Shown here: in pieces, positions 1 to 64,000 of the stretch
Numbering within the stretch: the first letter of the stretch is position 1
Layout of the letters: every line of letters begins with the position of its first letter
Assembly (NCBI RefSeq): GCF_003054705.1
Contig: NZ_QAYX01000024.1
Span: 248,001 to 312,000, forward strand
Reading direction: 5' to 3'
Length of the DNA: 64,000 nt
DNA from: Opitutus sp. ER46
GTDB taxonomy: Bacteria > Verrucomicrobiota > Verrucomicrobiia > Opitutales > Opitutaceae
Notes under the pieces: model-generated
Databases searched by the model: none
What the model saw: the letters and a program-made list of their open reading frames with translations, nothing else
What the model was told of the DNA's origin: nothing
Program-made: the position numbers and the translations under genes

Positions 1-2
1 TG

Positions 3-323
3 TACGGCGTGAACTTCTTCCTCGGCAGCTGGGGGCTGCGGCTGCAGATCGCGGCGGCGGCGATCACGTTCCTGCTGTTCTTCGGCAGCACGATGCTGCG
101 CGGCGCGCGGCAGAGTCAGCGGCAGTCCGCCGCCCGCACCGAACGCGCGCGTGAGCAGGTGCAGCCGCGGCATGTGTGCTACGTCTGCGGCAAGACCGAC
201 CTCTCGCATCCGGACCTGGATTTCCGCTACTGCTCCAAGTGCGCCGGCGACCAGTGTTACTGCCCGGAACACATTCACAATCATGCCCACGTCGTCGCGT
301 CGGAAGACCAGGCCGGCCACTGA
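3..323 (+). CDS. C-terminal end of a membrane protein with Cys/His tail (possible rhomboid-type protease), 5' truncated by the window
   Basis: The frame is open from the window edge, so the true start lies outside; a GTG at 9 is in frame but need not be used. What is visible is one hydrophobic segment (about the first 25 residues), a basic linker, then a cysteine/histidine-rich tail with CYVCGKTD, CSKCAGDQC and a histidine cluster (EHIHNHAH), which looks like a small zinc-binding module. A cytoplasmic zinc-ribbon tail after the last membrane helix fits some rhomboid-family proteins of this phylum, but the catalytic part is not visible, so that name is a guess. Its 3' end overlaps the start of prmB by 41 nt, which suggests translational coupling. 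Confidence 0.6.
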   Translation, partial: YGVNFFLGSWGLRLQIAAAAITFLLFFGSTMLRGARQSQRQSAARTERAREQVQPRHVCYVCGKTDLSHPDLDFRYCSKCAGDQCYCPEHIHNHAHVVASEDQAGH

Positions 324-1224
324 TCCCTTCGCGGGCGCCGCGGCGCTCGAGACGCCCGGGGCGTGGCTCGCTTTCGCGGAGAAACTGCTCGAGGAGCGCG
401 GCGTGGCGCTCGGGCAGGTCGCGACCGACGCGCATGACGAGGCGTTGTACCTGATTCTTCGGACGCTCGGGTTTGAGCTCGATGTGCCGGTTTCGGTGCT
501 GCGGCGCCGGCTCACGCCGGCGCAGCGCGCGAGTCTGGAGGCCGTCTTTTGCCGGCGCGTGATCGAGCGCGTGCCGGCGGCGTACCTCACGCGCGAGGCG
601 TGGCTGGGTGAGCACCGGTTCTACGTCGACGAGCGGGTGATCATCCCCCGCAGCTACTTTCTCGAACTCATCCCCGGGCAACTGGGCGAGTGGCTGCCGG
701 AGGGTGGCGCGAACGTCCGCCACGCGGTCGACGTCTGCACCGGCTCGGGCTGCCTCGCGATCCTGCTCGCGCACCAGTTTCCCTCGGCGCGCGTGGATGC
801 CTGTGACCTGTCGGCCGACGCACTGGCGGTAGCGAAGCGCAACGTGCACGAGCACGGCGTGGCGTCGCGCGTGCATTTGTACCAAAGCGACGTGCTCGAT
901 GCGGTGCCGCCGGCGAAGTACGACATCATCCTCAGCAATCCCCCGTACGAGCCAAGCGGACTCGTGGACCAGCAGACCCCAGAGTTCGCGGCGGAGCCGC
1001 GGATGGCGCACGACGGCGGCGCCGACGGGCTCGTCGTCATTCGCAAGCTGTTGCGGCAGGCCCGAGCGCGATTGCAGCCGCATGGCATCGTCGTGATCGA
1101 GGTCGGCGGGCTGCGCGAAGCGATCGATCGCGAGTTCGGCAAACTCCAACCGCAGTGGCTGCCCACGGCGGACGGCACCGACTGCGTCGTGCTCTTCCAG
1201 GCACACCGGCTCGGGGAAGGCTGA
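283..1224 (+). CDS. prmB: Ribosomal protein L3 N5-glutamine methyltransferase PrmB
   Basis: This protein of 313 aa should methylate the glutamine side chain of ribosomal protein L3 in the cytoplasm using S-adenosylmethionine. The SAM-binding motif (DVCTGSGCLAI, residues 150-160) and the catalytic NPPY motif (219-222) are both present. The following EFAAEPRMAHDGGADGL stretch matches the PrmB branch better than PrmC. The ATG at 283 gives the usual family length (about 310 aa); earlier in-frame codons back to 151 read through the upstream gene and give an unlikely N-terminus. The gene overlaps the upstream coding region by 41 nt. Its TGA stop at 1222-1224 runs directly into a short-word repeat array. 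Confidence 0.9.
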   Translation: MPTSSRRKTRPATDPFAGAAALETPGAWLAFAEKLLEERGVALGQVATDAHDEALYLILRTLGFELDVPVSVLRRRLTPAQRASLEAVFCRRVIERVPAAYLTREAWLGEHRFYVDERVIIPRSYFLELIPGQLGEWLPEGGANVRHAVDVCTGSGCLAILLAHQFPSARVDACDLSADALAVAKRNVHEHGVASRVHLYQSDVLDAVPPAKYDIILSNPPYEPSGLVDQQTPEFAAEPRMAHDGGADGLVVIRKLLRQARARLQPHGIVVIEVGGLREAIDREFGKLQPQWLPTADGTDCVVLFQAHRLGEG

Positions 1225-1373
1225 AGGAAGCCAACGCTGAAGGAAGCGAAGGTTGAAGGCGGAAAGCTGATAGGCGGAAATCGGACGACTGAAAGCTGAG
1301 GGTGGAAGGCGGAGGTTGGGCCAGCGAGAACGCCGCTTATATCCACTTTCAGTCTCACTCTCACTTTCACTTC
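1223..1373. repeat. Short-word array: GAAAGCT-type units (1223-1320) then GAAAGT-type units in inverse orientation (1344-1373)
   Basis: From the prmB stop codon onward the sequence is a run of mostly 7-nt units beginning with GA, such as GAAGGCG, GAAAGCT, GAAATCG, GAGGGTG. After about 25 nt of ordinary sequence comes a pyrimidine-rich stretch of 6-nt units (CTCACT, TTCACT), which on the minus strand reads as GAAAGT/GAGAGT. The two blocks use different unit dialects. No coding potential is apparent. Similar arrays occur elsewhere in this window. Confidence 0.8.
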
Positions 1374-1443
1374 GGCCGGGGCTTATGACACGGTCTTGGC
1401 TCTTGTGAGCTTCAACTTTGAAACCGTGTTGGGGACTACCCCA

Positions 1444-2400
1444 ATGAATGGCCGGCAGCGGCTGGCCGCGGCGCTGTTGATCGTGGGTGGTCTGCTCGCG
1501 TTGCTGCCGTGGACACCGCCCTGGGCCGCGTTGCTGGCCGGGGCCGCGCTGGCGCTGACGCTGGGCAATCCGATTGCGCAGCGCACCGGCGTCGCGGCCA
1601 AGCATCTGCTGCAGTTTGCGGTGATGGGCTTGGGCGCTGGCGTGAACCTGACGATCGTCGCGCGCGTCGGCAGCCAGGGGTTGCTCTACACGTTGGTCGG
1701 ACTGCTCGCGACCTTCGCGTTTGGGGCCTGGCTGACGACGCGGTTTGGCATTGCGCCGAAGGTCGGCGCGCTGATCAGCGCGGGCACGGGCATCTGCGGC
1801 GGCAGCGCGATCGCGGCGGCGGCGCCGGCGGTGGGCGCGCGGCCGGAGGAAACGTCGGCGGCGCTCGCCGTCGTGTTCCTGCTCAATGGCGTGGCGCTGC
1901 TCGTGTTTCCGCTCGCGGGCACCTGGATCGGCTTTGATCCGCACCAGTATGGGCTCTGGTGCGCCCTTGCGATTCACGACACGAGCTCAGTCACCGGTGC
2001 GGCGCTCACGCATGGGCGGGAGGCGCTCATGGTGGCGACCACGGTGAAACTGGCGCGGGCGCTTTGGATCGTGCCCGTCGCGCTCGTGCTCGGGATGTGG
2101 GCCCGGCGGAGAGACCCGGAGACCTCGCATGGCGGTCGGCTGCCGATTCCATGGTTTATCGGCGGGTTTGTGCTGCTTTCGGCGGTGTTCACGTTCGTGC
2201 CGTCCCTTGCGCCGCTTGCGCCTTGGGTGACGGCCGGGGCGCGCGCGTTGCTCACCCTGACGCTCTTCTTCATCGGGGCCGGGCTGACCCGCGAGGTGAT
2301 CCGCCTGCTCGGGCTGCGGCCGCTTGCGCATGCCGTGACCTTGTGGATTGTCGTCGCCGCAGCCACGGCCGGTGCGATCCACGCGGGCCTGATTCACTGA
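1444..2400 (+). CDS. YeiH/UPF0324-family putative sulfate exporter (PSE) membrane protein
   Basis: A protein of 318 aa with about nine to ten hydrophobic segments spread over its whole length. The family signature GTGICGGSAIAA lies near residues 116-127, and the conserved IHDTSSVTGAA stretch follows near residue 180. This matches the YeiH (Cons_hypoth698) family of inner-membrane proteins, often annotated as sulfate exporters; the substrate has not been firmly established for most members. The ATG at 1444 has a GGGGA stretch upstream and begins right before the first membrane helix; a TTG at 1396 would add 16 poorly conserved residues. The gene is followed after 2 nt by a methyltransferase gene, so the two may be co-transcribed. 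Confidence 0.85.
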   Translation: MNGRQRLAAALLIVGGLLALLPWTPPWAALLAGAALALTLGNPIAQRTGVAAKHLLQFAVMGLGAGVNLTIVARVGSQGLLYTLVGLLATFAFGAWLTTRFGIAPKVGALISAGTGICGGSAIAAAAPAVGARPEETSAALAVVFLLNGVALLVFPLAGTWIGFDPHQYGLWCALAIHDTSSVTGAALTHGREALMVATTVKLARALWIVPVALVLGMWARRRDPETSHGGRLPIPWFIGGFVLLSAVFTFVPSLAPLAPWVTAGARALLTLTLFFIGAGLTREVIRLLGLRPLAHAVTLWIVVAAATAGAIHAGLIH

Positions 2401-2402
2401 TC

Positions 2403-3020
2403 ATGAGCGACACTTTCTGGGACCAACGCTACGCCAACGCCTCCTATGTGTACGGCACGCAGCCGAACGACTTCCTGGTCTCGATGGCCGGTCGCATCCC
2501 GCGCGGGCCGGTGCTCTGCCTCGCGGAGGGCGAAGGCCGCAACGCGGTGTTTCTCGCCGAGCGCGGCCATGCGGTGACTGCGGTCGATGGCTCGGCGGTC
2601 GGCCTGCGCAAGGCGCAGGAATTGGCGGCGAGCCGCGGCGTGTCGCTGGTCACGCAGGTGGCCGACCTTGCCGACTTCGCGATTACGCCCGGAGCGTGGG
2701 CCGGGATTGTGTCGATCTGGGCGCACCTGCCGCCGGCGCTCCGGCAGCGGGTGCACCGGCAGGTGGTCGCGGGGCTTCAGCCCGGCGGCGTTTTCATTCT
2801 CGAGGCCTATACGCCGGCGCAACTGCGCCATGGCACCGGCGGACCGAAGGATCCGAGCCTGTGCATGACGCTGCCGGCGCTGCGCGCGGAACTCACGGGC
2901 CTCACGTTTCACGTCGGCTGCGAAATCGAGCGCGACGTGAAGGAGGGCGTGGGGCACACCGGCCTGGCCGCCGTCGTCCAGGTGTGTGCCCACCGGCCGG
3001 CCGCGGGCGGGCCGCGCTAG
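2403..3020 (+). CDS. Class I SAM-dependent methyltransferase (TehB/tellurite-resistance-like)
   Basis: A protein of 205 aa starting MSDTFWDQRYANASYVYGTQPN, which is the typical opening of small methyltransferases related to TehB and thiopurine methyltransferases. The glycine-rich SAM site is degenerate (LCLAEGEGRNAVFLAERGH, about residues 35-53), and an acidic residue follows in TAVDGS. The substrate cannot be read from the sequence. The ATG at 2403 lies 2 nt behind the stop of the YeiH-type gene, suggesting an operon. The stop codon is separated by a single nucleotide from the stop of the convergent copper receptor gene, so there is no room for a terminator between them. Confidence 0.85.
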   Translation: MSDTFWDQRYANASYVYGTQPNDFLVSMAGRIPRGPVLCLAEGEGRNAVFLAERGHAVTAVDGSAVGLRKAQELAASRGVSLVTQVADLADFAITPGAWAGIVSIWAHLPPALRQRVHRQVVAGLQPGGVFILEAYTPAQLRHGTGGPKDPSLCMTLPALRAELTGLTFHVGCEIERDVKEGVGHTGLAAVVQVCAHRPAAGGPR

Positions 3021-3021
3021 G

Positions 3022-5088
3022 CTAGAGCCGCCAGCGCAGCTGCGCGTAGAGGTAGCGGCCGGGTTCGCTGATCAACAAGCCGGCGGCGAACGGGTCGCGG
3101 GTGTAGGCGTTGTGCACCGCGTAGGCGCGATCGAGCAAGTTTTCCACCCCGGCGGAGAGCGTCAGCCCATGGCCGAGTGCGTGCTCCGCGCGCAGGTTGA
3201 GCGCGGCGTGACCGCCGAGCGGGCGCTCGCCAGCGTCGGTATCCACGCGGTTCTGACGCGCGGACCACTGGGTTTCGAACTGCGCCCACGTGCCGGCGGA
3301 CTCCCAGCGCAGCGCGGCGCGGCCGCGCCAGGGCGGGATGTCCGGCAGGTCGCGGTCGGTGTCGTTGGGGGCGAGGCTGCGTTTGCGGCCGCGCTGCCCG
3401 GCGGCGTCGAAGGCGGCGGTCCAGCCCGGCGCGAGCCCGACCTGGATCTTGGCCTCGGCACCGGTCAGTTCCGCGCCGATGCCAAAGTAGCTCTCGGTGC
3501 GGGCGGGATTGGCGGTCGAGCCGGGGGCGGGCGTGAGGCGCCCGAGGACGATGTAATCGTCGAAGCGCAGGTGAAACGCGCGGGCATTCCAGCTCACGCG
3601 GCCGGCGGTGCCGCGGGCGCCGGCGGTGAGTTCGGTGCCGCGCACGGGATCAAGCGTGGGGTTGCCGACCCAGTCGGTGCCGGTGCCGGGTCGGTTGACC
3701 ACGGTGTAGCGCTCCTGCGGATCCGGGACGCGTGCGCCATGGCCCACGCCGCCAAACAGCGTCACGGCCGGCGTGAGCACGCGCTCGCCGAACACATGCC
3801 CCATCAGCGCGGCGTCGGTCTGCCGATTGCGGTCGGTGCCGTGCGCGCGTTGGGCGAAGCTGACGTCGCGCGACGCGGCGCTGCGCCACGCCTCGGCGCG
3901 CAGGCCGGCGCGCAGCCGCCACGGGCCGGTCGCGCGTTCCGCCTGCGTGTACGCGGCCACGTTGCGGATCGTCACGTCGGGGATCATCGCGTTGGCGCTG
4001 GCGCCGATCACGTTGTCGGCCACCCAGTGCCGGGCGCCGGCCTGCGCGCCGGTGGTGAGGGTGGTGTCGCCGCGGCGCACGTCGGTCTCGAGTTGCGCGC
4101 CGTAGTTGGTCGTGGCCGCGATGGTGCGCATCATCCAGCCGCGGGCGGCGAACATGCCCAGGGAGGACTGGCGGAAGGCGTCGCTCATGTCGTGCTCCAC
4201 GCGGTGGTGGTAGAGCTGGAGGCGCCAGTGATCGGCCCAGGGCAGTTGCACCGGCGCGGCCCAGGTGGCGCCGAGGCGGGTCGCGCGATCGCGTTGGGCA
4301 TCCATCATCAGCGCCGGGTAAAGCACGTCGACGCCGTCATTGATGGCGGCGCGCAGGCCCAGTTCATGCCCGGTCGCGTCCGCCCAGCGGGCATGGACCT
4401 CAGCGTGGCCGATCGCAAAGGCCGTGGCGTCGCGCCATTCGGGCCGATAGTTCAGTCCCGGCGTTTCCGAGATGCGGTGGCCGGTGCCGTCGCGATAGCT
4501 GAGACCCTCCTGGTAACTGCCGGCGGCGAGGAGTCGCCAGCCGCCGCCGACCGGCCCGCCGACGGCGGCGTCGACGTTGCGCAGATCGGCCGAGCCGCCG
4601 AGGAGCCCGAGGGTAGCAAAACGCTCGGCGGGGGGCGCGGCGGACTCGACGGCGATCACGCCGCCGGGCGCGCCGCCGCGTCGCACGTCGAAGGGGCCGG
4701 CGCCGATGGCGATGTGTTCGATCAAGGGTGAGCTGACGTGAAACACCGGCGGGTCCATCCGGCCCGGGCACGCGGCGTGGGCGGGAGCCCCGTCGAGGGC
4801 GACCGTGACGTTGTCGCGGCCGAGACCGCGGAGCAGGACGTCGGAAGCGACGCCGCCGCGGCGCACGGGAGAGACGGCAGCGACCTCGCGGGCGACGAGC
4901 GCGCCGACGTCGACCGGCAGGTGCGAGCGGACCGCGTTGGAGGTTACGCCCGTGGCATCGGACGCGAGGGGTGGGGCGTTGACGTAATAGCGATCGAGCA
5001 GGATTTCCTGCCCGAGGAGAGAGGCGCTGGCCGAGCCCAGGAGCATGGCGACGCCGGGAGCGTGGAGGGAACGAAAAGAGAAATGCAT
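3022..5088 (-). CDS. TonB-dependent copper receptor, OprC/NosA type
   Basis: A protein of 688 aa with an N-terminal signal peptide (ending near the LLGQ at residues 24-27), a plug domain (about 45-175) and a 22-strand-type barrel that ends in a TonB_dep_Rec module with VENLLDRAYAVHNAY near the C-terminus. The decisive feature is CPGRMDPP at residues 107-114, the Cys/Met motif characteristic of the TonB-dependent copper receptors OprC and NosA. It should import copper across the outer membrane with energy from TonB. The ATG at 5088 places a basic-hydrophobic signal directly at the start; an upstream codon at 5130 is possible. The gene lies 121 nt downstream of a small CAMC-containing protein on the same strand, a pairing that also fits copper handling. 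Confidence 0.88.
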   Translation of the reverse strand: MHFSFRSLHAPGVAMLLGSASASLLGQEILLDRYYVNAPPLASDATGVTSNAVRSHLPVDVGALVAREVAAVSPVRRGGVASDVLLRGLGRDNVTVALDGAPAHAACPGRMDPPVFHVSSPLIEHIAIGAGPFDVRRGGAPGGVIAVESAAPPAERFATLGLLGGSADLRNVDAAVGGPVGGGWRLLAAGSYQEGLSYRDGTGHRISETPGLNYRPEWRDATAFAIGHAEVHARWADATGHELGLRAAINDGVDVLYPALMMDAQRDRATRLGATWAAPVQLPWADHWRLQLYHHRVEHDMSDAFRQSSLGMFAARGWMMRTIAATTNYGAQLETDVRRGDTTLTTGAQAGARHWVADNVIGASANAMIPDVTIRNVAAYTQAERATGPWRLRAGLRAEAWRSAASRDVSFAQRAHGTDRNRQTDAALMGHVFGERVLTPAVTLFGGVGHGARVPDPQERYTVVNRPGTGTDWVGNPTLDPVRGTELTAGARGTAGRVSWNARAFHLRFDDYIVLGRLTPAPGSTANPARTESYFGIGAELTGAEAKIQVGLAPGWTAAFDAAGQRGRKRSLAPNDTDRDLPDIPPWRGRAALRWESAGTWAQFETQWSARQNRVDTDAGERPLGGHAALNLRAEHALGHGLTLSAGVENLLDRAYAVHNAYTRDPFAAGLLISEPGRYLYAQLRWRL

Positions 5089-5209
5089 GAGAACGACGGA
5101 CGGGAGCGAACCGCGCGTCCGGATGGCCACGCACAGCGTGGTCTGATCCCGTGGCGTAACGGTTCAGGTGGTAGGACAGATGCGCGGCATGGGCCGCGCG
5201 ACGATCTCG

Positions 5210-5602
5210 CTACACGAGACTCCCGCGCGGCGGCGGCGTGGGCACCCGTGGCACCCAATTGGCGGGGACGAGCGTTACGGGCGCCAGCGGCGCCAGAACG
5301 CCGGGCGGAGTCAGAGGTTGGTCCACGACTTGGAGTGCGAGCACCACCTTGACATTGTCGCGCTCGGGCGTCGGCGCCGGGGCGTTGCGGGCGGCATCGG
5401 TGCGGGCCTCGCGCACGGCGAGGCACATCGCGCAGGGCCGCGCGGGATCGAAGGTCCGCGTCAGCGCCTCGGACCAATCCATCGTCGCGGCGTAGCCGGT
5501 GAACATGCGCGCCCAGGCGACGACCTGCACCGAGTCAAGCAGCGAGCCCTGCGCGCAGAGCCAGGCGAGGCTCAAGGCAACAAGGGCGGTGGCGCGGCGC
5601 AT
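5210..5602 (-). CDS. Small secreted CxxC protein upstream of the copper receptor (DUF2946-like)
   Basis: The frame encodes 130 aa from the ATG at 5602. It opens with MRRATALVALSLAWLCAQG, a clear signal peptide or membrane anchor, and contains CAMCLAV in the middle. The rest is low in complexity and proline-rich at the C-terminus. Small DUF2946-type proteins with a CxxC or HCPMC motif commonly sit next to TonB-dependent copper receptors, so a periplasmic copper-binding or copper-sensing role is a reasonable inference, not shown. It is transcribed in the same direction as the receptor and is probably in its operon. Two earlier in-frame starts up to 5641 would add cysteines (MVCLCRRCTF), which could matter if used. 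Confidence 0.65.
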   Translation of the reverse strand: MRRATALVALSLAWLCAQGSLLDSVQVVAWARMFTGYAATMDWSEALTRTFDPARPCAMCLAVREARTDAARNAPAPTPERDNVKVVLALQVVDQPLTPPGVLAPLAPVTLVPANWVPRVPTPPPRGSLV

Positions 5603-6166
5603 GGCCCGAACGAAAGTGCATCGTCGGCAAAGGCAAACCAAGCGGCGCTGGCGGCATGACTTGGATCAAGCCGGGGACGTTTCGGGCGGGGGCAATCGCG
5701 CGGTGAATCACCCGTGGGCTTTCTCGCCGCAAACCGCGTTCGAGCGCTTGTCACGCCTGCTGTCGGCCGCATCGTGGCGGCGTGCCTGCTCCCGTTCACC
5801 CAGCGATTGCGCCCTGCGGCCCCGAGTGCCGCGCGGCGACGCCGATCCCCGGTACCGGGGGCGACTGGGTGTGGTGTGCGCGGCGGGGTGAGCCCCGGGC
5901 CGTGCGCCACGGCCATCCGGATTGTCCGTGGTTCACGCCGTCGGACGGGCTGGATACGCCGGGGAGTCGTCCCGCGAACGAGCAGTTGCGCTTCACGCCG
6001 CGGCCGCCGGCCTGAGCGGAGAGATTCTGGTGACGCGCGACGGGCGCGGCGGCGCCGCCTGCGGGGGGGGCGCCATTTTGCGTTCCGGCAAAATTCGAGA
6101 TTCCCGGCCACGGGAATCCCGTGCTACACTCCGGGCACCCCGGTGACGGAAGCGTCACTTCATTCT
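5603..6166. other. Divergent intergenic region, 564 bp, between the copper module and the heme protein gene
   Basis: No reading frame here resembles a known protein. A frame at 5782-6015 (77 codons) has no start signal and no recognisable composition. The region should hold the promoters of the copper operon (minus) and of the heme protein (plus). Near the plus-strand gene the base composition becomes less GC-rich, and two perfect inverted repeats are present (6099-6118 and 6143-6158, listed separately). Confidence 0.5.
6099..6158 (+). promoter_or_regulatory. Two perfect inverted repeats upstream of the c-type heme protein
   Basis: GATTCCCG (6099-6106) pairs with CGGGAATC (6111-6118) across 4 nt, and GTGACG (6143-6148) pairs with CGTCAC (6153-6158) across a GAAG tetraloop-like spacer. 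The second ends 8 nt before the ATG at 6167, where a Shine-Dalgarno would be expected and none is seen. They could be operator sites or an mRNA hairpin acting on translation; the sequence does not decide. Confidence 0.4.
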
Positions 6167-6889
6167 ATGCAAAAACACCCCCGCTTCGTGATGGCCGCGG
6201 CCCTCGCCGCGGTGTTTGTCGGATGCCCGCTGCGCGCCCAGGAGGCGCCGGCCGCGGTCGAGGCTGAGTTCGTTGATCCCTATGACCCCGAGGCCCGGAG
6301 CTATGTCAGTGCCGGTTCCTATGCCATCGACCGGCTGGCGATGACGATGATCACGGACGCTGCGGCGGCGGTGTCGCGCGGCACCGAGGTGGCCGCGTTG
6401 CCGACGTGTCACTTGAAGGATGTCCCGATGAAGAACGGGACGGTCGGCGGGTTGCCGCGGATCACGGCGCTGAAGCTGACGAGCCTGAAGCTGCGCAACC
6501 CGGCGAACGCGCCGGACGCGGCGGAGGCCGAGGCGCTGAAGAAGGTGCATTATGCGTTGATGGGCGGAGTGCCGCCGAAGCTGCTCGTGCAGCGGATCAA
6601 ACAGGCGTCGGGCGCGTATGAGTGGCGCGTGTACAAGCCGCTGGCGACGATCCGGCAGTGTGGCAGCTGCCACGCGAAAGCGGAGGAGCAGTCGGCCGAG
6701 CTGCGGGCGGCGCTGCAGCAGAAGTACAACAACGACGATTCCAACAGCTACGGCCCGGGCGAGTGGCGCGGGCTGATCCGCGTGACGGTGGCCGATGCGG
6801 CGGCTCCCGCGGCGACGCCGGCGCCGGCCGCGACCGAGGCCCCCAAGCCCGGCTCGCCCGCCTCGCCGGTGAAAGTGAAGCGGCGGTAG
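6167..6889 (+). CDS. Secreted DUF3365 (Tll0287-like) c-type heme-binding protein
   Basis: A protein of 240 aa with a signal peptide (MQKHPRFVMAAALAAVFVG..., cut near ALRAQ-like CPLRAQ at about residue 22). The pattern RITALKLTSLKLRNPANAPD followed by a YKPL stretch and one CGSCH heme-attachment motif (residues about 167-171) is typical of the DUF3365/Tll0287-like domain, a PAS-like periplasmic heme sensor or electron-transfer fold. A second cysteine-histidine pair (PTCHLKD, near residue 84) lies at the place of another conserved site. The C-terminus is an Ala/Pro-rich tail. The function is unknown, but it lies beside cydAB, which also handles heme and respiration, on the opposite strand. Confidence 0.82.
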   Translation: MQKHPRFVMAAALAAVFVGCPLRAQEAPAAVEAEFVDPYDPEARSYVSAGSYAIDRLAMTMITDAAAAVSRGTEVAALPTCHLKDVPMKNGTVGGLPRITALKLTSLKLRNPANAPDAAEAEALKKVHYALMGGVPPKLLVQRIKQASGAYEWRVYKPLATIRQCGSCHAKAEEQSAELRAALQQKYNNDDSNSYGPGEWRGLIRVTVADAAAPAATPAPAATEAPKPGSPASPVKVKRR

Positions 6890-6905
6890 CGGCGCGCCGC
6901 TACGC

Positions 6906-7030
6906 GTTGCAGGTGGAAACGTTGAACGTTGGAAGGTTGGGGTCGCGGAACCTGCAACGTGCCAACCGGGAACCTGCAACGGGGACCGGCTGGCCCACCT
7001 GCAACTTTCCAACTTGGAACCTGTAACCTA
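6906..7030. repeat. GTT-word arrays in inverted orientation downstream of the heme protein and cydB
   Basis: The left part (6906-6946) is made of units such as GTTGCAG, GTTGAAC, GTTGGAAG on the plus strand. The right part (6949-7027) consists of the reverse units (AACCTGC, AACTTTCC, AACTTGG), so the same words read on the minus strand. The arms are imperfect copies rather than one clean stem. This array sits between two converging genes and is followed directly by the perfect hairpin at 7032-7060. Confidence 0.75.
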
Positions 7031-7031
7031 G

Positions 7032-7060
7032 CCGCATTCCGCCGGCCCGGCGGAATGCGG
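7032..7060 (-). terminator. Perfect 12-bp hairpin flush with the cydB stop codon
   Basis: CCGCATTCCGCC (7032-7043) pairs perfectly with GGCGGAATGCGG (7049-7060) over a 5-nt loop. The stem touches the cydB stop codon at 7061-7063. No run of T follows, so this is either a weak intrinsic terminator or a 3'-end stabilising hairpin. Confidence 0.6.
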
Positions 7061-8095
7061 TCAGTAGCTCATCCGGTCGAGGCGAACCTTGCCGCGGAAG
7101 ATGTAGTAGATGCTTGCCGAGTAGGCCACGACGATGGGCACGCCGATCAGGGCGATGGTGAACATCACGCCGAGGGTCTTCTGGGACGAGGCGGCGTTCA
7201 CGACCGTGAGGCTGTGCTCGGGGTGCGGGTTGCTGTACAAGAGATTCGGGTACATCCCGACGCCGAACAGCGCCATGAGCCCGACCATGGCGGCGCAGGA
7301 GGAGAGGAAGGCGAAAAAGTGCTTCTGGCGGGTCATCTCGCGCGGGATGTTGGCGATCGCGAGCACGGCGGGGATGACGAGCGCGAAGAACCAAGGCTCG
7401 CGTTTGAACGCTTCCACCACGTGCGGCACGTAGAGGAGCGTCGCTGGGGTGAGGATCGCGTAGCAGAGGATGAAGCCGATGATGGATGGGTTCACCCAGC
7501 GGCGCAGGCGGTCCTGCAGCTCGCCCTCGGTTTTCAGGACCAGGTAAATGGCGCCGTGCATGGCGAAGAGGGCGACGGTGGTGACGCCCATGAGGAGCGC
7601 ATACGGGTTGAGCAGGCTCAGGAACGTGCCGGCGTATTCGCCGCGGGCGTCCACGGGCACGCCCCACGCGATATTGCCCATGGCCACGCCGATCAGGAAG
7701 GCGGAGAAGATGCTGCCGCCGGCGAAGCTGAGGTCCCAGAAGCGCCGCCAGAGCGCCGAGGGATGCTTGCTGCGGAATTCGATGGCGACGGCGCGGAAAA
7801 TCAGCGCGCAGAGCAGCGCCATGAACGCCAGGTAGAAGCCGGAGAAGACGGTGGCGTAAACGTCGGGGAAGGCGGCGAAAAGCGCGCCGCCGCCGGTGAC
7901 GAGCCACACCTCGTTGCCGTCCCAGACTGGCCCGATCGCATTGAGGAACACGCGACGCTCGTGGTCGGTGCGCGCGGCGAACAGGTGGAGCACGCCGACG
8001 CCCAGGTCGAAGCCGTCGAGGATCACGTAGCCCGTGAACAGGACCCCCACGAGGATGAACCAGACGGTGTTGAGATCGAGGGAGCCGAAGCTCAT
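7061..8095 (-). CDS. cydB: Cytochrome bd ubiquinol oxidase subunit II
   Basis: A protein of 344 aa, all membrane helices, with the CydB opening [17 protein letters not shown], the GFDLGVGVL motif (about residues 27-35) and the WDGNEVWLVTGGGALFAAFP block (about 58-77). It forms the inner-membrane bd oxidase with CydA, oxidising quinol and reducing oxygen to water with high oxygen affinity and no proton pumping. Its ATG overlaps the cydA stop by 4 nt (ATGA), a standard coupling arrangement. No small cydX-type gene is visible downstream; instead a perfect hairpin begins right after the stop. Confidence 0.96.
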   Translation of the reverse strand: MSFGSLDLNTVWFILVGVLFTGYVILDGFDLGVGVLHLFAARTDHERRVFLNAIGPVWDGNEVWLVTGGGALFAAFPDVYATVFSGFYLAFMALLCALIFRAVAIEFRSKHPSALWRRFWDLSFAGGSIFSAFLIGVAMGNIAWGVPVDARGEYAGTFLSLLNPYALLMGVTTVALFAMHGAIYLVLKTEGELQDRLRRWVNPSIIGFILCYAILTPATLLYVPHVVEAFKREPWFFALVIPAVLAIANIPREMTRQKHFFAFLSSCAAMVGLMALFGVGMYPNLLYSNPHPEHSLTVVNAASSQKTLGVMFTIALIGVPIVVAYSASIYYIFRGKVRLDRMSY

Positions 8096-9474
8096 GCGGC
8101 ACCTCCCTTCGCGCCGCGGACCGCGCCCTGGATGTTCTCGTACGGGTCGAGCAGGTCGGCGTCATCCGGCCCGTGGTGGATCTTGCTGTTGAGGAGGAAG
8201 ACGAAGACGGCGAAGAGCAGCGCGTACACCGCGGTGAACATGATCATCGAGGCGACGATCATATTGGCGGAGACAACCTCGGAGAGCCCCTGGGAGGTGC
8301 GCAGCAGGTTGTAGACGATCCACGGCTGGCGTCCGACCTCGGCGGCCCACCAGCCCGCCTGGTTGGCGATCTGCGGGCCGAGCACGGCGAACGTGAGCAG
8401 CCACAGCGTGACGGTGGAGCGCTCGAGCTTGCCGCGGTACGCGAGGTAGAACGCCCAGGCGGCGAGGGCGATGAGGCCGCTGCCGATGGCGATCATGAGG
8501 TGGAAGAGCTGGAAGCTGAAATGAATGGGCGGGCGGTCGGCGGGCGGGATGTCGTTGAGCCCGGTGACCGGGGCCTTCGGGTCGTTGTGGGCGAGGAAAC
8601 TGAGGAGGCCGGGGATGGCGATGCCGTGGGTTTCGCCCTTCTTCTCGTCGACCCAGCCGACGACGTGCAGCGGCGCATTGCCGGTGGTTTCCCAATGGCC
8701 CTCGAAGGCGGCAAGCTTGGCCGGCTGGTTCACGGCGACACCCTGCGCGCTGCTGTGGCCGGTCCAGAGTGACGCCAGCGAGGCGATCAGTGCGACCCCG
8801 AGCCCGAGCTTCACGGAGGTGAGGGCAAATTCACGATGGCGGCGGCGCAGGAGATAGAACGCGCCCACGCTGACCATGAGCCAGGCGCCGGCCTGCCACG
8901 CGCCCATCAAGGTGTGCGAAAGCCGGTCCATAGAGGACGGGTTGAACACCATGGCCCAGAAGTCGGTGATCTCGGCGCGGGCGTGAATGCCCTCGCCGAC
9001 GATGTGGTAGCCGGCGGGCGTCTGCATCCAGGAGTTGGCGACGACGATCCAGATGGCGCTGAAGTGGGCGCCGAGCGCGACCATGCACGTGGCGAAGAAG
9101 TGCATCTTGGGGCCGACCTTGTCCCAACCGAAGAGCAGGACCGCGAGGAAGCCGGATTCGAGGAAGAAGGCGAAGATACCCTCGGCGGCGAGGGCGCTGC
9201 CGAAAACGTCGCCGACGTAGCGGGAGTAGGTGGCCCAGTTGGTGCCGAACTCGAACTCCATGACGATGCCGGTGGCGACGCCGATGGCGAACGTGAGCGC
9301 GAAGACCTTGGTCCAGAACCGCGCCATCTGGTGGTAGAGCGGGTTGCGGGTCTTGAGCCACATGCCCTCGATCAGGACCAGCAGGACGCCGAGGCCGATG
9401 CTCAGCGGCGGGTACAGGTAGTGGAAGCTGATGGTGAACGCGAACTGCAGGCGTGAGAGGAAAAGCACGTCCAT
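8092..9474 (-). CDS. cydA: Cytochrome bd ubiquinol oxidase subunit I
   Basis: A protein of 460 aa from the ATG at 9474 ([20 protein letters not shown]), with the heme b595 ligand histidine at about residue 18. The [18 protein letters not shown] block, conserved in CydA, follows near residue 75. The length is that of the short Q-loop class of bd oxidases. The subunit carries hemes b558, b595 and d and the quinol site. An earlier start at 9504 would add ten residues before the conserved opening and is less likely. The gene is first in the cydAB operon, and a GGCCACGTGGCC palindrome lies about 70 nt upstream. Confidence 0.95.
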
Positions 9475-9542
9475 GGTGTGGGAGGACGCTACCAGAGCAG
9501 GCACCTCGGGTGGAACAACTTTGACGGGAGAGTATTACCCCG

Positions 9543-9554
9543 GGCCACGTGGCC
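9543..9554. promoter_or_regulatory. 12-bp palindrome upstream of cydAB
   Basis: GGCCACGTGGCC is a perfect palindrome, 69 nt upstream of the cydA start, in the region that should carry its promoter. It is a candidate operator; no FNR- or ArcA-like box was recognised. Confidence 0.3.
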
Positions 9555-9623
9555 GTGGACGACCTCTAATGTGGGGGCCGACGGCGCGGCGCGGTCGAAG
9601 CCGCCGCTGGCAACCCCCGTCTC

Positions 9624-9770
9624 AGGTGGAAAAGTTGGCAAGTTGCAGGTCCGGCGGCGTCGCGAGCTGGATCCGGGCAAGGGTGGAGTGGGCAGCGCCG
9701 GTCGTCCGAGCAGGCAGACTAAGAACGATCTCCAGCGGGCACGCGGTCGACCTCACCCTCACTTTCACTA
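9624..9770. repeat. Short-word arrays: GTT-type (9624-9652) and GAAAGT-type (about 9749-9770)
   Basis: Units GTGGAAAA, GTTGGCAA, GTTGCAG (9624-9652) match the dialect seen beside cydB. The pyrimidine stretch CCTCACCCTCACTTTCACT (9751-9769) matches the dialect at 1344-1373 and 63340-63369 on the opposite strand. The second block runs straight into the hairpin at 9769-9792. Confidence 0.65.
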
Positions 9771-9792
9771 CGGCGGGCGACCGCCCGCCGTA
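9769..9792 (-). terminator. Perfect 11-bp hairpin flush with the ABC-F stop codon
   Basis: TACGGCGGGCG (9769-9779) and CGCCCGCCGTA (9782-9792) are perfectly complementary, and the stem ends exactly at the stop codon (9793-9795). There is no T tract. The arrangement, stop then hairpin then word array, is the same as that behind cydB. Confidence 0.6.
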
Positions 9793-11664
9793 TCAGGCTT
9801 CCATCTCGGCCAATTCGGTGGCGGCTTTTTCCCAGGCGTTGGTCGCGGCGGAGATTTCGTCCACGAGGGAGGCGAGTTCGCGGTTGAGCTGATGGAATTT
9901 GCCCTTGTCGGCGTAGGTCGCGGGATCCTCGAGTGAGGCGGTGATCTCGGCCTGGCGGGCCTCGAGCTCCACGACACGTTTCTCAAGCTGACCGACCTGT
10001 TCGCGGAATTTCCGGAGCTGGTTGGCGGTCGGCTTCTTCTTCGACGAGGTGGCGCTGGTGGCCGGGGCGGTGGCGACGACAGGCGTCGGCTCCTGCTTCG
10101 GGCGCGCGTCGGTGAAACCGGCGGTCAGGGCGGCGCGGGCATCGGTCGCACGCGATTTCTCGAGGTAGTAATCGTAATCGCCGGCGTAGGCGGTCAGCCG
10201 GCCGCTGTGGACGTGGAGCACGTTCTGCGCGAGCGAACGGATGAAGTGCACGTCGTGGCTGATGAAGATGAGCGTGCCCTCGTAGGCCTTGAGCGCGTTC
10301 ACGAGCGCATCGATCGAGGCGATGTCGAGGTGGGTCGTGGGCTCGTCCATCAGCAGCAGGTTCGGCGGCTTCACGAGGAGCCGGGCGAGCGCGAGGCGGG
10401 ACTTCTCGCCGCCGGAGAGGACGCTGACGGGTTTGAAGACATCATCCTTCCGGAAGAGGAACGCGCCCAGGATGGCGCGGGCCTGCTGCTCGGTGAGCTG
10501 GTTCTCGTTGGTCCGCAGCTCCATCACGTTTTCGAGGACGGAGAGCTTGGAATTGAGGTTATCGAGCCGGTTCTGGGCGAAGTAGCCGGTGACGACGTTC
10601 TGGCCGAGCTCGCGGGTGCCGCCCTGGATGGGGATCACGTCGCCGAGGATCTTGAGCAAGGTGGACTTGCCGGCCCCGTTGGGCCCGACGAGGACGATGC
10701 GCTGGCTGCGTTCCGCGGTGAAGTTGAGGTCGCGGTACACGACGTGGTCGCCGTAGGCCTGTTGGACGTTGGCGAGCTCGATAACCTTGAGGCCGGAGCG
10801 GGGCGGCTGCGGGAACTTGAAATTGATCCGCTTCAGCTCCTCTTGCGGCTCCTCGATGGCGTCCTCCTTGAGCCGTTCGATCTGCTTCTCCTTGGACTTG
10901 GCGCGGGAGGCCAGGGTTGCCTTGGCGCCAAACCGGTCGACGAAGCGCTGGAGGTGGGCGATCTCCCGCTGCTGGTTCTTGTAGAGGGCGGCCTGCTGGG
11001 CTTTGCGCGCTTCCTTTTCCTGCAGGAAGTTGTCGTAATTGCCGTGGTAGTAGTGCAGCTCGCCGCCGCGGAGCTCGAGCATGCCGGTGCACAACGCGTT
11101 CAGAAAGGCGCGGTCGTGGGAGATCACGAGCAGGCCGCCGGGGTAGCGCGTGAGGTAATCCTGAAACCAGAGCAGCGCCTCGAGATCGAGATGGTTGGTA
11201 GGCTCGTCGAGCAGAAGCAGGGCGGGCTCGGCGACGAGCAGACGTGCGAGGTGGGCGCGCATGACCCAGCCACCGGAGAAGGTCTTCGCGTGCTTGTCCG
11301 CATCGCCCTCCTTGAAACCGAGGCCGGCGAGGATCTTCTTCGCGCGCGGCTCGAGGGTGTAGTCGATGTCGAAGTTGTCCTCGGTTGGCTCAAGGTGCTT
11401 CCCGCTCGTGGCAATCTGGAGGATGGTCTCGTCGCCCGCAGGGGCGCTTTCTTGCGGCAGGAAGCCAAAATCGGCGCCGCGCTCCCACTCGATGGTCCCG
11501 GTGTCGGGCTTCTCCTCGCCCAGGATCAGGTTGAACAGGGTGGATTTGCCGGCGCCGTTGGGTCCGACGAAGCCCAGCCGATCGGTGCGCGCGACGAAGA
11601 GCGACACGTCGCTGAAGAGCGTGCGGGTGCCGTAGGACTTCGAAACATCGGCGATGGTGAGCAT
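9793..11664 (-). CDS. ABC-F family ATPase (ribosome-associated, YheS/Uup-like)
   Basis: A soluble protein of 623 aa with two ABC ATPase domains in tandem and no membrane segments. The first has GPNGAGKST (residues 34-42), the LSGG-type SGGWVMR signature and LLLLDEPTNHLD. The second has GPNGAGKST, VLSGGEKSRLALA and LLLMDEPTTHLD. The linker between them is charged and helical (the P-site tRNA interaction motif), and the C-terminus is a predicted coiled coil (about 545-620), as in Uup and YheS. ABC-F proteins act on the ribosome during translation; which subtype this is cannot be fixed here. The ATG at 11664 begins directly with the first domain (MLTIADVSKSYG). Confidence 0.93.
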   Translation of the reverse strand: MLTIADVSKSYGTRTLFSDVSLFVARTDRLGFVGPNGAGKSTLFNLILGEEKPDTGTIEWERGADFGFLPQESAPAGDETILQIATSGKHLEPTEDNFDIDYTLEPRAKKILAGLGFKEGDADKHAKTFSGGWVMRAHLARLLVAEPALLLLDEPTNHLDLEALLWFQDYLTRYPGGLLVISHDRAFLNALCTGMLELRGGELHYYHGNYDNFLQEKEARKAQQAALYKNQQREIAHLQRFVDRFGAKATLASRAKSKEKQIERLKEDAIEEPQEELKRINFKFPQPPRSGLKVIELANVQQAYGDHVVYRDLNFTAERSQRIVLVGPNGAGKSTLLKILGDVIPIQGGTRELGQNVVTGYFAQNRLDNLNSKLSVLENVMELRTNENQLTEQQARAILGAFLFRKDDVFKPVSVLSGGEKSRLALARLLVKPPNLLLMDEPTTHLDIASIDALVNALKAYEGTLIFISHDVHFIRSLAQNVLHVHSGRLTAYAGDYDYYLEKSRATDARAALTAGFTDARPKQEPTPVVATAPATSATSSKKKPTANQLRKFREQVGQLEKRVVELEARQAEITASLEDPATYADKGKFHQLNRELASLVDEISAATNAWEKAATELAEMEA

Positions 11665-11758
11665 GGGAACCGGCCAAAAGACCGATCTGCGGCGCAATCG
11701 TCAACCGTGGGGTTTGGGCGGGTGAGGGCGGGGACGGGCGTTTTAAGTGCCCTGCCCA

Positions 11759-11861
11759 TCTTTCTCTTACTCCTACTCTTTCTCTTACTCTCTGATTTCG
11801 GCCTGGGACTAGATCGTTAGACACTGAGAGAGAAAGAGTAAGAGTAGGAGTGAGAGAAAGA
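11759..11861. repeat. Inverted word arrays, GAGTAA/GAGAAA dialect
   Basis: The left arm is built of CTTTCTCTTACTCCTAC-type units, and the right arm of the reverse units (AGAAAGAGTAAGAGTAGGAG). The outer 22 nt (11759-11780 with 11840-11861) pair with a single mismatch. The inner part pairs less well. The arrays lie downstream of the histidine kinase gene and upstream of the ABC-F gene, which are both on the minus strand. Confidence 0.8.
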
Positions 11862-11887
11862 GGTGTTTTGGGAGACGGGGCCCTCAA

Positions 11888-13180
11888 TCAGCGCGGGAGG
11901 GATTCGCTCAGGCCGGAGAAGGTGAACCAGAAGGTGGCGCCCTGGTCGACGCGGGCTTCGGCATGGGCGGCGCCGCCGTGGCGATGGAGGATGCGGGCGA
12001 TCATGGCGAGCCCGACGCCGTTGCCCTCGAATTCGGCCGGGCCGTGCAGGCGCTGGAAGACGCCGAAGAGCTTGTCGTAGTAGCGCATGTCGAAGCCGAC
12101 GCCGTTGTCCTTCACGAAGATCATGGGCTGGGCCTGCCGGACTTCGGTGCCGATCGTGATGATCGCGGGCCGGCGGGGGCGGGAGTATTTCAGCGCATTG
12201 GCGATGAGGTTGACGAAGACCTGGCGCATGAGGGCCCGGTCGCAGGCGGCGACGGGCAGGGGGCTGGTGCGCCAGACAATCTCGCGGCCGTGGGCTTCGG
12301 CGGCCAGTTCGGCGCGCGCCTCCTCGATGAGCTGGTTGAGATCGGTGGGCACGACGGCGAGCGGGGTGCGGCCGAGCCGGGAGAATCGCAGGAGGTCGTC
12401 CACCAGCCGCAGCATCTTCTCGTTGCCGTGCAGGATGCGCTGCACGTGGCTGGTGACCTCGGCCGGGATCCGCCCGGCGTAGTCCTCGGCAATGATGGCG
12501 GCAAAGCCGGCCATGTTGCGCAGCGGGGCGCGGAGGTCGTGCGAGATGGAGTAGATGAAAGCCTCGAGGTCGCGGTTTGACTCCTCCAACTCGGCGGTGC
12601 GCTGGGCGACGCGCTGCTCGAGAATGTGGGTGAGGCGTTCGGCCTCCTGCTCGGCCTGCTTGCGGGCGGTGATGTCGATCAGGGCGGTGAGGCAGAGCGG
12701 CTCGACGCTCAGTTCGCCGCGCATGAGCCGGCTGACCAGGTGGACGTGGCGCGTGGCCTGGGCGGCCTTGGCGGCGAGGGTGAGCTCCTGCGTGTGCTTC
12801 TCCGGGTTCTGGAAAACGGAGTCGAGGTGGTGCCGGAAGCGAACCTTGGAGGACTCCTCGAGGTAGGCGGTGAGCGGCGTCTGCAGGGCGCGCTGGCGGT
12901 CGACGTGGAGGAGTTCCGTCGCGGCGAGGTTGAGCGCCTGGATGGAGCCGCGGGCGTTGCAGGTGAGGTATGCGACCGGGGCGAAGTCGAAGAGCTCGAA
13001 GTACCGCGCGCGGGACTGCTCGAGCTCGTTCTTGGCGCGCGTGAGCTCCTGATTCTGCATCTGGAGCTCGATCTGGTGGGTATGCAGATCGTCGGCGAGT
13101 TTGCGTTCGATTTGGGACCGGTCGGCGACGGGAGCGGCGGCCGCCTGGCGGCGGGGACGGGGGCTGGCGGAATCGGACAT
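11888..13180 (-). CDS. PAS-domain sensor histidine kinase, soluble
   Basis: A protein of 430 aa without membrane segments. Order of parts: an N-terminal helix, a PAS domain (about 55-170), a coiled coil (175-205), a HisKA domain with SISHDLRAPL (phosphorylated His214) and a HATPase domain with the N box (NLIANALKYS, Asn328), DNGVGF (358-363) and GNGVGLAMI (386-394). The sequence resembles the kinase part of bacteriophytochrome-like proteins. It lacks a receiver domain, so a separate response regulator must exist elsewhere. Its ATG follows the stop of the CheB-CheR gene by one nucleotide, so the two are almost certainly one operon and probably one pathway. Confidence 0.9.
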   Translation of the reverse strand: MSDSASPRPRRQAAAAPVADRSQIERKLADDLHTHQIELQMQNQELTRAKNELEQSRARYFELFDFAPVAYLTCNARGSIQALNLAATELLHVDRQRALQTPLTAYLEESSKVRFRHHLDSVFQNPEKHTQELTLAAKAAQATRHVHLVSRLMRGELSVEPLCLTALIDITARKQAEQEAERLTHILEQRVAQRTAELEESNRDLEAFIYSISHDLRAPLRNMAGFAAIIAEDYAGRIPAEVTSHVQRILHGNEKMLRLVDDLLRFSRLGRTPLAVVPTDLNQLIEEARAELAAEAHGREIVWRTSPLPVAACDRALMRQVFVNLIANALKYSRPRRPAIITIGTEVRQAQPMIFVKDNGVGFDMRYYDKLFGVFQRLHGPAEFEGNGVGLAMIARILHRHGGAAHAEARVDQGATFWFTFSGLSESLPR

Positions 13181-13181
13181 C

Positions 13182-16100
13182 TCAGGAACTGGGAGGCGAA
13201 GAGCGCGCCACGCGGGAATCGAGCGGCTGCTGGGGGGTGAGGTTGAAGTGCGCGACGGCGATGCCGGACTCGCTGGGGTTGAGGGGAAGCGCGTGGACGC
13301 GGTACCAGCGCGGGTGGCGCGGATCGACGTCGGCGTAGTCGTAGGAAAAACGCGGCAACTCGCCGCGGAGGACCTGGCGCATGCCGGCCAGCGTCTCGGC
13401 GGCGGGCTGGTGGCCGGCGCGGGCGGCCGTCTCGCAGGCTTCGAAGTAGTTGGAGCCGACGTCGAGCTCGCCGGGCGCCGGGGCGATCGGGTGGTTCTCC
13501 GCGTCGCGCCAGGCCTTGTTCTGGTAAAGGATGCAACCGTCGCGGTCCACGACGGCGACGCTGGCATCCATCGTGTCGAGCACGCTCTGGGTGATGGCGA
13601 CCTGGTCGCGTAAACGCTTTTCGGATTCGTGGCGCTCGGTGAGGTCGACGAGGGAGAGCACGACGCCCTGGATATGGCCGAGCTCGTTGCGGAAGGGGAC
13701 GCAGCGCAGGAGCAGCCAGCGGTTGGCGAGGCGCTCGATCTCGGTCTCCTCGGGCTGGTTGCGGCCGATGACGCGCTGGGCCATCGCGGGGAGGTCGGGC
13801 AGGCGGAGGATGCGGGCGACGGTTTCGACCGGCACGCCGAGGTCGGCCTCGGTGAGGTCGAGCAGCAGGAGGGCGGAGCGGGAGGCGCGGCGCACCCGCA
13901 ACTGGGCGTCGACGAGCAGCACGCCGATGGAGGCGGTGGCGAGGAGGTTGTTGATGTCGCTGGTGAGCTGGGAGAGCTCCTCGATGCGGCTCTGGTTCTC
14001 GGCGTTGACGGTGTGCAGCTCCTCGTTGACCGACTGCAGCTCCTCGTTGGTGCTCTGCAACTCCTCGTTGGCAGCGAGCAGTTCCTCGTTGGCGGCTTGG
14101 ATCTCCTCGTTGGACGACTCGAGATCCTGGACGGTGGCCTGGAGGCTGTCGCGGGTGAGCGACAGGTCGCGCTCAAGTTCGGTGATGCGGGCGGACATGG
14201 GGGCGTCGTCGCGGCCGGGGCGGCCGGGCGGGGCGGCGGGAGCCGGAGCGGGCTCGATCAGGACGAGGCGGACGCCGGTGGACTTGCCCTGGGCGTCGAG
14301 CATGGGGCGGACGTGGAGTCGGACGGCGACGGTCTTGCGGCCGATTTTGAAGCGCACGTTCTCGTGGGTGAACGTGTCGTTTTTCTGCTGGCCCCGGATG
14401 AGCGAGGAGCGGAGGGCGCTGGCGAAGTTGTGGGCGGTGAGCTTGAAGATGTTGCGCGTGAAACCGCCGGGTGGGTGGCGCAGGTAATCGCCCGCGGAGC
14501 CGAGGATGTGGACGACCTCGTCGCGGTGGTCGATGACGAGGCAGGCGGGGGCGAACTCCTCGGCGATGCACCGGTGGATCTCCTCGATGGTGGGCATCTC
14601 GCCCGCACTAAGGCGGGCGGACGCGCGGCGGAGGGCGGGGGAGGGATCGGTCGCGGGGCGGACGACGCGGGTGGATGGGCTGAGGGGCGGCGGCGGCTGG
14701 CCGGAGCGGCGGTTGCGGTAGAGGTTGGCGCGGGTGGCGAGCGGGTGGAACCGGTCGGTGGCGTCGCCGATGCTTTCGCTGCCGCCGAGGAAGAGGACGC
14801 CGCCCTGTTGCAGCGCGAAGCTGAAAAGCGTGAGCACCCGCTGCTGCATGGGGCCCTGCAGGTAGATGAGGAGGTTGCGGCAGGAGACGAGTGAAAGCTT
14901 GGTGAACGGCGGATCGCTGAGGACGTTGTGGCTGGCGAAGACGACCATCTCGCGCAGCCGGGTGCGGACGCGGTAGCCGGAGCTCTCCTTGGCGAAGAAC
15001 TGCTGCAGGCGCGCGGGCGAGACGCCGGTGAGTTCGCTTGGCGAATAGTAGCCGCGGGCGGCGTGGCCGAGGGCTTCCTTGGCGATGTCGGTGGCGAAGA
15101 TCTTCACCGGCCGGTGCAGGCGAAGCCGGTCCATCTGCTCAGCGACCAGCATGGCGAGCGAATAGGCCTCCTCGCCGGAGGAGCAACCGGCGACCCAGGC
15201 ACGAAACGGCTCGTTGGGGCCGAGGTTCTTGAGCAGGGAGGGAAGCGCGTCCTTGGCAAGGGTGTCCCACGCGGCGCGGTCGCGAAAGAACGAGGTGACG
15301 TTGATCAGGAGCTCATCGAACAGCAGGCCGATCTCGCGGGGTGAGTGCGCGAGATGGCGGACGTAGTCGGCGAGCGACGCGATCTGGCAGACGTTCATGC
15401 GGCGCTCGATGCGCCGGTCGATCGTGGCGGACTTGTAATGGGAAAAGTCGACGCCGCACTGCTGGCGGAGCAGGGCGAGAATTTCGTTGAGGAGCGGATC
15501 GGCGCCGCGGCCGAGCGTCCGCCCGGCCGCGCGGGGGCGCGTTGGATGCTGGAGGTGGGAGACGAGCTGCGCGGCCATCTTGCCCGGCGGCAGGACATAG
15601 TCGGCGAGGCCGGTGGCGATCGCGCTGCGCGGCATGCCGTCGAACTGGGCGCTCTCCTCGTTTTGCACGAGGACGAGCCCGCCGGCGTCCTTGATCGCGC
15701 GGATGCCGGCGGTGCCGTCGCTCCCCGTGCCGGAGAGGACGATGCCGACGGCGCGGGTGGTCTGGTCCTCGGCCAGGGAGAGGAAGAACTGGTCGATCGG
15801 GAGGTGGAGCCCGCGGCGCGGATCAGTCTTCTCCAGTTGCAGGCGGCCGGCGCTGATCGTGAGGAGGACCTTGGGCGGGATGAGGTAAACGTTGCCGGCG
15901 GCGACGGGTATGGCGTGCTCGGCGCGCTGCACGCGCATGGCGGTGTGCTTGGCGAGCAACTCGACCATGAAGCTGCGAAAGTCAGGCGAGAGGTGCTGGA
16001 CGACGACGAAGGCGGCGGGCGGGGCGGGCGGCAAGGCGTCGAAGAATGCCTGGAGCGCCTGCAGGCCACCGGCGGAGGCGCCGATGCCCACGATTGGAAA

Positions 16101-16214
16101 CGCGGTGCTCGCGGGGGCGGCGGACTTGCGGGTCGCGGCCCGGCGGGAGTTCGCGCCGCGGGGCGGAAGGGGGGCGGAGGTGGAACGGGACTTCGGGACG
16201 CGGCGCAACTTCAT
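13182..16214 (-). CDS. CheB-CheR-coiled coil-PAS hybrid signalling protein
   Basis: A protein of 1010 aa. The first 225 residues are a CheB methylesterase domain with the catalytic set Ser47 (GASAGG), His74 (QHL) and Asp166 (GTGSDG). Residues about 240-500 are a CheR methyltransferase domain (INVTSFFRD, AGCSSGEEAYSLA at 342-354, SCRNLLIYL). Then comes a linker, a long coiled coil of NEELQ-type repeats (about 655-710) and PAS domains to the end. No receiver domain precedes CheB, so control must come from elsewhere. Such hybrids are known in many soil bacteria without chemotaxis operons. No CheA, CheW or receptor gene is in the window. A histidine kinase follows after one nucleotide. Confidence 0.92.
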   Translation of the reverse strand: MKLRRVPKSRSTSAPLPPRGANSRRAATRKSAAPASTAFPIVGIGASAGGLQALQAFFDALPPAPPAAFVVVQHLSPDFRSFMVELLAKHTAMRVQRAEHAIPVAAGNVYLIPPKVLLTISAGRLQLEKTDPRRGLHLPIDQFFLSLAEDQTTRAVGIVLSGTGSDGTAGIRAIKDAGGLVLVQNEESAQFDGMPRSAIATGLADYVLPPGKMAAQLVSHLQHPTRPRAAGRTLGRGADPLLNEILALLRQQCGVDFSHYKSATIDRRIERRMNVCQIASLADYVRHLAHSPREIGLLFDELLINVTSFFRDRAAWDTLAKDALPSLLKNLGPNEPFRAWVAGCSSGEEAYSLAMLVAEQMDRLRLHRPVKIFATDIAKEALGHAARGYYSPSELTGVSPARLQQFFAKESSGYRVRTRLREMVVFASHNVLSDPPFTKLSLVSCRNLLIYLQGPMQQRVLTLFSFALQQGGVLFLGGSESIGDATDRFHPLATRANLYRNRRSGQPPPPLSPSTRVVRPATDPSPALRRASARLSAGEMPTIEEIHRCIAEEFAPACLVIDHRDEVVHILGSAGDYLRHPPGGFTRNIFKLTAHNFASALRSSLIRGQQKNDTFTHENVRFKIGRKTVAVRLHVRPMLDAQGKSTGVRLVLIEPAPAPAAPPGRPGRDDAPMSARITELERDLSLTRDSLQATVQDLESSNEEIQAANEELLAANEELQSTNEELQSVNEELHTVNAENQSRIEELSQLTSDINNLLATASIGVLLVDAQLRVRRASRSALLLLDLTEADLGVPVETVARILRLPDLPAMAQRVIGRNQPEETEIERLANRWLLLRCVPFRNELGHIQGVVLSLVDLTERHESEKRLRDQVAITQSVLDTMDASVAVVDRDGCILYQNKAWRDAENHPIAPAPGELDVGSNYFEACETAARAGHQPAAETLAGMRQVLRGELPRFSYDYADVDPRHPRWYRVHALPLNPSESGIAVAHFNLTPQQPLDSRVARSSPPSS

Positions 16215-16288
16215 CTCGCAGAGCGATCCAAGCTTGGCCCGGCTTGCCGCGGGTCAAGGAGCCGGGCGCCGGAGCCCGCCTGAACGCG

Positions 16289-16744
16289 CTATCGGGAAAT
16301 GTCCCGCTGCGTCAGCACGCGGTGGCCGCGCTGATTGAGCGCCTGCGCGGCGATGTCGGCATCCTCGACGTTGAACACGACGGCCGACCGGCCCTCGGGC
16401 CGTTTGATGAAGCTGTAGATGTAGTGGATGTTGATCTCGGCCTCGAACAGCGCGGCCAGCACGCCGTGCAGCTGGGATTCGTCGAGCAGCTCGACGGCGA
16501 GAACGTCGCACTCCACGTAGGGAAAATCGTTGTTCACCATCAGCTCCCGCGTCTTGTCGGGGTCGTCCACGACGAAGCGCACGATGGCGCTGTCCGTCGT
16601 ATCCAGGACGGTGATGCCGATGACGTGGACGTCGTTGGCACGCAGGAGCGTCGTCAGGTCGAAGAGTCGACCCAGACGGTTTTCGGCGAAGACCGAGAAC
16701 TGTTTCACAGGATCATTTGGCGACATGCTGATCTGCGCGGCCAT
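16289..16744 (-). CDS. ACT-domain regulatory protein (two ACT modules)
   Basis: A protein of 151 aa, or 145 aa if the in-frame ATG at 16726 (MSPNDPVKQF) is used. It consists of two ACT-like modules, the first starting at KQFSVFAENRLGRLFDLTTLL and the second at DVLAVELLDESQLHGVLAALF. Proteins like this bind small ligands, usually amino acids, and occur as stand-alone regulators or as partners of acetolactate synthase and related enzymes. No enzyme partner is adjacent, so the ligand is unknown. The gene is divergent from the CDF exporter, with 74 nt between their starts. Confidence 0.8.
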   Translation of the reverse strand: MAAQISMSPNDPVKQFSVFAENRLGRLFDLTTLLRANDVHVIGITVLDTTDSAIVRFVVDDPDKTRELMVNNDFPYVECDVLAVELLDESQLHGVLAALFEAEINIHYIYSFIKRPEGRSAVVFNVEDADIAAQALNQRGHRVLTQRDISR

Positions 16745-16818
16745 TGTGCGGCATCAGCCTTGCTTTGAAAAACGGGTCGGTCAATTGCTTGCTGGCCCGC
16801 GCGCCGGGCGCTCACGCC

Positions 16819-17766
16819 ATGACTGATTCGGAGACTTTTGCCCCTCGGCAGGACCCGTACACCGCCACGCAACGGCGGGCGGAGGCGAGCGCGCGGCTGG
16901 TGCTGCGCGGCATTATGCTGAACGTGGTGCTGGCGGGCGTGAAGATCGCGGGGGGCATTTTCGGGCACACGTATGCGCTGATTGCGGACGGGGCGGAGTC
17001 GACGATCGATGTGTTCTCGTCGTCGCTCGTCTGGGCGGGCTTCCGGGTGGCCGGGCGCCCACCGGATGCGAATCATCCCTACGGTCACGGCAAGGCGGAG
17101 CCCCTGGCGGCGCTGGCGGTGGCGGTGTTCATCTTTGCGGTGGCGGTGTGGGTGGCGGTCGAATCGGTGCATGAGATCCTGACGCCGCACGTGGCGCCGC
17201 GCTGGTGGACGTTGCTGGTGCTGGCGCTGGTGGTGGTGACGAAGTTCTGGGCCTCGCGGCGGATGCGCGTGGCGGGGCAGCGCGAGGACAGCACGGCGCT
17301 GGGCGTCGAGGCGCAGCATCACACGTCCGATGCGCTGACCTCGTGTGCGGCCTTTGTGGGCATCACGGTGGCGCTGATCGGCGGACCGGGGTGGGAGAAC
17401 GCCGACGACTGGGCCGCGCTCCTCGCGTGCGGTGTCATCGCTTACAACGGCGTGGCGATGATGCGGAAGGCGCTCTTCGAGGTCATGGACGAGGCGGTGC
17501 CGCAGCGTTTCGAGGAGGAGGTGCGGGCACTGGCGCTCAACGTGCCGGGCGTGGGAGCGCTGCACCGGGTGCGGGTGCGCAAGAGCGGCCTGAGTTACCT
17601 GGTCGACATCCAGATCCGGGTGGATGGCCAACTCACGGTGCGGGCCGGGCACGACATCGCGCACGCCGTGAAGGATGCGCTGCTGGGCTCCGCGCCGCAC
17701 CGGATCACCGATGTCACCGTGCACGTGGAACCCCTGCCGGAGGGGCCGGTGGCGCCCGCTCATTAG
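16819..17766 (+). CDS. Cation diffusion facilitator (CDF) family metal exporter
   Basis: A protein of 315 aa with about five to six membrane helices and a cytoplasmic C-terminal domain (about 215-305). The two metal-site elements are DGAESTID (57-64) in helix 2 and HHTSDALTS in helix 5, with HPYGHGKAEP in the loop after helix 2. Usual members have a histidine in the first element (DxxHSxxD); here a glutamate takes that place, which may shift specificity toward iron or manganese. The family exports divalent cations in exchange for protons. The ATG at 16819 is taken; a TTG at 16744 would add 25 unconserved residues. The C-terminal part has the ferredoxin-like dimer fold. Confidence 0.88.
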   Translation: MTDSETFAPRQDPYTATQRRAEASARLVLRGIMLNVVLAGVKIAGGIFGHTYALIADGAESTIDVFSSSLVWAGFRVAGRPPDANHPYGHGKAEPLAALAVAVFIFAVAVWVAVESVHEILTPHVAPRWWTLLVLALVVVTKFWASRRMRVAGQREDSTALGVEAQHHTSDALTSCAAFVGITVALIGGPGWENADDWAALLACGVIAYNGVAMMRKALFEVMDEAVPQRFEEEVRALALNVPGVGALHRVRVRKSGLSYLVDIQIRVDGQLTVRAGHDIAHAVKDALLGSAPHRITDVTVHVEPLPEGPVAPAH

Positions 17767-18165
17767 GCCGCCGAATCCTGTGCCTTGTGCGCATAAAGAT
17801 GCGCGCAAATATTTGGGACAAAACGGGGCGAGCACGCGCGAGTTTTCCCCGCTGGCCAACGAGACCGATTTTCGCTTGCGCCCCGGCGGCCTCATGACGT
17901 CGGGACGAGTCGATCGAGGAAAACGATGGCACAAAAGTTTCCTTAATGGGTGATCGTGAACGTCCGGATACAAACTTCGAAAAATCAGAAGTTTGGGCGG
18001 CATTTACGCCGACCTGAAAGTGGCTTTCGGGTCCCGTCATAAACCCGAGCTACTACTGAGTTTCGCCTGAACCTAATCCCTCGTGCGACGCGGGCTTCTT
18101 CCATTTGGCGCCGCGGCTTTCCCGTTTACTCGGGGACTCCGCACCCTAGGTTGCGCGCCGCTTAC
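17767..18165. other. Intergenic region of 399 bp upstream of pckG, with an AT-rich inverted repeat
   Basis: This stretch contains no plausible gene. It is distinctly richer in A and T than its surroundings around 17800-18000, as expected of a promoter region. A perfect 8-bp inverted repeat, CAAACTTC (17971-17978) and GAAGTTTG (17988-17995), lies 170 nt before the pckG start, with a 9-nt spacer, and is a candidate operator. No riboswitch-like fold was recognised. Confidence 0.5.
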
Positions 18166-19989
<1,824 letters not shown>

Positions 19990-20011
19990 GCACGGCAGAT
20001 TCGTTTGCCCT

Positions 20012-20070
20012 GGCTCCCGGCAAGGGAGCCCGCCGCCCGTCCCGGTCTCCGGGGCGGGCGGTTGCTTTTT
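20012..20070 (+). terminator. Intrinsic terminator of pckG (two stacked hairpins)
   Basis: GGCTCCC (20012-20018) pairs with GGGAGCC (20024-20030). Directly after it CCGCCCG (20033-20039) pairs with CGGGCGG (20055-20061), with CCC/GGG pairing inside, followed by TTGCTTTTT. The T-rich tail makes the second hairpin a convincing Rho-independent terminator. Confidence 0.85.
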
Positions 20071-20100
20071 GGGGCCCTTTACATCGCGGGGTTTCTGGCG

Positions 20101-20982
20101 ATGCTCGCCGCGATGTCCGTCGATCTCGCGCTGACTCGCGACCACATCCTGGATCACGCCCACTCGCTGCCTGCCGCCCCGCGGGTGATGGCGTCGCTTT
20201 GCGACCTGCTGCAGGACATCAACACCGACCTCGATCAGATCGCCTACGTTATCCGGGCCGATCCGGCGCTGGGCGCGCGGGTGATCCGCATCAGCAACAG
20301 CGTGGTGTACGGCGGCGACTGGCAGGTGGCCTCGATCGACGAGGCGGTGAACCGCGTGGGCTTCGAGGAGGTGCTGCGACTCGTCGGCACCGCGAGCGTC
20401 GCCGGCTTTGTCGACCGCTCGCTGATGACGTACCACCTCGAGGCCGAGCACGTCCGGGCCTCGCTGCTCCTGCACGCGCTGGCGAGCGAGTCGCTGGCCC
20501 GCCGGGCCGGCATCGACCCGCGGACGGCGTACACCGCAGGCCTGCTGCGCGCGCTCGGCATGATGGTGATCGACCGCGCGGCGCGCGGCCGACTCGCGCC
20601 GGCGCGGACGTATGACAATCGTGAACACGCCACCTACCTCGACTGGGAGGTGGCCCGCTTCGGCGTGGGCGCGCCGGACGTGACCCGCATGATCCTCGAC
20701 GAATGGCGCTTCCCGGACCCGATCGTGAACGCGATTGCGCTGCACCTGCTCCACGACGAGACGGCGGAGGCGGATCCCTTTGCCGCCCTGCTCAATGTCG
20801 CCGGCGCGATCGTGAATGCCGCGAGTCTCGCGCTGCCCGGCGAGACCCGGCATTGGGAGCTGACGCCGCGAAAGCTGCAGGCCGCGCGGCTCACGGAGTC
20901 GCAGTGGCGCGCCGCTTTGGATGAGGCGCTGACGCGTTTCGGCCGGCAGCGCGCGGGGCTGGTGCTCAGCCTGCCGCGCTGA
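20101..20982 (+). CDS. HDOD-domain protein 1
   Basis: A protein of 293 aa, soluble, consisting almost entirely of one HDOD domain: PAAPRVM near the start, then SNSVVYGG, DEAVNRVGFEEVLRLVG, AYTAGLLRALGMMVIDRAA. HDOD domains are degenerate relatives of HD phosphohydrolases and act in signalling, usually with no catalytic activity; metal-binding HD residues are not evident here. Starts at 20101 (MLAAMSV) or 20113 (MSVDLALT) are both plausible, and no strong ribosome-binding site separates them. The more upstream frame to 20005 crosses the pckG terminator and is rejected. Two further HDOD genes follow within 6 kb, so this is a small family cluster. Confidence 0.85.
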   Translation: MLAAMSVDLALTRDHILDHAHSLPAAPRVMASLCDLLQDINTDLDQIAYVIRADPALGARVIRISNSVVYGGDWQVASIDEAVNRVGFEEVLRLVGTASVAGFVDRSLMTYHLEAEHVRASLLLHALASESLARRAGIDPRTAYTAGLLRALGMMVIDRAARGRLAPARTYDNREHATYLDWEVARFGVGAPDVTRMILDEWRFPDPIVNAIALHLLHDETAEADPFAALLNVAGAIVNAASLALPGETRHWELTPRKLQAARLTESQWRAALDEALTRFGRQRAGLVLSLPR

Positions 20983-21126
20983 TGCAAGCCGGCGGCGACG
21001 GTGCGCATCGTGGCGGCGGGCAGGTTGCGCGCGGTTGCACCGTGTCTTCAGGCGTCAACGTTCTTGCCCTCCGGCTGGTTGCCGATGCCTGCTGAACCCG
21101 CATCCGCTCCTGCTGTCTTTCGCGCC

Positions 21127-21879
21127 ATGCTCCGATGGTTCCTCTGCTCGCTGGGTCTGCTGACGACGCTCGTGGCCGCAAAGGCGGCGGGCGGGCCGCC
21201 GGAGGCCGCGCTGTTGCAGGAGGCGGTGGAGAGGTGGCTGGGCGAGCGGGATCAGTGGGCGTTCACGCAACGGGCGGTCGAGTACGATCCGCAGGGCCGC
21301 TACGAACGGCTCGAGCGGTTCGATCCTTCGCGGCGCGGCCAGGAGCGCTGGCAACTGCTGGCGGTGAACGGGCGCGAGCCGACTCCGGCCCAGTGGCGCG
21401 AGTGGGCGGACCGCAAGTTCCGCCGGCCGCCGCGGCGCATCGACACCGCGCTGAGCGAGTACTTCGACTTCTCGGCCGCGACGGTGGTGGCGCAGACGCC
21501 GCAGCGCGTGCGCTTCAACGTGCCGCTACGGCGCGACAAGAACTGGATCTTCCCCGTCGACAAGGTGGGGGTCAGAGTGACGGTGAACCGGGACACGCGG
21601 GCGCTGGAGCAACTCAGCGCGCACGTGCGCGAGCCGTTTCGCATCCTGCTGGGGGTCGCGCGCATCACCGACGGCGAACTCAACCTCGATTTCACGCTGC
21701 CGGGCGCCGCGGGGACCGAGGCGCCCGGCCGGCCCAGCGGCGAGGTGCGGGTCAGCGCATTCCGGCTCGGCGAGCGGGTGGACTACACCTGGACCGAGTT
21801 TGAGCGGGTGACGCCTTTCCGCGAGCCTCGACCGGGCCGGCGGCGGGCGGCGATGCAGGAAGCGGACGGCGAGCCCTAG
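21127..21879 (+). CDS. Secreted protein of unknown function between two HDOD genes
   Basis: A protein of 250 aa from the ATG at 21127, opening with MLRWFLCSLGLLTTLVAAKAAGG, a signal peptide. The mature part is rich in arginine and aromatic residues, with DPQGRYERLERFDPSRRGQERWQLLAVNG and, later, TVNRDTRALEQLSAHVREPFRILLGVARI. Such alternating stretches suggest beta structure, and the layout is reminiscent of LolA-like or other periplasmic beta-sheet proteins, but I do not recognise a family. The more upstream start at 21001 would put about 40 poorly conserved residues before the signal peptide. It shares strand with the flanking HDOD genes, with gaps of 144 and 88 nt, so an operon is uncertain. 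Confidence 0.65.
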   Translation: MLRWFLCSLGLLTTLVAAKAAGGPPEAALLQEAVERWLGERDQWAFTQRAVEYDPQGRYERLERFDPSRRGQERWQLLAVNGREPTPAQWREWADRKFRRPPRRIDTALSEYFDFSAATVVAQTPQRVRFNVPLRRDKNWIFPVDKVGVRVTVNRDTRALEQLSAHVREPFRILLGVARITDGELNLDFTLPGAAGTEAPGRPSGEVRVSAFRLGERVDYTWTEFERVTPFREPRPGRRRAAMQEADGEP

Positions 21880-21967
21880 AACACTGCGGCAGGGCGGGCG
21901 CCGGCTTGGTGTTTTTTTTACCTTAGGGCGGACTACGGGGTGACGAAGGAAGGCTTTACTTCTTCGT

Positions 21968-22798
21968 ATGCCGATGACCCGCGAACAGTACCTCGCCTTG
22001 GGCAATAAACTTGCACCGGCGGCGGCTACCTTGGCGCGACTCAGAAACCTGCTGCTTGATCCGGACACGGCGATGGACGAGATCCTGCGGCTGGTCCGGC
22101 TCGATCCGGCGCTGACGTACCACGTGGTGCGCATGAGCAACAGCGTGCTGTTTGGCCTGCGCGAGCGCACCGACTCCCTCGACATCGCGGTCGCGCGCGT
22201 CGGGTTGAGTGAGGTCTTCCGGTTGGTCGGCTTGGCGGCGGTGCAACAGGTCTGCCAAAACGACCTGTTGCGGTATCGACTGAAGGCGGTGCGCATCTGG
22301 GAGAACGCCGTGGCGACAGCGGCAGCGGCGGAAGTTCTGGCCGGCCGGGCCGGGCGTGATCCCGGGCTGGCGTACACCGCGGGCCTGATGCGTACGATCG
22401 GCCGCGTGGTGTTGGACGCCGTGCCGGTCGAGGAAACCTATCCTGGCGAGGCGGAGTGGCCGTCCGTGGCGGACTGGGAAATAAAGGTCTTTGGCACCAC
22501 CGCGACGGAGGTGACCACGCAGTTGCTGGAGTACTGGCGGTTCCCGGGCGACGTGATCGAGTCGATCGACGCGCACTTCGATCCGCTGGCGAGTTCGAGT
22601 TCGAACGTCGGGGCGTGCGTGCTGAACCTGGCGTGCGGCGTGTCGGCCCGCTTCGGGCTGGATCTGCCGGGCGAGAGTGGAAACTGGATTTGCACGCCGG
22701 CGAAGCTGACGCTGGCCGGCGTGAGCGAAGCGGATCTCGAGGACTGTGCGACCCGCGCGCGCGCGCACTACGTGCTATTGTGCGCGAGCGTGGTGTGA
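21968..22798 (+). CDS. HDOD-domain protein 2
   Basis: A protein of 276 aa with a single HDOD domain. The core motifs are LDPALTYHVVRMSNSVLFG, AVARVGLSEVFRLVGLAAVQ and AYTAGLMRTIGRVVLDAV, aligned with those of the other two HDOD proteins in the window. The sequence ends with the helix LEDCATRARAHYVLLCASVV, matching the end of HDOD protein 1, so the domain fills the entire protein. The role is expected to be in signal transduction, with no output domain visible. It precedes the convergent putA gene by 21 nt. A T-rich run and a GAAGGAAG stretch lie just upstream of the ATG. Confidence 0.86.
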   Translation: MPMTREQYLALGNKLAPAAATLARLRNLLLDPDTAMDEILRLVRLDPALTYHVVRMSNSVLFGLRERTDSLDIAVARVGLSEVFRLVGLAAVQQVCQNDLLRYRLKAVRIWENAVATAAAAEVLAGRAGRDPGLAYTAGLMRTIGRVVLDAVPVEETYPGEAEWPSVADWEIKVFGTTATEVTTQLLEYWRFPGDVIESIDAHFDPLASSSSNVGACVLNLACGVSARFGLDLPGESGNWICTPAKLTLAGVSEADLEDCATRARAHYVLLCASVV

Positions 22799-22819
22799 GC
22801 CGCGCGACCACGCGGGCCG

Positions 22820-25800
22820 CTATTCGCCGGCCTCGGGCGGCGTGAAGCCGCGGCGCATGACATTCTCGGCGATGACACGCGGAAACAGGAAGTTCTCCAG
22901 GTAACCGCGGCCGCCGGCCTTGGTGCCGCCGCCGCTGAGCTTGAAGCCGCCAAACGGATGCCGCGCCACGATCGCGCCCGTGATGCCGCGGTTGAGGTAC
23001 ACGTTGCCCACGAGCAGCTCCTGGCGGGCGCGTTCGAGGGCCCGCGGACTCCGGGAGAACAGGCCGCCGGTCAGCGCGTAATCGCCGGCGTTGGCGAGCG
23101 CGAACGCGGCGTCGAGGTCGCGGGCGCGCAGGATCGCCACCACCGGACCGAAGATCTCCTCGCGCGCGATGAAGGCCTCAGGCGCGACGTCGATGAATAC
23201 GGTGGGCGGCACGTAATAGCCGCCGCTTGCGGTGAGCGCGGGCGGAAGCTTGGCCTGGAACGCGAGCCGCGCCTCCTTCGTGCCCTGCGCAATGGCGCCG
23301 AGAATCTTGTCCCGCGCCTCGGCGTCGATGACGGGGCCGACGACCGTGCCGGGGGCCGACGGATCGCCGACCGGCACGCTGCCGCACGCGGCGACGAAGC
23401 GTTCGACGAACGCGGGATAGACTTCGTCGAGCACGATCAGCCGCGAGAGGGCGGAGCACTTCTGCCCGCTGAAGCCGAAGGCGCTGTAGAGCGCGGCGGG
23501 AATCGCCTCATCGAGGTCGGCATCGTTGTCGATGATGAGCGCGTTCTTGCCGCCCATCTCGCAGACGACCTTCTTGAGGTTTGCCTGCCCCGGCGGCGTG
23601 CGCCCGGCTGTCTCCCAGATGCGACTGCCTACCGCCCGTGAGCCGGTAAACGCGATGAAGTCCACCTGGGGGTGCGCCACGAGGTGCGCGCCGACGTCCT
23701 CGCCATAGCCGGGGAGGAAGTTGACGGCGCCCGCCGGGATGCCGGCCTCGAGCAGAAGGTCCGTGAGCGCCGCCGCGATGAGCGACGTCTGCTCCGCGGG
23801 CTTGAGAATGACGGTGTTGCCGGCCACCAGCGGTGCGACGGCCAGGCCGGTGAGGATGGCGAGGGGGAAGTTCCACGGGGCAATCACGACGCCCACGCCG
23901 CGCGGCGTGTAAACCTGCACGTTGTGTTCGCCGGGCACGCGCTGGGTGATGTGTGGCGCATCGAGCCGGCGCATCTCGGCGGCGTAGAAGCGGCAGAAGT
24001 CGATGGCCTCGCTGATGTCGGCGTCGGCCTCGATCCAGGGCTTCCCGGCTTCAAGCACCTCGAGCGCGTTGAACTCGAAGCGACGGGTGGACATGAGATC
24101 GGCGACGCGCTCGAGGCGCTCGGCGCGGGCGGCGACACCGAGGGCGCGCCAGGCGGGGAACGCGGCGCGGGCGGCGGTGACGGCGGCGTCGGCATCGGCC
24201 GGCGTGGCGCGCGCCCAGTATCCGACAATCTGCGCCGGGCGCGCCGGGTTGACGGAGGGAATCCATTCGCGGTCGCTGACGCGGCGCGAGCCGATGACCA
24301 GCGGGCAGCGGCGGCCGAGGTGGGCGGAGAGTGCGGCGAGCGCAGCCCGCTGCTGTTCGCGGTTCGGGGCGAGACCAAAGTCGCGGTTGGGCTCGTTGGC
24401 AAACGACGCCGCGGGGGCGGCTGCGGCCGAGGACGACGGGCGGGCGGGGACGCTCGCGACGAGGTCGGCGGGGTTGGCGAGGAGCTGCTCGCGCGAGGCT
24501 TCGCCGAGATTCTTCAGGCGGAGGAAGCCCTCGTTGCTGGTGTTCTCGAGCAGGCGGCGAACGAGGTAGGCCATGCCGGGCAGGAGTTCGCCGATGGCGC
24601 AGTACTCGCGCACGCGGTGGCCGGTTTCGATCCAGGCCCGCTTGAGTTCGTCGGCCATGCCGAAGAGCGCCTGGAACTCGTACGCGCGCGGGTCGATGCC
24701 GCGGCGCTCGGCCTGGGCGATGGCGTGGGCGGAGGAACGGACGTTGTGCGTGGCGAATGCCGGAGAGATGAGACCGATGTGATCGAGGAGGACGTTCGTC
24801 AGCTTCTCGTAGTTCGCGTCGGACTCGGCCTTGCGCGACCACACGGGGACGGGCCAGCCGCGCTGTTGGGCGAGGACGGTCTCGTAATCCCAGTATGCGC
24901 CCTTCACGAGCCGGACGCCGATGGGGTGCTGGTGGCGCCGAGCCCAGGCGATGAGTTCGTGCAGGTCGCGTTCGCAGTCGCGCAGGTAGGCCTGCAGGGC
25001 GATGCCGACCTGGGCGGTGGAACCGGTCGGGGTGAATTCCGGCTCTTCGAGAATGGATCGAAACAGGGCGAGCGTGAGGTCCTTCAGCTTGTAGCTCTCC
25101 ATGTCGAAGTTCACGAACGCGCCGACCTCGCGGGCGCGCCGCAGGATGGGTCGGAGCCGCTGCTTCAGCGCGGCGAGGGAGGATTCCGGGTCGGCCGGGT
25201 GCACGTCGGGCGTGAGCGCGGAGATTTTGACGGAGAGGTTGAGCCGCGGGAGCGGGCCCGCGGGGCCGAGATCGCTGAAACCGGGCTGTGGCTCGCGCGC
25301 GAGGGCGGCGGCGACCGTGTTGAGGACGTCGAGATTGCGCGCGAGGAAGACGTCGGCTTCGGCCTCGCTCACGACGGTTTCGCCGAGGAGATCGATGGTG
25401 GTGGCGATGCCCTGCCGGGTGTTGGCGCGCAGACGGGCAACGAGTTCCTCGGGCGTGGCGCCGGCGACGAACTGGGCCGCCATCGCACCGACGTTGGCCT
25501 TCACCGGGCCCGCGACGAGGGCGGGGGCGAAGGAGGAGACCGCGAGCCCGGCCTTCATGGCGGGGTTCAGCTCCACGGCTTTGTCGCCGAGGTACTCCTG
25601 CAGGTGGCGGACAATTTCGGCGCTGGATTTGAGCGCGGGCAGCACGTCGACGAAGCGGAAGAGCTGGGCCTTGAAGGCGGGGTCCTTCATCGACCAGTCC
25701 ATCACGCGGGCGTACGCGCCCTTTTTGGAAAAGATGCCGGGGGACGGAAACGCGTCCATCGCGGTGAACAGCTGCAGGCCGATCTCGCGCACGCGGTCTT

Positions 25801-25834
25801 CAACCGTCGCCTGGACGGTGGGGGAAGAAGCCAT
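22820..25834 (-). CDS. putA: Bifunctional proline dehydrogenase / glutamate-semialdehyde dehydrogenase PutA
   Basis: A protein of 1004 aa that oxidises proline to glutamate in two steps. The N-terminal half is the FAD-dependent proline dehydrogenase (RLVKGAYWDYE near residues 310-320, EFQALFGMADELK near 390). The C-terminal half is the NAD-dependent aldehyde dehydrogenase, with WNFPLAI, FTGSRAVG, the CEMGGKNA glutamate and the catalytic cysteine in SGQKCSALSR. The protein is shorter than the E. coli enzyme: it lacks the N-terminal ribbon-helix-helix DNA-binding domain and so should not repress its own gene. A glycine- and lysine-rich stretch near the end (KLSGGGTKAGGRGYL) matches the usual dehydrogenase tail. 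It stands alone on this strand. Confidence 0.94.
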   Translation of the reverse strand: MASSPTVQATVEDRVREIGLQLFTAMDAFPSPGIFSKKGAYARVMDWSMKDPAFKAQLFRFVDVLPALKSSAEIVRHLQEYLGDKAVELNPAMKAGLAVSSFAPALVAGPVKANVGAMAAQFVAGATPEELVARLRANTRQGIATTIDLLGETVVSEAEADVFLARNLDVLNTVAAALAREPQPGFSDLGPAGPLPRLNLSVKISALTPDVHPADPESSLAALKQRLRPILRRAREVGAFVNFDMESYKLKDLTLALFRSILEEPEFTPTGSTAQVGIALQAYLRDCERDLHELIAWARRHQHPIGVRLVKGAYWDYETVLAQQRGWPVPVWSRKAESDANYEKLTNVLLDHIGLISPAFATHNVRSSAHAIAQAERRGIDPRAYEFQALFGMADELKRAWIETGHRVREYCAIGELLPGMAYLVRRLLENTSNEGFLRLKNLGEASREQLLANPADLVASVPARPSSSAAAAPAASFANEPNRDFGLAPNREQQRAALAALSAHLGRRCPLVIGSRRVSDREWIPSVNPARPAQIVGYWARATPADADAAVTAARAAFPAWRALGVAARAERLERVADLMSTRRFEFNALEVLEAGKPWIEADADISEAIDFCRFYAAEMRRLDAPHITQRVPGEHNVQVYTPRGVGVVIAPWNFPLAILTGLAVAPLVAGNTVILKPAEQTSLIAAALTDLLLEAGIPAGAVNFLPGYGEDVGAHLVAHPQVDFIAFTGSRAVGSRIWETAGRTPPGQANLKKVVCEMGGKNALIIDNDADLDEAIPAALYSAFGFSGQKCSALSRLIVLDEVYPAFVERFVAACGSVPVGDPSAPGTVVGPVIDAEARDKILGAIAQGTKEARLAFQAKLPPALTASGGYYVPPTVFIDVAPEAFIAREEIFGPVVAILRARDLDAAFALANAGDYALTGGLFSRSPRALERARQELLVGNVYLNRGITGAIVARHPFGGFKLSGGGTKAGGRGYLENFLFPRVIAENVMRRGFTPPEAGE

Positions 25835-26140
25835 GGTGTGGGTGGGTTGGGCGGGACTCTCGCCGCCGGGGGCTGAAGTCGCAAGGGTGCGGCATTAGGC
25901 CGTTCGGGTGAAATCCAAGGCTGAAGAAACGAACGCTGAAAGCTGAAGGGGCCCGGCCGATCGACGGAATCGGCCGGCCGGGCGGCGGACGGCGCGAGGG
26001 TCGCGGTTTGGCGCTGCGGGGCGCACGGAGACTGCAGGCCACCCTGGCTGGACGGTGCAAACGTATGCGCGCCACGCATAAGCCTGGGGCCGGGCGGAGG
26101 TTGGCGGTGTCGCCGGCCTTGCGTTCGCCGCGGGGTCGAC
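25835..26140. other. Divergent intergenic region with a short-word array and a perfect hairpin (putA / HDOD-ECF gene)
   Basis: The region of 306 bp holds no gene. Units GAAGAAAC, GAACGCT, GAAAGCT, GAAGGGG occupy 25922-25950. Directly behind them CCGGCCGAT (25953-25961) pairs perfectly with ATCGGCCGG (25969-25977). The array-plus-hairpin pattern matches those next to cydB and the ABC-F gene, although here it lies between divergent genes rather than behind a stop codon. Promoters for both genes should be in the remaining sequence; none was recognisable. Confidence 0.65.
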
Positions 26141-27958
26141 ATGATGGGGTCGCCGATTTTGCGAATGGCCACCTTTCGCGAGAGAATCCTCGAAGTTGCG
26201 AGGACCCTACCCCCTGCGCCCCGTGTTTTTGCGGAGCTGGACCGGCTATTGCGCGACGCCAACAGCGGCCTTGATGAGATCGCGGCGTTGATCAAACGGG
26301 ATGCGACCCTGGTGGGGCACGTGATTCGCGTGAGCAACAGCACTGTGTACGGCGGCGAGCAGCCGACGGGATCGGTCGAGGAAGCGGTGGTGCGGGTCGG
26401 CTTCCAAGAAGTGTTCCGCATCGTGGGCCAGGTGGCGATGTCGCGCCTGGCGGAGCGCCCACTGCGAGCGTACGGCGTGGATGCCGACCGGCTGCGCGAA
26501 CTGATGCTGCACACGGCCTTTCTCTGCGAGCACCTGGCGACGGAGTGCGGCATCGATCCGCGGAGCGCGTACACCGCCGGGCTCATGCGCCCGCTGGGCT
26601 TGCTGATCCTTGATCGGCTGGCGGACCGGCACGGTCACCTCGAGGTCTACAACCCGGCCGAGCACGAGGATTACGAGGAGTGGGAAGGGCGGGTGTTTGG
26701 TCTCTCCAGCGCGGAGGTGGCGGCGCTGGTCCTCGACTCGTGGAGTTTTCCCCAGGATATCGTCCAGGCCATTCGCGCGCAGTATCTCGTCCGCTCGGAG
26801 GACCTGACCCTGCGTTTTGCCTGCCTGCTGAACCTGGCGAGCGGTGTGGCGGCCGAGCAGGGGCAGGGGCTTCCTGGCGAGCTGTGCCACTGGACCGGGC
26901 AGGCGTGGAAGCTGGAGACGCTTGGCCTGACGGAGACGCGCTTCAACGTGGCGGTGGCGCGTGCGCAGGATGCCTATGCGGCGTTTCGCGGCCGTCTGCT
27001 ACCGGAGGATGGAAGCCAGAAGCCGGAAGCCGGAGGCCAGAGGCCGGAAGCGGGAGGCCAGAAGACAGATGTCGGAGATCAGATGTCAGAGGTCAGAAGC
27101 CGGAAACCGGAGGCCGGAAGCCGGAGGCCGGACGACGGAAACGAGAGGCCGGAGGGCGGAAGTCAGAGACCGGAAACCGAAGGGCGGGCGCTGGTGGCGG
27201 AACTGCCGGCCGCAGGCTTGGCGAAGGTGGAAGCTTCGGCGATTCAGGTGGATCCGCAGGCCCTGCCGGAAAACCGCAACTTTGCCACGGGGCCGCGTGT
27301 TCTCGGAACGAACGATGGACCGCCTGTGCAATCATCAACCGCCGCCCCCGCCGAGCTCTCCCAGCCGGAAACGACCGAGCCTGTCGTGGCGGCGGTGAGC
27401 CCGCCCGCCGACGACTTCACTACGTTCATGCGCAACTACCAGGACATGGTTTACTCGACCGCCGCACGCGTCACCGGCAATGACGCGCAGGCCGAGGACA
27501 TTGCCCAGGAGGTGTTCCTGAAGGCGTACGAGAACTTCGACCAGTTGCGGCAGAGCCCGACGGCGGGAGGCTGGCTCAAGACCGTCGCGACCAATCTCTC
27601 GATCAACCACCTCTCGCGGTATCGGAACCGGTGGCGCTTCTTCTCGGAGTTCCGCCGCTCCAGCGATGCAGGCGACGAGGACGAGGCGCCGATGGAGTTT
27701 GCCGCGCCGGACAATTTCTTCGCGAACCTTGATGCTGCCGACCGGCGTGAGCTCGTTGATCGCGCGCTGGCGCAGTTGCCGGAACACCAGCGGGTGCCGC
27801 TGGTGCTCTACCATTTCGAGGACATGCCGTACGATGAGATCGCGCGCAAACTGCGCGTCAGCCTCGCCAAGGTGAAAACCGACATCCTCCGCGCGCGCGC
27901 CGCCCTCGCGAAGATCCTCCAGCGCAGCGGCACGGCGCACGAGCAACCCAGCTACTGA
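26141..27958 (+). CDS. HDOD domain joined in frame to an ECF sigma factor by a heptapeptide-repeat linker
   Basis: One frame of 605 codons with no internal stop. Residues about 1-285 are an HDOD domain (SNSTVYGGE, EEAVVRVGFQEVFRIVG, AYTAGLMRPLG). Residues about 293-348 are eight heptapeptides such as GQRPEAG, SRRPDDG and NERPEGG. After an Ala/Pro-rich stretch, residues about 424-600 are an ECF sigma factor, with region 2 (FMRNYQDMVYSTAARVTG, AEDIAQEVFLKAYENF) and region 4 (LPEHQRVPLVLYHFEDMPYDEIA). The HDOD part ends where HDOD proteins 1 and 2 end, and the linker lies where an intergenic array would. An internal GTG at 27326 could start a separate sigma factor of about 210 aa. So this is either a true fusion or two genes joined by the array. 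MATF at 26165 is an alternative first start. Confidence 0.85.
   Translation: MMGSPILRMATFRERILEVARTLPPAPRVFAELDRLLRDANSGLDEIAALIKRDATLVGHVIRVSNSTVYGGEQPTGSVEEAVVRVGFQEVFRIVGQVAMSRLAERPLRAYGVDADRLRELMLHTAFLCEHLATECGIDPRSAYTAGLMRPLGLLILDRLADRHGHLEVYNPAEHEDYEEWEGRVFGLSSAEVAALVLDSWSFPQDIVQAIRAQYLVRSEDLTLRFACLLNLASGVAAEQGQGLPGELCHWTGQAWKLETLGLTETRFNVAVARAQDAYAAFRGRLLPEDGSQKPEAGGQRPEAGGQKTDVGDQMSEVRSRKPEAGSRRPDDGNERPEGGSQRPETEGRALVAELPAAGLAKVEASAIQVDPQALPENRNFATGPRVLGTNDGPPVQSSTAAPAELSQPETTEPVVAAVSPPADDFTTFMRNYQDMVYSTAARVTGNDAQAEDIAQEVFLKAYENFDQLRQSPTAGGWLKTVATNLSINHLSRYRNRWRFFSEFRRSSDAGDEDEAPMEFAAPDNFFANLDAADRRELVDRALAQLPEHQRVPLVLYHFEDMPYDEIARKLRVSLAKVKTDILRARAALAKILQRSGTAHEQPSY
27017..27184 (+). 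repeat. Array of 24 heptamers inside the HDOD-ECF frame
   Basis: The 168 nt divide exactly into 24 units of 7 nt with the consensus C(A/G)GA(A/G)GC; typical units are CGGAAGC, CGGAGGC, CAGAGGC and CAGATGT. Because 7 is not a multiple of 3, each 21 nt give one heptapeptide, so eight heptapeptides result. Not one of the 24 units generates a stop in this frame. The unit, read from GA, is GAAGCCG, a variant of the GAAAGCT words in gaps elsewhere. Confidence 0.9.
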
Positions 27959-27979
27959 ATTTTCCATCCTTTCCCCGCC

Positions 27980-28444
27980 ATGAATCCCCAGGACCAACAG
28001 AAACTCGAACAATGGGTGAACCGCGCCGTCCGCGATCTGCCGTCGCGCCGGGCGCCGCGTTCGCTTGAGGAACGGGTGCTGGCCGAGTTGTCGCGTCGCG
28101 CGGCGCTGCCGTGGTGGCGCAAGAGCTTCGCGAGCTGGCCGCTGGGCGCGAAGCTCGTGTTCATTGCCGTCAGTGCCGGCGTCGCCGGGCTGTGGCTGTT
28201 CGCCACGCATTGGGCCACGCTCGCCACCACGGCGGTGCAAACCAAGGCCGCCTCGTTGCCGGCGCTCCAGGCCGCGCAGACGGCGGGTCGGTTGTTCAGT
28301 ACGGTCGGCGAATTCGGCCACACGGTCGTCAGCAGCATTCCTCCCCTTTGGCTGTATGGCGGGGCCGCCGTGATCGTCGGCCTGTATCTGGCGCTCTTCG
28401 GTTTGGGCGCCGCGGCCTACCGCACCCTCTACGCTTCATCTTAA
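27980..28444 (+). CDS. Probable membrane anti-sigma factor
   Basis: A protein of 154 aa, starting 21 nt after the sigma-factor stop. The first 50 residues are charged and helical (MNPQDQQKLEQWVNRAVRDLPSRR, EERVLAELSRRAALPWWRKS), which suits binding of a sigma factor. Two membrane segments follow (about 55-75 and 117-140). There is no zinc-finger (HxxxCxxC) motif of the common anti-sigma family. The assignment rests on position and layout, not on a recognised domain. The gene is followed after 2 nt by the RDD membrane protein, so three genes probably form one operon. Confidence 0.6.
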   Translation: MNPQDQQKLEQWVNRAVRDLPSRRAPRSLEERVLAELSRRAALPWWRKSFASWPLGAKLVFIAVSAGVAGLWLFATHWATLATTAVQTKAASLPALQAAQTAGRLFSTVGEFGHTVVSSIPPLWLYGGAAVIVGLYLALFGLGAAAYRTLYASS

Positions 28445-28446
28445 TC

Positions 28447-30387
28447 ATGAAAACGTCTTTGCGCCTGCTGCTTCTCTCCGCGTTCACCTGCGCCGGCCTG
28501 GTGACGTTTGCGGCTCCGGCGGAACCGGCGGTGCCACCCTCGCCGGACCAGCCGGCCGCGGCCGCTCCCGCCCCGTCGGCCACCGCGTCGACCGACAGCG
28601 CGGCGGTCGTACCGGACGCCAGTGCGCCCCCCGCCGCTCCAGTCGCACCTGCCGCTGCCGCCGCCCCCGCGGCGCCGGTCGAGACGGAGGCAAAACCGGA
28701 TAGCGGCCAAAGCGCCGGTGGTGAGTTGCGCCGGCTGGACACCGCCGCCACCGAGGCGACGGACGCCGCGGCGACTCCGGCCAGTTCTGCGAAGTCGCAG
28801 GAAAAGGTGACGGTGCGCTCGTCGCGCCCGCCTCGCACTGGCTCGTCCCGGGTGATGATTTTCGAGAACGCGACGCTCTCCAAGGGCGAGAACGCCGACG
28901 CGGTCGTTGCGCTGATGGGCAATGCGACTGCCGACGGTGACGTCGCGGACGCCGTCGTGGCCGTGATGGGCAATGCGCGGGCCACGGGCACGGTGGGCGA
29001 TTCGGTCGTCGCGGTGATGGGCAACGTGTACGTCGACGGCAAGGTGCGCGACGTCGTGGCTGTGCTTGGCAACGTGGAACTTGGGCCAAATGCCGAGGTG
29101 CGCGGCGATGTCGTTAGCGTGGCAGGGCGGGTGAAGCGCGACCCCAAGGCGGTGGTGCGCGGCTCGGTGCCCGCGATCGGGCTGCCCTTTGGCGTCGGGA
29201 GCGCGGGCGGCTTCGGCGACTATCTCAATGCCTGCCTGTTGAAGGGGCGGTTCCTGGCGTTTGCTCCCGGGCTGGGCTGGGCGTGGGGCGTCGCCGCCAT
29301 CTTCCTGGCGTTCTATATCGTGCTCGCGCTGCTCTTCCGCGGCGGCATGGAAAAATCGGTGCAGACGCTCGAGACGCGCCCCGGTGGGTCGATCCTGGCG
29401 GCACTCCTGACGCTGCTCCTGACGCCGGTGCTTATCCTCCTGCTGATCATCACGGTGGTTGGCATCGCCGTGGTGCCGTTCGTCGGCATCGCCCTGCTGC
29501 TCGCCACCCTGTTCGGCAAGGCGGTGATGATTGGCTGGCTGGGCCGGCGGATCACGCGGCTCTTCGCGCAGGAAGGACCGATGGCACATCCGGCCTTCGC
29601 GGTGCTCGTGGGCGGCGTGATCGTGATGCTGCTCTATACCGTGCCGGTGCTTGCCTTCATCACGCACAAATTACTCGGGGTGATGGGGCTGGGGGTCGTG
29701 GTCTACACCCTGATGCTGGCCTCCAAGCGCGAGAAGCAGTCACGGCCCGTGACGCCGGCTCCCGCATTTGCGGGTGGGGTGACGCCGCCGGCGGCGCCTG
29801 CGAGCAGCGCGGGGTTGGTTGGCGCCGCCATGGCGACGCCGGCTGACCCTGCGGACATTGGCGCGCAGCCTGCGGCGGCGGTCGCGCCTGAGTTGGGAGC
29901 GACTCCGTTTGCCGAGTCGGCCGTACCGCCGGTCATGCCGGTGCCGACGGTGGCCGGGGTGCCGCCGCGCGTGCTGCTGGCGAGCCTGCCGCGGGCCGGG
30001 TTCTGGATTCGCACGGGCGCGATGGCGATCGATGCGATGCTCGTCTGGGTGATTCTCATGCTCTTCCTCGGCATCTTCCCCGATCGCTGGGACCTGCACG
30101 TCTTCCCGCTCTTCCTGCCGGCGCTCGCGGCCTATGGCGCGGCGTTGTGGAAGCTGCGCGGCACGACGATCGGTGGCATCATCTGCGGGCTGCGGGTGGT
30201 GCGCGTGGACAACCGGCCGATCGACTGGGCAACGGCTGTCGTGCGGGCGCTCGGCTGCTTCGTGTCGCTCCTGATCGTCGGGCTCGGCTTCATCTGGGTC
30301 GCGATCGATGACGAGCGGCAGTCCTGGCACGACAAGATCGCCGGGACCACCGTGGTGCTCTCCCGCGAAAACATGGCATTGGTGTAG
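28447..30387 (+). CDS. Secreted or membrane protein with polymer-like beta repeats and a C-terminal RDD domain
   Basis: A protein of 646 aa. It has a signal peptide (MKTSLRLLLLSAFTCAGLVTFAAP), an Ala/Pro-rich segment (about 22-110), and a region of short repeats DAVVALMGNA, DAVVAVMGNA, DSVVAVMGNV, DVVAVLGNV (about 150-215) resembling the beta-helical turns of bactofilins and other polymer-forming proteins. Then come four or more membrane segments (about 270-430), a proline/alanine linker, and an RDD-type membrane domain at the end (AGFWIRTGAMAIDAMLV and RGTTIGGIICGLRVVRVD). It is third in the sigma/anti-sigma operon and could be its output or signal-sensing protein in the envelope. The specific function is unknown. 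Confidence 0.75.
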   Translation: MKTSLRLLLLSAFTCAGLVTFAAPAEPAVPPSPDQPAAAAPAPSATASTDSAAVVPDASAPPAAPVAPAAAAAPAAPVETEAKPDSGQSAGGELRRLDTAATEATDAAATPASSAKSQEKVTVRSSRPPRTGSSRVMIFENATLSKGENADAVVALMGNATADGDVADAVVAVMGNARATGTVGDSVVAVMGNVYVDGKVRDVVAVLGNVELGPNAEVRGDVVSVAGRVKRDPKAVVRGSVPAIGLPFGVGSAGGFGDYLNACLLKGRFLAFAPGLGWAWGVAAIFLAFYIVLALLFRGGMEKSVQTLETRPGGSILAALLTLLLTPVLILLLIITVVGIAVVPFVGIALLLATLFGKAVMIGWLGRRITRLFAQEGPMAHPAFAVLVGGVIVMLLYTVPVLAFITHKLLGVMGLGVVVYTLMLASKREKQSRPVTPAPAFAGGVTPPAAPASSAGLVGAAMATPADPADIGAQPAAAVAPELGATPFAESAVPPVMPVPTVAGVPPRVLLASLPRAGFWIRTGAMAIDAMLVWVILMLFLGIFPDRWDLHVFPLFLPALAAYGAALWKLRGTTIGGIICGLRVVRVDNRPIDWATAVVRALGCFVSLLIVGLGFIWVAIDDERQSWHDKIAGTTVVLSRENMALV

Positions 30388-30464
30388 CGCCGGGCTGCGT
30401 CCGGGCCGTTTCCGACCGAGGTCGGAACGATCCCGGACGGGCTTCGCGCCAGGACCAGAGAGGG

Positions 30465-30486
30465 CGCCGGCCGAAATTGGCCGGCG
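30465..30486 (+). terminator. Probable terminator of the sigma-RDD operon
   Basis: CGCCGGCC (30465-30472) and GGCCGGCG (30479-30486) form a perfect stem over GAAATT, followed by TTCGTGTTTTCGTTT. A separate hairpin, TTCCGACC/GGTCGGAA, lies just before it (about 30410-30427). Confidence 0.6.
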
Positions 30487-30539
30487 TTCGTGTTTTCGTT
30501 TGCCGAGGGCGCGGCTTCTTTTCCTAGTTTCCGCCTCCT

Positions 30540-31031
30540 ATGGCCACCCCCACACCTGTCGTTGGAATCATCATGGGCAGCACGTCCGACTGGGAGACGA
30601 TGCAGCACTGTGCGAAGACCCTGGATCAGCTTGGCGTTGCGTACGAGAAGCGCGTGATCAGCGCGCACCGCACGCCGCAGCTCGCTTTCGAATGGTGCGG
30701 CGGCGCGCGGGACCGCGGGCTGAAGGTGATCATCGCGGCGGCGGGCGGCGCGGCGCACCTTGCGGGCGTCGCGGCGGCGCTCACGCCGTTGCCCGTGCTG
30801 GGCGTGCCGATGGAGTCGGCCTCGCTCAAGGGCCTCGATTCGCTCCTTTCGATGGTGCAGATGCCGGGCGGGGTGCCGGTGGGCACCTTCGCGATCGGCA
30901 AGCCAGGCGCGATCAACGCGGCGCTGTTTGCCGTGGCCATCCTGGCGCTCGCCGACCCGAACGCGAAGCAGGCGATCGACGAGTACCGCGCGACGCAGAG
31001 CCGCAAAGTGGCCGAAGCGACGCTGCCCTGA
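30540..31031 (+). CDS. purE: N5-carboxyaminoimidazole ribonucleotide mutase PurE
   Basis: A protein of 163 aa that rearranges N5-CAIR to CAIR in purine synthesis. The class I PurE signatures GSTSDW (residues 13-18), SAHRTP (41-46), GGAAHL and GVPMES are present, and the length is normal. It acts in the cytoplasm, normally with PurK, but no purK gene is nearby. The ATG at 30540 is preceded by TTTCCGCCTCCT rather than a purine-rich site. A perfect terminator-like hairpin follows between this gene and the convergent NTF2-like gene. Confidence 0.95.
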   Translation: MATPTPVVGIIMGSTSDWETMQHCAKTLDQLGVAYEKRVISAHRTPQLAFEWCGGARDRGLKVIIAAAGGAAHLAGVAAALTPLPVLGVPMESASLKGLDSLLSMVQMPGGVPVGTFAIGKPGAINAALFAVAILALADPNAKQAIDEYRATQSRKVAEATLP

Positions 31032-31051
31032 GCGGGCGCGCATCCGGAAAG

Positions 31052-31075
31052 CGGTGACGGCCAGGGCCGTCACCG
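31052..31075. terminator. Perfect 10-bp hairpin between convergent purE and NTF2-like genes
   Basis: CGGTGACGGC (31052-31061) pairs perfectly with GCCGTCACCG (31066-31075) over CAGG. There is no T tract on either side, so termination is inferred from position and symmetry. Confidence 0.55.
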
Positions 31076-31095
31076 ATCCCGTGCCAGGGGACGGC

Positions 31096-31569
31096 TTATT
31101 TGGTTGGCCGGTCAGGCGCGCCGTGGTCCATCACGTAGCGCCACGACCCATCGGGCTGCCGTTTCCAGATGGTGAGGAAAAAGCCGCCGCGGACGGAGTC
31201 CTGGCCGTCGGGACCCGGCAGCCGCGACTCGTACCGCCCGTAGTCGTAGCCGAGCGTGCCATCGTCGGACACGTCGACGAACAGCGCGGACCAGGAAAGG
31301 CGGAGCCCGGGCGGTGAATTCTTGAGGTGTTCGCGGACGGCGGCGGGGCCGCGCCATTGGCGCGGGTCGGTGGCGACGAACGCGACGTCGGGGGCGGCGA
31401 AATGTTCGAAGGCGGCGAGGAGACCTTTTTCCTGCGCCATGGCGGAGAAGGCGGCCTCGGTGGCGGCGATCTCCGCCTTGAGCTTTTCCTTGTCGGGTTT
31501 ATCGGCCGCGGCGGCGAGGACGGCGGCGCTAAGCACCGCGAGGAGGAGACTGAGGGAGCGGAATTTCAT
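31096..31569 (-). CDS. Secreted NTF2-fold (DUF4440/SnoaL-like) protein
   Basis: A protein of 157 aa from the ATG at 31569, starting with MKFRSLSLLLAVLSAAVLAAAADK, a signal peptide. The body, with EAAFSAMAQEKGLLAAFEHFAAPDVAFV, RGPAAVREHLK and GGFFLTIWKRQPDGSWRYVMD, is the typical cone-shaped NTF2-like fold of DUF4440 proteins. No catalytic residues can be named. The first 41 nt of the gene overlap the 3' end of the upstream mocA-like gene on the same strand, so translation is probably coupled. Upstream in-frame codons would run deeper into that gene and are unlikely. Role unknown. Confidence 0.8.
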   Translation of the reverse strand: MKFRSLSLLLAVLSAAVLAAAADKPDKEKLKAEIAATEAAFSAMAQEKGLLAAFEHFAAPDVAFVATDPRQWRGPAAVREHLKNSPPGLRLSWSALFVDVSDDGTLGYDYGRYESRLPGPDGQDSVRGGFFLTIWKRQPDGSWRYVMDHGAPDRPTK

Positions 31570-32206
31570 GTGGGGAAGGGGGAGTGCCAGCGTGACTGGC
31601 GTAGTCGGCGGGGGAATCGAGGTCGACCGCGAGCTCCGGCAGATCGACGGTGGCGACGGGGAACGTGTCGCCCTGAAGCAGGGGCCGGGCACCCTCTTCG
31701 CCCGTGAGCGCGGCCAGGGCGGGGAAGTGTTCCCGCAGGAACAGGGCGGGCGCGCCGCGGCGGTTGGCGTAGCGGGCCGCGACGATGGTGCGACCGGTGG
31801 TCCGGTGGGCGGTGATCAGCTGGACGACCGTCGTGGAGGAAAACGCGGGCTGGTCGCAAAGCGCGATCACGACGGCGTCCATCATCCGCGAAAACTGCTG
31901 GAGCGCGGTGATCCCGGCGCGGATGGACGAGGCCATGCCCTCGGGCCAGGCGGGGTTCTCCACGGTGAGGACGGGCAGGTGGGCCAGGGCAGGGCGGATC
32001 TGTTCGGCATGCGCCCCGAGGACGACGATCACGGGCCAGACGGGCGCGCCGAGGGCGGACTCGACGGTGCGGACCAGGAGCGGTTTGCCCTCGATGGGCA
32101 GGAGTTGCTTGGGGGAGCCCATGCGCGTCGACGCGCCGGCGGCGAGGATGATCGCGCCGACCCGGGGCGGGCGGGCGGATGGGGCAGCAGGGTCCGGTCT
32201 GCTCAT
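31529..32206 (-). CDS. MocA/MobA-like nucleotidyltransferase (molybdenum cofactor cytidylyltransferase family)
   Basis: A protein of 225 aa that should attach a nucleotide, probably CMP, to molybdopterin during maturation of xanthine dehydrogenase-type enzymes. The N-terminal nucleotide loop LAAGASTRMGSPKQLL is seen at about residues 21-36, and the domain continues with a CDQP motif (ALCDQPAF), both typical of MocA and MobA. The gene lies 6 nt downstream of the xdhC gene on the same strand, supporting a shared task. No gene for a molybdenum hydroxylase itself is in the window. The C-terminal tail overlaps the next gene by 41 nt. Confidence 0.88.
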   Translation of the reverse strand: MSRPDPAAPSARPPRVGAIILAAGASTRMGSPKQLLPIEGKPLLVRTVESALGAPVWPVIVVLGAHAEQIRPALAHLPVLTVENPAWPEGMASSIRAGITALQQFSRMMDAVVIALCDQPAFSSTTVVQLITAHRTTGRTIVAARYANRRGAPALFLREHFPALAALTGEEGARPLLQGDTFPVATVDLPELAVDLDSPADYASHAGTPPSPHEIPLPQSPPRGA

Positions 32207-32212
32207 GGCAGG

Positions 32213-33223
32213 CTAATGGATCGAGAGGCGGACGGACTCCGGGGTGGCGAACACCTGATGCAGCGGCGCGGCACTGCGCTGGGCAAGGCAGGCCTGGATC
32301 TCGGCGACGATGGCGAGCGCAACCTGTTCCGGGCCGTCGGCGCCGAGGTCGAGTCCGATGGGGGCGTGCAGCCGGGCGCGGTCGGCGGAGGAAAGCGTGA
32401 GGCCGCCAGCGGCGAGATCGGCGAGGATGCGGTCCGCGCGCTTCCGGGGACCGAGCAGTCCGAGATAGGCGAGCGGGCGGGGGAGAAGCGCGCGCAGCAG
32501 GGGCAGGTCGTGGACGTAGTGGTGGGTCATCACGACAACCAGCGAGTGGGCGTCGAGGCCGGCCGCGTCGGCGAGCTGATCGGGCGGCTGCACGACCAGG
32601 CGAGCGGCCGACGGAAAGCGGGCGGGGGAGGCAAAGGTGGCGCGCGGGTCGGCGACGATTGTTTCCCAGCCAAGTTCGGTGGCGAAGCGGACGAGCGGCT
32701 GGGCGTCGTCACCCGCCCCGAACACGACCAGCCGAACCGGGGGCGGGACGAGTTGCACGAAGACATTGGCGGAGCTGACGGCGTCGGCGGCGGTGAGGGC
32801 GGTGCCGAGGGCGTGCGGATCGTCGTGGCGGTGGGTGATGGCCAGGTGCGTCGGCCGACGCGCGGTGAAGTTGTCGGCCAGCGCGACGGCCCAGGCGGGG
32901 CGCTCGGGCAGAGGCTCGATCAGAAGGCGGACCACGCCCTGGCAGCCGAGTCCGACGCCCCAGACGATATCGTTCTCGGACGTCGTGTCGTACACGACGG
33001 TGTCGGGTTCGCGGCGGGTCAGGACGCGTTGGGCGCGCTCGATCACGTCCTGCTCGAGACAGCCGCCGCTGATGGAGCCGACGTGCGTGCCATCGGCGAG
33101 GAGCAGAAGCCGGGCGCCCGGCCGGCGGTACGAGGACCCCGTGACGCTGACGAGGGTGGCAAGGGCGGCGGGTTGCGCGCGACCGCGGATGAGGGCGCCG
33201 ACGATGGCTTGGATCTCTTTCAC
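32213..33223 (-). CDS. XdhC/CoxI family molybdoenzyme maturation protein
   Basis: A protein of 336 aa from the GTG at 33223 (VKEIQAIVGALIRG). The XdhC N-terminal domain has GSSYRRPGARLL and GSISGGCLEQDV, and the C-terminal Rossmann-type domain has RLVVFGAGDDAQPLVRFA and VVMTHHYVHDLPLL. XdhC proteins bind the molybdenum cofactor, supply its sulfur ligand and insert it into enzymes of the xanthine dehydrogenase family. The open frame continues upstream to 33397, but this part is antisense to a receptor remnant and has no family similarity, so the GTG is preferred although no clear ribosome-binding site precedes it. The cluster ends with a MocA-like gene. Confidence 0.87.
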   Translation of the reverse strand: MKEIQAIVGALIRGRAQPAALATLVSVTGSSYRRPGARLLLLADGTHVGSISGGCLEQDVIERAQRVLTRREPDTVVYDTTSENDIVWGVGLGCQGVVRLLIEPLPERPAWAVALADNFTARRPTHLAITHRHDDPHALGTALTAADAVSSANVFVQLVPPPVRLVVFGAGDDAQPLVRFATELGWETIVADPRATFASPARFPSAARLVVQPPDQLADAAGLDAHSLVVVMTHHYVHDLPLLRALLPRPLAYLGLLGPRKRADRILADLAAGGLTLSSADRARLHAPIGLDLGADGPEQVALAIVAEIQACLAQRSAAPLHQVFATPESVRLSIH

Positions 33224-33305
33224 GGGAAGCGAGGCAAGTTCGCAGGGGCGGGGGGCGGGTGTCGAGGAAGCGATACGGGGTGCAGCCGGAGGCAAATCGG
33301 AGGGC

Positions 33306-34296
33306 AAGTTGACTGACCAGCTGTTCGGCCCCAGTGACGTCGGCTTCACGCCTGAGGTGAACCTGCTGCCCCATGGTGCGGCTGATACGCCGGACAACTA
33401 CGTCGTCGGGCAGGGCCAGATCCGCGGCGGCTCGAATCCCGAGCTGAAGCCGGCTCGCTCCAAGGCGTACACGGTCGGCGTGATCTGGTCGCCCAAGGCG
33501 CACCGCGGGTTCTCGGCCGAACTGACGTACTGGAAGGTGAAGGAAAAGGACGTCGTCGGCGTCATCGCGGCGCAGACCATCCTGCAGTCGGTGGAGGACC
33601 TCGGCCCGAATTCGCCGTACATCCGCAATCTTCCGAACGGCCAGCCCAACCCGGCCTACACTGGCAATCGGGCCAGCGCGGTGTCGTACGACGTCCGCGT
33701 CGAGGGCTTCGGAGACGACGGCACGCCGATCACCGCTCCGGGCCAGGTCGCGAACAATATCGACTCGGTCTATATGACCCGGCCGCTGGTGAACATCGCG
33801 ACGCAGGACGCCTCCGGCTTCGATTTCACGCTCAAGCACAAGTTCGAGCAGGGCGCGTACAAGTTTCACCTGTCGTCCAACTTTGCCTACTGGAAGGATT
33901 ACACCTTCGACGGCGAGAAGCTGGCAGGACGTGCGACGGTCACGGCGGGCACGATTCCGCGCTGGTCCAACTATACGCTCCTCACCGTGAGCCGCGGCGG
34001 CTGGCAGGGCTTCATCGGCAACCGCTACATCCCGAAGACCTTTGCCCCGGATGAGACGGCCTCGGGCAAGACCCACGCCGAGGCGTACGACTCCGTCGAC
34101 GTCGGCATCGGGTACATGTTCAGCGATCGCGGCCCGCGGTTCCTGCGGGGGATGAAGATCTCCTTCAGCGCTGAGAACCTCACACAACACGAAGCCGCCG
34201 CTGCTGCCGGACACGTTTTCGGAGTCCAACGCGGACATCGCGACGTACGATCCGATCGGCCGGAAGTACCTCGTGAAGGTCGACTGGAAGTTCTGA
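33306..34296 (+). pseudogene. Remnant of a TonB-dependent receptor: 5' part missing, one frameshift near the end
   Basis: From about 33306 the plus strand reads as the last third of a receptor barrel: LTDQLFGPSDVGFTPE, then RGGSNPELKPARSKAYTVGVIWSP, and later SFSAENLT. No signal peptide, TonB box or plug domain exists upstream, as this area holds the xdhC start. Near 34181-34190 the frame breaks: CACACAACACG stands where CACCAACACG would keep the frame. One extra base moves the reading out of frame. The next frame continues with LLPDTFSESNADIATYDPIG and ends in VDWKF at 34296, a normal receptor C-terminus. So the region is a truncated, frameshifted receptor, presumably inactive, and the two intact receptors follow it. 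Confidence 0.85.
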
Positions 34297-34335
34297 TTGG
34301 AGTGACACGCCGTCCTGCAAGACGGTGGCGGACGA

Positions 34336-34367
34336 GGCGGCCGGCCCAGGGGTCGGCCGCCCTATTT
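34336..34367 (+). terminator. Terminator-like hairpin behind the receptor remnant
   Basis: GGCGGCCG (34336-34343) pairs perfectly with CGGCCGCC (34354-34361), followed by CTATTTT. It is retained although the gene before it is broken, and may insulate the next receptor gene from upstream transcription. Confidence 0.75.
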
Positions 34368-34462
34368 TGGGGGTGGTAAAGCGGCAAATTCGGACCGTCC
34401 CGTCACAGGTAAACGCGAATCAGAGGCGGCGATACGCTGGCGGTTGGCGGGGAAATTTACGA

Positions 34463-34557
34463 TTGCTTCGCCGGGCGGCGTTCCTGTGTGATGATCGGTC
34501 CAATTGACTTGACCGACGGAGACGTCGGCCCGGTTTGTCCAACACACACTACGAACT
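34463..34557 (+). promoter_or_regulatory. Promoter and SD-less leader of receptor gene 1
   Basis: TTGCTT (34463-34468), 18 nt of spacer, TGTGAT (34487-34492), then GGTCCAA (34497-34503). The ATG follows at 34558, preceded by AACACACACTACGAACT (34541-34557) and no purine-rich ribosome-binding site. The same elements occur, at nearly the same spacing, before receptor gene 2, which makes them likely to be real. The -10-like element is weak. Confidence 0.6.
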
Positions 34558-37194
34558 ATGAACAAGTCGCTGCTGCAGGCCGCGTCGTCGGCATTGCGTT
34601 TGACTGCGTTATTCGGACTGACGGTCGGAATTGCGTCCGCCCAGTCGAGCTCCACTCAGAACCAGACCAAGAAGGACGAGCCTCAGAAGCTCGAGGCCTA
34701 TGAGGTCACCGGTTCCCGTATCAAGCGGATCGATTCGGAAGGCCCGAATCCGGTTGCCGCGTTCACCCAGGAAGACCTGACGATTTCCGGCTACGGCACG
34801 GTGGGCGAGGCCCTCCGCAGCATGCCGATGGTCAGTGGCTCTTCGCTGATGCCGAATGGCTCGAACAACAGCTTCACCCCCGGTGCTTCGACCGTGAACA
34901 TGCGCGGTCTGGGCAACAACAACGTGCTGGTGCTCCTCAACGGCCGCCGCGCGGCTCCGCTGAGCAGCCCGGGCTTCAACGGCCTGCAGACGGTGTTCGA
35001 CCTCGACAGCATTCCGGCCGGCGCCGTGGAGGCGATCGAAGTCCTCAAGGACGGTGGTTCCGCCATCTACGGTTCGGACGCGGTTTCCGGCGTCATCAAC
35101 GTCAAGTTGAAGAAGAACTACAGCGGCCTGACCACGAACGTCGAAATCGGCAACACGGTGAAGACGGATTCGCTCGAGAAGTCCTTCTCGGTGGTCGCCG
35201 GCGCTTCCGATGCGAAGAACTCGATCGTGGCGGTGGTGGACTGGAAGGAGCGCAATTCCATCAAGGATCACGACTACAACTTCTCCAGCCAGGCGAACAC
35301 GACCGCGCTGGGCGGCGATGACTTCCGCAGCTATGCGGGTTTCCCCGCCTTGGCGTATGTCCCGAGCCTCGGCGACTACTACACTCTCGCTGCCCCGAAG
35401 GCTAACCCGACGCGCAATGACTTCGTGGTCGCCGATGTCAGCCACGGTACCTACAACTTCCAGAACGTGACGGATCTCGCTCCGGCGACGCGGAAGTACG
35501 GCTTCTACACCCGCGGCCGGCACGACTTTAACCCGAACATCTACGCCTTCACGGAGGTTTCGTTCCGCCGCACGCGGACGACGATCGACGCCGCTCCGGC
35601 CCCGGTTTTCAGCTACAGCGAGAATGGCACGGGCCCGAACACCGGCGCCCTGACCATTCCGAGCTGGAATCCGAACAATCCATTCGGCGAAAACCTCGAG
35701 GACGAGTGGTATGCCCGTCTGGTCAGCGCGGGTAACCGCATCAACGACGTCACCTCCGACTCGCCCCGCGTGCTCGTGGGCCTTGGCGGCGAGATCCCTG
35801 GCAGCAACAACTGGACCTGGGAGTCGGGCTACGTCTACAGCTCGAACGAGACCTCGAATCTGAATCGCGGCACCGTGTTCGATGACCTGTACCAGAAGGC
35901 GCTGAACGGCGTCACGATCGGCGGCACCACCCTCTATGCCAACCCGTTTGGCCCCGAGGACCCGCGCGTGACCGCCTATTACACGCACGAGAATCCCAAT
36001 AGTTCGGAGTTCGAGCTTCGCACCTGGGACATCAGCGCGAGCGGTGATCTCTTCCAGCTCCCGGCGGGCGCGGTCGGCCTCGCGGTCGGCGGCGAAGTTC
36101 GCACCGAGGACTTCAAGAACATCCGTTCCAAGGACGAGATCGCCGGCAACGTGATCGGTGGCTCCGAGGGCGCCTCCGTTTGGGGCACCCGTCGCGTGAA
36201 CGCGGCCTATGCCGAAATCAGCGTCCCGATCGTCAAGGGCCTCCAGGCTCAGGTCGCCGGCCGCACCGAGCACTACAGTGACTTTGGCAGCGCCACCAAG
36301 CCCAAGGTCGCCGTGTCCTATCGTCCGACGCCCTGGCTGCTCCTCCGTACGTCCTTCGGCCAGTCCTTCCTCGCGCCGAATCTGTCGTACCTCTACACGA
36401 GCCAGGTCACGCAGTTCTCCAGCTCGAGCCTGAAGGATCCGAAGCGGCCGAATGACGCCCCGCGCCAGATCCAGACCAAGTCCGGCGGCAACCCGGCCCT
36501 GCAGCCGGAAGAGACGGACACGATCTACGCCGGCGTGCAGTTTGAGCCGACGCTGCCCGCGCTGAAGGGCCTCTCGGTCTCGATCGACGCCTTCCAGTTC
36601 AAGCAGACCCAGCTGATCTCCCAGCTTGGCGAGTCGTTCATCCTCAAGAACGAGGACACCCTCCCGGGCAAGGTCATCCGCAACGCTCCCGCCGCCGGCG
36701 AGACGTACGGCACGATCAACTACATCATCGATACGTACGACAATATCGACGAGCAGACCTACCGCGGTGTCGACGTCGAGGTGGCCTATGACTTCAAGAC
36801 GAGCCGTCTCGGCCGCTTCCGCTTCGTGGCGTCCGGCACATACCTGTCTGAGTTCAAGCTGAACTCGACGGACTACGCCGGCACCTACAACCAGCCCCGC
36901 TGGCGCAGCGTGTTCTCGACGACCTGGAGCAAGGGCAACTGGTCGGCCGCCGTGTACGCAAACTACATCGGCACCTTCGAGAACTACAACGAGGTCGGCG
37001 ACATGTCCTCGCAGATCATCATCAACCCGCAGGTGAGCTACACCGGCTTCGGCCGCACCAAGATCACCCTGGGCGCTCGCAACGTGTTTGATCGCAACCC
37101 GCCGTTCGACTCCTCTGCGTCCACGGGCTGGGATTCGGATATCCACGAGTCCGAGAAGCAGTTCGTCTACCTGCGCGTTTCGAAGGACTGGTAA
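34558..37194 (+). CDS. TonB-dependent receptor 1
   Basis: A protein of 878 aa. The signal peptide (MNKSLLQAASSALR..., cut after IASAQ near residue 29) is followed by EAYEVTGSRIKR, which looks like the TonB-box region of this family. The plug domain (about 50-180) contains TVNMRGLGNNNVLVLLNGRR and VEAIEVLKDGGSAIYGSDAVSGVIN, and the barrel has RTSFGQSFLAPNLSYL and ends VYLRVSKDW. It should import an unknown substrate through the outer membrane. The first 18 codons are nearly identical to those of receptor 2. Substrate-defining residues cannot be read. A perfect terminator follows, so it is monocistronic. Confidence 0.93.
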   Translation: MNKSLLQAASSALRLTALFGLTVGIASAQSSSTQNQTKKDEPQKLEAYEVTGSRIKRIDSEGPNPVAAFTQEDLTISGYGTVGEALRSMPMVSGSSLMPNGSNNSFTPGASTVNMRGLGNNNVLVLLNGRRAAPLSSPGFNGLQTVFDLDSIPAGAVEAIEVLKDGGSAIYGSDAVSGVINVKLKKNYSGLTTNVEIGNTVKTDSLEKSFSVVAGASDAKNSIVAVVDWKERNSIKDHDYNFSSQANTTALGGDDFRSYAGFPALAYVPSLGDYYTLAAPKANPTRNDFVVADVSHGTYNFQNVTDLAPATRKYGFYTRGRHDFNPNIYAFTEVSFRRTRTTIDAAPAPVFSYSENGTGPNTGALTIPSWNPNNPFGENLEDEWYARLVSAGNRINDVTSDSPRVLVGLGGEIPGSNNWTWESGYVYSSNETSNLNRGTVFDDLYQKALNGVTIGGTTLYANPFGPEDPRVTAYYTHENPNSSEFELRTWDISASGDLFQLPAGAVGLAVGGEVRTEDFKNIRSKDEIAGNVIGGSEGASVWGTRRVNAAYAEISVPIVKGLQAQVAGRTEHYSDFGSATKPKVAVSYRPTPWLLLRTSFGQSFLAPNLSYLYTSQVTQFSSSSLKDPKRPNDAPRQIQTKSGGNPALQPEETDTIYAGVQFEPTLPALKGLSVSIDAFQFKQTQLISQLGESFILKNEDTLPGKVIRNAPAAGETYGTINYIIDTYDNIDEQTYRGVDVEVAYDFKTSRLGRFRFVASGTYLSEFKLNSTDYAGTYNQPRWRSVFSTTWSKGNWSAAVYANYIGTFENYNEVGDMSSQIIINPQVSYTGFGRTKITLGARNVFDRNPPFDSSASTGWDSDIHESEKQFVYLRVSKDW

Positions 37195-37235
37195 GCGGTA
37201 GTCACTAGTTAACTACCAGCCAAAGACTTGAATCA

Positions 37236-37266
37236 GGGCCCCGGCCAACCGCCGGGGCCCTTTTTT
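37236..37266 (+). terminator. Intrinsic terminator of receptor gene 1
   Basis: GGGCCCCGG (37236-37244) pairs perfectly with CCGGGGCCC (37252-37260), followed by TTTTTT (37261-37266). Confidence 0.93.
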
Positions 37267-37381
37267 GTGCCGAAATCCCGGGATTTTCCCGGGATCGAAT
37301 CGGAAAAGGAATGGATCCTGCATCAGGGGGCCGCAAACCGAAGGGTTCCGCCATCCGGTGTAAATTCCGAGTAATTCAATA

Positions 37382-37479
37382 TTGCTTATTCGGGAGAAGC
37401 CCGTGTGTCATAACCCGGTCCAACCAACCCCCAGCTGGTGTAACCACCCGCTGGCTACGCACAACACACACTACGAACT
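37382..37479 (+). promoter_or_regulatory. Promoter and SD-less leader of receptor gene 2
   Basis: TTGCTT (37382-37387), an 18-nt spacer, TGTCAT (37406-37411) and GGTCCAA (37417-37423) repeat the layout before receptor gene 1. The leader just before ATG 37480 is AACACACACTACGAACT (37463-37479), identical to that of gene 1. Identity continues into the coding region to 37515, giving 53 identical nt in total. Confidence 0.62.
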
Positions 37480-40224
37480 ATGAACAAGTCGCTGCTGCAG
37501 GCCGCGTCGTCGGCACTGCGTATGGCCACATTGCTCGGATTGACCGGAAGCATTGTGGTCGCTCAACCCGCTCCGAACACCACGGACAACACCAAGAAGA
37601 CTGACGAACCCCAGAAGCTCGAGCGTTTCGAGGTCACGGGTTCGCGCGTCAAGCGCATGGATTACGAGACCCCTGCGCCCGTCGCGTCCTTCACGGCCGA
37701 AGACATCGAGATCAAGGGCTACACCAGCATCGGTGAATTCGTGCAAAGCCTGCCGTTCAACTCCGGCACGGCGAACTCGATTTACCAGACCGCCAGCTTC
37801 ACCCGCGGCGCCGCCACCGCCAACCTGCGCGGCCTCGGCTCCCAGCGCTTCCTCACCCTCGTGAACGGCCGCCGTGCGGTCCCGTACGCCCTGGTGAACA
37901 GCGCCAATCGCTCGGTCTTCGATTTCAACAACCTGCCGTTCGCCGCGGTCGAGAGCATCGAGCTCCTGAAGGACGGCGCATCTGCCATCTACGGTGCCGA
38001 TGCGATCTCGGGCGTGCTGAACATCAAGCTGAAGAAAAACTTCAGCGGCCTCGCGGTCGACGCGTATTACGGCAACACGCTCAAGGATAGCGGTGGCGAC
38101 ACCGGCACGATCATTTTGAGCGCCGTTGCTGGCGCCGGCACCGCCAAGACCAAGATCATGACCGCCCTCGAGGTGAAGACGGAGAATTCAAACTTCATCC
38201 ACGACTACGGCATCACCGACACTGACTACAGCTACCTTGGTGCGAACAAGGGCCAGAATAACAACTCCACCGCCAACTGGCCGGCGAACTTCACGCTGAC
38301 CCGGGCGCAGGCGACGGCTCTTGGCTATACCATCCCGAGCCAGACTGCATCCAGTTGGACGTTCGTGGTCACCGGCGGCAAGCCGACCGGCTCGCCGACG
38401 CTGGCCTCGTTCAGCCCCGCCCCGGCCTCGGCCAGTGGTGGCGCCGCTGTGCCCAATGAGAATCGGTACAATTTCGCGCCGACGTATGCCATCTACCCGT
38501 CCTCGGACCGCATTAGCTCCTTCACAAGCGCGGAGCACGAGTTCAATGACAACCTGAAGGCGTTTGCCGAGGTGATGTATTCGAAGAACTCGACCTACTA
38601 CGCCTTCACTCCGGGTGTCATCACCTATTCGACCGAAGGGCTCTCGCTGCCGGCCAACAATCCGTACAATCCGTTCGGTGTCGCGCTGACCACGCTGTCG
38701 GGTCGCAGCAACTTCGGCCCCGTCCGCAAGTTTGATACCGAAGGTATCGCCTCCAATGTCTTGGCTGGCCTGCGCGGCACGTTCATGAACAACTGGGACT
38801 GGGAAACGGGTGTCAGCTATGGCTACAGCCAGGTGACGACGGTCAACCGCAACGCGATGCGCGCGACCACCTATCAGGCGGCCCTCAACGGCACCCTCTC
38901 GGGCTACGTGGGCAAGTTCCTGAACCCGTTCGGCCCGTCTGATGAGGGGCTGACCAAGGCGCTGTTCACCAGCTCGACCGGGACTTCGAAGGCCGACGGC
39001 CTGACGTGGGACGCCAGCGTCTCCGGCAAGCTCCTCACGCTGCCCGCTGGTGATCTCGGCATCGCGGCTGGCCTTGAGATGCGCAATGAGAAGCTCACCA
39101 CCAATCCCGACACCGCGGCCTATCTCGGTTCCGGTGGTGGTTTGCCGCTCACCGGCAAGCGCTCGGTCGCCTCGCAGTACGTCGAACTCACCGCCCCGGT
39201 CTTCAAGGCGCCGTACGTCGGTTCCGCCGAGGTGCAGGTCGCCGGCCGGCACGAACACTACAGCGACTTCGGCAACACCAAGAAGCCGAAGGTCGGTGCG
39301 AAGTGGCGTCTTCCGGACAACCGAATCGTCAATGTGATGCTTCGCGGTTCGTATTCCGAGTCCTTCCAGGCCCCGGCCCTCGGCCTCCTCTACGCCTCCC
39401 AGACGACGGCCTTCTCCTCGACGCTGCTCCAGGATCCCCTCCGCCTGCAGGATCCTCCTGTCCAGCAGCGCATCGTGACCGGTGGTAATCCGAACCTGGT
39501 GCCGGAGACGGCCCGCGTGAAGTACGCCGGCGTCGTGATCGAAGTTCCTGCGGTCAAGGGTCTGACCTTTGCAATCGACTACTTCGACATGCGGATCAAC
39601 TCGGTGATCGTCACCCCGAGCGCGACCTTCCTCCTTTCGGAGCGTGGCCGCGCGCAGTTCCCGAATGCCATCGTGCGTGACAACACCCTCGGCAACCCGG
39701 GCCCGATCCTCCGGATCGAGTCGGTGCCGCAGAACAACACCGCCGCTTACCAGTTGTATCGTGGTTTCGACTACGAAGTGCGGTACCAGCTTCGCAATAC
39801 GCGCGTCGGCAGCTTCAACTTTGTGGCCCAGGCCACCCAGATCACCAAGACGGGCTCGGATTCGGGCCTCGGCTCCGGATTCTTCGACAACACGGGCTTG
39901 TATTACAACCCGGAGTGGAAGGCCAGCGTCAACGCGGGCTGGCGCTACAAGGACTTCGGCGCGAACGTGAATGTCGACTGGACCGGGAAGTACTTTAACG
40001 ACAACTACACGGCGGCCGGCTGGGGTGAGAACCCCTATACGCTCGTGTCGCCGAGTTTCTCGTACGCCGGGTTCTGGAATACGAAGATCACGGTTGGTGC
40101 GACGAACGTCTTCAATAATCGTCCGCCGGCGAATGGCCGCGAGACCCTTCTCTTCGACCCGAATGCTTATAGCGCCGGCGCTTTGGGCCGGTTCCTGTAC
40201 GTCCGAGTCTCGAAGGAATTCTAA
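37480..40224 (+). CDS. TonB-dependent receptor 2
   Basis: A protein of 914 aa with the same signal-peptide start as receptor 1 (MNKSLLQAASSALR), a TonB-box-like FEVTGSRVKR, a plug domain (about 50-180, with TANLRGLGSQRFLTLVNGRR and ESIELLKDGASAIYGADAISGVLN) and a barrel ending in RFLYVRVSKEF with the C-terminal phenylalanine typical of outer-membrane proteins. It differs strongly from receptor 1 in the barrel, so the substrate is probably different. An S9 peptidase gene starts 90 nt downstream, behind a strong terminator, which still suggests peptide-related import. The substrate is not known from the sequence. Confidence 0.93.
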   Translation: MNKSLLQAASSALRMATLLGLTGSIVVAQPAPNTTDNTKKTDEPQKLERFEVTGSRVKRMDYETPAPVASFTAEDIEIKGYTSIGEFVQSLPFNSGTANSIYQTASFTRGAATANLRGLGSQRFLTLVNGRRAVPYALVNSANRSVFDFNNLPFAAVESIELLKDGASAIYGADAISGVLNIKLKKNFSGLAVDAYYGNTLKDSGGDTGTIILSAVAGAGTAKTKIMTALEVKTENSNFIHDYGITDTDYSYLGANKGQNNNSTANWPANFTLTRAQATALGYTIPSQTASSWTFVVTGGKPTGSPTLASFSPAPASASGGAAVPNENRYNFAPTYAIYPSSDRISSFTSAEHEFNDNLKAFAEVMYSKNSTYYAFTPGVITYSTEGLSLPANNPYNPFGVALTTLSGRSNFGPVRKFDTEGIASNVLAGLRGTFMNNWDWETGVSYGYSQVTTVNRNAMRATTYQAALNGTLSGYVGKFLNPFGPSDEGLTKALFTSSTGTSKADGLTWDASVSGKLLTLPAGDLGIAAGLEMRNEKLTTNPDTAAYLGSGGGLPLTGKRSVASQYVELTAPVFKAPYVGSAEVQVAGRHEHYSDFGNTKKPKVGAKWRLPDNRIVNVMLRGSYSESFQAPALGLLYASQTTAFSSTLLQDPLRLQDPPVQQRIVTGGNPNLVPETARVKYAGVVIEVPAVKGLTFAIDYFDMRINSVIVTPSATFLLSERGRAQFPNAIVRDNTLGNPGPILRIESVPQNNTAAYQLYRGFDYEVRYQLRNTRVGSFNFVAQATQITKTGSDSGLGSGFFDNTGLYYNPEWKASVNAGWRYKDFGANVNVDWTGKYFNDNYTAAGWGENPYTLVSPSFSYAGFWNTKITVGATNVFNNRPPANGRETLLFDPNAYSAGALGRFLYVRVSKEF

Positions 40225-40263
40225 GCCTGGCTACCGCCAGTGCTGAGATTCTGAACCAAATTG

Positions 40264-40293
40264 AGCGTGCCCCGAAAGGGGCACGCTTTTTTT
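40264..40293 (+). terminator. Intrinsic terminator of receptor gene 2
   Basis: AGCGTGCCCC (40264-40273) pairs perfectly with GGGGCACGCT (40278-40287) over GAAA, followed by a run of seven T (40287-40293). Confidence 0.95.
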
Positions 40294-40314
40294 CTCTCTG
40301 CTTCCGTTTACGTC

Positions 40315-42300
40315 ATGAAACGATTTCTCGCTTTTCTGCTGCTTGGTTCGTGCGTCTTTGCCGCCGATCCCGCCACCCCTGCCGCTGCTGTTCCGCCGGA
40401 GCTCCCCGTCGAAACGTTCTTCATCTCTCCCAAGATCAGCTCCCTGGTGTTCTCGCCCAACGGCAAGTACATCGCCTGCCTCGTGCCCTACGAACACCGG
40501 CTCAATCTCGCCGTGATCGATCTCGAGAAGGGGACGAAGAACCTTGTGACCAATTTCAAAGACAAGCAGGCGCTGCAGCCGCTCTGGGCCAACAACGACC
40601 GGATCCTGTTTCACGTCGATGACGGTGGGCGCGAGTCGTACGCCTTGTATGCGGTCAACCGGGATGGTTCAGATCCGTCCGTTCTCGCCTCGGGATATTC
40701 CAAGGCGGGGACGACGCAAGAACTCAACCTGCGCTTTGCCGGCCTCCTGCGCCGCCTCAAGCAGGACTCCCGCAATATCCTGGTCCGGGCCAACCTCACG
40801 CATGGGGATTGGTCCGATGTCGCCAAGCTCGACCTGAAGACGGCGGCCATGCGCACGATCGTCGGGGCGCCCGGTAAGGTGGACACCTATGTGCTCGACC
40901 ATAACGACGAGGTGCGGCTGGCCGTCGTGGAGGAGGAGCAGATCCGACGCGTCATGGCGCGCGATGTGAAGACCGGTGCTTGGTCCAAGCTGGCCGAGCA
41001 TCACATGGATGAGCCTGGCTGGGAGCCGATCGAGTTCGATGGGGACAACCGGACGGTCTTCATCTGGTCGGACGTCGGCCGGAAGACGAAGGCGATCTAC
41101 CGCTACGATCTGGTCGAGCGCAAGCAGCTCGACCTCGTGTATGCGGATGACACCTACGACGTGACTGACGTGATTTATGACCAGTCGAAGCAGAAGATCG
41201 TTGGCATCACGTACGACGGTGACCGCCAGCGGTTCGTCTGGCTCGATGACGAGATGAAGGCCCTGGCGGCAAAGCTGGACGCCTCCCTCCCCAACACCGT
41301 GCATTATCCCCGGCAGTTTTCGGAGGACGGTTCGAAGATCATCTTTGCCTCCCAAAGCGACCGCGACCCCGGCGTGTACTACATGTACGACAAGGCGAAG
41401 AAGAAGCTCGAGGAGATCGCCGTCATCAAACCCGGCATCGATCCTGACCGCATGGCGCCCATGCAGCCGGTGACATTTGCCGCCCGCGACGGCCTCACCC
41501 TTCACGGCTATCTGACGCTGCCGCTGGGGCGGAAGCCCCACGGCTTGCCGCTCATCATTCATCCCCACGGCGGGCCGTTCGGCCCCCGGGACAACTGGGC
41601 GTACAATGCCGAGGTTCAGTTCTACGCGAATCGGGGCTATGCCGTGCTCCAGATCGATTACCGCGGCTCGGGTGGCTATGGCCGCGAGTTTGAAGCCGCC
41701 GGCTACAAGCGCTGGGGCTTGGAGATGCAGAACGATCTCTCGGACGGCGTGGCGTGGGCCGTGGCACAGGGTATTGCCGACCCGAAGCGCGTAGTTATCA
41801 GCGGCGCCAGTTACGGCGGATACGCCGCGATGGCCGGGCTGACCTTTACCCCCGAGCTTTACTGCGCGGGCATCAATTACGTCGGTGTCACGGACATCGA
41901 GCTTCTGATTCCGAAGGCCGTCGCGTCGGGTCGGATGTATTGGCGACACACGCGGCTAGGTGATCTGGGAAAGAGTGAGGATCGGAAACGCATCTACGAC
42001 ACCTCTCCGGTGCACTTTGCGGACCGGATTCAGGCCCCCGTGCTCATGGCCTACGGCAAGAACGATCCACGCGTGGTGATCAACCATGGCTACGACATGG
42101 AACGCGCGCTAAAGAAGGCGGGGAAGCCGTACCGGATGATCATCGAGAAGGACGAGGGACATGGCTTCCACATGGAGGAGAAGAAGATCGCGTTCTACAC
42201 CGAGGTGGACGCGTTTCTCAAAAACAACGTCCCGGGACTCGTCCGCGTGGGCCCGGAAAAGGTCATCGCCATGCCGGCCGAGGAGCCGGTGAAGAAGTAG
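40315..42300 (+). CDS. Secreted S9-family (prolyl oligopeptidase-type) peptidase
   Basis: A protein of 661 aa with a signal peptide (MKRFLAFLLLGSCVFA, cut near residue 16). Residues about 30-390 are a seven-bladed propeller (SLVFSPNGKYIA and later repeats), and about 400-640 an alpha/beta hydrolase domain. The catalytic Ser499 (GASYGGYAAM), Asp584 (YGKNDPR) and His616 (DEGHGF) are all in place. The family cleaves short peptides and some larger substrates outside the cytoplasm. The ATG at 40315 is taken because it starts the signal peptide; a codon at 40261 lies inside the receptor terminator. It follows receptor 2 and may process or use the material that receptor imports. Confidence 0.92.
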   Translation: MKRFLAFLLLGSCVFAADPATPAAAVPPELPVETFFISPKISSLVFSPNGKYIACLVPYEHRLNLAVIDLEKGTKNLVTNFKDKQALQPLWANNDRILFHVDDGGRESYALYAVNRDGSDPSVLASGYSKAGTTQELNLRFAGLLRRLKQDSRNILVRANLTHGDWSDVAKLDLKTAAMRTIVGAPGKVDTYVLDHNDEVRLAVVEEEQIRRVMARDVKTGAWSKLAEHHMDEPGWEPIEFDGDNRTVFIWSDVGRKTKAIYRYDLVERKQLDLVYADDTYDVTDVIYDQSKQKIVGITYDGDRQRFVWLDDEMKALAAKLDASLPNTVHYPRQFSEDGSKIIFASQSDRDPGVYYMYDKAKKKLEEIAVIKPGIDPDRMAPMQPVTFAARDGLTLHGYLTLPLGRKPHGLPLIIHPHGGPFGPRDNWAYNAEVQFYANRGYAVLQIDYRGSGGYGREFEAAGYKRWGLEMQNDLSDGVAWAVAQGIADPKRVVISGASYGGYAAMAGLTFTPELYCAGINYVGVTDIELLIPKAVASGRMYWRHTRLGDLGKSEDRKRIYDTSPVHFADRIQAPVLMAYGKNDPRVVINHGYDMERALKKAGKPYRMIIEKDEGHGFHMEEKKIAFYTEVDAFLKNNVPGLVRVGPEKVIAMPAEEPVKK

Positions 42301-42326
42301 GCGGACCTGTTCGGATTGAACCCAAG

Positions 42327-42365
42327 GCCCCGGATCGGTTCACGCCGTCCGGGGCTTTTGCTTTT
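42327..42365. terminator. Bidirectional terminator between the S9 peptidase and cca
   Basis: GCCCCGGA (42327-42334) pairs perfectly with TCCGGGGC (42348-42355), followed by TTTTGCTTTT on the plus strand. It touches the stop codon of the convergent cca gene. Confidence 0.85.
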
Positions 42366-43771
42366 CAAGCAGACGGCAGGCGGGGCCGGGCCCAGGCGGT
42401 TGCGCCAGCCTCGTCGCCAAACGCGCCGTCAAGCTGGGCTTCGAACGCTGCGTCGAGGATCGGCTTCATCTCGGGCCCAGGCTTCATGCCGAGCGCGAGC
42501 AGGTGGCGGCCAAGGAGGATCGGCTTCGGGGCCGCGTCCGCGAGCTGGAGCGCATGGGCTCTGGTGACGAGCTCGTCGATGCGACGGTGCGTCTCCGGCG
42601 TCTGGATCGGCGGCCGGCCGTTGGCGTCGGAGCGCATCACGACCGCCAAGTCGTCGATCGTGGCCGGGGCCAGTTTCCGGGCGAGGCGCCGGACCGCGCT
42701 GTCGCTGAACTCGGCCTGGCCGTGCTGGTGGGCCAGGTGGTTGACGACGAGGGCGCTGACGGGGTCGTCGAGTTCGAAGGGCGCGCCGATGCGGCGTAGA
42801 AACGCGCGCGTCGGCGCGGCGCCCGCCGCCTCGTGTCCGGGGCTGACCCAGCGCATCGCGCCGCGTTTCTCGGCGCGCGCGGTGGTGGCGGGTTTGCCAA
42901 AGTCGTGCGCCAGCACTGCCAGCATGAGCAGTCGGCGACGCGCGGGGGTGCCGGTCTGGTACTCCGGCAACGCGACTAGGGCGTCCACACAGCACTGGGT
43001 GTGCGTGAAGACGTCGCCCTCGGGATGCCACTCGGGTTCCTGGGGCGTTTCGCGCAGCGCCGCCACCTCCGGGAAGTGGGCGAGCCATCCGGTCTCCTCA
43101 AGCACTGCCAGCCCTCGGGAGGGTTTCGCTGCCTTGGTCGCCCATTTGTCCCACTCGCCCCAGACGCGCTCCACGGGCAGTTCGGCGTACGTGCCCGCAA
43201 TGCTGCGGCAAAGTGCGGCGGTCTCGGGCGCGAGCGTCAGGTCAAAGCGCGCGGCGAGCTGGAAGGCCCGCAGCACCCGCAGGGGATCCTCGACGAACGC
43301 CGCGCTGGTGTGGCGCAGCAGACGGGCCTGCAGGTCGCGCTGGCCCCCGTGCGGGTCGATGATCTCGCCCGTGAAGGGATCGAGCGCGATCGCGTTGATG
43401 GTGAAGTCGCGCCGTGCCGCGGCCTCCGCATCGGTCAGCGTCGGATTGGGCGCGACGGCAAAGCCACGATGACCCGACCCGGTCTTGGATTCCCGGCGTG
43501 GCAGCGAAAAATCGTACTCATCGCCGCTCGTGGCGCTGCGCACCTTGATGACGCCAAAGCTGCGCCCGATGACGTCGGTTGCGCCGAACATCTCGAGGGC
43601 GCGGTGCAGCCGATCAAAGTCCGTGCCCGCGACCTCGACGTCGAAATCCTTCGGCTTCAGGCCGAGCAGCCAGTCGCGCACGCCGCCGCCGACCAGGTGG
43701 GGTCGCCCTACGCGGCGGGCAGCCTCAAGCATGGGATACAGGTCGGCGGGAATCTGAAGCGGAGCAGGCAT
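42365..43771 (-). CDS. cca: CCA tRNA nucleotidyltransferase / polyA-polymerase family protein with HD domain
   Basis: A protein of 468 aa in the class II nucleotidyltransferase family. The N-terminal catalytic part has HLVGGGVRDWLLG and KDFDVEV (about residues 25-47), which carry the metal-binding aspartates, followed by RRDFTINAIALDP. The middle has the VEDPLRVLRAFQLAARF block that recognises tRNA. The C-terminal part has an HD-type sequence, LAHDFGKPATT. It should add or repair CCA at tRNA 3' ends; a poly(A)-polymerase role cannot be excluded from the sequence. The gene converges with the S9 peptidase gene and is preceded by a DUF423 gene 3 nt upstream in the same direction. Confidence 0.9.
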   Translation of the reverse strand: MPAPLQIPADLYPMLEAARRVGRPHLVGGGVRDWLLGLKPKDFDVEVAGTDFDRLHRALEMFGATDVIGRSFGVIKVRSATSGDEYDFSLPRRESKTGSGHRGFAVAPNPTLTDAEAAARRDFTINAIALDPFTGEIIDPHGGQRDLQARLLRHTSAAFVEDPLRVLRAFQLAARFDLTLAPETAALCRSIAGTYAELPVERVWGEWDKWATKAAKPSRGLAVLEETGWLAHFPEVAALRETPQEPEWHPEGDVFTHTQCCVDALVALPEYQTGTPARRRLLMLAVLAHDFGKPATTARAEKRGAMRWVSPGHEAAGAAPTRAFLRRIGAPFELDDPVSALVVNHLAHQHGQAEFSDSAVRRLARKLAPATIDDLAVVMRSDANGRPPIQTPETHRRIDELVTRAHALQLADAAPKPILLGRHLLALGMKPGPEMKPILDAAFEAQLDGAFGDEAGATAWARPRLPSA

Positions 43772-43774
43772 GGG

Positions 43775-44197
43775 TTAGCGGCGGCTATCGGTGTCATCTT
43801 TGCTGAAGGCGCTCGCCAGCACGAGCCCCCAGCCGACCAGGAGGGCGATGCCGCCCAGCGGGGTCGCATAGACCAGCGGGCGCGGGCCGCCCAAGGCGAA
43901 CCAATACAGAGACCCCGAAAAGAGCAGAACGCCGACTGCCCAGGCCCATGCGGCGACCGCGAGCCGGCGCGCGGCGGACGCGTTCGCGCTGCGGTGCAAT
44001 GCCGCGACTGCCAGGAGGGCGACGGCGTGGAACAGGTGGTAGCGCGCACCGGTTTCCCAAGTCGCGATCATGCCGCGCTGCGCCAGGAGCGGCCCCAGGC
44101 GGTGCGCCCCCAGCGCCCCGAGCGCAACTCCCGTCAGGCCAAGGAAACCGGCGAGAAGCAAAAGGATGCGGTGAGTGGATGCGCACATGGTATTCAT
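43775..44197 (-). CDS. DUF423 small membrane protein
   Basis: A protein of 140 aa from the ATG at 44197, or 137 aa from 44188. It has four hydrophobic segments: ILLLLAGFLGLTGVALGALGAH, LFHAVALLAVAALH, LAVAAWAWAVGVLLFSGSLYW and LVYATPLGGIALLVGWGLVL. The pattern GALGAH...TWETGARYHLFHA...GSLYWFALGG is the DUF423/YgdD signature of inner-membrane proteins of unknown function. Starts further upstream give basic sequence not seen in the family. It ends 3 nt before the cca start on the same strand, so the two may be co-transcribed. Confidence 0.85.
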   Translation of the reverse strand: MNTMCASTHRILLLLAGFLGLTGVALGALGAHRLGPLLAQRGMIATWETGARYHLFHAVALLAVAALHRSANASAARRLAVAAWAWAVGVLLFSGSLYWFALGGPRPLVYATPLGGIALLVGWGLVLASAFSKDDTDSRR

Positions 44198-44409
44198 CGT
44201 CCAATGATCGGTGTCGTGAAACAAGCCCATGGTTGTCTTCCTGCAAGCCTCTGGAGCCGGCTGCGGGCGAAGGGCAACGCGCGGTCCATTTGCAGCTTGC
44301 CGCCAAAGGACGGTCCTTCGGCCGGTGCACCGACGCCTGCGGAGTGCCGGGCGAGGGCCGGGGTGGGGTGCTTTGTGAACAAGTTTTCGAACCGGCGCGG
44401 AAAACTCGA

Positions 44410-44437
44410 TTGACAAGGCTTTTTTTCACCCTAGCTC
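44410..44437 (+). promoter_or_regulatory. Likely sigma-70-type promoter of rplM-rpsI
   Basis: TTGACA (44410-44415) is a perfect -35 hexamer. A 16-nt spacer that includes a T7 run leads to TAGCTC (44432-44437), a poor -10. The rplM ATG follows 16 nt later. The -10 is uncertain, but a strong -35 before a ribosomal operon fits. Confidence 0.55.
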
Positions 44438-44452
44438 TTGGCCTCTTTTCGC

Positions 44453-44881
44453 ATGAAAACGTTTCTCGCCAAGAAGGAGACGGTGCAGCCGAAGTGGTAT
44501 CTCATCGATGCCGCCGGGGTTCCGCTCGGTCGTCTCGCGGTCAAGGCTGCCAACATGGTCCGCGGCCGCCACAAGCCCACTTACACCCCGCATGTCGATA
44601 CCGGCGATTACGTGATCGTGATCAACGCGGAGAAGGTCGTCCTCACCGGCAAGAAGGAAGAGCAGAACGAGTACATGTTCTTCTCCGGCTTCGTTGGCGG
44701 CGAAAGCTACCGCAAGGTTTCGCTGATGCGTGAGCGTCACCCCGAGTTCATCGTCAAGCATGCCGTCAAGGGCATGCTGCCGCAGAACATCATCGCGGCG
44801 AAGATGCTGCGTAAGCTCCGCGTGTTCGCGGGTCCGACGCACACCCACGAGGCCAACAACCCCCAGAAAGTGACCGTCTGA
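44453..44881 (+). CDS. rplM: 50S ribosomal protein L13
   Basis: A protein of 142 aa, the usual length of L13, starting MKTFLAKKETVQPKWYLIDA. The conserved YVIVINAEKVVLTGKK, YRHTG-like SGFVGGES and HAVKGMLPQN stretches are in place. L13 binds 23S rRNA early in assembly of the large subunit. The ATG at 44453 is preferred to a GCC-flanked earlier codon because it matches the known start. It is first of the classical rplM-rpsI pair, with 13 nt before the next ATG. Confidence 0.97.
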   Translation: MKTFLAKKETVQPKWYLIDAAGVPLGRLAVKAANMVRGRHKPTYTPHVDTGDYVIVINAEKVVLTGKKEEQNEYMFFSGFVGGESYRKVSLMRERHPEFIVKHAVKGMLPQNIIAAKMLRKLRVFAGPTHTHEANNPQKVTV

Positions 44882-44894
44882 TTCCTGTTCGAAC

Positions 44895-45299
44895 ATGAGC
44901 GCTGCTACACCTGCTAACGTCTTCCTCGGTACCGGCCGTCGCAAAACCTCGACCGCGCGCGTGCGCATCACCGAGGGCACCGGCAAACTCCTGGTCAATG
45001 GCCGCGAGTTCGAAAAGTACTTCTCCCACGAAAACTTCGCCAAGCAGGCCTATGCGCCGCTCCTGACCGTCGACATGCGCGAGAAGATCGACGTCACCGC
45101 GAACGTCGCGGGTGGCGGTGTTGCCGGCCAGGCCGGCGCCGTGGCGCACGGCATCGCGCGCGCGCTGCAGAAGCTCAACGCCGAGCTCCGTCCCGCCCTC
45201 AAGAAGGCTGGCCACATGAAGCGCGATCCGCGCGAGAAGGAACGCAAGAAGGCCGGCCAGCCGGGCGCCCGCAAGCGGTTCCAGTTCTCGAAGCGCTAA
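44895..45299 (+). CDS. rpsI: 30S ribosomal protein S9
   Basis: A protein of 134 aa with the S9 features LGTGRRKTSTARVRI, GGGVAGQAGAVAHGIARAL and the basic C-terminal tail RKRFQFSKR that reaches the P-site tRNA in the small subunit. It follows rplM by 13 nt and is followed by a terminator, so the two genes form a closed operon. Confidence 0.97.
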   Translation: MSAATPANVFLGTGRRKTSTARVRITEGTGKLLVNGREFEKYFSHENFAKQAYAPLLTVDMREKIDVTANVAGGGVAGQAGAVAHGIARALQKLNAELRPALKKAGHMKRDPREKERKKAGQPGARKRFQFSKR

Positions 45300-45320
45300 G
45301 CGTCCGATACGCTCCCTTTC

Positions 45321-45360
45321 AACGCCGCTCCCGGTTCGCCGTGGGCGGCGTTTTATTTTT
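45321..45360 (+). terminator. Intrinsic terminator of rplM-rpsI
   Basis: AACGCCGC (45321-45328) pairs with GCGGCGTT (45345-45352), followed by TTATTTTT. The loop holds a second CCGG-type pairing. Confidence 0.8.
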
Positions 45361-45508
45361 CCGGACTCCCGGGGTGCTCCCGGTCGGGCCTTTCGTTCCA
45401 CGGGCTGGGAACAGGTGCAAAATGGCATACGGTAGAACTTGGCCTGCCCTCTGCTATGGAATCAGCGGTTCACCCATCCGCCTGATGGTCCGAGCCGCAA
45501 CGAAAACT

Positions 45509-46303
45509 ATGAACCTACGCCTGATCACCTCACTCACCCTCTGTCTCTCGCTTGCTGCTGGCGTCTCGGCGCAGACCGCGGCCCCGGCCGCGCCGGCTGC
45601 CGCTCCCGCGGTGACGACCACCGTCACCGGCGCCGTTGTATCGCAGTACATGTTCCGCGGCGTTCGCCTTGGCGGCGCGTCTTTCCAACCCGCCGTCGAA
45701 GTCGGTGCGGGTAACCTTGCCGTCGGCCTCTGGAGCAACTTCCCGATGAAGGATAAGGTCGAGGGCCAGTCGGACCCGGAGCTCGACGTCTACGGCTCCT
45801 ACAAGATCGTGTTCAATGATACGTTCAACCTGCAGCCTGGGTTCACCTGGTACAACTACCCGCAGGCCGAGGAGAGCAACGGGTTCTACCGGACGACCTT
45901 TGAGCCCAGCCTGGCGGCCAACGTCACGCTCGCCGGCATCACCTTCACGCCGAAGGTCTATTACGACCTGGTGCTCGATGGCCCGACCTATGAGCTGAAC
46001 GCGTTCTACGCGCTGCCGCTGAAGGCCATTGGCAGTGAGCTCGATTTCACCGCTAGCGCGGGCACGTTCAAGTGGACGGACGCCTGGGAGCTGACGCAGC
46101 CGAAGATGAAGAACTGGGGCGATTACTGGCTCGTGGGCGTCGCGATGCCCTATCAGGTGACGAAGAACTCCAAGCTCACCGTCGGCGTCGCCTACACCAA
46201 GGGGTCGGGCAACTACCTCAAGCAGGGCACCGATCCCAAGGTTGAGAATTCCGCTGCCGTGGGCCGCGGGGTCGTCACCGTCGCCTACGCGATGACCTTC
46301 TGA
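45509..46303 (+). CDS. TorF-family putative porin
   Basis: A protein of 264 aa with a signal peptide (MNLRLITSLTLCLSLAAGVSAQT, cut after SAQ). The sequence after it, VTGAVVSQYMFRGVRLGGASFQPAVEVG, and the steady alternation of hydrophobic and polar residues to a terminal AMTF mark it as an outer-membrane beta-barrel of the TorF/Gcw_chp type. The final phenylalanine fits recognition by the barrel assembly machinery. The substrate is unknown. The ATG at 45509 starts the signal peptide; an earlier frame back to 45341 runs through the ribosomal operon terminator. It is flanked by terminators on both sides. Confidence 0.83.
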   Translation: MNLRLITSLTLCLSLAAGVSAQTAAPAAPAAAPAVTTTVTGAVVSQYMFRGVRLGGASFQPAVEVGAGNLAVGLWSNFPMKDKVEGQSDPELDVYGSYKIVFNDTFNLQPGFTWYNYPQAEESNGFYRTTFEPSLAANVTLAGITFTPKVYYDLVLDGPTYELNAFYALPLKAIGSELDFTASAGTFKWTDAWELTQPKMKNWGDYWLVGVAMPYQVTKNSKLTVGVAYTKGSGNYLKQGTDPKVENSAAVGRGVVTVAYAMTF

Positions 46304-46345
46304 TATTACCGCGGCGGATCCCTGCCGCGTTGGTTGGGTTGCCGT

Positions 46346-46390
46346 GGCGGCGTGACCGGAGCAATCTCGTCACGCCGCCTCTGCGTTTTT
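46346..46390 (+). terminator. Terminator between the porin gene and argC
   Basis: GGCGGCGTGAC (46346-46356) pairs perfectly with GTCACGCCGCC (46369-46379), then TCTGCGTTTTT. It lies between two convergent genes. Confidence 0.85.
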
Positions 46391-46396
46391 AGGGGC

Positions 46397-47422
46397 TCAG
46401 ACGAGCCCGGCGGTCTCGTCGAAACCGCACCAGAGATTCATGAGCTGGATGGCCTGGCCGCTTGCGCCCTTGACGAGGTTGTCCTCGGCCGAGGTGAGGA
46501 TGAAATTGCCGGTGCGGGCGTCGTACACCGCCGAGATGTCGATGCGATTCGTGCCGACGACGTGGGCCGTGTCGGGCGTCTCGCCCGTGGGCAGTACGTG
46601 CACGAAGGGCCGGCCGGCGTAGGCGCCGCGCCAGGCGGCATATGCCTGCTCAATGGTGCCCCCGGGCGTCGCCGGGACGGTGATCGTCGTGGCGATGCCG
46701 CGCCGCATCGGCGCGAGGTGCGGGTTGAACTGGATGATGGTCTTGCCGCCGGTGTGCACCGCCAACTGCTCCTCGATTTCAGCGAGGTGCCGGTGCTTCG
46801 TCAGGCCGTAGGCCTTCACGCTCTCGGCGCGTTCGACGTAGAGGTACATCTCCTCGGCCTTCTTGCCGGCGCCGCTGACGCCGCTGTACGAGTTCACCAC
46901 GATGTGTTCGCGGGTGACGATGCCGGCGCGCAGCAGCGGCACGAGCGGCACGAGAATGCTGGTGGGGTAGCAGCCGGGCGCCGCGACCAGCTTGGCTTCC
47001 TGCTTCCACGCCGGGGGCGTTAGTTCGGGCAGCACAAACCGCGCGCCAGGCAGCAGCTCGGGGGCATGGTGTTCGCCGTAGTACTTCTGGTAAACCGCCA
47101 GGTCGGCGATGCGGAAGTCGGCGCTCAGATCGATCACGCGTTTGCCCGCGGGGACGAGAACCTTCGCGTACGTGGCCGCCGCGCCATGCGGCAGCGCGAG
47201 GAAGAATAGGTCGATGTCGCTCGCGGCCAGCGCCGCCGGGTCGGAGTCGACGAACTTGAGGCCGCGATCGATGCCACGCACCGCCGGGATCACCGCGGCC
47301 AGGTTTTTGCCCGCGTGGGTGCGCGAGGTGACCGCCGCGAGCGTGACCTTCGGATGGCCGAGGAGGAGTTTGACCAGGACTTCGCCCGAGTAACCGGATG
47401 CGCCGACGATGCCGACTTTCAT
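46397..47422 (-). CDS. argC: N-acetyl-gamma-glutamyl-phosphate reductase
   Basis: A protein of 341 aa that reduces N-acetylglutamyl phosphate to the semialdehyde in arginine synthesis. GASGYSGEVLVKLL is the NADP-binding site at the N-terminus, and APGCYPTS holds the catalytic Cys151. The C-terminal part matches to GFDETAGL. The ATG at 47422 (MKVGIVGASG) begins at the family start; the frame upstream is open to 47533 but unconserved. The gene is divergent from the homospermidine synthase gene, with about 240 nt between, so both may share control. Confidence 0.95.
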   Translation of the reverse strand: MKVGIVGASGYSGEVLVKLLLGHPKVTLAAVTSRTHAGKNLAAVIPAVRGIDRGLKFVDSDPAALAASDIDLFFLALPHGAAATYAKVLVPAGKRVIDLSADFRIADLAVYQKYYGEHHAPELLPGARFVLPELTPPAWKQEAKLVAAPGCYPTSILVPLVPLLRAGIVTREHIVVNSYSGVSGAGKKAEEMYLYVERAESVKAYGLTKHRHLAEIEEQLAVHTGGKTIIQFNPHLAPMRRGIATTITVPATPGGTIEQAYAAWRGAYAGRPFVHVLPTGETPDTAHVVGTNRIDISAVYDARTGNFILTSAEDNLVKGASGQAIQLMNLWCGFDETAGLV

Positions 47423-47661
47423 AGAAGACCCACCATCGCCCACGCGTCCCGGCGAATCCAGAAGGATTTTGCGCCCGGCCGGTGCAGGCACGCGGCGGAA
47501 AACTCCCCGCCTGACAAGCCGTGCGGTTATCACGCACCGTCCGAGCTGGAATACACTTGTCAGCGCGCGCGCGCGCCGCGCATTCTCCGCTGCAATCGCG
47601 TCCCCAGGATGTTCCTGGCCGTCGCCGGAACCGGAGACGCATGCTTCAACCCTCGGAAATC

Positions 47662-49119
47662 ATGATCGAATTCAATCACCGTATTCTCTTCGTCGGCTTC
47701 GGCGCGGTGGCCGAATGCACGCTGCCGATCCTATTCAAGCACCTCAAGGTGCCGGCGAAGAATGTGACGGTGATGGATTTCGAAAACCGCGTCGCGAAGC
47801 TGAAACCGTGGACCGCCAAGGGCGTCCGTTTCGTCCGCGATCGCGTCACGCAGGAGAACATGGATCGCCTGCTTTCGAAACACCTCGGCGAAGGTGATCT
47901 CCTTATCGACCTCGCGTGGAACATCGACGCCTGCGAGATCCTACAGTGGTGCCGCGACCACGGTGTGAAGTATGTCAATACGTCGACCGAGCTGTGGGAC
48001 CCGTACAGCGGTGAAGGCGCGCATCCGACGACCAAGACACTCTATCACCGCCACATGAACCTGCGCCGCCTGACGGCGAAGTGGAAGGGCCCGGGCGCCA
48101 CGGCGGTGATCGAGCACGGCGCGAACCCCGGCCTCATCTCGCACTTCGCGAAGCAGGGCCTGCTCGATATCGCGGCGGCCGCGCTCGCGGAGAAGCGCCT
48201 CAAGGGCCGCACAGCCGAACGGGTGCAGCAGCACGTCGCCGACCTCGCGTTCAACCATCTGGCGCACGAGCTCGGCGTGAAAGTCATTCACGTCAGCGAG
48301 CGCGACACGCAGATCACGAATCTGCCCAAGCAGGTCGACGAGTTCGTGAACACGTGGAGTATCGAAGGCTTCCGTGAAGAGGGCCAGACCACCGCCGAGA
48401 TGGGCTGGGGCACGCACGAGAAGGAGCTGCCCGCGCTGGCCTACCAGCACAAGGAGGGCCCCCGGAATCAGATCTGCCTCGCGCGGATGGGCATGAACAC
48501 CTGGGTCCGGACCTGGGTGCCCGACTACAACATCTACGGCATGGTCATTCGCCACGGCGAAGCGTTCACCATGTCTGACAAGCTCACGGTGTGGGAGGGC
48601 CGCAAGGCCGTGTACCGCCCGACGGTGCACTACGCGTACTGCCCGTGCGACGAGGCCATCGCCTCGCTGAACGAGATGCGCGGCTACAACTACCGCCTGG
48701 TCGAGAAGCAGCGGATCATGAACGACGAGATCACCAGCGGCTCCGACATCCTCGGCGCCCTGCTGATGGGCCATACGTTCAATTCCTGGTGGACCGGCAG
48801 CGACCTCTCCATCGAGCAGTCCCGCAAGCTCGTCCCGCACCAGAACGCCACCACGATGCAGGTCGCCATCTCCGTCGTCGCCGCGTCGATGTGGATGATC
48901 GAGAACCCGCTCGAAGGGCTCAAGGTGCCGGATGATCTCCCGCATGACTACGTGCTGAAGATCGCCAAGCCCTATCTTGGCCGCTGGATCTCCAAGCCGA
49001 AGGACTGGACGCCGCTCCAGAATCGCGTGAATCCGTTCAAGGGCTTCAACCAGCCCGACCTCGACCAGAAGGATCCGTGGCAGTTCAAGAACTTCCTCGT
49101 CACGGACCACACGGGCTGA
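47662..49119 (+). CDS. hss: Homospermidine synthase
   Basis: A protein of 485 aa that joins two putrescines, or putrescine with spermidine, to make sym-homospermidine. The N-terminal Rossmann part starts MIEFNHRILFVGFGAVAECTLP and is followed by MDFENRVAKL, NTSTELWDPY and EHGANPGLISHFAKQGLL, matching the bacterial homospermidine synthase/saccharopine dehydrogenase-like family over its whole length. The ATG at 47662 gives the family start; an ATG at 47641 with GGAG nearby would add seven residues and is equally possible. Together with the decarboxylase 220 nt downstream it forms a two-step polyamine route from ornithine. It lies inside the arginine gene cluster. Confidence 0.93.
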   Translation: MIEFNHRILFVGFGAVAECTLPILFKHLKVPAKNVTVMDFENRVAKLKPWTAKGVRFVRDRVTQENMDRLLSKHLGEGDLLIDLAWNIDACEILQWCRDHGVKYVNTSTELWDPYSGEGAHPTTKTLYHRHMNLRRLTAKWKGPGATAVIEHGANPGLISHFAKQGLLDIAAAALAEKRLKGRTAERVQQHVADLAFNHLAHELGVKVIHVSERDTQITNLPKQVDEFVNTWSIEGFREEGQTTAEMGWGTHEKELPALAYQHKEGPRNQICLARMGMNTWVRTWVPDYNIYGMVIRHGEAFTMSDKLTVWEGRKAVYRPTVHYAYCPCDEAIASLNEMRGYNYRLVEKQRIMNDEITSGSDILGALLMGHTFNSWWTGSDLSIEQSRKLVPHQNATTMQVAISVVAASMWMIENPLEGLKVPDDLPHDYVLKIAKPYLGRWISKPKDWTPLQNRVNPFKGFNQPDLDQKDPWQFKNFLVTDHTG

Positions 49120-49230
49120 GTCCCGTCCGCTCCGCCGCCCTGCGACGGCAGCCATAAGCTCAAACACCTCAACGCCCGCGAGTGCCGGTTCGTCCCGCGC
49201 CGCTTCCCCCGGAAGCGAGCGTGCGACGAG

Positions 49231-49251
49231 CCGCGAGCTCGCGGTTTTTTT
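49231..49251 (+). terminator. Terminator behind the homospermidine synthase gene
   Basis: CCGCGAGCTCGCGG is a perfect palindrome (49231-49244), giving a CCGCG/CGCGG stem with an AGCT loop, followed by a run of seven T (49245-49251). Confidence 0.75.
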
Positions 49252-49339
49252 GTCGGCCCCTCTCGCCTCCGAATTCCTCGCTTGAAGCCGGGCCGTTTCC
49301 CCTTACCGCCTTCTAGTTTCAGCCTATCGCCAATCCATC

Positions 49340-50479
49340 ATGATCTCCCTCTCGCGGCTGCAGAAGCTCGCCAAAACCGAAGGAACCCCGCTGTTCGTGA
49401 TCGATCACGACGCGCTGCGTAAGGCGTACCGGCAGTTCCGGCGCCATCTTCCCCGCGTGCAGGCCTATTACGCGGTGAAGGCGAATCCCAATCCGGAGAT
49501 CGTCCGCACGCTCTTCCAGGAGGGCGCCAGCTTCGACGTCGCGTCGATGCCGGAGTTCATGATCGTGTACGAGAACATCAAGAAGCTGCCCGCGCGGGAG
49601 CGGCAGCAGTGGATCTGGGACAAGATCATCTACGCCAATCCAACCAAGCCGACCGAGACCCTCGAGGAGCTGAACAAGTACAAGCCGCTCGTCACCTTCG
49701 ACAACCTCGAGGAGATCCAGAAGATCAAGAAGCATGCCCCCGAGGCCGGGCTCGTGCTGCGCCTCAAGGTACCGAACACCGGCGCGATGGTGGAACTGTC
49801 CTCGAAGTTCGGGGCGGCGCCCGGCGAGGCCGTTGACCTGATCCTCGCGGCCGACAAGGCCGGCCTCACCGTCGAGGGCATCAGCTTCCACGTCGGCAGC
49901 CAGACCACGAATTTCGAAAACTACGTCCAGGCGCTCAACCTCTCGGCCGGCATCTTCAAGGAAGCGCGTGATCGCGGGTACACGAAGATGAACCTGCTCG
50001 ACATCGGCGGCGGGTTCCCCGCGCCGTACGACGACTCCGTCAAGCCGTTCGAGGAACTCGCGAAGGTCATCAACAACGAGCTCGAGCGGCTCTTCCCGAA
50101 GGAGATTCAGATTCTCGCCGAGCCGGGCCGCTTCCTAGCCGCCGTCTGCGGAACTTCGGTCGCCAAGGTCATCGGCAAGGCGGTCCGCGATGGGAAGACC
50201 TGCTACTACATCAACGACGGCGTCTATCACACGTACTCGGGCGTGATCTTCGATCACTGCAAGTACCCGGTGAAGGCGTTCAAGAAGGGCCCGACCTCCA
50301 TTTGCTCCGTGTTCGGTCCGACCTGCGATGCGCTCGACGTGGTGTCGATGGCGGAGAACCTGCCCGACCTGCAGCGCGGCGACTTCGTTTACAGCGAGAA
50401 CATCGGCGCCTATAGCCACGCCTCCTCGACGTACTTCAACGGCTTCCCGCCGGCGAAGATCGTTCACGTCAACCAGTAA
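49340..50479 (+). CDS. Ornithine (or lysine/diaminopimelate-type) decarboxylase, PLP group IV
   Basis: A protein of 379 aa with the alanine-racemase fold of eukaryote-type ornithine decarboxylases. The PLP lysine is Lys47 (YYAVKANP). Then come HVGSQ, GGGFPAPY, EPGRF and the catalytic Cys329 of FGPTCDALD. The family includes ornithine, lysine and carboxynorspermidine decarboxylases, and substrate cannot be fixed by eye. Ornithine is most likely because the gene follows homospermidine synthase, whose substrate putrescine this would make, and because the genes for ornithine synthesis surround it. The ATG at 49340 is right after CCATC, with no strong ribosome-binding site. Confidence 0.88.
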   Translation: MISLSRLQKLAKTEGTPLFVIDHDALRKAYRQFRRHLPRVQAYYAVKANPNPEIVRTLFQEGASFDVASMPEFMIVYENIKKLPARERQQWIWDKIIYANPTKPTETLEELNKYKPLVTFDNLEEIQKIKKHAPEAGLVLRLKVPNTGAMVELSSKFGAAPGEAVDLILAADKAGLTVEGISFHVGSQTTNFENYVQALNLSAGIFKEARDRGYTKMNLLDIGGGFPAPYDDSVKPFEELAKVINNELERLFPKEIQILAEPGRFLAAVCGTSVAKVIGKAVRDGKTCYYINDGVYHTYSGVIFDHCKYPVKAFKKGPTSICSVFGPTCDALDVVSMAENLPDLQRGDFVYSENIGAYSHASSTYFNGFPPAKIVHVNQ

Positions 50480-50590
50480 GCCGGCCCGGCCGGGCGCGCG
50501 CGGCGGTCGCCGGCGCGCCGCACGTTCCGAAGCCACCACGCGACCGAATCGGGTCGCGCGGCCCACGCGCGCGCGGCGCCGTAGCTCGGC

Positions 50591-51907
50591 TCAGCTCCGG
50601 TAGTCGGCGTTCTCGCTGACGTACTCGTGCGTCAGGTCGCCGCCGATCACCGTCGCGGCGCCGCTGCCGGTGCCGAGGTCGAGATCGATCTCCACGCAGC
50701 GTTCGTGCGGCGGAAAATGAATCGGCGGCGCAAAGACGCCGTCCTGCGGCGGGGCGCTGGCGTACAGCTCGGCCGCCCGAAAATGCGCGACGAGCGCGAC
50801 CTCCTTCTCGGGGTTCAGCTGAAACACGCCCCGGGCGAAAATCACGATGCCGCCGATGCTCGCGCGCAGCTTGGAGAGATCCGTGTCCGGCGCGTGGGCG
50901 CCGACGAATTTCCCCATTGCCTGCACGAGGCGGCCCACGTTCGGGTCGTTGCCGGCGACGGCGCACTTGAACAGCGGCGCATTGACGATCGCCTTGCCGA
51001 GGGCGCGCGCCAGCTCCGGCGTGGCGGCGTTCCGCACCGCGACCCGCACCACGTGGCGAACGCCTTCGCCGTTGCGCACGACATCCTCCGCGAGGTCCTG
51101 GCACACCTGCCGCAGGGCGGCTTCGAAGGCCGCGAGGTCCGGGCAGGGGACGCGGCCGGAGGAGAGCGCCACCACGGTGTCCGAGGTGCTCGTGTCGCTG
51201 TCGATGCTGATGGTGTTGAAGCTCGTGCCGACGACCCGGCTCAGGATGGCGCGCAACTCGGCCCGCGGCACCACGAGATCGGTCAGCAGGTACACGAGCA
51301 TCGTCGCGAGGTTGGGCTCGATCATCCCGGCGCCCTTCGCGATGCCGACGATGCTGCCGCTGCCGACGGTGGCCCGGCGCACCTTCGGATAAAGGTCGGT
51401 GGTCACGATACCCTCGGCGGCCGGCATCACGGAGCCGCCGGCCAGCGCCTGCGCGGCCGCGGGCAGGCCCGCGACCATGGCATCGACCGGGAGCGTCCAG
51501 CCGATCACGCCGGTGGAACTCGGCAGCACCTCTGTTGGCGCCAGGCCGAGGAGCTGGGCGGTGGCGGCGCAGATGCGCTCGCTCGCCTCGACGCCGCCCG
51601 GTGCGCACACGTTCGAGATCTTGTTGTTGACGATGATCGCGCCCAGGCGCGGCTCGGCGAGGCGCTTGCGGCCCACGATGACCGGCGCGCCGGGAAACGC
51701 GTTCTTCGTGAACACGGCGGCGAAGTCTGCCGTCGGGCGGTCGAGCGCGATCAGCGTGAGCGTCATCTTCGCCGGCTTCGGCGCCTCGCGCGGGACGAAG
51801 TCGAAGCGGGTTGTCCCCACGCGGAAACCCGCGGGCAGGGCCGCCTGGGTTGCCAGCCAGGCGCGATGGGCGGAACGATCGGCAAACGTGAGATTGGTGC
51901 TGGGCAC
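50591..51907 (-). CDS. argJ: Bifunctional ornithine acetyltransferase / N-acetylglutamate synthase
   Basis: A protein of 438 aa that returns the acetyl group from acetylornithine to glutamate, so no separate ArgA is needed. The self-cleavage site ATML (Thr202, in KGAGMIEPNLATML) divides the precursor into alpha and beta chains. The family usually has a small residue before the asparagine-proline pair in this motif (MIAPN or MIHPN); here it is glutamate. The N-terminus is a little longer than in most members. The gene is divergent from argB, separated by 237 nt with inverted repeats, which suggests a shared control site for ornithine synthesis. Confidence 0.95.
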   Translation of the reverse strand: MPSTNLTFADRSAHRAWLATQAALPAGFRVGTTRFDFVPREAPKPAKMTLTLIALDRPTADFAAVFTKNAFPGAPVIVGRKRLAEPRLGAIIVNNKISNVCAPGGVEASERICAATAQLLGLAPTEVLPSSTGVIGWTLPVDAMVAGLPAAAQALAGGSVMPAAEGIVTTDLYPKVRRATVGSGSIVGIAKGAGMIEPNLATMLVYLLTDLVVPRAELRAILSRVVGTSFNTISIDSDTSTSDTVVALSSGRVPCPDLAAFEAALRQVCQDLAEDVVRNGEGVRHVVRVAVRNAATPELARALGKAIVNAPLFKCAVAGNDPNVGRLVQAMGKFVGAHAPDTDLSKLRASIGGIVIFARGVFQLNPEKEVALVAHFRAAELYASAPPQDGVFAPPIHFPPHERCVEIDLDLGTGSGAATVIGGDLTHEYVSENADYRS

Positions 51908-52035
51908 GATTCACCAGTGCCACGCCGCGCCGTGGAGAAAAGCAGAAATTCTCCCGGGATTTCCCCGGCTCGGCGGCATTGCGTTGCGACGATGCGCCGC
52001 TCGCCGGGATGTCGCATCTCCGTTGCGCAGAATTA

Positions 52036-52070
52036 AGTGGAAATGCCCGGCATGCCTGACTTATTCCACT
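52036..52070. promoter_or_regulatory. Nested inverted repeats between argJ and argB
   Basis: AGTGGAA (52036-52042) is mirrored by TTCCACT (52064-52070), and GGCATGCC (52049-52056) is a palindrome between them. The site lies between the divergent arginine genes, about 75 nt before the argB start. No classical ARG box (TGAAT-type) is seen, so it is only a candidate operator. Confidence 0.35.
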
Positions 52071-52144
52071 CTCCTCTTATCCAAACTGTGAGCGCTTCCT
52101 TTCCTTCCCTCTCCGCGGCGATCAGCCGCGTGTCCTGACTGCCG

Positions 52145-53026
52145 ATGAACGTCGCCGAAGTCACCGCCAAGGCCAAGGTCCTCCTCGAAGCGCTGCCGTA
52201 CATCCAAGATTTTCGCGGCTCCACCTTCGTCATCAAATACGGAGGCAGTTTCATGGATGAGCCCGATCCGATCGCCCGCGCGCGCGTCGCCTACGACATC
52301 GCGTTCCTGGCCGGCGTCGGCATCAACGTCGTCGTCGTGCACGGCGGCGGCAAAGCCATCACGAAGGCGATGGCGGAGTCGGGTTTGAAGGCCAATTTCG
52401 TCAACGGCCTCCGTGTCACCGACGAGCCCACGATGGGCGTCGTGAAGCGCACGCTCGACGAGGTCGTGAACCGCGACGTCTGCGATGCCCTGGCGATGGC
52501 GAAGGCCAAGCCGAAAGGTCTCCCGGGCGACACCGTCCTCGTGTGCCAGAAGCTCACGACCGACGATGACGGCAACGAGGTCGATCTCGGCTACGTCGGC
52601 GACGTGACCGAGGTGAAGGTGAAGCTCATCAAGAAGGAGATCGCCGATGGTTTCGTGCCGGTGATCTCGCCGGTGGCCGAGGGCTACGACGGCAAGCCGT
52701 ACAACGTGAATGCCGATCTCGCCGCCGGCCGCGTGGCGAGCGCCCTGCGCGCGCGCCGGCTCGTGTACATGAGCGACGTGCCCGGCCTGCTCTCGAACCC
52801 GCCCGATCCGGCTTCGCTCATCTCGACGCTCAAGACCAACCAGGTCGAGGAGCTGAAGAAGAAGGGCATCATCGACAAGGGCATGCGCCCGAAGGTGCAG
52901 AGCGCGATTCGCGCGCTGCAGGAGGGCGTCCAGCGCGTGCATTTCATCGACGGCCGCCTCTCGCATTCGCTGTTGCTCGAGATCTTCACCGACAAGGGCA
53001 TCGGCACCGAGATCGTGCAGGAGTGA
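52145..53026 (+). CDS. argB: Acetylglutamate kinase
   Basis: A protein of 293 aa that phosphorylates N-acetylglutamate, the second step of arginine synthesis. The family has [10 protein letters not shown] near residues 28-37 (active-site lysine and glycine loop), [12 protein letters not shown] near 60-71, and the C-terminal [20 protein letters not shown]. The N-terminal helix before FVIKYGG is of the type that makes arginine-sensitive hexamers, so feedback inhibition by arginine is likely, though not proven. It starts the argB-argD-argF-argG series, with gaps of 156, 219 and 19 nt. Confidence 0.96.
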
Positions 53027-53182
53027 GTTCGCCGCGTCGCGCGGCGCCAGTCGCGGGCACCACTCGGATTGTGAGGCCTGTTTTCCCGGGGCACCGTGCT
53101 GCCCTGATCAGGGCTGCGTGATTGCAGTCACTGGCAAACTCGTCGATTTACACCTTCGCATTTTCGCATCCAAAAACCTGCC

Positions 53183-54412
53183 ATGAATAGTCCGTCGATC
53201 GTTCGCACCAGCACTGCCGAGCTCTACGACGCGCACGTTCTAAAGAACTACGCGCGTCCCTCCCTCACGCTCGTGCGCGGCCGCGGCACGCAGGTGTGGG
53301 ACGACGCTGGCAACTGCTATCTCGATTTCACCTCCGGCATCGCGGTCAGCGCGCTGGGCCATTGCCACCCGCACTGGGTTTCGGCGATCCAGCAGCAGGC
53401 CGCCGAGCTGATCCACGTCAGCAATCTTTTCCGCAACCCGCAGCAGGGTGAACTCGCGCGGCGGATCGTGCAGCGGGCCGGCCCGGGGCGCGTGTTCTTC
53501 TGCAACAGCGGCGCCGAGGCCAACGAGGGCATGATCAAGCTCGCGCGGCTCCATGGCGTGACGAAGGCCGGCGGCGAGGAGGGCAAGTGCTACAAGATCG
53601 TGGGCGCGAAGAGCGCCTTTCACGGCCGCACCTACGGGGCGATGAGCGCCACGCCCCAAGAGAAAATCCAGAAGGGCTTCCGTCCCCTCGTGCCGGGCTT
53701 CTCCTTTGCCGAGCTCAACAATCTCGAGAGTTTCGCCGAACTGATCGATGAGCACACCTGCGGCGTGATCATCGAGACCGTCCAGGGCGAAAGCGGCATC
53801 AACCCCTGCACGCCCGAATTCCTGCGCGGCCTGCGGCGGCTGTGTGACGAACGCAACGTGCTCCTGCTCCTCGACGAGGTGCAGTGCGGCATTGGCCGGA
53901 CTGGCCGCTTCTACGCCTACGAGCACGCCGGCATCGTGCCGGACGCGATCGGCATGGCCAAGGGGCTCGCGGGCGGTTTCCCCATGGGCGGCATGTGGGT
54001 GCGCGATCGGTTCGCCGAGCTCTTCCATCCCGGCCACCACGGTACGACTTTTGGGGGCACGCCGCTGGCCTGCGCCGCAGCGCTCGCGGTCCTCGATGTC
54101 ATCGAGCGCGAGGAGTTGCTCCGGAAGGTTTCGACGCAGGCACCGGTCTGGCTGAAGCAACTCTCCGACCTCCAAACCGCTTTCCCCAACCAGGTGCGTG
54201 GCGTCCGCGGCATCGGCTACCTGGTCGGCGTGCAGATGACCGGCGACCAGGTGCCCTACGTCACCTTGGCCCGCGAGCGTGGCCTCCTGGTGCCGACGGC
54301 CGGCAACAACGTCATCCGCTTTCTACCGCCGCTCAACGCCACGGCCGACGAACTCACCCGCTCGGTCGAGATCTTCCGGTCTGTCCTGGAGACGAAGGCG
54401 CGGACGGCCTGA
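53183..54412 (+). CDS. argD: Acetylornithine aminotransferase (class III aminotransferase)
   Basis: A protein of 409 aa of the PLP-dependent class III family. The conserved stretches FFCNSGAEANEGMIKLAR, LLDEVQCGIGRTGRFY and the PLP lysine near residue 260 (GMAKGLAGGFPMGG) are present. It transfers the amino group to N-acetylglutamate semialdehyde. Aminotransferases of this group can have side activities (for example on succinyl-ornithine or diaminopimelate), but its place between argB and argF supports the arginine role. A short-word array and hairpin occupy the 219 nt before argF. Confidence 0.95.
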   Translation: MNSPSIVRTSTAELYDAHVLKNYARPSLTLVRGRGTQVWDDAGNCYLDFTSGIAVSALGHCHPHWVSAIQQQAAELIHVSNLFRNPQQGELARRIVQRAGPGRVFFCNSGAEANEGMIKLARLHGVTKAGGEEGKCYKIVGAKSAFHGRTYGAMSATPQEKIQKGFRPLVPGFSFAELNNLESFAELIDEHTCGVIIETVQGESGINPCTPEFLRGLRRLCDERNVLLLLDEVQCGIGRTGRFYAYEHAGIVPDAIGMAKGLAGGFPMGGMWVRDRFAELFHPGHHGTTFGGTPLACAAALAVLDVIEREELLRKVSTQAPVWLKQLSDLQTAFPNQVRGVRGIGYLVGVQMTGDQVPYVTLARERGLLVPTAGNNVIRFLPPLNATADELTRSVEIFRSVLETKARTA

Positions 54413-54427
54413 GCGCCGCTGCGCGGC

Positions 54428-54529
54428 GAAGGCTGAAGGATTGAAGGCTGAAAGCTGAAGCTGGCGGCATCTGCCATAGCCGATTGACCGGTCCTGGATA
54501 TCTTGCCCGCCCCCAGGCTGGCGGCGGGC
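54428..54529 (+). repeat. Short-word array (54428-54463) and hairpin (54505-54529) between argD and argF
   Basis: Units GAAGGCT, GAAGGATT, GAAGGCT, GAAAGCT, GAAGCTG follow the argD stop by 15 nt. About 40 nt further GCCCGCC (54505-54511) pairs with GGCGGGC (54523-54529), with CCA/TGG pairing inside. The unit dialect is the same as behind prmB and before the HDOD-ECF gene. Confidence 0.75.
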
Positions 54530-54631
54530 GGATACTCCGACTGTGCCCTCAATTGCGGGGGCGGAGGTGACGGAGATGGGCGGTTTTTTCACTCGTCGCC
54601 CCCTGGACGCTGCCTAATCTGGCCAATTCCC

Positions 54632-55573
54632 ATGAAGCACTTTCTGAAGGAGACCGACTTCACGGCATCTGAGTTGCCGGCGCTGTTTGCCCTGGCGCGA
54701 GAGTTCAAAGCCAACCGCGGCCGGCACGCAACCCCGCTCGCCGGCCAGACCTGGGCGATGATCTTCTCGAAGTCATCCACCCGCACCCGCGTCTCGTTCG
54801 AGGTCGGCATCCACGAGCTCGGCGGCAATCCGCTTTTCCTGAACAAGAACGACATCCAGCTCGGCCGCGGTGAATCCATCGAGGACACCGCGCGCGTGCT
54901 GTCGCGTTTTGTCCACGGGCTCATCGTCCGCACCTACGACCACGCCGAGGTCGAGCGGCTCGCCGAATTCGGCACCATCCCGGTGATCAACGCGCTCACC
55001 GATCTGCTGCATCCGTGCCAGATCTACGCCGACCTTTTCACGCTCGCCGAACGCTGGAGCAACGGAGGTGACCTCCTGGGCTCGCTCCGCGGCAAGAAGA
55101 TCGCGTTCGTCGGCGACCAGGGCTGCAACGTCGCGAACTCCTGGATTCTCGGCGCCGCGATGGCCGGGATGAAGATTTCGCTCGCCGGCCCCGAGGGCTT
55201 CGATGCCGCCCCGGCCTTCAACCAACTGCTCGCCCGCGAGGGGTTCTCCGACGCCTACCAGTTCACGACCGACGCCTACGAAGCCGTGCGTGACGCCGAC
55301 GTGGTGTACACCGACGTCTGGGTCAGCATGGGCAAGGAGGAGGAGACCAAGTACCGGCTGCGCGTGATGGCGCCCTTCCAGGTCAATTCGAAGCTGTTCG
55401 CCGCGGCCAAGCCGGGCGCGCTCTTCATGCACTGCCTCCCGGCCCACGCCGGCGAGGAGGTCACGCAGGAGGTCATCGACAGCCCGCGCTCGATCATCTT
55501 CGACCAGGCGGAGAACCGCCTGCACATGCAGAAGGCCATCATGGCCACCCTCGCCGCTGCGCGCGGCAAGTAA
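54632..55573 (+). CDS. argF: Ornithine carbamoyltransferase
   Basis: A protein of 313 aa that condenses ornithine and carbamoyl phosphate to citrulline. The carbamoyl phosphate motif STRTR is found near residue 50 ([12 protein letters not shown]), and HCLPAH, with the ornithine-site cysteine, near residue 270. The length fits anabolic enzymes. The ATG at 54632 ([10 protein letters not shown]) matches the family start. It ends 19 nt before argG, so the two are clearly co-transcribed. Confidence 0.95.
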
Positions 55574-55592
55574 CCTCCCCAGAACTTTCGCC

Positions 55593-56813
55593 ATGAAAAT
55601 TGTCCTCGCTTACTCGGGCGGTCTCGACACGTCCGTCATCGTCAAGTGGCTCCGCGAAACGTACGACGCCGAAATCGTCACGTTCGCGGCAGACATCGGC
55701 CAGGAGGAGGAGCTGCGCGGTCTGCCCCAAAAGGCGCGGAAAACCGGCGCGGCCAAGCACTACACCCTCGACCTCGTCGAGGAATTCGCCCGCGACTTCA
55801 TCTACCCGATGGTCCGCGCGAACGCCATCTACGAGGGCCAGTACTACCTCGGCACCTCGATCGCGCGCCCGCTGATCGCCAAGGCGCAGATCGATATCGC
55901 GAAGAAGGAGAAGGCCGACACCGTCGCGCACGGTGCCACCGGCAAGGGCAACGACCAGTGCCGCTTTGAGCTCAGCTACATGGCGCTCGCCCCGAACCTC
56001 ACGATCATCGCCCCGTGGAAGATCGAGCAGTTCCGCGACCTGTTCCCCGGCCGCGCCGAGATGATCGCCTACTGCCAGGAGCACAAGATTCCGGTCGAGG
56101 CCTCGCTCAAGAAGCCGTACTCGATGGACCGGAACCTTCTCCACATCTCGTACGAGGCCGGCATCCTCGAGGATCCGTGGTTCGACCCGACGACCAAGGA
56201 GAACAAGGGCATGTTCAAGCTCTCCGTCTCCCCGGAGGATGCGCCGGATCGCGCTGAGTACGTTGAACTCGATTTCGTTCGCGGCGACTGCGTGGCCGTC
56301 AACGGCAAGAAGCTCTCGCCCGCCGGTGTCCTCAAGACGCTCAACAAGCTCGGCGGCAAGCACGGCATCGGCCGCGTCGACCTCGTCGAGAACCGCTTCG
56401 TCGGCATGAAGTCGCGCGGCGTGTACGAGACCCCGGGTGGCACGATCCTCATGCACGGCCATCGCCAGGTGGAATCGCTCACGATGGATCGCGAAGTCAT
56501 GCACCTCCGCGACTCCCTGATCCCGAAGTACGCCGAACTGGTGTACTACGGCTTCTGGTTCGCCCCGGAACGCGAGGCGCTCCAGGCGCTCGTCGACGAG
56601 AGCCAGCGCTACGTCACCGGCACCGTCCGCCTCAAGCTCTACAAGGGCAACATCATCACCTGCGGCCGGAAGTCGAAGTACTCGCTCTACGACATGAACG
56701 TCGCGTCGATGGAGGGCGTGAAGAGCTGGTACAACCAGAGCGACGCCACCGGCTTCATCCGCCTGAACGGCCTGCGCCTCCGCGCCCGTCACCTGGCCCA
56801 GACCGGCCGCTGA
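55593..56813 (+). CDS. argG: Argininosuccinate synthase
   Basis: A protein of 406 aa that joins citrulline and aspartate with ATP. The ATP pyrophosphatase loop [10 protein letters not shown] is at residues 6-15, and [13 protein letters not shown] and [13 protein letters not shown] follow as in the family. It is the last gene of the arginine series here. No argH (lyase) is in the window, so the final step must be encoded elsewhere. A strong terminator and a long inverted repeat follow. Confidence 0.97.
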
Positions 56814-56842
56814 CGCGCGCCCGCGCCGAGCATTTCAACGCG

Positions 56843-56880
56843 AAGGGCGGCTCCCCAAAGAAAGGGGCCGCCCTTTTTTT
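56843..56880 (+). terminator. Intrinsic terminator of argG
   Basis: AAGGGCGG (56843-56850) pairs with CCGCCCTT (56868-56875), with CCCC/GGGG pairing inside, followed by a run of seven T (56874-56880). Confidence 0.93.
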
Positions 56881-56884
56881 GGAC

Positions 56885-56991
56885 CTCTTTCTCTTACTCT
56901 TCCTCTTTCTCTTACTCTCAAATCCGTCCGCGCCGCATCAAACCGCGGACAGAGCTGAGAGTAAGAGAAAGAGGAAGAGTAAGAGAGAGAG
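56885..56991. repeat. Long inverted word array, 36-nt arms with one mismatch
   Basis: The left arm (56885-56920) is CTCTTTCTCTTACTCTTCC-type sequence. The right arm (56956-56991) is its reverse complement with a single difference. Further in, CCGTCCGCG (56924-56932) pairs with CGCGGACAG (56944-56952) with one mismatch. If folded, the whole forms a stem of up to about 45 bp. It lies behind the argG terminator, between convergent genes. The units on the minus strand of the left arm are GAGTAA, GAGAAA and GAGGAA. Confidence 0.9.
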
Positions 56992-57030
56992 TTGGTCGGT
57001 GGAGCGCTGCTGACGCCGCGAACCGCGGCG

Positions 57031-58023
57031 TCAGAACAGGCCGTTGGCGACGACACCCACCGCGGTGATCGGGCCGCTGTCGCCCATGCCGTCGAGCGCG
57101 CGGTCGGCCTTCTTCATCACGGCCTGAGCGTCGCGCAGGAGGCTGTCGTCGCTGATCAGCTTGCCGAGAGTGCCTTCGCCGCGGGCGATCTTGTCGGAGA
57201 CAGAGCGCAGGTTGGCGATGGACGCCTTGAGGTCGTCGCCGGCCTTCTGGTCAAAGACGAGTGCGCCGACCGCGCCTTTGCCGGACTTCACCTGGTCGAC
57301 GATCGCCTGCGCATTTGCCACGAAGGTTTTCGCCTCGCCGGCGGCGCTCTTGATCTCGCTAACCGTGGCGAGGAGCTCGTCGTGGAGCTGCGGGGAGTTG
57401 ATCAGCTTGCCGAGCGTGCCGTTGCCCTGGTTCACCTTGTCGGTGACCAGCTTCAGGTTCGCGATCGTGCTGGTGATGTTTTCCCGGTTCTCGGTCACGA
57501 GCTGGTCGATCTTCTTCACCAGGCCGGGGTTGTTGGCGTCGCCGCTGAGCGCGGATCCGAGGCTGCCGAAGGAAGCTTCCAGCTTCTTCCCGAGATCGCC
57601 GATCTGGGCCATGACCTTGTTGAGGTCGGCGGCCTCGCGGGTGCGGATTTCGGCGCCGGCGCGGAGGATGTCGGCGTTGGCCGAGCCCAGGTCGATGCTG
57701 ATCGTGCTCGAGCCGATGAGGCCCTGCATCTCGATCGCGGCGACGGAGTCGCTCTTGATCTGGACGTCGGAATTGATGCGCAGGATCGCCTCAGCGCGCC
57801 GCCCGGCGAGCTGGGTCTTCTGCACTTCGCCGATCTTCACGCCGGCCATGCGCACTTCGTCGCCGGGCTTCAGCGACTTCAGCGTCTCGAAGCCGGCCAC
57901 GAGGGTGTAGCCCTTGTCCTTGAAGACCTGCCCGCCGCTGAGGGTTTCAAACGTGACCCAGATCAGCGCGAGGCCGAGGAGGAAGAATAGCCCGACGCGG
58001 GCGGTTTGTTGTGAGTTGTTCAT
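57031..58023 (-). CDS. mlaD: MlaD-type MCE-domain lipid transport protein
   Basis: A protein of 330 aa with one N-terminal membrane segment (about 11-28) and an MCE domain (about 35-115: LVAGFETLKSLKPGDEVRMAGVKIGEV). The rest is a long helical region with repeats of the type GNGTLGKLINSPQL and GEGTLGKLISDDSL. MCE proteins form hexameric periplasmic channels that carry phospholipids between the membranes with MlaE and MlaF. The extra helical part suggests a longer tunnel or needle than in E. coli MlaD. It is the last gene of a four-gene operon. Confidence 0.92.
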   Translation of the reverse strand: MNNSQQTARVGLFFLLGLALIWVTFETLSGGQVFKDKGYTLVAGFETLKSLKPGDEVRMAGVKIGEVQKTQLAGRRAEAILRINSDVQIKSDSVAAIEMQGLIGSSTISIDLGSANADILRAGAEIRTREAADLNKVMAQIGDLGKKLEASFGSLGSALSGDANNPGLVKKIDQLVTENRENITSTIANLKLVTDKVNQGNGTLGKLINSPQLHDELLATVSEIKSAAGEAKTFVANAQAIVDQVKSGKGAVGALVFDQKAGDDLKASIANLRSVSDKIARGEGTLGKLISDDSLLRDAQAVMKKADRALDGMGDSGPITAVGVVANGLF

Positions 58024-58113
58024 GGCGCAGTCTCCGGAGCCCCGCGGAAGCGGGGCTGAGGTTTTGATTGGGAAGTTGGTGCGGTTAAGGTGGCGGACAA
58101 GTATCCGGACGGG

Positions 58114-58926
58114 TCAGGCCTCCAGGGCCTTGAAGCGCGGGTTCTTGAGATCGATCTTTGGGTTCAGGAAATCCGCGACGCGGGGATCCTTGGGCGTGCG
58201 GAGGTCGGCTGGCGGCCCCAGGAAGAGCAGCTCGCCGCCCATGAGGATGCCGACGCGGTCGGCGATGTTCAGGGCGAGGTCGCGATCATGGGACACGACG
58301 ATGGTCGTGACGTGGTACTGCTCCTTCAGCGTGGCGATGATCTCGGCGATCGTGGCGCTCATCACCGGGTCGAGCTCGCTGGTGGGCTCGTCGTACAGCA
58401 TGAGCTGCGGCTCCATCACCAGCGCGCGGGCGATGGCGACGCGCTTCTTCATGCCGCCCGAGAGCTCGGAGGGGAACTTGTAGGCGGCATTCTCGAGCGA
58501 GAGGATCTGCAGCGCGCGCATGACCTTCTCGCGGATCCCCGCCTCGTCCGTGATCTGGTGCTCACGCGGGTAGAGTGCGAGGTTGTCGTACACGGAGAGC
58601 GAGTTGAAGAGCGCGCCGGCCTGGAACACCAGGGCCATGCGGATCTTCTCGCGCGTGTCCTCCGCGGCGGCATCGAGCCCGTCGATGGTCACGCGACCGG
58701 CGGTCGGCTGCTCGAGGCCGACGACGTGCTTGAGCAGCACGCTCTTGCCCGAGCCGCTGGGGCCCATGAGCACGAAAATCTCGCCGGGCTCGACGGCGAA
58801 GGAGACGCCCTTGAGGACTTCGAGCCGGCCGAAGCTCTTGGTGAGCCCGTCGACTTTGACGCTGACGGCCGGCGTCTCGCCGTGGGTGAAGGGATTGCGC
58901 GTGGCGCTGGCGGAGGTGTCCGGCAT
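58114..58926 (-). CDS. mlaF: MlaF-type ABC transporter ATP-binding protein
   Basis: A protein of 270 aa that powers the lipid transporter from the cytoplasm. Motifs: [13 protein letters not shown] (Walker A), [17 protein letters not shown] (signature), [13 protein letters not shown] (Walker B) and VVSHD (switch histidine). The SGGMKKR form of the signature is characteristic of MlaF-type subunits. The first 20 residues are a non-conserved extension. The start at 58926 lies 2 nt behind the stop of the permease gene, and 90 nt separate it from mlaD. Confidence 0.95.
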
Positions 58927-58928
58927 GG

Positions 58929-59681
58929 TCACAGGAGGGCTTTCGTGACGAAGTAATCGAACACGAGGATGAGGATGAGCGACGTGACGACGGCGCGGGT
59001 GACGGAGGCGCCGATCTCGCGCGGACCACCGCGGGTGTTGAGCCCGATGTTGCAGCAGACGAGGACCACGACGAAGCCGAAGACCTCGGCCTTGACGAGG
59101 CCGTTCCAGACGTCGCCGAAGTCCATGTACTGGCGCATCGTGGCGAAGTAGGCCTCGGGCTCGATCGCGATGAAGTTGGTGTACTTCGCCACGATCGCGC
59201 CGCCGAACCAGCCGACGAGGTCGGCGATGATCGTGAGGACGGGCATCATGACGAGCACGGCAGCAAGCCGCGGCAGCACGAGGATCCGGGCGGGCGGGAT
59301 GTTCATCGTCTCCAGCGCGTCGACCTCCTGGTAAACCTTCATGGAGGCCAGCTCGGCGGCGATCGCCGAGCCGACGCGGCCGGCGAGCAGGACGGCCACC
59401 ATCACCGGACCGAGTTCGCGCGCCATCGAGAGGCCGACCAGGAGGCCGATGAACTGCTTGGGCCCGACATTCTGGGCGGCGTAGCCCGACTGCAGCGCGA
59501 GGACGCTGCCGATGAAGAAGCTCAGGATCGCGACGATGGGGAGCGTCGTGTACCCGATGAGGTAGCACTGCTCGATGAAGCGCCCGAATTGCCGCGGGAG
59601 CGTCGGGACGTACCGCAAGGCACGGAGCAGCAGCAGAATTGTGCTGCCGATGCCGTCGAGGACGCGGGTGAGTTGTTTCAT
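58929..59681 (-). CDS. mlaE: MlaE-type ABC transporter permease
   Basis: A protein of 250 aa with about five membrane helices and the MlaE signatures FIGSVLALQSGY, GREIGPV-like LARELGPVMVAVLLAGRVGSAIAAELASMKV, and DLVGWFGG. It forms the dimeric membrane core of the lipid transporter with MlaF and docks onto MlaD. The stop of the upstream gene and this ATG are separated by one nucleotide, so the four genes from 61218 down to 57031 are a unit. Confidence 0.95.
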   Translation of the reverse strand: MKQLTRVLDGIGSTILLLLRALRYVPTLPRQFGRFIEQCYLIGYTTLPIVAILSFFIGSVLALQSGYAAQNVGPKQFIGLLVGLSMARELGPVMVAVLLAGRVGSAIAAELASMKVYQEVDALETMNIPPARILVLPRLAAVLVMMPVLTIIADLVGWFGGAIVAKYTNFIAIEPEAYFATMRQYMDFGDVWNGLVKAEVFGFVVVLVCCNIGLNTRGGPREIGASVTRAVVTSLILILVFDYFVTKALL

Positions 59682-59682
59682 G

Positions 59683-61218
59683 TCAGCGAGACGGTTGCGC
59701 TGCGGCGTTCACAGCGGAGGAGGGGAAGTTGAACCAGCGGAGTTTCCAGCCGCTGCCGGGCGCGCGCTCGAGCGCCACCACGCCGTTGCCGAGGGCGATG
59801 CGGCGGGCCGCGCCGAGCCGGCTCGAGCTGAACAGCGGGCCGAGGTGAAACTCGCGGGCCTGGCGGGCGTCGTCGCGCCGCCACGTGATCGCGTTCCAGA
59901 GGAGCGACGTCCGGGTGGTGCCGGGCTGCTTCTGCTCGAACCGGGCGACGGCGAAAAGGGGAGACCACGCGGCGCGAACCTTCTCGTTGTTCGGGAAGAA
60001 CACCTCGAACGGGCTGAAGAACTGCACCTGCTTCCGGCCGGCGCCATTGTCCCACGTGCTGACCAGCGGCCAAAGGTGGGTGAGTGTGGCGGCGGGCAGG
60101 CCGGGGTTCGTGGCACTGCGCTGCTGTTCGGACCAGTAGAGGAAAAAGAGCAACTGGGTTCGCTCGCGGCTGAGTCCGTCGGTCGTCCAGCGTGCGTGCC
60201 GCAGGACCGGCCACGCGTACCAGGTCTTGTCGTAGCCCTTGACCACCGAGTGCGTGTAAACCGGGCCCCAGCGGTTCACGTAGCGATTGTCGCCGCGGCC
60301 CTGCACGAGGAATGGCCAGAGGTATCGGGTCTCCCGGTACGGGACCGGGCTGCGCCGGTCAGTGTAGCCGAAGAACGGCCACAGGTAGGTTTCGTCGATG
60401 ACGCCCGGGCCGGAGTGCCGCGCGTAGAACGGCAGCACGCCGACCTCCCGCACCGGGGGCGTGCCGGCGGGGGCGTCCTCGGCGGGCTGGCGGGTGTTGT
60501 TGTAGCCGAGCGGCCACAGGTAGGTCTCGGTGCGGAAACGGCCCGGCTGCTCGCGGATCTCGAACAGCGGCCAGATGCCGAAGCCATGCGCCGCCCCCCG
60601 CGTCACGCGCACGATGGGCCAGGGCGTGTAGGTGGTGGTGGCGCCGCGCTTTTCGACGGCAGCGTAGGCGGGAAAGATCACCCAGCTCGCCTTCTCCATC
60701 CCCAGCTTGTTCTTCACCGTGCCCGCGACCGGGAACAGCGCGCGATAGCTCATCTCCGGATCGCCGGTCTGGCGTGAGAACCAGAAAGGCCAGACTTCGA
60801 ACAAGCCGTCGCCCTTGGCGGTCGCCGCGGGCGTCGCGGCGCCGGCCCGGCCGCCGGAGCGGCGGATGAGCTCAAAGACGTTCCACTGGTATGTGGACTC
60901 GTCGGCGCGATAGCTGAAAAGCGGGTAGAGGAACGAAGCCGAGCGGAGGTGGCCGGCGGTATCGCTCTGTTCGATCCAAACCGGCCGGAGCCCGCCCGCC
61001 GAGCCGGAGCCATCCGGGGCGGTTTGCCCGTAGAGCAGGGGGCCCACGCTGGTCCATTGCCGGGCCTGGCCGGAATCATCGGTCTGCTGGACGATGATCG
61101 GCCAGTTGTTGCGCTCGCGCTCGGCGCCTGGCGCTTGGCCCCACAAGGGCGCGACGAGCACGCTCAGCGCCGCCGCGGTGAGAACACCGGGACGTAGAGT
61201 CAGGCGGGGAGCGTGCAT
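59683..61218 (-). CDS. Secreted protein of unknown function with repeated tryptophan-proline motifs, first gene of the mla operon
   Basis: A protein of 511 aa with a signal peptide (ending near APLWGQ, about residue 30). The mature part repeats a short pattern of a large hydrophobic residue, W, P and another hydrophobic residue: EVWPFWFS, TPWPIVRV, GIWPLFEI, YLWPLGYN, YLWPFFGY, YLWPFLVQ, YAWPVLRH, HLWPLVST. Such spaced repeats suggest beta-strands in a propeller or barrel. I do not know this family. The gene precedes mlaE by one nucleotide, so it may be an outer-membrane or periplasmic partner of the lipid transporter; this is inference from context only. The ATG at 61218 is at the signal peptide. 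Confidence 0.72.
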   Translation of the reverse strand: MHAPRLTLRPGVLTAAALSVLVAPLWGQAPGAERERNNWPIIVQQTDDSGQARQWTSVGPLLYGQTAPDGSGSAGGLRPVWIEQSDTAGHLRSASFLYPLFSYRADESTYQWNVFELIRRSGGRAGAATPAATAKGDGLFEVWPFWFSRQTGDPEMSYRALFPVAGTVKNKLGMEKASWVIFPAYAAVEKRGATTTYTPWPIVRVTRGAAHGFGIWPLFEIREQPGRFRTETYLWPLGYNNTRQPAEDAPAGTPPVREVGVLPFYARHSGPGVIDETYLWPFFGYTDRRSPVPYRETRYLWPFLVQGRGDNRYVNRWGPVYTHSVVKGYDKTWYAWPVLRHARWTTDGLSRERTQLLFFLYWSEQQRSATNPGLPAATLTHLWPLVSTWDNGAGRKQVQFFSPFEVFFPNNEKVRAAWSPLFAVARFEQKQPGTTRTSLLWNAITWRRDDARQAREFHLGPLFSSSRLGAARRIALGNGVVALERAPGSGWKLRWFNFPSSAVNAAAQPSR

Positions 61219-61605
61219 GGTAGGCAGTTCAAAGCGGACGCGAAAAAGGCCGCGACGTGTGGGAGCAGTCGGCAAGCTCCCGCTGGTGCGCGGTTAAAGG
61301 AAGAACAGTGCGGAAAGATGAAGTTCGTGCAAACGCTATGTTAACTGCTTGGACCGCCGGGTTTGCCATGGTTCCGTCGTGTTGCGCCGCAACAGTTTGC
61401 CCGCGTACTGTCCACCCGCGGCACAATGGCGCCGGGCCGGAGTTTCCCGTTGAATCGCCGCCCTTGCCGGCGTGTCATGCCGCGCCCGGGTGTCATCCCG
61501 GACTCAACCCATCATGCGGAACCTCCCTCCTTCGCGTACCCGGACCGGATATCGCCCTCTGCCCGTGTGCCTTATGGCGCCCCGTCTGGGCCGACAGGAG
61601 GCGTC
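61219..61605. other. Divergent intergenic region of 387 bp (mla operon / rsmD)
   Basis: No gene is seen. The part at 61300-61360 is relatively rich in A and T and should carry promoters. TGTTGC (61380-61385) and GCAACA (61389-61394) form a perfect inverted repeat. Two similar phrases, GTGTCATGCCG (from about 61469) and GTGTCATCCCGG (from about 61489), repeat about 20 nt apart. AGGAGG stands directly before the rsmD start. Confidence 0.45.
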
Positions 61606-62172
61606 ATGCGCATAAGTGGCGGTGGCGCACGGGGAATCACGCTGCAGGTGCCACGCGGCGACGCCGTGCGGCCCGCGACGGACGGCATGCGCCAGGCGTT
61701 GTTTTCGAGCTTGGGCGCGCGGGTGGTGGACGCGCGTTTCTTGGATCTCTTTGCCGGCAGCGGCGCGTACGGCCTGGAGGCGCTGAGCCGGGGCGCGGTC
61801 GGCGGCGTGTTTGTTGAGCAGAACGCCAAGACCGCCGGCTGTGTTCGCCAGAATATTGCGGCTGTGTGCAAGAGTCTCCGCCGGCCGACGGACGGCCTCG
61901 TGGTTGTTCAAGCCGACGCCCGGAGCGTGCCGCTCGGCGGCGGCGAGGTGCCGGACTTGGTCTTCATCGATCCGCCCTACGACCTCATTGCCGAGATCAC
62001 GCCGGCGCTGTTCGCCCGGCTCAGTGACACCCTCGCGTCCAAGCCCGACACCCTCGTCTGCTTTGAGGCGCCCGGAGAACTCGAACTCGCGCCGACCGGC
62101 TGGACGCTGCTCAAGCGGATTGGCAAAGGCGCCCGCCAGCCCACGGTGTCGATCTTTCGCCGGGAGGGGTAA
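61606..62172 (+). CDS. rsmD: 16S rRNA (guanine966-N2)-methyltransferase RsmD
   Basis: A protein of 188 aa that methylates G966 of 16S rRNA. The family features are MRISGG at the N-terminus, RPATDGMRQALFSSL (the RPT-type loop), the SAM site FLDLFAGSGAYGLEALSRGA and the catalytic FIDPPYD. AGGAGG (61597-61602) lies at ideal distance before the ATG at 61606, which settles the start. The gene stands alone on this strand, followed by a toxin remnant. Confidence 0.93.
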   Translation: MRISGGGARGITLQVPRGDAVRPATDGMRQALFSSLGARVVDARFLDLFAGSGAYGLEALSRGAVGGVFVEQNAKTAGCVRQNIAAVCKSLRRPTDGLVVVQADARSVPLGGGEVPDLVFIDPPYDLIAEITPALFARLSDTLASKPDTLVCFEAPGELELAPTGWTLLKRIGKGARQPTVSIFRREG

Positions 62173-62234
62173 GTCGTTCGGACCTCGGCGTCCGATGGCG
62201 ACGCACGGCCGTCGCCTTGACGCGTCGGCGCGCA

Positions 62235-62423
62235 GTGCGGATTTGCTTGGAGTCAGCTGGCTGGAAGATCGGCGACCGAGACACAATCATCGCCGCGCAT
62301 GCTCTCGCGCTTGGCGCGGTCATGGTCACCCGCAATACGCGCGAATTTGACCGCGTGCCTGGGCTGCGGGTGGAGAACTGGGAGGAACTCAGTGGAGTAG
62401 AAGCAGGGAGAGCGCGGCGATGA
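62235..62423 (+). pseudogene. C-terminal remnant of a VapC-type PIN-domain toxin
   Basis: The frame reads LESAGWKIGDRDTIIAAHALA, VMVTRNTREFDRVPG and LRVENW, which is the last third of a VapC toxin (usual form: IGxxDxxIAAHAL...TNNxxEFxRVxGL). The late acidic residues of the PIN active site are present, but the N-terminal half with the first aspartates is missing, and no VapB antitoxin gene is nearby. The upstream frame has no proper start. The end overlaps the 3' end of rsmE on the other strand. It is a dead fragment left by loss of a toxin-antitoxin locus. Confidence 0.75.
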
Positions 62424-63123
62424 CGGCCGTTTCGGTGCGCAGGACACGTTCGCCGAGGTGCACGAAGGTGAAGCCGTGGTCCCGCAGGAGCACGCGTTCC
62501 GCCGCGGACCAGCCGCGCTCGGAGCCGATCGCCAGGACGACGGGGCTGCCGCGGCGCGGCGCGGCTGCGGCCAGCGGACGCGCAGCCTCGTAGTTGTCGA
62601 GCGTGAGCCGGACCGCCGCGCCCGCGCTCACGCCCGCCGCGGGGGCGGGACACGTCTCCTTCAGTACCTCCGCGATCGTCCGCCCGTGCGTGACTTCCGG
62701 CACCTGCGTGACGAACGCCTGCTCCGCGCCAGCGAGCACGTGCCGCCGCCACTCGCCGGAGGACCACAGCGAACTCTGGGCGTAGCTCGATTCGCCCTTT
62801 TCGGTGCGCACAAAGTGGATCGCGCCCACGCCGACCGTGGTCGCGTCGCGGAGGACGTCCCGCGCGGTCTGCGGCCGCGGCAACCCGACGAGCAACGTGA
62901 TGGGCGGAGCAACGGGAGGCGGAGTCGTGGCGACAAATGTCAGCGCGAGGTGGTCCGCGGTGATGTCGGTCACCGTTGCCTTGCCCCGCGGGCCGTTGAC
63001 GAGCCCGGCATCGAAAGCGTCGCCCACCTGCCGCCGCAGCACCTGCAGCACATGCACGGCGCGACGGTCCGTCCGTGGCAGCGGCGCAGCGAGTTCGTTG
63101 GGATCAAAAAGGACGAGGTTCAC
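62389..63123 (-). CDS. rsmE: 16S rRNA (uracil1498-N3)-methyltransferase RsmE
   Basis: A protein of 244 aa from the GTG at 63123 (VNLVLFDPNELAAPL). The RsmE pattern is present: an N-terminal PUA-like part (RRAVHVLQVLRRQVGDAF), then the SPOUT domain with a knot ending in LAIGSERGWSAAE and HLGERVLRTETAVIAAL. In most members the motif is IGPEGG; here it is IGSERG, so the SAM-binding loop is altered by two residues. The upstream frame continues to 63465 but crosses repeats and a palindrome and has no family similarity. The 3' end overlaps the PIN remnant by 35 nt. Confidence 0.88.
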   Translation of the reverse strand: MNLVLFDPNELAAPLPRTDRRAVHVLQVLRRQVGDAFDAGLVNGPRGKATVTDITADHLALTFVATTPPPVAPPITLLVGLPRPQTARDVLRDATTVGVGAIHFVRTEKGESSYAQSSLWSSGEWRRHVLAGAEQAFVTQVPEVTHGRTIAEVLKETCPAPAAGVSAGAAVRLTLDNYEAARPLAAAAPRRGSPVVLAIGSERGWSAAERVLLRDHGFTFVHLGERVLRTETAVIAALSLLLLH

Positions 63124-63499
63124 GGGCAGGACGGGAGAGCGAACGATGCGCCTCACATGCCAGTGCGTGGCCCCGGCCGCAAGCGGACGCACGTGGCGCC
63201 GCAGCGAGTATCCGGACATTATTCCGGAGTATCTGGACATTATCCCGTAAGTCGCGAAGTGCTGGGCAGTAATAATTGCAGCGCTCGTGCCCTCGTGCTC
63301 GTCTCGCAGGCCGGTCGGCGTGCACGCCGACCGGCCTGCGAAGTGAAAGTGAGAGTGAAGGTGAAAGTGTCGAGCGACAGCGCCGCGGCGACCGGATGTG
63401 GGGCTGCACCGCGACCGGTGCGCGGAGTGGAGCGACCAGGCCGCTGAGAGTAAGAGAAAGAGCAAGAGAAAGACTTGGAATGATCGCCGGGCGGCTGCC
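63124..63499. repeat. Intergenic repeat block: 21-nt tandem pair, 36-bp palindrome, and two word arrays
   Basis: No gene fits these 376 bp. In order: a tandem pair of 21-nt units beginning GAGTATCCGGACATTA (63206-63226 and 63227-63247, two mismatches); a perfect palindrome with half site CGCAGGCCGGTCGGCGTG (63305-63340); GAAAGT, GAGAGT, GAAGGT units (63340-63369) that touch it; and GAGTAA/GAGAAA/GAGCAA units (63445-63474). The block lies between the rsmE start and the stop of the minus-strand propeller gene. Confidence 0.85.
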
Positions 63500-64000
63500 T
63501 CAGGGGAGCGGGGACGCTGGCGCGGGGGCCGTGCTTTCGGCGACCAGCCGGGCGGCCGCGACGGGCTCGCCGGGCAATGTCAGCGCACCGGGGAGTCGGG
63601 TGAAGGCGGCGCTGGCACCGTTCCGACGAAAGAGCCCCAGACGGCGGAAACCGGTTTCGGCCACGACGAGGTGCAGGCCATCGCTCAAGAAGACTGCGAA
63701 CTGCGGTCCGCCGTCGACGGCCAGCTGCTGCGCGGGCTCGTACCCCGCCGCGTTCCGCCGCAGCAGATGCACGCGGCCGGCCTGCCCGAACCGAGCATCG
63801 TGTTCGTCCGTGACCCCGAACCCGTGCATGCAGCTCGCGGCGATCCACTCGCCGTCGGGACTGAGGTCCAATCCTTCCGGCACTCGGTCCACCGTGATTC
63901 GTTGGCGCACGCGCAGCGCCTCGCGATCGAGGTCGACGAACACGATCTCGTTCGAGCCGATGTGCGCCACCGCCGCGCCGCGGCCGCCCGGCAGGTAGCG
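63500..64000 (-). CDS. C-terminal part of a beta-propeller protein (YncE/lactonase-like), truncated by the window edge
   Basis: The frame is open to the right edge of the window, so the start lies outside; 166 codons are visible. They contain propeller-type phrases: VAHIGSNEIVFVDLDREALRV, VPEGLDLSPDGEWIAASCMHG, GGPQFAVFLSDGLHLVVAETG and RRLGLFRRNG. These resemble 7-bladed YncE or lactonase-type proteins, which bind ligands or act as enzymes in the periplasm. Without the N-terminus neither the signal peptide nor the function can be judged. The stop is followed on the minus strand by a short-word array. Confidence 0.7.
   Translation of the reverse strand, partial: RYLPGGRGAAVAHIGSNEIVFVDLDREALRVRQRITVDRVPEGLDLSPDGEWIAASCMHGFGVTDEHDARFGQAGRVHLLRRNAAGYEPAQQLAVDGGPQFAVFLSDGLHLVVAETGFRRLGLFRRNGASAAFTRLPGALTLPGEPVAAARLVAESTAPAPASPLP

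Follow-up and report, generated by a model that had tools for sequence, protein, structure and literature searches.

A conserved HDOD–ECF sigma factor fusion with a putative internal promoter in Opitutaceae

One open reading frame in the genome of Opitutus sp. ER46 leads from an HDOD domain through an array of heptanucleotides into an ECF sigma factor. Has the growth of repeats joined two genes here, does the array switch a fusion protein on and off, or are two proteins made from one frame? The window, i.e. the whole stretch of 64 000 nt that we analysed, comes from a genome (G000) of 5.7 Mb in 25 contigs, and the frame in question occupies the following positions:

26141–27958, plus strand: HDOD–ECF sigma fusion gene, 605 aa, with the ATG at 26165 as the possible true start according to the alignment
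26207–26785, plus strand: HDOD domain (PF08668), by Pfam match, confident fold in the model and Foldseek matches
27017–27184, plus strand: 24 degenerate heptamers (56 codons), a predicted disordered linker, by TRF, inspection of the units and the model
27185–27274, plus strand: linker from the array to the putative internal promoter, with codon usage that is coding-like in the fusion frame only
27428–27907, plus strand: ECF sigma regions 2 and 4, by Pfam

The frame contains no internal stop. Pfam identifies an HDOD protein, with PF08668 at residues 23–215 (E 1.3e-38; 132.9 bits against a gathering score of 22.9), followed by Sigma70_r2 at residues 430–495 (E 1.3e-14) and Sigma70_r4_2 at residues 537–589 (E 9.9e-17). 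Regions 2 and 4 without a listed region 3 make the sigma half an ECF factor, and the NCBIfam model sigma70-ECF (TIGR02937) matches with 87.4 bits at a cut-off of 42.9. The earlier description of the frame as an HDOD domain, 24 heptamers and a complete ECF sigma factor is thus borne out by frame reading, Pfam and repeat detection. Two further HDOD proteins were confirmed in the window by Pfam (20005–20982 and 21968–22798), and, judged by eye only, the three HDOD regions have roughly corresponding ends, as had been remarked before.

To place the fusion among relatives, which as far as named are mostly Opitutaceae or other Opitutae/Verrucomicrobia, a profile of three fused HDODs was run against 252 genomes of the family, of which 37 match at E 1e-70 or better. 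At this cut and with nine candidates scored per genome, a setting that more diverged fusions escape, HDOD and sigma stand in one open frame at seven loci in seven genera (G000, G056 (L116), G078 (L119), G091 (L113 = L088), G094 (L115 = L048), G154 (L117) and G173 (L118)), the last of them in a single-contig genome. No sigma match is present at the other 23 of the 30 loci returned by the HDOD profile search. Outside the family no genome matched at E 1e-75 in a sample of the order (372 genomes) or of the phylum (387 genomes), again at a cut that more diverged fusions escape. Judged by its reading frames in seven genera, the fusion is an ECF factor with a conserved N-terminal domain in one polypeptide.

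All seven fused HDODs group in a single clade (support 100/99 in 51 rows; 97/96 in 53 rows, with the nearest unfused paralogues from G154 and G156 added and four long branches dropped). In a sigma tree of 82 rows, calculated without L095, L101, L108 and L111, from which the sigma was not extractable, the seven fused sigmas are scattered among 75 unfused ones; the bootstrap of this tree had not settled, and the fused state requires seven changes on it, at least four of which are forced by well supported branches. Some close relatives differ in the HDOD half: L048 has it and L049 lacks it, and L088 has it while both L089 and L094 lack it. As the fused HDODs are one clade and their sigmas lie scattered among unfused ones, the fusion is old, its HDOD half having probably been lost repeatedly. 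One fusion followed by such losses is the simplest history, with repeated loss as an assumption because of the seven changes needed in the sigma tree; the HDOD piece may instead have been transferred, or replaced by transfer. The 12 intervals upstream of unfused sigmas that were searched for HDOD remnants contain none (best E 1.1). Long open frames upstream of the sigma in L100, L089 and others have no HDOD similarity and were not counted as fusions.

The earlier note had proposed that repeat growth joined the two genes, and had named a fusion conserved at orthologous loci as the finding that would speak against it. The comparison of these loci did return the conserved fusion, but not a shared array: the array detector found no array in the six other fused loci. 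With the same fusion present without the array in six other genera, and with the fused HDODs forming one clade, we rejected the joining of two genes by repeats; on this comparison of sequences, the fusion is older than the array.

What, then, is the array? TRF reports it at 27011–27179 with period 21 and score 114, and the 168 nt of 27017–27184 can be read as 24 heptamers around the consensus CGGAGGC, which is matched exactly by three of the 24 units; the longest exact period-7 self-match is 9 nt. The linker, as counted, measures 384 nt in the window versus 102–171 nt in the six other fusions. The array looks like a later, lineage-specific lengthening of this linker, which did not disturb the frame, 24 × 7 being divisible by 3. 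Its unit belongs to a family that is abundant in this genome: an 18-letter probe (GAAGCCGGAGGCCGGAAG, up to two mismatches) has 364 matches in G000 (control: 5), and at most 18 in each of the 16 other genomes of a hand-chosen set of 17, the six other fusion carriers among them. Around arrays of G000 we took 40 stretches, in which 49 arrays were detected. In at least six of these stretches (L181, L184, L194, L204, L206, L218) arrays occur as inverted pairs, a plus-strand array being followed by a minus-strand array about 50–900 nt on.

One may ask whether only a free HDOD protein and a free sigma matter, the joined frame having arisen by chance in GC-rich DNA with few stops. In the window, all three forward frames are indeed free of stops across array and counted linker, and the sigma is unfused in most relatives; however, within the HDOD clade the frame is joined in seven cases out of seven. 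Chances derived from shuffling, multiplied by 1/3 for the frame, come to 3e-8, a figure that exaggerates, given the common descent of the seven and their identification by the open frame itself, although their linkers differ in length and sequence. The openness of the array by itself carries little information, since 24 of the 49 other G000 arrays detected equally lack a stop in any of the three frames on their own strand. By codon score, a rough measure with a coding mean of 0.24 and a wrong-frame mean of -0.48, none of the three frames of the array looks coding (-0.36, -0.45 and -0.73). Its flanks score 0.10 on each side, and the array is not singled out by this score; for another of the arrays, L196, with an open frame running through it, the flanks score 0.27 and 0.11 with a slightly different training set. 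The 90 nt past the array, in contrast, score 0.39 in the fusion frame versus -0.68 and -0.61 in the other two, and coding-like codons in the fusion frame only favour translation past the array. An accidental frame is, in our judgement, quite improbable.

The array had further been suggested to switch the fusion on and off, its unit of 7 not being a multiple of 3. In fact, a shift into either of the other frames would run into a stop, at 27396 or at 27481, ahead of sigma region 2 or just where it begins, and a contingency locus of this kind, in which units are gained or lost, would produce a truncated HDOD protein and leave a free sigma intact, as its start would lie downstream of the array. 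The near-perfect tandem units of a contingency locus are not what we found, with three consensus units among 24 and a longest exact run of 9 nt (in one genome per species). An array so degenerate is not credible as a fast switch, which leaves the suggestion unsupported rather than disproved, and a contingency locus appears very improbable to us. In a separate observation, L191 (1570–1673; G000:C18, about 196770–196871) contains a perfect heptamer array of the same family (104 nt, identity 1.0), a much better candidate for variation in unit number than the array in the fusion gene.

The third possibility, two proteins from one frame with the sigma starting at the GTG at 27326, gains support from a conserved promoter-like motif and a conserved GTG downstream of the array; the positions concerned are as follows:

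27274–27283, plus strand: -35-like element of an internal ECF-type promoter-like motif (CCGCAACTTT), by motif conservation
27297–27303, plus strand: -10-like element of the same motif (GTGTTCT), by motif conservation
27308–27310, plus strand: ACG at the usual start position, by codon comparison
27326–27958, plus strand: free-sigma reading frame from a conserved GTG, 210 aa, by codon comparison

Upstream of the sigma, the motif GC[AG]AC, 15 or 16 nt, GKGT[TA] is found in 80 of 85 loci, compared to 35 of 4250 in the shuffled-sequence control; the 85 are without L105 and without copies that do not differ around the site, and the pattern was derived from the very loci in which it was then counted. 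Its spacing is 15 in 27 loci and 16 in 53, though 13–21 was allowed; it was not matched in L026, L094 (N letters), L106, L107 and L108. In all seven fusions the motif lies inside the frame with a spacing of 16 nt (27274–27303 in the window), although the rest of the linker hardly aligns (three of the seven aligned). We infer that the motif is probably an autoregulated ECF promoter read by its own sigma, of the kind with an AAC-type -35 element that is typical of these factors. It was not found within about 260–330 nt upstream of the HDOD in any of the seven fusions, so the fusion itself would be transcribed by something other than a sigma-type promoter. A wider regulon was considered for the genome of the window and rejected: the motif is as common there as the control (6 versus 5 matches), which leaves targets beyond the operon unsupported.

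The usual sigma start (ATG or GTG before NDD), 11 nt after the start of the -10-like element, is present in 55 of 73 unfused loci versus two of seven fusions (Fisher p 0.019, for rows that are not independent). Six codons further on, a GTG is found in all seven fusions and in 60 of the 73 unfused loci; in the window this is the GTG at 27326, in the fusion frame. In three Proteobacteria-labelled loci (L103, L110, L112) it is the first possible start, as an in-frame TGA occupies the usual start place six codons earlier, and in the genus-mates L018, L037, L040, L053, L055, L062 and L067 the usual ATG or GTG is absent and the later GTG kept. A free 210-aa sigma is therefore probably made from the GTG, as far as codon conservation can tell. 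The rarity of the usual start in the fusions may mean that internal initiation matters less there, and its absence from five of the seven would also fit a gene that makes the fusion protein only, the internal promoter being the relic of an unfused ancestor or the source of a minor product. With both the GTG and the motif at its 16-nt spacing kept in every fusion, in linkers that otherwise hardly align, we consider such a gene unlikely.

Downstream of the fusion two more genes follow:

27980–28444, plus strand: conserved 154-aa protein, probably membrane-bound, candidate anti-sigma, by neighbour comparison and model
28447–30387, plus strand: RDD-domain protein, next gene of the probable operon, without overlap with the 154-aa gene, by Pfam and neighbour comparison

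The RDD protein used in the searches began six codons upstream, at 28429. In 100 of 107 sigma rows the sigma is accompanied by both the 154-aa protein and the RDD protein; of the remaining seven rows, six are short stretches, and the 154-aa neighbour was found beside the sigma in 105 of the 107. Its model, made from 31 of 73 neighbour stretches plus the window, shows long helices; there was neither a Pfam match above the cut-off nor an NCBIfam match, and the one fold match, at E 4.8, is of no use. A cognate anti-sigma gene next to the sigma is usual, though not universal, for ECF factors; by its place the 154-aa protein would probably be such an anti-sigma, a role that the family and fold searches do not support, and it is a candidate for a new anti-sigma family. 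In gene order, the window and G056 share HDOD, HDOD, a gene on the opposite strand that we take to be PutA-like, HDOD–sigma, 154-aa protein and RDD protein, and G173 matches from the second HDOD onward, which supports one and the same locus in the three genomes. In 22 of the 35 loci with a PutA-like match this gene starts within 400 nt of the conserved sigma part, too close for an HDOD gene to fit in between. Six of the 12 intervals upstream of unfused sigmas (L038, L045, L064, L068, L075, L096) have what is, judging from the translation, presumably a racemase-like gene between the PutA-like gene and the sigma, and two of the 12 a presumed ammonium-transporter-like gene. In L088, about 1055–1409 nt upstream of the conserved sigma part, there is a probable PutA-like remnant, in which N-terminal pieces abut the very C-terminus and the middle is missing.

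We also modelled the fusion from a 29-row alignment (16 of 74 unfused sigma stretches, 10 of 11 HDOD stretches and three fusions). HDOD and sigma are predicted with confidence, with SadB (9qzk) and the HDOD protein 3hc1 as the best Foldseek matches of the former and ECF factors as matches of the latter, and pLDDT is below 50 at residues 282–413 of the 597-aa model, i.e. the linker of about 130 residues is predicted to be disordered. A protease could cut such a linker and thereby release the sigma, though by eye the seven linkers have no common motif except for the stretch encoded by the promoter, and cleavage would be superfluous if the internal promoter works; we regard this route as improbable. 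A stem of at least four pairs just inside the sigma frame is possible in 53 of 57 leaders of relatives (57 of 60 stretches; L029, L030 and L109 left out), compared to a mean of 34 (highest 43, 300 rounds) after swapping of the 3' parts and a mean of 20 (highest 28) after shuffling of synonymous codons. RNAalifold predicted no pair and no fixed-column structure for these leaders, the register of the stem shifting by eye, and the single Rfam match lies far below the gathering score. The leader of the window carries an insertion and is therefore outside this set; it can form a 6-bp stem somewhere in 27361–27425. The hairpin, in the relatives as in the window, is listed here as a lead and not as a result:

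about 27383–27415, placed by eye, plus strand: short candidate hairpin, resembling the recurrent hairpin of relatives

Taken together, we favour, with reasonable though far from full confidence, an old fusion of an HDOD domain with an Opitutaceae ECF sigma that kept its own promoter and start inside the frame, one gene thus giving two products. A promoter upstream of the HDOD, lacking the sigma-type motif, would make some HDOD–sigma, in which a signal or partner would act through the HDOD domain to control the attached sigma; active holoenzyme would then fire the internal promoter, so that the free sigma of 210 aa is made together with the downstream proteins, among which there is probably an anti-sigma. 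The heptamer array would be the repeat of this lineage, expanded inside an already disordered linker. More tentatively, and with a confidence that stays somewhat below even, the circuit might prime itself: signal-gated HDOD–sigma from a sigma-independent promoter would fire a promoter in its own coding sequence and so produce ungated free sigma and the operon. Since promoter and start lie inside the frame, the circuit would survive loss of the HDOD half, and lineages that lost it would keep a working, ungated circuit.

The gene would probably count as a conserved HDOD–ECF fusion with an internal, probably autoregulated promoter among ECFs with N-terminal extensions. PMC8103513 and PMC8999054 describe such regulatory extensions for the former groups ECF87–89 of Planctomycetes, which are given there as without experimental study, and for some ECF36. 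The likeness is a domain ahead of a complete ECF sigma; here, however, the domain is an HDOD, a promoter-like motif lies inside the frame and a candidate anti-sigma gene adjoins, whereas PMC8999054 describes N-terminally extended ECFs as having no anti-sigma gene nearby. ECF41 and other ECFs with C-terminal SnoaL-like extensions likewise unite regulatory domain and sigma in one polypeptide (PMC8999054), but at the opposite end of the protein and with a different domain. SadB of P. fluorescens, the best fold match of our model, binds c-di-GMP, activates transcription of algU and acts upstream of the ECF sigma AlgU, according to PMC6543031; it is not fused to a sigma and carries a YbaK-like domain, and the predicted HDOD of the window is likened to it by fold only. 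The analogy hints, and does no more than hint, at an HDOD that could relay a nucleotide signal to the sigma joined to it.

As for the array, tandem repeats of Borgs also lie in reading frames and encode disordered segments (PMC9879509), with unit lengths in ORFs divisible by three, whereas here one repeat of the protein takes three units of 7 nt. Heptamer arrays of Xanthomonas and Nostoc are likewise dispersed over the genome and are over-represented in non-coding DNA (PMC4692102), but have another unit, and the array of the fusion gene lies inside a gene. Neither an HDOD–ECF fusion nor these heptamers were found in the literature searched, the scope of which excluded most subscription papers. 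According to a 2021 review, control of ECF factors by N-terminal extensions was known in silico only, with no mechanistic information (PMC8103513). Fused and unfused versions of one sigma exist, some of them in close relatives (L048/L049; L088/L089, L094), and this makes the role of the extension directly testable; it also suggests how, in a simple way, a circuit could stay intact while it acquires or sheds a regulatory domain.

Finally, five Proteobacteria-labelled records (L101, L103, L105, L110, L112) contain the same sigma, 154-aa protein and RDD genes, with the promoter-like motif in all four of them that could be tested, which suggests transfer or mis-binned contigs.
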